From Eubacterium sp. (lineage in GTDB: Bacteria; Bacillota_A; Clostridia; Lachnospirales; Lachnospiraceae): a stretch of 5,642 nt of DNA. The translations under genes and the position numbers were made by a program. Location of the stretch: the NCBI GenBank assembly GCA_023663915.1, contig JAMPGN010000252.1, forward strand, positions 1 to 5,642, given 5' to 3'. The notes beneath the pieces are model-generated. The model saw only the letters and a list, made by a program, of their open reading frames with translations, was not told the DNA's origin and did no database searches. Shown here in pieces: positions 1 through 5,642 of the stretch. Positions within the stretch are counted from its first letter, which is position 1; each line of letters starts with the position of its first letter.

Positions 1-1029
1 GGTAACGGCCTCATCAAGACGCTCTAGGTTTAGTCTTCCGTCCTCAATCGCTTCCAAAATATACGAATAATCTTCTTCAAAATTTGTATTAAAAACCAAC
101 ATATCATTACCAGCCATGATTGCCGCCGGTATCGCGAGGCGTCTTTCCATCGCCATACAGAATCCGCCCATGATCGTGGCATCCGTCGTAATCACCCCAT
201 TAAAACCAAACTTCTCACGAAGCACTCCGGTGAGCAGCTCCCTGCTAAGTGATGCCGGTAGACAGTCTTCAAACTTCAATGCTGGATTGATCTCCATCTC
301 AACATCAGGCTGTACGATGTGTCCGACCATAATACTCATCAGATCCCGCTCGATCAGGTTCTGGTAGATCCGTCCATAGGAGTCATACCATTCCTTGGCA
401 GACAAGGAATTATAGGATGGGTGCAAATGCTGATCCCGATAATCCACGCCGTCTCCCGGAAAATGCTTCGCACAAGCCGCAATCCCGTTTTCCTGCATGA
501 CCTCTGCAAAAATCTCCGTTCCCCGCATAACCTTATCCAAATCACTTCCGCAAGTCCTCACATTGGTGATCGGATTCCGGAAATTCCTATCCAAATCACA
601 CACCGGTGAGAAGGTCCAGTTGATGCCGACTTCTCTTCCTTCCGATGCCGTAGACAATGCAAAATGCTTTGTCTGTTCCGGATCATCTGCTGCCGCTGCC
701 AGCATAGGCCAGCCAAACAACGTGCCGTCACTGATTGCCCCTGCTCCGCCTTCCTCAAGGTTTGCCGCCTTTAACAGCGGAACCGGAGTTACCGCATCCA
801 ACTGTGCATATTTTCTCCGAATCTCCGCCGCCGGCTCCGGACGAAATAAAACGCTGCCCACTCGTCCTGCCTTAACCATTTCTTCAAGCTGCTCTGGCGA
901 GTAATCCCCACCCATTACGCAGAACAACTGACCGGCTTTCTGTTCTATACTGAGCATGGCCAATGTATCTTCCACCCACTGAATCTGCTTCGTGGATAAA
1001 TAAAAAGGTCGTTTTCTCAAATCAATCAT
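1..1029 (-). CDS. Family 3 glycoside hydrolase, NagZ-like N-terminal barrel (3' partial)
   Basis: The first 343 residues of a GH3 enzyme are visible; the frame is open to base 1, so the C-terminus is outside the window. The (beta/alpha)8 domain is recognisable in order: LSIEQKAGQLF (26-36), NLEEGGAG (90-97), GREVGINWTFSPVCDLDR (131-148), NPITNVRTCGSD (152-163), AKHFPGDGVDYRDQH (187-201) and GFNGVITTDATIMGGF (275-290) with the probable nucleophile Asp283. The 188-201 motif follows the NagZ-type pattern KH(F/I)PG(H/D)G-x4-D-(S/T)-H, which supplies an Asp/His acid-base dyad (here Asp199 and His201), except that Gln200 replaces Ser/Thr. This favours a beta-N-acetylglucosaminidase-like subgroup over classical beta-glucosidases. 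No signal peptide is seen. The start at 1029 has AAGGAG seven bases upstream and lies 18 bases after the UbiX stop. In this operon a phenolic or plant glycoside is a possible substrate; peptidoglycan-derived GlcNAc sugars are the family default. Whether a C-terminal sandwich domain follows cannot be seen. Confidence 0.85.
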   Translation of the reverse strand, partial: MIDLRKRPFYLSTKQIQWVEDTLAMLSIEQKAGQLFCVMGGDYSPEQLEEMVKAGRVGSVLFRPEPAAEIRRKYAQLDAVTPVPLLKAANLEEGGAGAISDGTLFGWPMLAAAADDPEQTKHFALSTASEGREVGINWTFSPVCDLDRNFRNPITNVRTCGSDLDKVMRGTEIFAEVMQENGIAACAKHFPGDGVDYRDQHLHPSYNSLSAKEWYDSYGRIYQNLIERDLMSIMVGHIVQPDVEMEINPALKFEDCLPASLSRELLTGVLREKFGFNGVITTDATIMGGFCMAMERRLAIPAAIMAGNDMLVFNTNFEEDYSYILEAIEDGRLNLERLDEAVT

Positions 1030-1036
1030 ATCTGCT

Positions 1037-1042
1037 CTCCTT
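1037..1042 (-). promoter_or_regulatory. Ribosome binding site of the GH3 gene
   Basis: AAGGAG on the minus strand, seven bases before the ATG at 1029, within the 18-base gap after the UbiX stop. It fixes the GH3 start and supports co-transcription. Confidence 0.7.
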
Positions 1043-1047
1043 CGTCC

Positions 1048-1608
1048 TTAAGTCCATCGTCTCATTCCTTCGGGTTCCAATTCAAACTGGTCAAGAATTT
1101 TTCCCGCGATATGCCTTGTGCAGTCCTCAAGCGTCTCCGGATGGTTATAATAGCTTAACACCGGCGGGATAATCACAGCGCCCAACTGACTTGCCTCGTA
1201 CAGATTGCGCAGGTGGATTGTCCCAAACGGACATTCCCTTGCCACAAGAACCAGCTTACGCCTCTCCTTCAAGGTAACATCCGCCGCACGCAGTAGCAGA
1301 TTCTCACTGTATCCGCTGACGATCCCTGCCAGTGTCTTCATGCTGCATGGAACGACCACCATTCCTATGGTACGGAATGTTCCACTGGCAGGACCCGCGC
1401 CGATATTGTCATTTTCATAGACCACATCTGCAAGGCCTCTGATCTCTGCCAGCGTAAACTCCGTCTCAAGAGGAATTGTCATCTCGGCGCCCCGGCTATA
1501 TACGAGGTGCGACTCGATATCTGGTATGTTCTTTAGTTGTCTTAACACTTCCACGGCAATCGGAATCCCGGAAGCTCCGCTCATTCCTACGACAATTCTC
1601 TTTTTCAT
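1048..1608 (-). CDS. lpdB: UbiX-like flavin prenyltransferase (LpdB-like partner of the decarboxylase)
   Basis: Likely joins a dimethylallyl group to reduced FMN, making the prenyl-FMN cofactor for the UbiD enzyme encoded just upstream. With the start at 1608 it has 186 residues, the usual UbiX/PAD1/LpdB length. Motifs: VGMSGASG (7-14), the N-terminal FMN-binding loop; PCSMKTLAGI (87-96) followed by NLLLRAADVTLKERRKLVL (103-121) and ARECPF (123-128), the core UbiX signature; then PPVLSYYN (148-155) and CTRHIAGKILDQ (163-174), carrying the conserved C-terminal Tyr and Arg region that binds the prenyl phosphate. An in-frame ATG at 1617 would add Met-Ile-His, but AAAGGA directly abuts it. The ATG at 1608 sits nine bases from that site and gives the family-typical MKKRIVVG start. 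It lies between the decarboxylase and GH3 genes. The family is near certain; service to the adjacent UbiD protein is inferred from linkage. Confidence 0.92.
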   Translation of the reverse strand: MKKRIVVGMSGASGIPIAVEVLRQLKNIPDIESHLVYSRGAEMTIPLETEFTLAEIRGLADVVYENDNIGAGPASGTFRTIGMVVVPCSMKTLAGIVSGYSENLLLRAADVTLKERRKLVLVARECPFGTIHLRNLYEASQLGAVIIPPVLSYYNHPETLEDCTRHIAGKILDQFELEPEGMRRWT

Positions 1609-1617
1609 ATGAATCAT

Positions 1618-1623
1618 TCCTTT
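1618..1623 (-). promoter_or_regulatory. Ribosome binding site that decides the UbiX start
   Basis: AAAGGA on the minus strand has zero spacing to the ATG at 1617 but nine bases to the in-frame ATG at 1608. A ribosome positioned here would use the second ATG, so the protein should begin MKKRIVVG, as in other UbiX proteins. Confidence 0.65.
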
Positions 1624-1659
1624 ATCTGTTCTACCTAAACAGCATAACCTGCTGCATCT

Positions 1660-3138
1660 CTACCATTCTTTTAACCAATGATGCGGATCCACCTCAAGAA
1701 ACTCTGCTCTTTTAAAATGTTCTCTCAAATGGAACGGTACCGTACAGTCATAGATCGTCTTACAACTGATCCCTACATCACTGATCGAATCTGCGTATTC
1801 CGGTGAAGAGGACGGGTCAAGCGGGTGGCACCTTACCCCCGGAATCGTGAGAATGTCTTTGTCACCCTGGAACCTGGTATTCATCGCCCACAAAACATCA
1901 TCACTGTCAAAGGGATCTACATCCTCATCCACCAAAATAACGTGTTTCAGTTCTGGAAATGCCGAGAATGCAAGCAGCGCCGCCTGTCTCTGTTTTCCCT
2001 CGTCCGTGTGTACGCGCTTGGCAACCTGAAGAACCGCCATGTACTTACCACACCCGGATCGGTGTGCATATACGTTTTTCAGTTCGCCAGGCAATGCTTT
2101 CTCAATCATTCCGATGATGCTTGCCTCTGTGGGGATGCCCTCCATGTTCAGATGCTCGTCACTGGGACCGATGCAGGTCTGCATGATCGGATGCTGCCTG
2201 TGTGTCACCGCATGAACCTTGATTAACCATGTTTCATTGCTTGCGCGGCCGCTGTATCCCGGAAATTCCGGCATCGCAAAGCCCGTATGGGAATTTTGGT
2301 CTTCCACGATACGCCGTCCAGTGATGATCTCACCCTCGATCACATATTCCGCGTTTGCAATGGCATTTTCCTTGATCGTCTTACACTTGACCAACTCTAC
2401 CGGATGCTGTCGCAACGCGCCCGCAATCGACAGTTCATTAAAACCAAGCGGTGTGGTCGGTGGTTCAAAACATGCCGTGATCTCAATCGCCGGATCAACG
2501 CCGATGCTAATGGAAATCGGTAGATTCTGTCCCAGCTCCTCCGCTCGCTCCGCCATCGCTCCGATATGTCTAGAACCCGGCTGTAAGAAAATGGACAGTT
2601 CATCCTTGGACTGAATACACATTCTATGAATGGTAACATCGGATTCTCCTGTATCGGGATGGGTTGCATAACACATCCCCAGAGTAATGTAGGGTCCTGC
2701 ATCCGTCGGTGTATTGGTCGGCGCAGGCACCAGCCTATTCAGATCAAAGTCCGGATCGGTCGCTAAATGAACCACTTCCTGGCAGGGCGCCGGGGTTTCG
2801 ATGACAACCGGCGCCACCGCATGGTCAACACAATCATGTAACAGCCAGCCCAGTCGGTCCGGTTCGCATCCGAAAAGCATGCCTACCCGTTTACGACTTG
2901 CCAATAGCCCAATCAGCACTCTCGCATCCTCAAATCCTTTGATGTTATGGAACATCATTGCCGGACCCTCAATCGTCGTGGGACGCATAACCGTCCCGCC
3001 GGCTCCTACATAACGGTATACTCCCGAAAGTTCCGCTTCCGGATTGACTTCTACATCGGTCTCTACATACTGCCCTTTCTGTGTCTTAAGGAACGCAAGT
3101 GCAGTCCTGAGATCTCGTATATCTGTTCGATTATTCAT
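1660..3138 (-). CDS. lpdC: UbiD-family hydroxyarylic acid decarboxylase, probably gallate decarboxylase (LpdC-like)
   Basis: Non-oxidative decarboxylase dependent on prenylated FMN; with the tannase upstream the best guess is gallate to pyrogallol plus CO2, in the cytoplasm. Its 492 residues match the roughly 490 of L. plantarum LpdC. Visible UbiD landmarks: VTIHRM with the probable catalytic Arg172, GSRHIG with His191 and GFNELSIAG with Glu235 (the probable metal/prFMN ligand set), and VDEDVDPFDSDDVLWAMNTR (403-422), the usual C-terminal-domain signature. In place of the EGPFGE loop of ferulate/UbiD-type enzymes it has EDQNSHTGFAMPEFPGY (279-295), with Glu291 the likely catalytic acid. I regard this loop as typical of the hydroxybenzoate/protocatechuate/gallate decarboxylases. 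The start at 3138 has AAAGGAG overlapping the tannase stop, suggesting translational coupling. The UbiX gene follows 51 bases downstream. Vanillate, protocatechuate or 4-hydroxybenzoate decarboxylase are the alternatives; family certain, substrate inferred. Confidence 0.88.
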   Translation of the reverse strand: MNNRTDIRDLRTALAFLKTQKGQYVETDVEVNPEAELSGVYRYVGAGGTVMRPTTIEGPAMMFHNIKGFEDARVLIGLLASRKRVGMLFGCEPDRLGWLLHDCVDHAVAPVVIETPAPCQEVVHLATDPDFDLNRLVPAPTNTPTDAGPYITLGMCYATHPDTGESDVTIHRMCIQSKDELSIFLQPGSRHIGAMAERAEELGQNLPISISIGVDPAIEITACFEPPTTPLGFNELSIAGALRQHPVELVKCKTIKENAIANAEYVIEGEIITGRRIVEDQNSHTGFAMPEFPGYSGRASNETWLIKVHAVTHRQHPIMQTCIGPSDEHLNMEGIPTEASIIGMIEKALPGELKNVYAHRSGCGKYMAVLQVAKRVHTDEGKQRQAALLAFSAFPELKHVILVDEDVDPFDSDDVLWAMNTRFQGDKDILTIPGVRCHPLDPSSSPEYADSISDVGISCKTIYDCTVPFHLREHFKRAEFLEVDPHHWLKEW

Positions 3139-3147
3139 ATGAATGCC

Positions 3148-4881
3148 CTACTCCTTTCCCAAGATTTTTTCGATCCACGAAATCACCTCGCCCGAATAAT
3201 CCGCCTCGCTGTGCGGCTGGTCCCAGACAAGCTGATAGTCCACGTTCTTCCCTGCACCCGCAAGCAGACATGCCAGCGTCATGCTGACCGTAAAGGAAGT
3301 ATCCGCATCTCTCGCGCCTACCCGAATCCTGTAATGAGCCGCCTGCACGCTCTTCTCCTCCGTTCCGATAAAGTGAAAAGGATTGATCAGATACATCTGC
3401 CTTGCCAGTTCATCATTCCCGGCAACCTCTGCATATCCCACATAGTACTTCGCATACTCTTCCGGGAACCGATCTTTCAATTCTTCGATCGCTGCCGCAA
3501 TATCGGAGTTAAAATGTCGCATCGGAATGTCCGTATTTCCGAAGACCTTATTCTCCCCGCTATCCATTCCTAAAATATCAAAAGAGGTACACGGTTTCAT
3601 TCTGCGCCTGTAATTTAAAATATAATTGTCAATATCGCTGACCACAGCCTGCTTTCCATCCCAGGAAAGCCATGCTTTCTTATCCTCGCCCTGTACCTCC
3701 ATCATGGGCGGCACAAACGGATGCGCTTCCACTCCCTTAGGCGGTCTCGATACCATATCGCCCAACGTCGGCGGTTCCATAGGTTTGTCGCCAAAGGGCG
3801 GTTCTCCCACGGGCGGCTTGTTTAGCGCTACGCCAGGACCTGCATGCCCCTGCATCATGTCCGCATCGTCATCCTTTTTACCCATCGGCGCTGGCGCCTC
3901 GTAGGTGTAATTACCGCTCAGATAATCTTCCACGCTATACTGCTCCGCCAATTCTCCTTTTTGAAGTTTTGTCAGATAGATCGTCGCAGATTCATTTAGT
4001 TTGCCCATCAGATAGTCCAGACCGCTTCCGCTTCTTCCATCTTCTCCAATCACTAAGTCTTCTCCCGTCTCCGGATTTTTCAAGCCCAGACGGTTAAAAT
4101 ATGCGATATAATCCCGTGACAGGATAGCGGAAAGTGCCTCTTGAAACGGTGTCATCACACCAGCCGGTCCTGCGGACGACGCTTCATTTTCCTTATCTGC
4201 GCCGAATAACCATTCATAGGCAAGATCTGCATGTTCTAAATCCACAATCGGACAATAGATCTGTGATGCATAAACCGCGTCACTTTCATCCATGAACGCT
4301 CCATTTGCCTTCAGATAAGGAATAAAATTGTCATTGTCTCCGGTCACTGCAAGAAGCGTGGACATTGCCCCGCCTGCACTCCAGCCGATGGAAATCAATT
4401 TATCCATATCGCCCGGAATTGCCTTGCGGTTATGTCTTATAAAACGAATACCAGTCTTTAAATCTACCAGATTGATCGGGGCTTTCCCCACATATTTCCC
4501 CTCGCCATCCTTCGATTCATGTCCCCTGTTTCCGCAAGTGACATAGACATATCCCTGCTTAAGATAAGGATGCGCAAAGCATCTGGGTCCATCCAGCCAC
4601 ACATGAGGCATCTGCATATAGCCCGCCGAATTATTCTCGAAAATAACCGGCGCTGTTGCCGCGGTATATCCGTTCATTTCTCCTTCGGAATCAATCTCGC
4701 CCTTTCCGTTCATATACGCTTCCGGCACAAAGATACTAAGTCGCTGAAATTTAGGCGTTGTCGCTCTGTCCGTATAGAGAATATCCTCTAAACACCACAC
4801 ACGATATTTCTCATCAAAAAACCATGCATCTTTGCAATCCGCCAATTCCATTGTTTTATTCGTAATCGGTATTTCAAACAT
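3148..4881 (-). CDS. Tannase, subtype B (galloyl-ester hydrolase), intracellular
   Basis: Likely hydrolyses galloyl esters (gallotannins, galloyl glucose, alkyl gallates) to gallic acid plus the alcohol. The 577-residue protein is an alpha/beta hydrolase with nucleophile motif GWSAGGA (Ser168). Near the C-terminus, GARDADTS supplies Asp525 and Asp527, and DQPHSEAD supplies His557. In Lactiplantibacillus plantarum tannase (recalled: Ser163, Asp419, His451, with Lys343, Glu357 and Asp421 binding gallate) the Asp-to-His distance is 32 and the Lys-to-Glu distance 14. Here Asp525-His557 is 32 and Lys429-Glu443 is 14, and the Asp-x-Asp pair is kept. The Ser-to-Lys distance is about 80 residues longer, mostly through a Pro/Gly/Met-rich stretch at about 330-397. 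There is no signal peptide, so it acts in the cytoplasm. The start at 4881 has GGAGG eight bases upstream. The UbiD gene follows after 9 bases. A feruloyl or other phenolic esterase with a tannase fold is the alternative. Confidence 0.88.
   Translation of the reverse strand: MFEIPITNKTMELADCKDAWFFDEKYRVWCLEDILYTDRATTPKFQRLSIFVPEAYMNGKGEIDSEGEMNGYTAATAPVIFENNSAGYMQMPHVWLDGPRCFAHPYLKQGYVYVTCGNRGHESKDGEGKYVGKAPINLVDLKTGIRFIRHNRKAIPGDMDKLISIGWSAGGAMSTLLAVTGDNDNFIPYLKANGAFMDESDAVYASQIYCPIVDLEHADLAYEWLFGADKENEASSAGPAGVMTPFQEALSAILSRDYIAYFNRLGLKNPETGEDLVIGEDGRSGSGLDYLMGKLNESATIYLTKLQKGELAEQYSVEDYLSGNYTYEAPAPMGKKDDDADMMQGHAGPGVALNKPPVGEPPFGDKPMEPPTLGDMVSRPPKGVEAHPFVPPMMEVQGEDKKAWLSWDGKQAVVSDIDNYILNYRRRMKPCTSFDILGMDSGENKVFGNTDIPMRHFNSDIAAAIEELKDRFPEEYAKYYVGYAEVAGNDELARQMYLINPFHFIGTEEKSVQAAHYRIRVGARDADTSFTVSMTLACLLAGAGKNVDYQLVWDQPHSEADYSGEVISWIEKILGKE
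3151..3157 (-). promoter_or_regulatory. Ribosome binding site of the decarboxylase inside the tannase 3' end
   Basis: AAAGGAG is formed by the last tannase codons just before its TAG stop (3150-3148). The ATG of the UbiD gene at 3138 is 12 bases further on, slightly long but workable. Ribosomes finishing the tannase would end next to this site, so translation of the two enzymes is probably coupled. Confidence 0.65.
3691..3894 (-). other. Pro/Gly/Met-rich low-complexity insert within the tannase
   Basis: This encodes residues about 330-397 of the tannase. It opens with an Asp-rich patch (KKDDDAD), then carries repeated PP-x-G-(D/E)-like units (KPPVGEPPFGDKPMEPP, then PPTLGD and RPPKG) and ends PFVPPMMEVQGED. 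At the DNA level GGCGGT/GGCGGC-like units recur on the plus strand. It lies between the nucleophile half and the gallate-binding Lys/Glu part, where tannases carry their lid domain, and accounts for most of the extra length over the L. plantarum enzyme. Confidence 0.6.
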
Positions 4882-4889
4882 TCAAGTTC

Positions 4890-4894
4890 CCTCC
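4890..4894 (-). promoter_or_regulatory. Ribosome binding site of the tannase gene
   Basis: GGAGG on the minus strand, eight bases before the ATG at 4881, supports that start over the internal Met at residue 11. It lies in the 32-base gap after the esterase stop codon. Confidence 0.7.
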
Positions 4895-4906
4895 ATGATC
4901 TGTTTC

Positions 4907-4912
4907 ATTATA
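4907..4912 (-). promoter_or_regulatory. Possible -10 box for an internal tannase promoter
   Basis: The minus strand reads TATAAT exactly, directly after the start of the esterase stop region and about 26 bases before the tannase ATG. A transcript starting some seven bases downstream would just include the GGAGG site. No convincing -35 hexamer is visible at 16-18 bases (ATGGAT or TGGATG at best), so this is weak and could be chance in an AT-rich gap. Confidence 0.2.
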
Positions 4913-4913
4913 A

Positions 4914-5642
4914 TCAAAGCTGCTTCTCCATCCATGCCCACAAAACATCCATATTCCAATCGCTGGAATATTCTTTGTCTTCATGATCTGCATCCGGCAG
5001 CGGAACAAACTCCACTCTGCCCTGTCCCAACTTCTGATAGACTGCATTTACAAGGTTCACGCTCTGCATAAAGGGAACCAGTCTGTCCATACATCCGTGT
5101 TCCACCAGAAGCGGCGCCATCCCCTCATTGATATAGGTCATGGGATTCGCCTGATTCAGCCATTCGTCGGAAAGTTCCGGAAGCGGACCGCCCATATAGG
5201 TTGATTCCGCAGAAACAGCCTTGTCATGATCCACAAAACTGACACCGTTTGCTCTCGCCTGATCGTCCATTTTCCGAAAATCAATCGGACCAAACTGGTC
5301 AATCGCAAAAAGTACATTGCATTCTGTATCAAAAGTCTTGCCTTCTTCTCCCGGAAACTCACCACTTTGAATGTTCATGCCAAGCATCGCCGCCAGATTC
5401 CCGCCTGCCGATCCACCGATCACGGCAATCTTATCAGGAATCACATCGTATTCTGCTGCATGTTTTCTTAAGAACCGGATCGCCTCCCGGCAGTCTAAGA
5501 CAGCCGCCGGGAAGATTGCTTCGCCACTTAACCGGTATTCAATCGAACCTACCGCAATCCCTTTTTCAAGGAATTTCAAATAGGTATCCATATGGTCGTC
5601 ACGCTTGTCTCCCATACCGAATCCGCCGCCATGAATATGGAG
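4914..5642 (-). CDS. Alpha/beta-hydrolase esterase, BD-FAE/HSL-like (5' partial)
   Basis: Probable cytoplasmic carboxylic-ester hydrolase. The reading frame stays open to the right edge: nine codons precede the Met at 5615 and encode LHIHGGGFG, so that Met is internal and the true start lies outside the window. Numbering from the first visible residue, HGGGFG (4-9) is the oxyanion-hole motif of the HSL/feruloyl-esterase-like group. GGSAGGN holds the nucleophile Ser78, HGCMDRLVP holds the probable acid Asp186, and DADHEDKEY holds the probable base His220, so the triad is complete. About 242 residues are visible; relatives have roughly 260-320, so only a short N-terminal part is missing. It ends in TGA 32 bases before the tannase gene, which suggests co-transcription. 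The family (BD-FAE/alpha-beta hydrolase 3) is clear. The substrate is not: the neighbours suggest a phenolic or acetyl ester on a plant compound, but that is inference. Confidence 0.9.
   Translation of the reverse strand, partial: LHIHGGGFGMGDKRDDHMDTYLKFLEKGIAVGSIEYRLSGEAIFPAAVLDCREAIRFLRKHAAEYDVIPDKIAVIGGSAGGNLAAMLGMNIQSGEFPGEEGKTFDTECNVLFAIDQFGPIDFRKMDDQARANGVSFVDHDKAVSAESTYMGGPLPELSDEWLNQANPMTYINEGMAPLLVEHGCMDRLVPFMQSVNLVNAVYQKLGQGRVEFVPLPDADHEDKEYSSDWNMDVLWAWMEKQL

Follow-up and report, generated by a model that had tools for sequence, protein, structure and literature searches.

In Streptococcus gallolyticus (S. gallolyticus), the sgdC, sgdB and sgdD genes are clustered close to tanB and the tanB-sgdCBD region is induced by methyl gallate, according to the available part of PMC4218992. 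Since S. gallolyticus has tanB close to sgdCBD, a tannase beside a UbiD/UbiX pair is not new but already known, and the novelty that a preliminary description of the DNA analysed here had seen in joining these steps falls away. The same description had placed lpdB and lpdC at separate loci in L. plantarum, which agrees with the distance of more than 1 Mb reported between lpdC and lpdBD, and the legend of a tannase pathway figure covers protocatechuate esters as well (PMC4218992, available part). EcAroY decarboxylates both protocatechuate and gallate, with conversions in 1 h of >99% and ~83%, respectively (PMC5656893, in the portion accessible). In TanALb, a tannase of ruminant Lachnospiraceae, an insertion at residues 341-450 was proposed to be a flap-like lid, and the word "cluster" is absent from that paper (PMC8715002, accessible text). 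Phosphorylases of family GH3 work with a His/Asp dyad and liberate a beta-glycosyl phosphate, and just two characterised members were counted in a 2022 review (PMC8950772, available sections). Among the matches listed, no title or abstract opening joined a tannase with a GH3 phosphorylase or a beta-phosphoglucomutase (beta-PGM), with most subscription papers falling outside the scope.

Gene Organization of the Locus

The window, meaning the whole stretch of 5,642 nt analysed, carries five genes, all on the minus strand, for a BD-FAE-type esterase (Est), a subtype B tannase, an AroY-like UbiD, a UbiX and a GH3 enzyme. Pfam and NCBIfam profiles bear out the families first assigned to them (esterase, tannase, UbiD, UbiX, glycoside hydrolase). 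The features are as follows:

4914..5642, minus strand: Est, BD-FAE/Abhydrolase_3 type (Pfam BD-FAE, 169.1 bits); 242 aa visible, 5′ end beyond the window
3148..4881, minus strand: subtype B tannase, 577 aa (NCBIfam tannase_B NF041556, 334.6 bits against a cut-off of 300)
3730..3882, minus strand: Pro-rich insertion of the tannase, residues 334-384 (AlphaFold2 pLDDT <50; predicted flexible)
1660..3138, minus strand: UbiD, prFMN-dependent decarboxylase of AroY/LpdC type, 492 aa (Pfam UbiD N, middle and C domains; 57.9% identity to AroY 5ny5)
1048..1617, minus strand: UbiX/PAD1-type flavin prenyltransferase, 189 aa (Pfam Flavoprotein; NCBIfam ubiX_pad, 201.3 against 108.9 bits)
1..1029, minus strand: GH3, N-terminal 343 aa of a predicted beta-glucoside phosphorylase (Pfam Glyco_hydro_3; closest PDB entry 5vqd); 3′ end beyond the window
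427..435, minus strand: codons of the Asp-Gln-His dyad motif of GH3 (D199, H201); the KHFPGDGVDYRDQHL stretch is identical in 5vqd
181..183, minus strand: codon of the predicted GH3 nucleophile D283, in TDATIM (aligned with D288 of 5vqd)

From Est to GH3, the ORF coordinates give intergenic gaps of 32, 9, 42 and 18 nt, and the UbiD-UbiX gap becomes 51 nt if the second Met of UbiX is taken as its start. The five same-strand genes thus stand as first described, and the upper limit of the gaps of 9-51 nt given with them holds for that alternative start. No terminator-like sites were found in the gaps (scan total of 4 in the window against a shuffle mean of 4.3), and it is from the spacing alone that we infer co-transcription of the five genes. 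The outer genes are incomplete, with the 5′ end of Est and the 3′ end of GH3 lying beyond the window edges, so the operon ends outside the window. Two close relatives, L001 and L076, have a GPH symporter and divergently oriented LysR genes in the set as well; the window is therefore not the self-contained module once proposed, as the transporter, the regulators and beta-PGM of the relatives sit outside its genes. A plasmid search returned matches to UbiD only, of ~90-113 nt, in nine Rahnella records.

Recurrence of the Gene Set in Clostridia

A set of 80 tannase loci from Clostridia genomes was examined for family content by tblastn. Est was found in 46 of these loci (48-89% identity), UbiD in 41, UbiX in 32, GH3 in 41, the GPH symporter in 40, beta-PGM in 20 and GH65 in 21. 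All five window families occurred together in 20 of the 80 loci, in eight gene orders, although the tannase is oriented away from the remaining genes in three of these 20. Because the five families recur in eight orders, their linkage is more than inherited synteny. In keeping with the earlier interpretation, a tannase, a gallate/protocatechuate-type UbiD and a UbiX run in one direction in the window, and the set recurs across Clostridia. Same-strand neighbours are frequent in bacteria, so a chance run of five unrelated degradative genes was also considered; that explanation is extremely improbable and was rejected on the five-family recurrence (20/80 loci, eight orders) of genes linked to a tannase that is itself rare.

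Within 200 genomes sampled from the family of the centre genome G001, tannase was found in one, G001 itself, a GH3 of at least 57% identity in one and UbiD in 20, with G001 counted each time; of the 199 sampled genomes that lack this tannase, 19 carry the AroY-type UbiD. Among 34 genomes of the 80 loci, a picked subset with mostly long flanks, UbiD was present in 30 (29 of them with E values of 1e-120 or less) and a GH3 of at least 57% identity in 30.

Tannase, UbiD and UbiX

The best PDB relatives of the tannase are the tannases 3wa6 and 4j0g. Its residues S168, K429, E443, D525, D527 and H557 line up with the motifs for catalysis and galloyl binding in the L. plantarum-type tannase 3wa6, in line with the earlier statement that all expected active-site residues are there; we take Ser/Asp/His to be catalytic and Lys/Glu/Asp to bind the galloyl group. 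The enzyme is probably intracellular, because a reading by eye gave no evident signal peptide. Residues 291-406 fall outside the 3wa6 alignment, the AlphaFold2 model (m032e3f46b684) has a mean pLDDT of 75.5, and the Pro-rich insertion is a probable lid.

The closest solved relatives of UbiD are the AroY protocatechuate decarboxylases, which are enterobacterial enzymes. In the alignment with 5ny5, all five residues R190, E291, H329, K365 and H438 are kept (AroY R188, E289, H327, K363 and H436), while a sixth residue named in the AroY paper, Arg181, corresponds to Ser in 5ny5 by that numbering and could not be placed on UbiD. The flavin prenyltransferase encoded 42 nt downstream, UbiX, has 1sbz and 6qlg as its best PDB relatives. 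UbiD stayed below two curated NCBIfam thresholds, that of TIGR00148 (227.3 against 244.85) and that of VdcC (459.5 against 650), and UbiX scored 247.7 for VdcB, below the cut-off of 290; with both VdcC and VdcB scores short, the pair does not qualify as a VdcBCD hydroxyarylic acid decarboxylase under NCBIfam. The small subunit VdcD (NF041205) was detected in 0 of 34 related genomes, with the B. subtilis control positive, and VdcD was rejected as a missing subunit, there being no match in 34/34.

The kinship with AroY raises an alternative, in which the operon targets protocatechuoyl or other hydroxybenzoyl esters and UbiD converts protocatechuate to catechol, with gallate as a side substrate; the slight preference of EcAroY for protocatechuate (>99% against ~83% in 1 h; PMC5656893, accessible portion) fits this. 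The linked tannase nevertheless keeps the Lys/Glu/Asp that presumably bind the galloyl group. Galloyl esters are moreover commoner plant compounds than protocatechuoyl ones, and we regard the alternative as unlikely. Release and decarboxylation of gallate is the best reading of these sequences, with protocatechuate still a possible substrate of UbiD.

GH3 and Its Linkage to beta-Phosphoglucomutase

GH3 matched 5vqd with 309.1 bits over the part in the window, and its full-length orthologue in L001 with 459.9 bits and 44.8% identity; D283 is presumably the GH3-family nucleophile. The Asp-x-His motif was present in 38/38 tannase-locus GH3s that cover it (the remaining three of 41 are too short) and in 28/28 GH3 loci outside tannase loci. 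The dyad alone is no proof of phosphorolysis, because NagZ-type hexosaminidases, whose phosphorylase status is disputed, also carry it when aligned with GH3.

The expected place of beta-PGM lies past the window end. In the tannase loci, beta-PGM was found in 20 of the 41 with GH3 and in 0 of the 39 lacking it, and 15 same-strand GH3/beta-PGM neighbour pairs were spaced 6-192 nt apart. A beta-PGM above the cut-off lies within 3 kb of 14 of 30 GH3 genes, against ~0.09 expected, and the L001 protein scored 248.9 bits for TIGR01990 (cut-off 189.4). When the pairing of GH3 and beta-PGM was tested with the tree taken into account, 46 loci gave 5.1 concordant versus 0.0 discordant pairs and a median p of 0.0625, just short of significance at 0.05; no significant association emerged for GH3 with UbiD, GH3 with UbiX or GH65 with beta-PGM.

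GH3 might instead be an ordinary retaining beta-glucosidase, with beta-PGM serving GH65 phosphorylases or other sugar routes nearby. Pfam gives the GH3 family only and GH3 passes no NCBIfam cut-off, while GH65, whose phosphorylases would release beta-glucose-1-phosphate, occurs in 21/80 loci, the L076 member having kojibiose phosphorylase 3wiq as its best PDB match. Furthermore, beta-PGM is not seen in 21/41 GH3-containing loci, of which 10 extend for 5 kb or more to either side of the tannase and the other 11 lie near a contig end. However, GH65 is absent from the stretch covered in 10 of the 20 beta-PGM loci whereas all 20 have GH3, 11 of the 21 GH65 loci show no beta-PGM, and beta-PGM also adjoins GH3 relatives outside tannase loci, within ~1.5 kb in 7 of 28. 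The closest solved relative of GH3 is, besides, a phosphorylase with an identical dyad stretch, and the beta-glucosidase explanation seems rather improbable. Because of the homology, the dyad and the beta-PGM linkage, GH3 is probably a beta-glucoside phosphorylase and not the plain deglycosylating hydrolase it was first taken for, and beta-PGM would consume the beta-glucose-1-phosphate expected from it.

Proposed Pathway

We consider it fairly probable that the window covers the central part of an operon that handles small galloyl esters together with their glucosides, with a phosphorolytic GH3 included, in a bacterium close to Lachnospiraceae. The GPH symporter that relatives have beyond the genes of the window may import small galloyl or phenolic glycosides, the BD-FAE esterase may strip other acyl groups, and the tannase, judging by its family and residues, would release gallate. 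UbiX would supply prenyl-FMN for the AroY-like UbiD to convert gallate to pyrogallol, which is perhaps excreted, a guess modelled on the report for S. gallolyticus. GH3 would split the beta-glucoside with phosphate and not water, and the beta-PGM next to it in relatives would turn beta-glucose-1-phosphate into glucose-6-phosphate, saving the ATP of glucokinase. As a whole, such a phosphorolytic tannin route, in which GH3 cuts galloylated or gallic-acid glucosides (possibly at the acyl-glucoside bond of beta-glucogallin) to feed a dedicated beta-PGM and the galloyl part is handled by tannase, UbiD and UbiX, is put forward only tentatively.

Plant-rich diets commonly contain galloyl esters, and their breakdown gives the bioactive product pyrogallol; for the whole conversion of galloyl ester to pyrogallol, the locus offers a gene signature that recurs in Clostridia, many of which are known only as MAGs. 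If GH3 is a phosphorylase, its host bacteria would have a way to save energy on sugar, and the scarcely characterised GH3 beta-glucoside phosphorylases would gain a genomic context and, in polyphenol catabolism, a physiological role.

Comparison with Known Systems

The window is part of a gene set that, for the most part, reads as a variation on known tannin-degrading clusters. We know of no linked glucoside phosphorylase in the L. plantarum gallate pathway. The tanB/lpdC/lpdBD genes of L. plantarum (Lactiplantibacillus) resemble the window in having a tannase followed by the UbiD-type LpdC with a UbiX-like LpdB, but differ in LpdD, a prFMNH2-binding chaperone (PMC4218992, PMC10865409, available parts). 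S. gallolyticus similarly has a TanB-type tannase near a UbiD (SgdC) and UbiX-like (SgdB) pair, but it also carries the D-subunit gene sgdD, and the available part of PMC4218992 makes no mention of a GH3, a beta-PGM or a BD-FAE esterase. The AroY enzymes (5ny5, 5o3m, 5o3n) share the five active-site residues with UbiD at the 57.9% identity to 5ny5, and gallate is accepted by EcAroY, whereas the accessible portion of PMC5656893 mentions no tannase alongside AroY. TanALb, as described, resembles the window tannase in being a Lachnospiraceae tannase with a long insertion (PMC8715002, accessible text). For GH3, the nearest counterpart is BglP (PDB name BglX, 5vqd/5vqe), a metagenomic GH3 beta-glucoside phosphorylase that acts on cellulose-type beta-1,4 linkages and aryl glucosides (PMC8950772, available sections), and which shares the identical dyad stretch, the aligned nucleophile and 44.8% identity with the full-length L001 orthologue.

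Gene content of the module

The five same-strand genes of the preliminary description were confirmed as one minus-strand run, separated by gaps of 32, 9, 42 and 18 nt.

5642-4914, minus strand: BD-FAE-type esterase (Est), 5′ end missing from the window
4881-3148, minus strand: tannase, passing the NCBIfam subtype B cut-off
3138-1660, minus strand: UbiD (Pfam)
1617-1048, minus strand: UbiX (Pfam), passing the NCBIfam ubiX_pad cut-off
1029-1, minus strand: GH3 (Pfam), 3′ end missing from the window

A Pfam family was found for every gene but the tannase, which gave a weak BD-FAE match. UbiD scored under the NCBIfam cut-offs (TIGR00148, 227.3 vs 244.85; VdcC, 459.5 vs 650), UbiX was below that for VdcB, and VdcD had no match in 34/34 related genomes. 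UbiD shares 57.9% identity with AroY and carries five residues named as essential in the available text of PMC5656893. As EcAroY is described there as decarboxylating both gallate and protocatechuate, sequence assigns the window UbiD to neither one alone; it is predicted to be a gallate and/or protocatechuate decarboxylase and fits either.

The tannase motifs that we take to be catalytic and galloyl-binding line up with those of tannase 3wa6. Across an alignment of 20 relatives, Ser168, Lys429, Glu443, Asp525 and Asp527 show no variation, and His557 almost none. One relative, P0021, is 80% identical to the window tannase and has Tyr in place of the presumed catalytic His (QPYSEA vs QPHSEA in others), possibly reflecting an inactive enzyme or a sequencing error. 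The AlphaFold2 model has a mean pLDDT of 75.5, with residues 334-384, within a Pro-rich insertion, below 50; within this low-confidence loop (window 3730-3882) lies a conserved QGHAGPGVAL-like motif, and the segment is duplicated in the relative P0065.

Recurrence across tannase loci

Scanning a genome collection with the alignment of 20 relatives yielded 106 matching stretches, 81 of them encoding a relative, and the best 80 of the 81 were analysed. According to their titles, these belong to Lachnospiraceae, Clostridiales, Oscillospiraceae and other Clostridia and are for the most part MAGs; rumen, rectum or cecum is mentioned in several titles. The Ser motif was present in 80/80 loci and each of the other four in 75-77/80, the proteins missing a motif including cut-off fragments (L061, L075) as well as near-full-length ones (e.g., L070, L036, L080). 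Gene presence was scored by tblastn with fixed bit cut-offs; many contigs stop near the tannase, and 46 loci have 5 kb on both sides.

Gene counts in all loci and in the long-flank subset
Gene, all loci (n = 80), long-flank loci (n = 46)
Est, 46, 37
UbiD, 41, 29
UbiX, 32, 22
GH3, 41, 28
GPH-type symporter, 40, 31
GH65, 21, 14
beta-PGM (beta-phosphoglucomutase), 20, 18

The proposed co-occurrence of the five families was borne out, all five standing together in 20/80 loci in eight gene orders, with the tannase divergent from the other four genes in three of the 20. The window order is retained in L001 and L076, while L079 is without UbiX at the tblastn cut-off used. A neighbour cluster read as LysR occurs in 47/80 loci by BLAST clustering, Pfam confirmation covering two L001 proteins, whose relatives were found in 6/80 loci at 100 bits. 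After the module, L001 (16319-18187) encodes a LacI-type periplasmic-binding-like domain fused with a GGDEF domain.

A subtype A tannase was detected as a second tannase near the module in 3/80 loci, at the same fixed cut-offs:

L076, 897-2843: subtype A tannase
L009, 14846-16798: subtype A tannase
L058, 3576-5282: subtype A tannase

The L076 protein (727.3 bits vs a cut-off of 550) has, by eye, a lipoprotein-like N-terminus, which suggests that the two tannases form an outside/inside pair. The L009 match, as translated, begins just ahead of an in-frame stop and probably starts upstream of the true start.

At the genome level, AroY-type UbiD was found in 30 of 34 genomes of the 80 loci (29 strong matches), and GH3 at ≥57% identity in 30/34. 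L001 belongs to genome G001; among 200 genomes sampled from that genome's family, tannase occurred in one, G001 itself, and UbiD in 20; GH3 relatives at E 1e-100 occurred in 21, none above 56% identity save G001's own, first-look candidates having been scored only in part in many genomes. The tannase is thus rare, its genomes are enriched for the partner genes, and UbiD also occurs without it, the comparison being rough because the 34 genomes span several families.

Probable phosphorylase assignment of GH3

The closest solved relative of GH3 is 5vqd, named a beta-glucoside phosphorylase (window fragment, 309.1 bits; full-length L001 orthologue, 459.9 bits and 44.8% identity). GH3 phosphorylases are described in the available text of PMC8950772 as retaining enzymes that release a beta-glycosyl phosphate using a His/Asp dyad. 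The dyad stretch of the window GH3 is identical to that of 5vqd, with Asp-x-His in 38/38 relatives covering the region. beta-PGM, the expected consumer of beta-glucose-1-phosphate, occurs in 20/41 loci with GH3 vs 0/39 without (Fisher's test ~1e-7, kinship ignored), with 15 same-strand neighbouring pairs, and 10 of these 20 loci have no GH65 within the stretch covered. The combined GH3-plus-beta-PGM label requires at least 14 changes on the tannase tree. Genome-wide, an over-cut-off beta-PGM lies ≤3 kb from 14/30 GH3 genes (~0.09 expected), and outside tannase loci 7/28 GH3 relatives have one within about 1.5 kb. Against a phosphorylase count the tree-aware pair test of GH3 with beta-PGM (5.1 concordant and 0 discordant pairs; median p 0.0625) and the 21/41 GH3-positive loci showing no beta-PGM, 10 of them long-flanked. 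Taken together, the window GH3 is likely a phosphorylase.

GH65 often lies near or directly after the tannase, and in the PDB the L076 enzyme (13536-15839) is most similar to kojibiose phosphorylase 3wiq; a second supply of sugar may thus come from alpha-glucosides.

Comparison with known systems

In the available text of PMC4218992, tanB of Streptococcus gallolyticus lies near sgdC, sgdB and sgdD, and all of these genes are methyl gallate-induced; in L. plantarum lpdC is far from lpdBD, as the preliminary description had stated for lpdB and lpdC; LpdD is described as a prFMNH2-binding chaperone (PMC10865409). The five-gene module is real and its preliminary interpretation is supported in part, but the joining of tannase to UbiD/UbiX, which that description had presented as a feature of this DNA, was already known from S. 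gallolyticus. What the window adds to this is the linked GH3 phosphorylase candidate and the esterase, and relatives further add beta-PGM and a GPH symporter; the most testable new claim is the predicted release of sugar by phosphorolysis.
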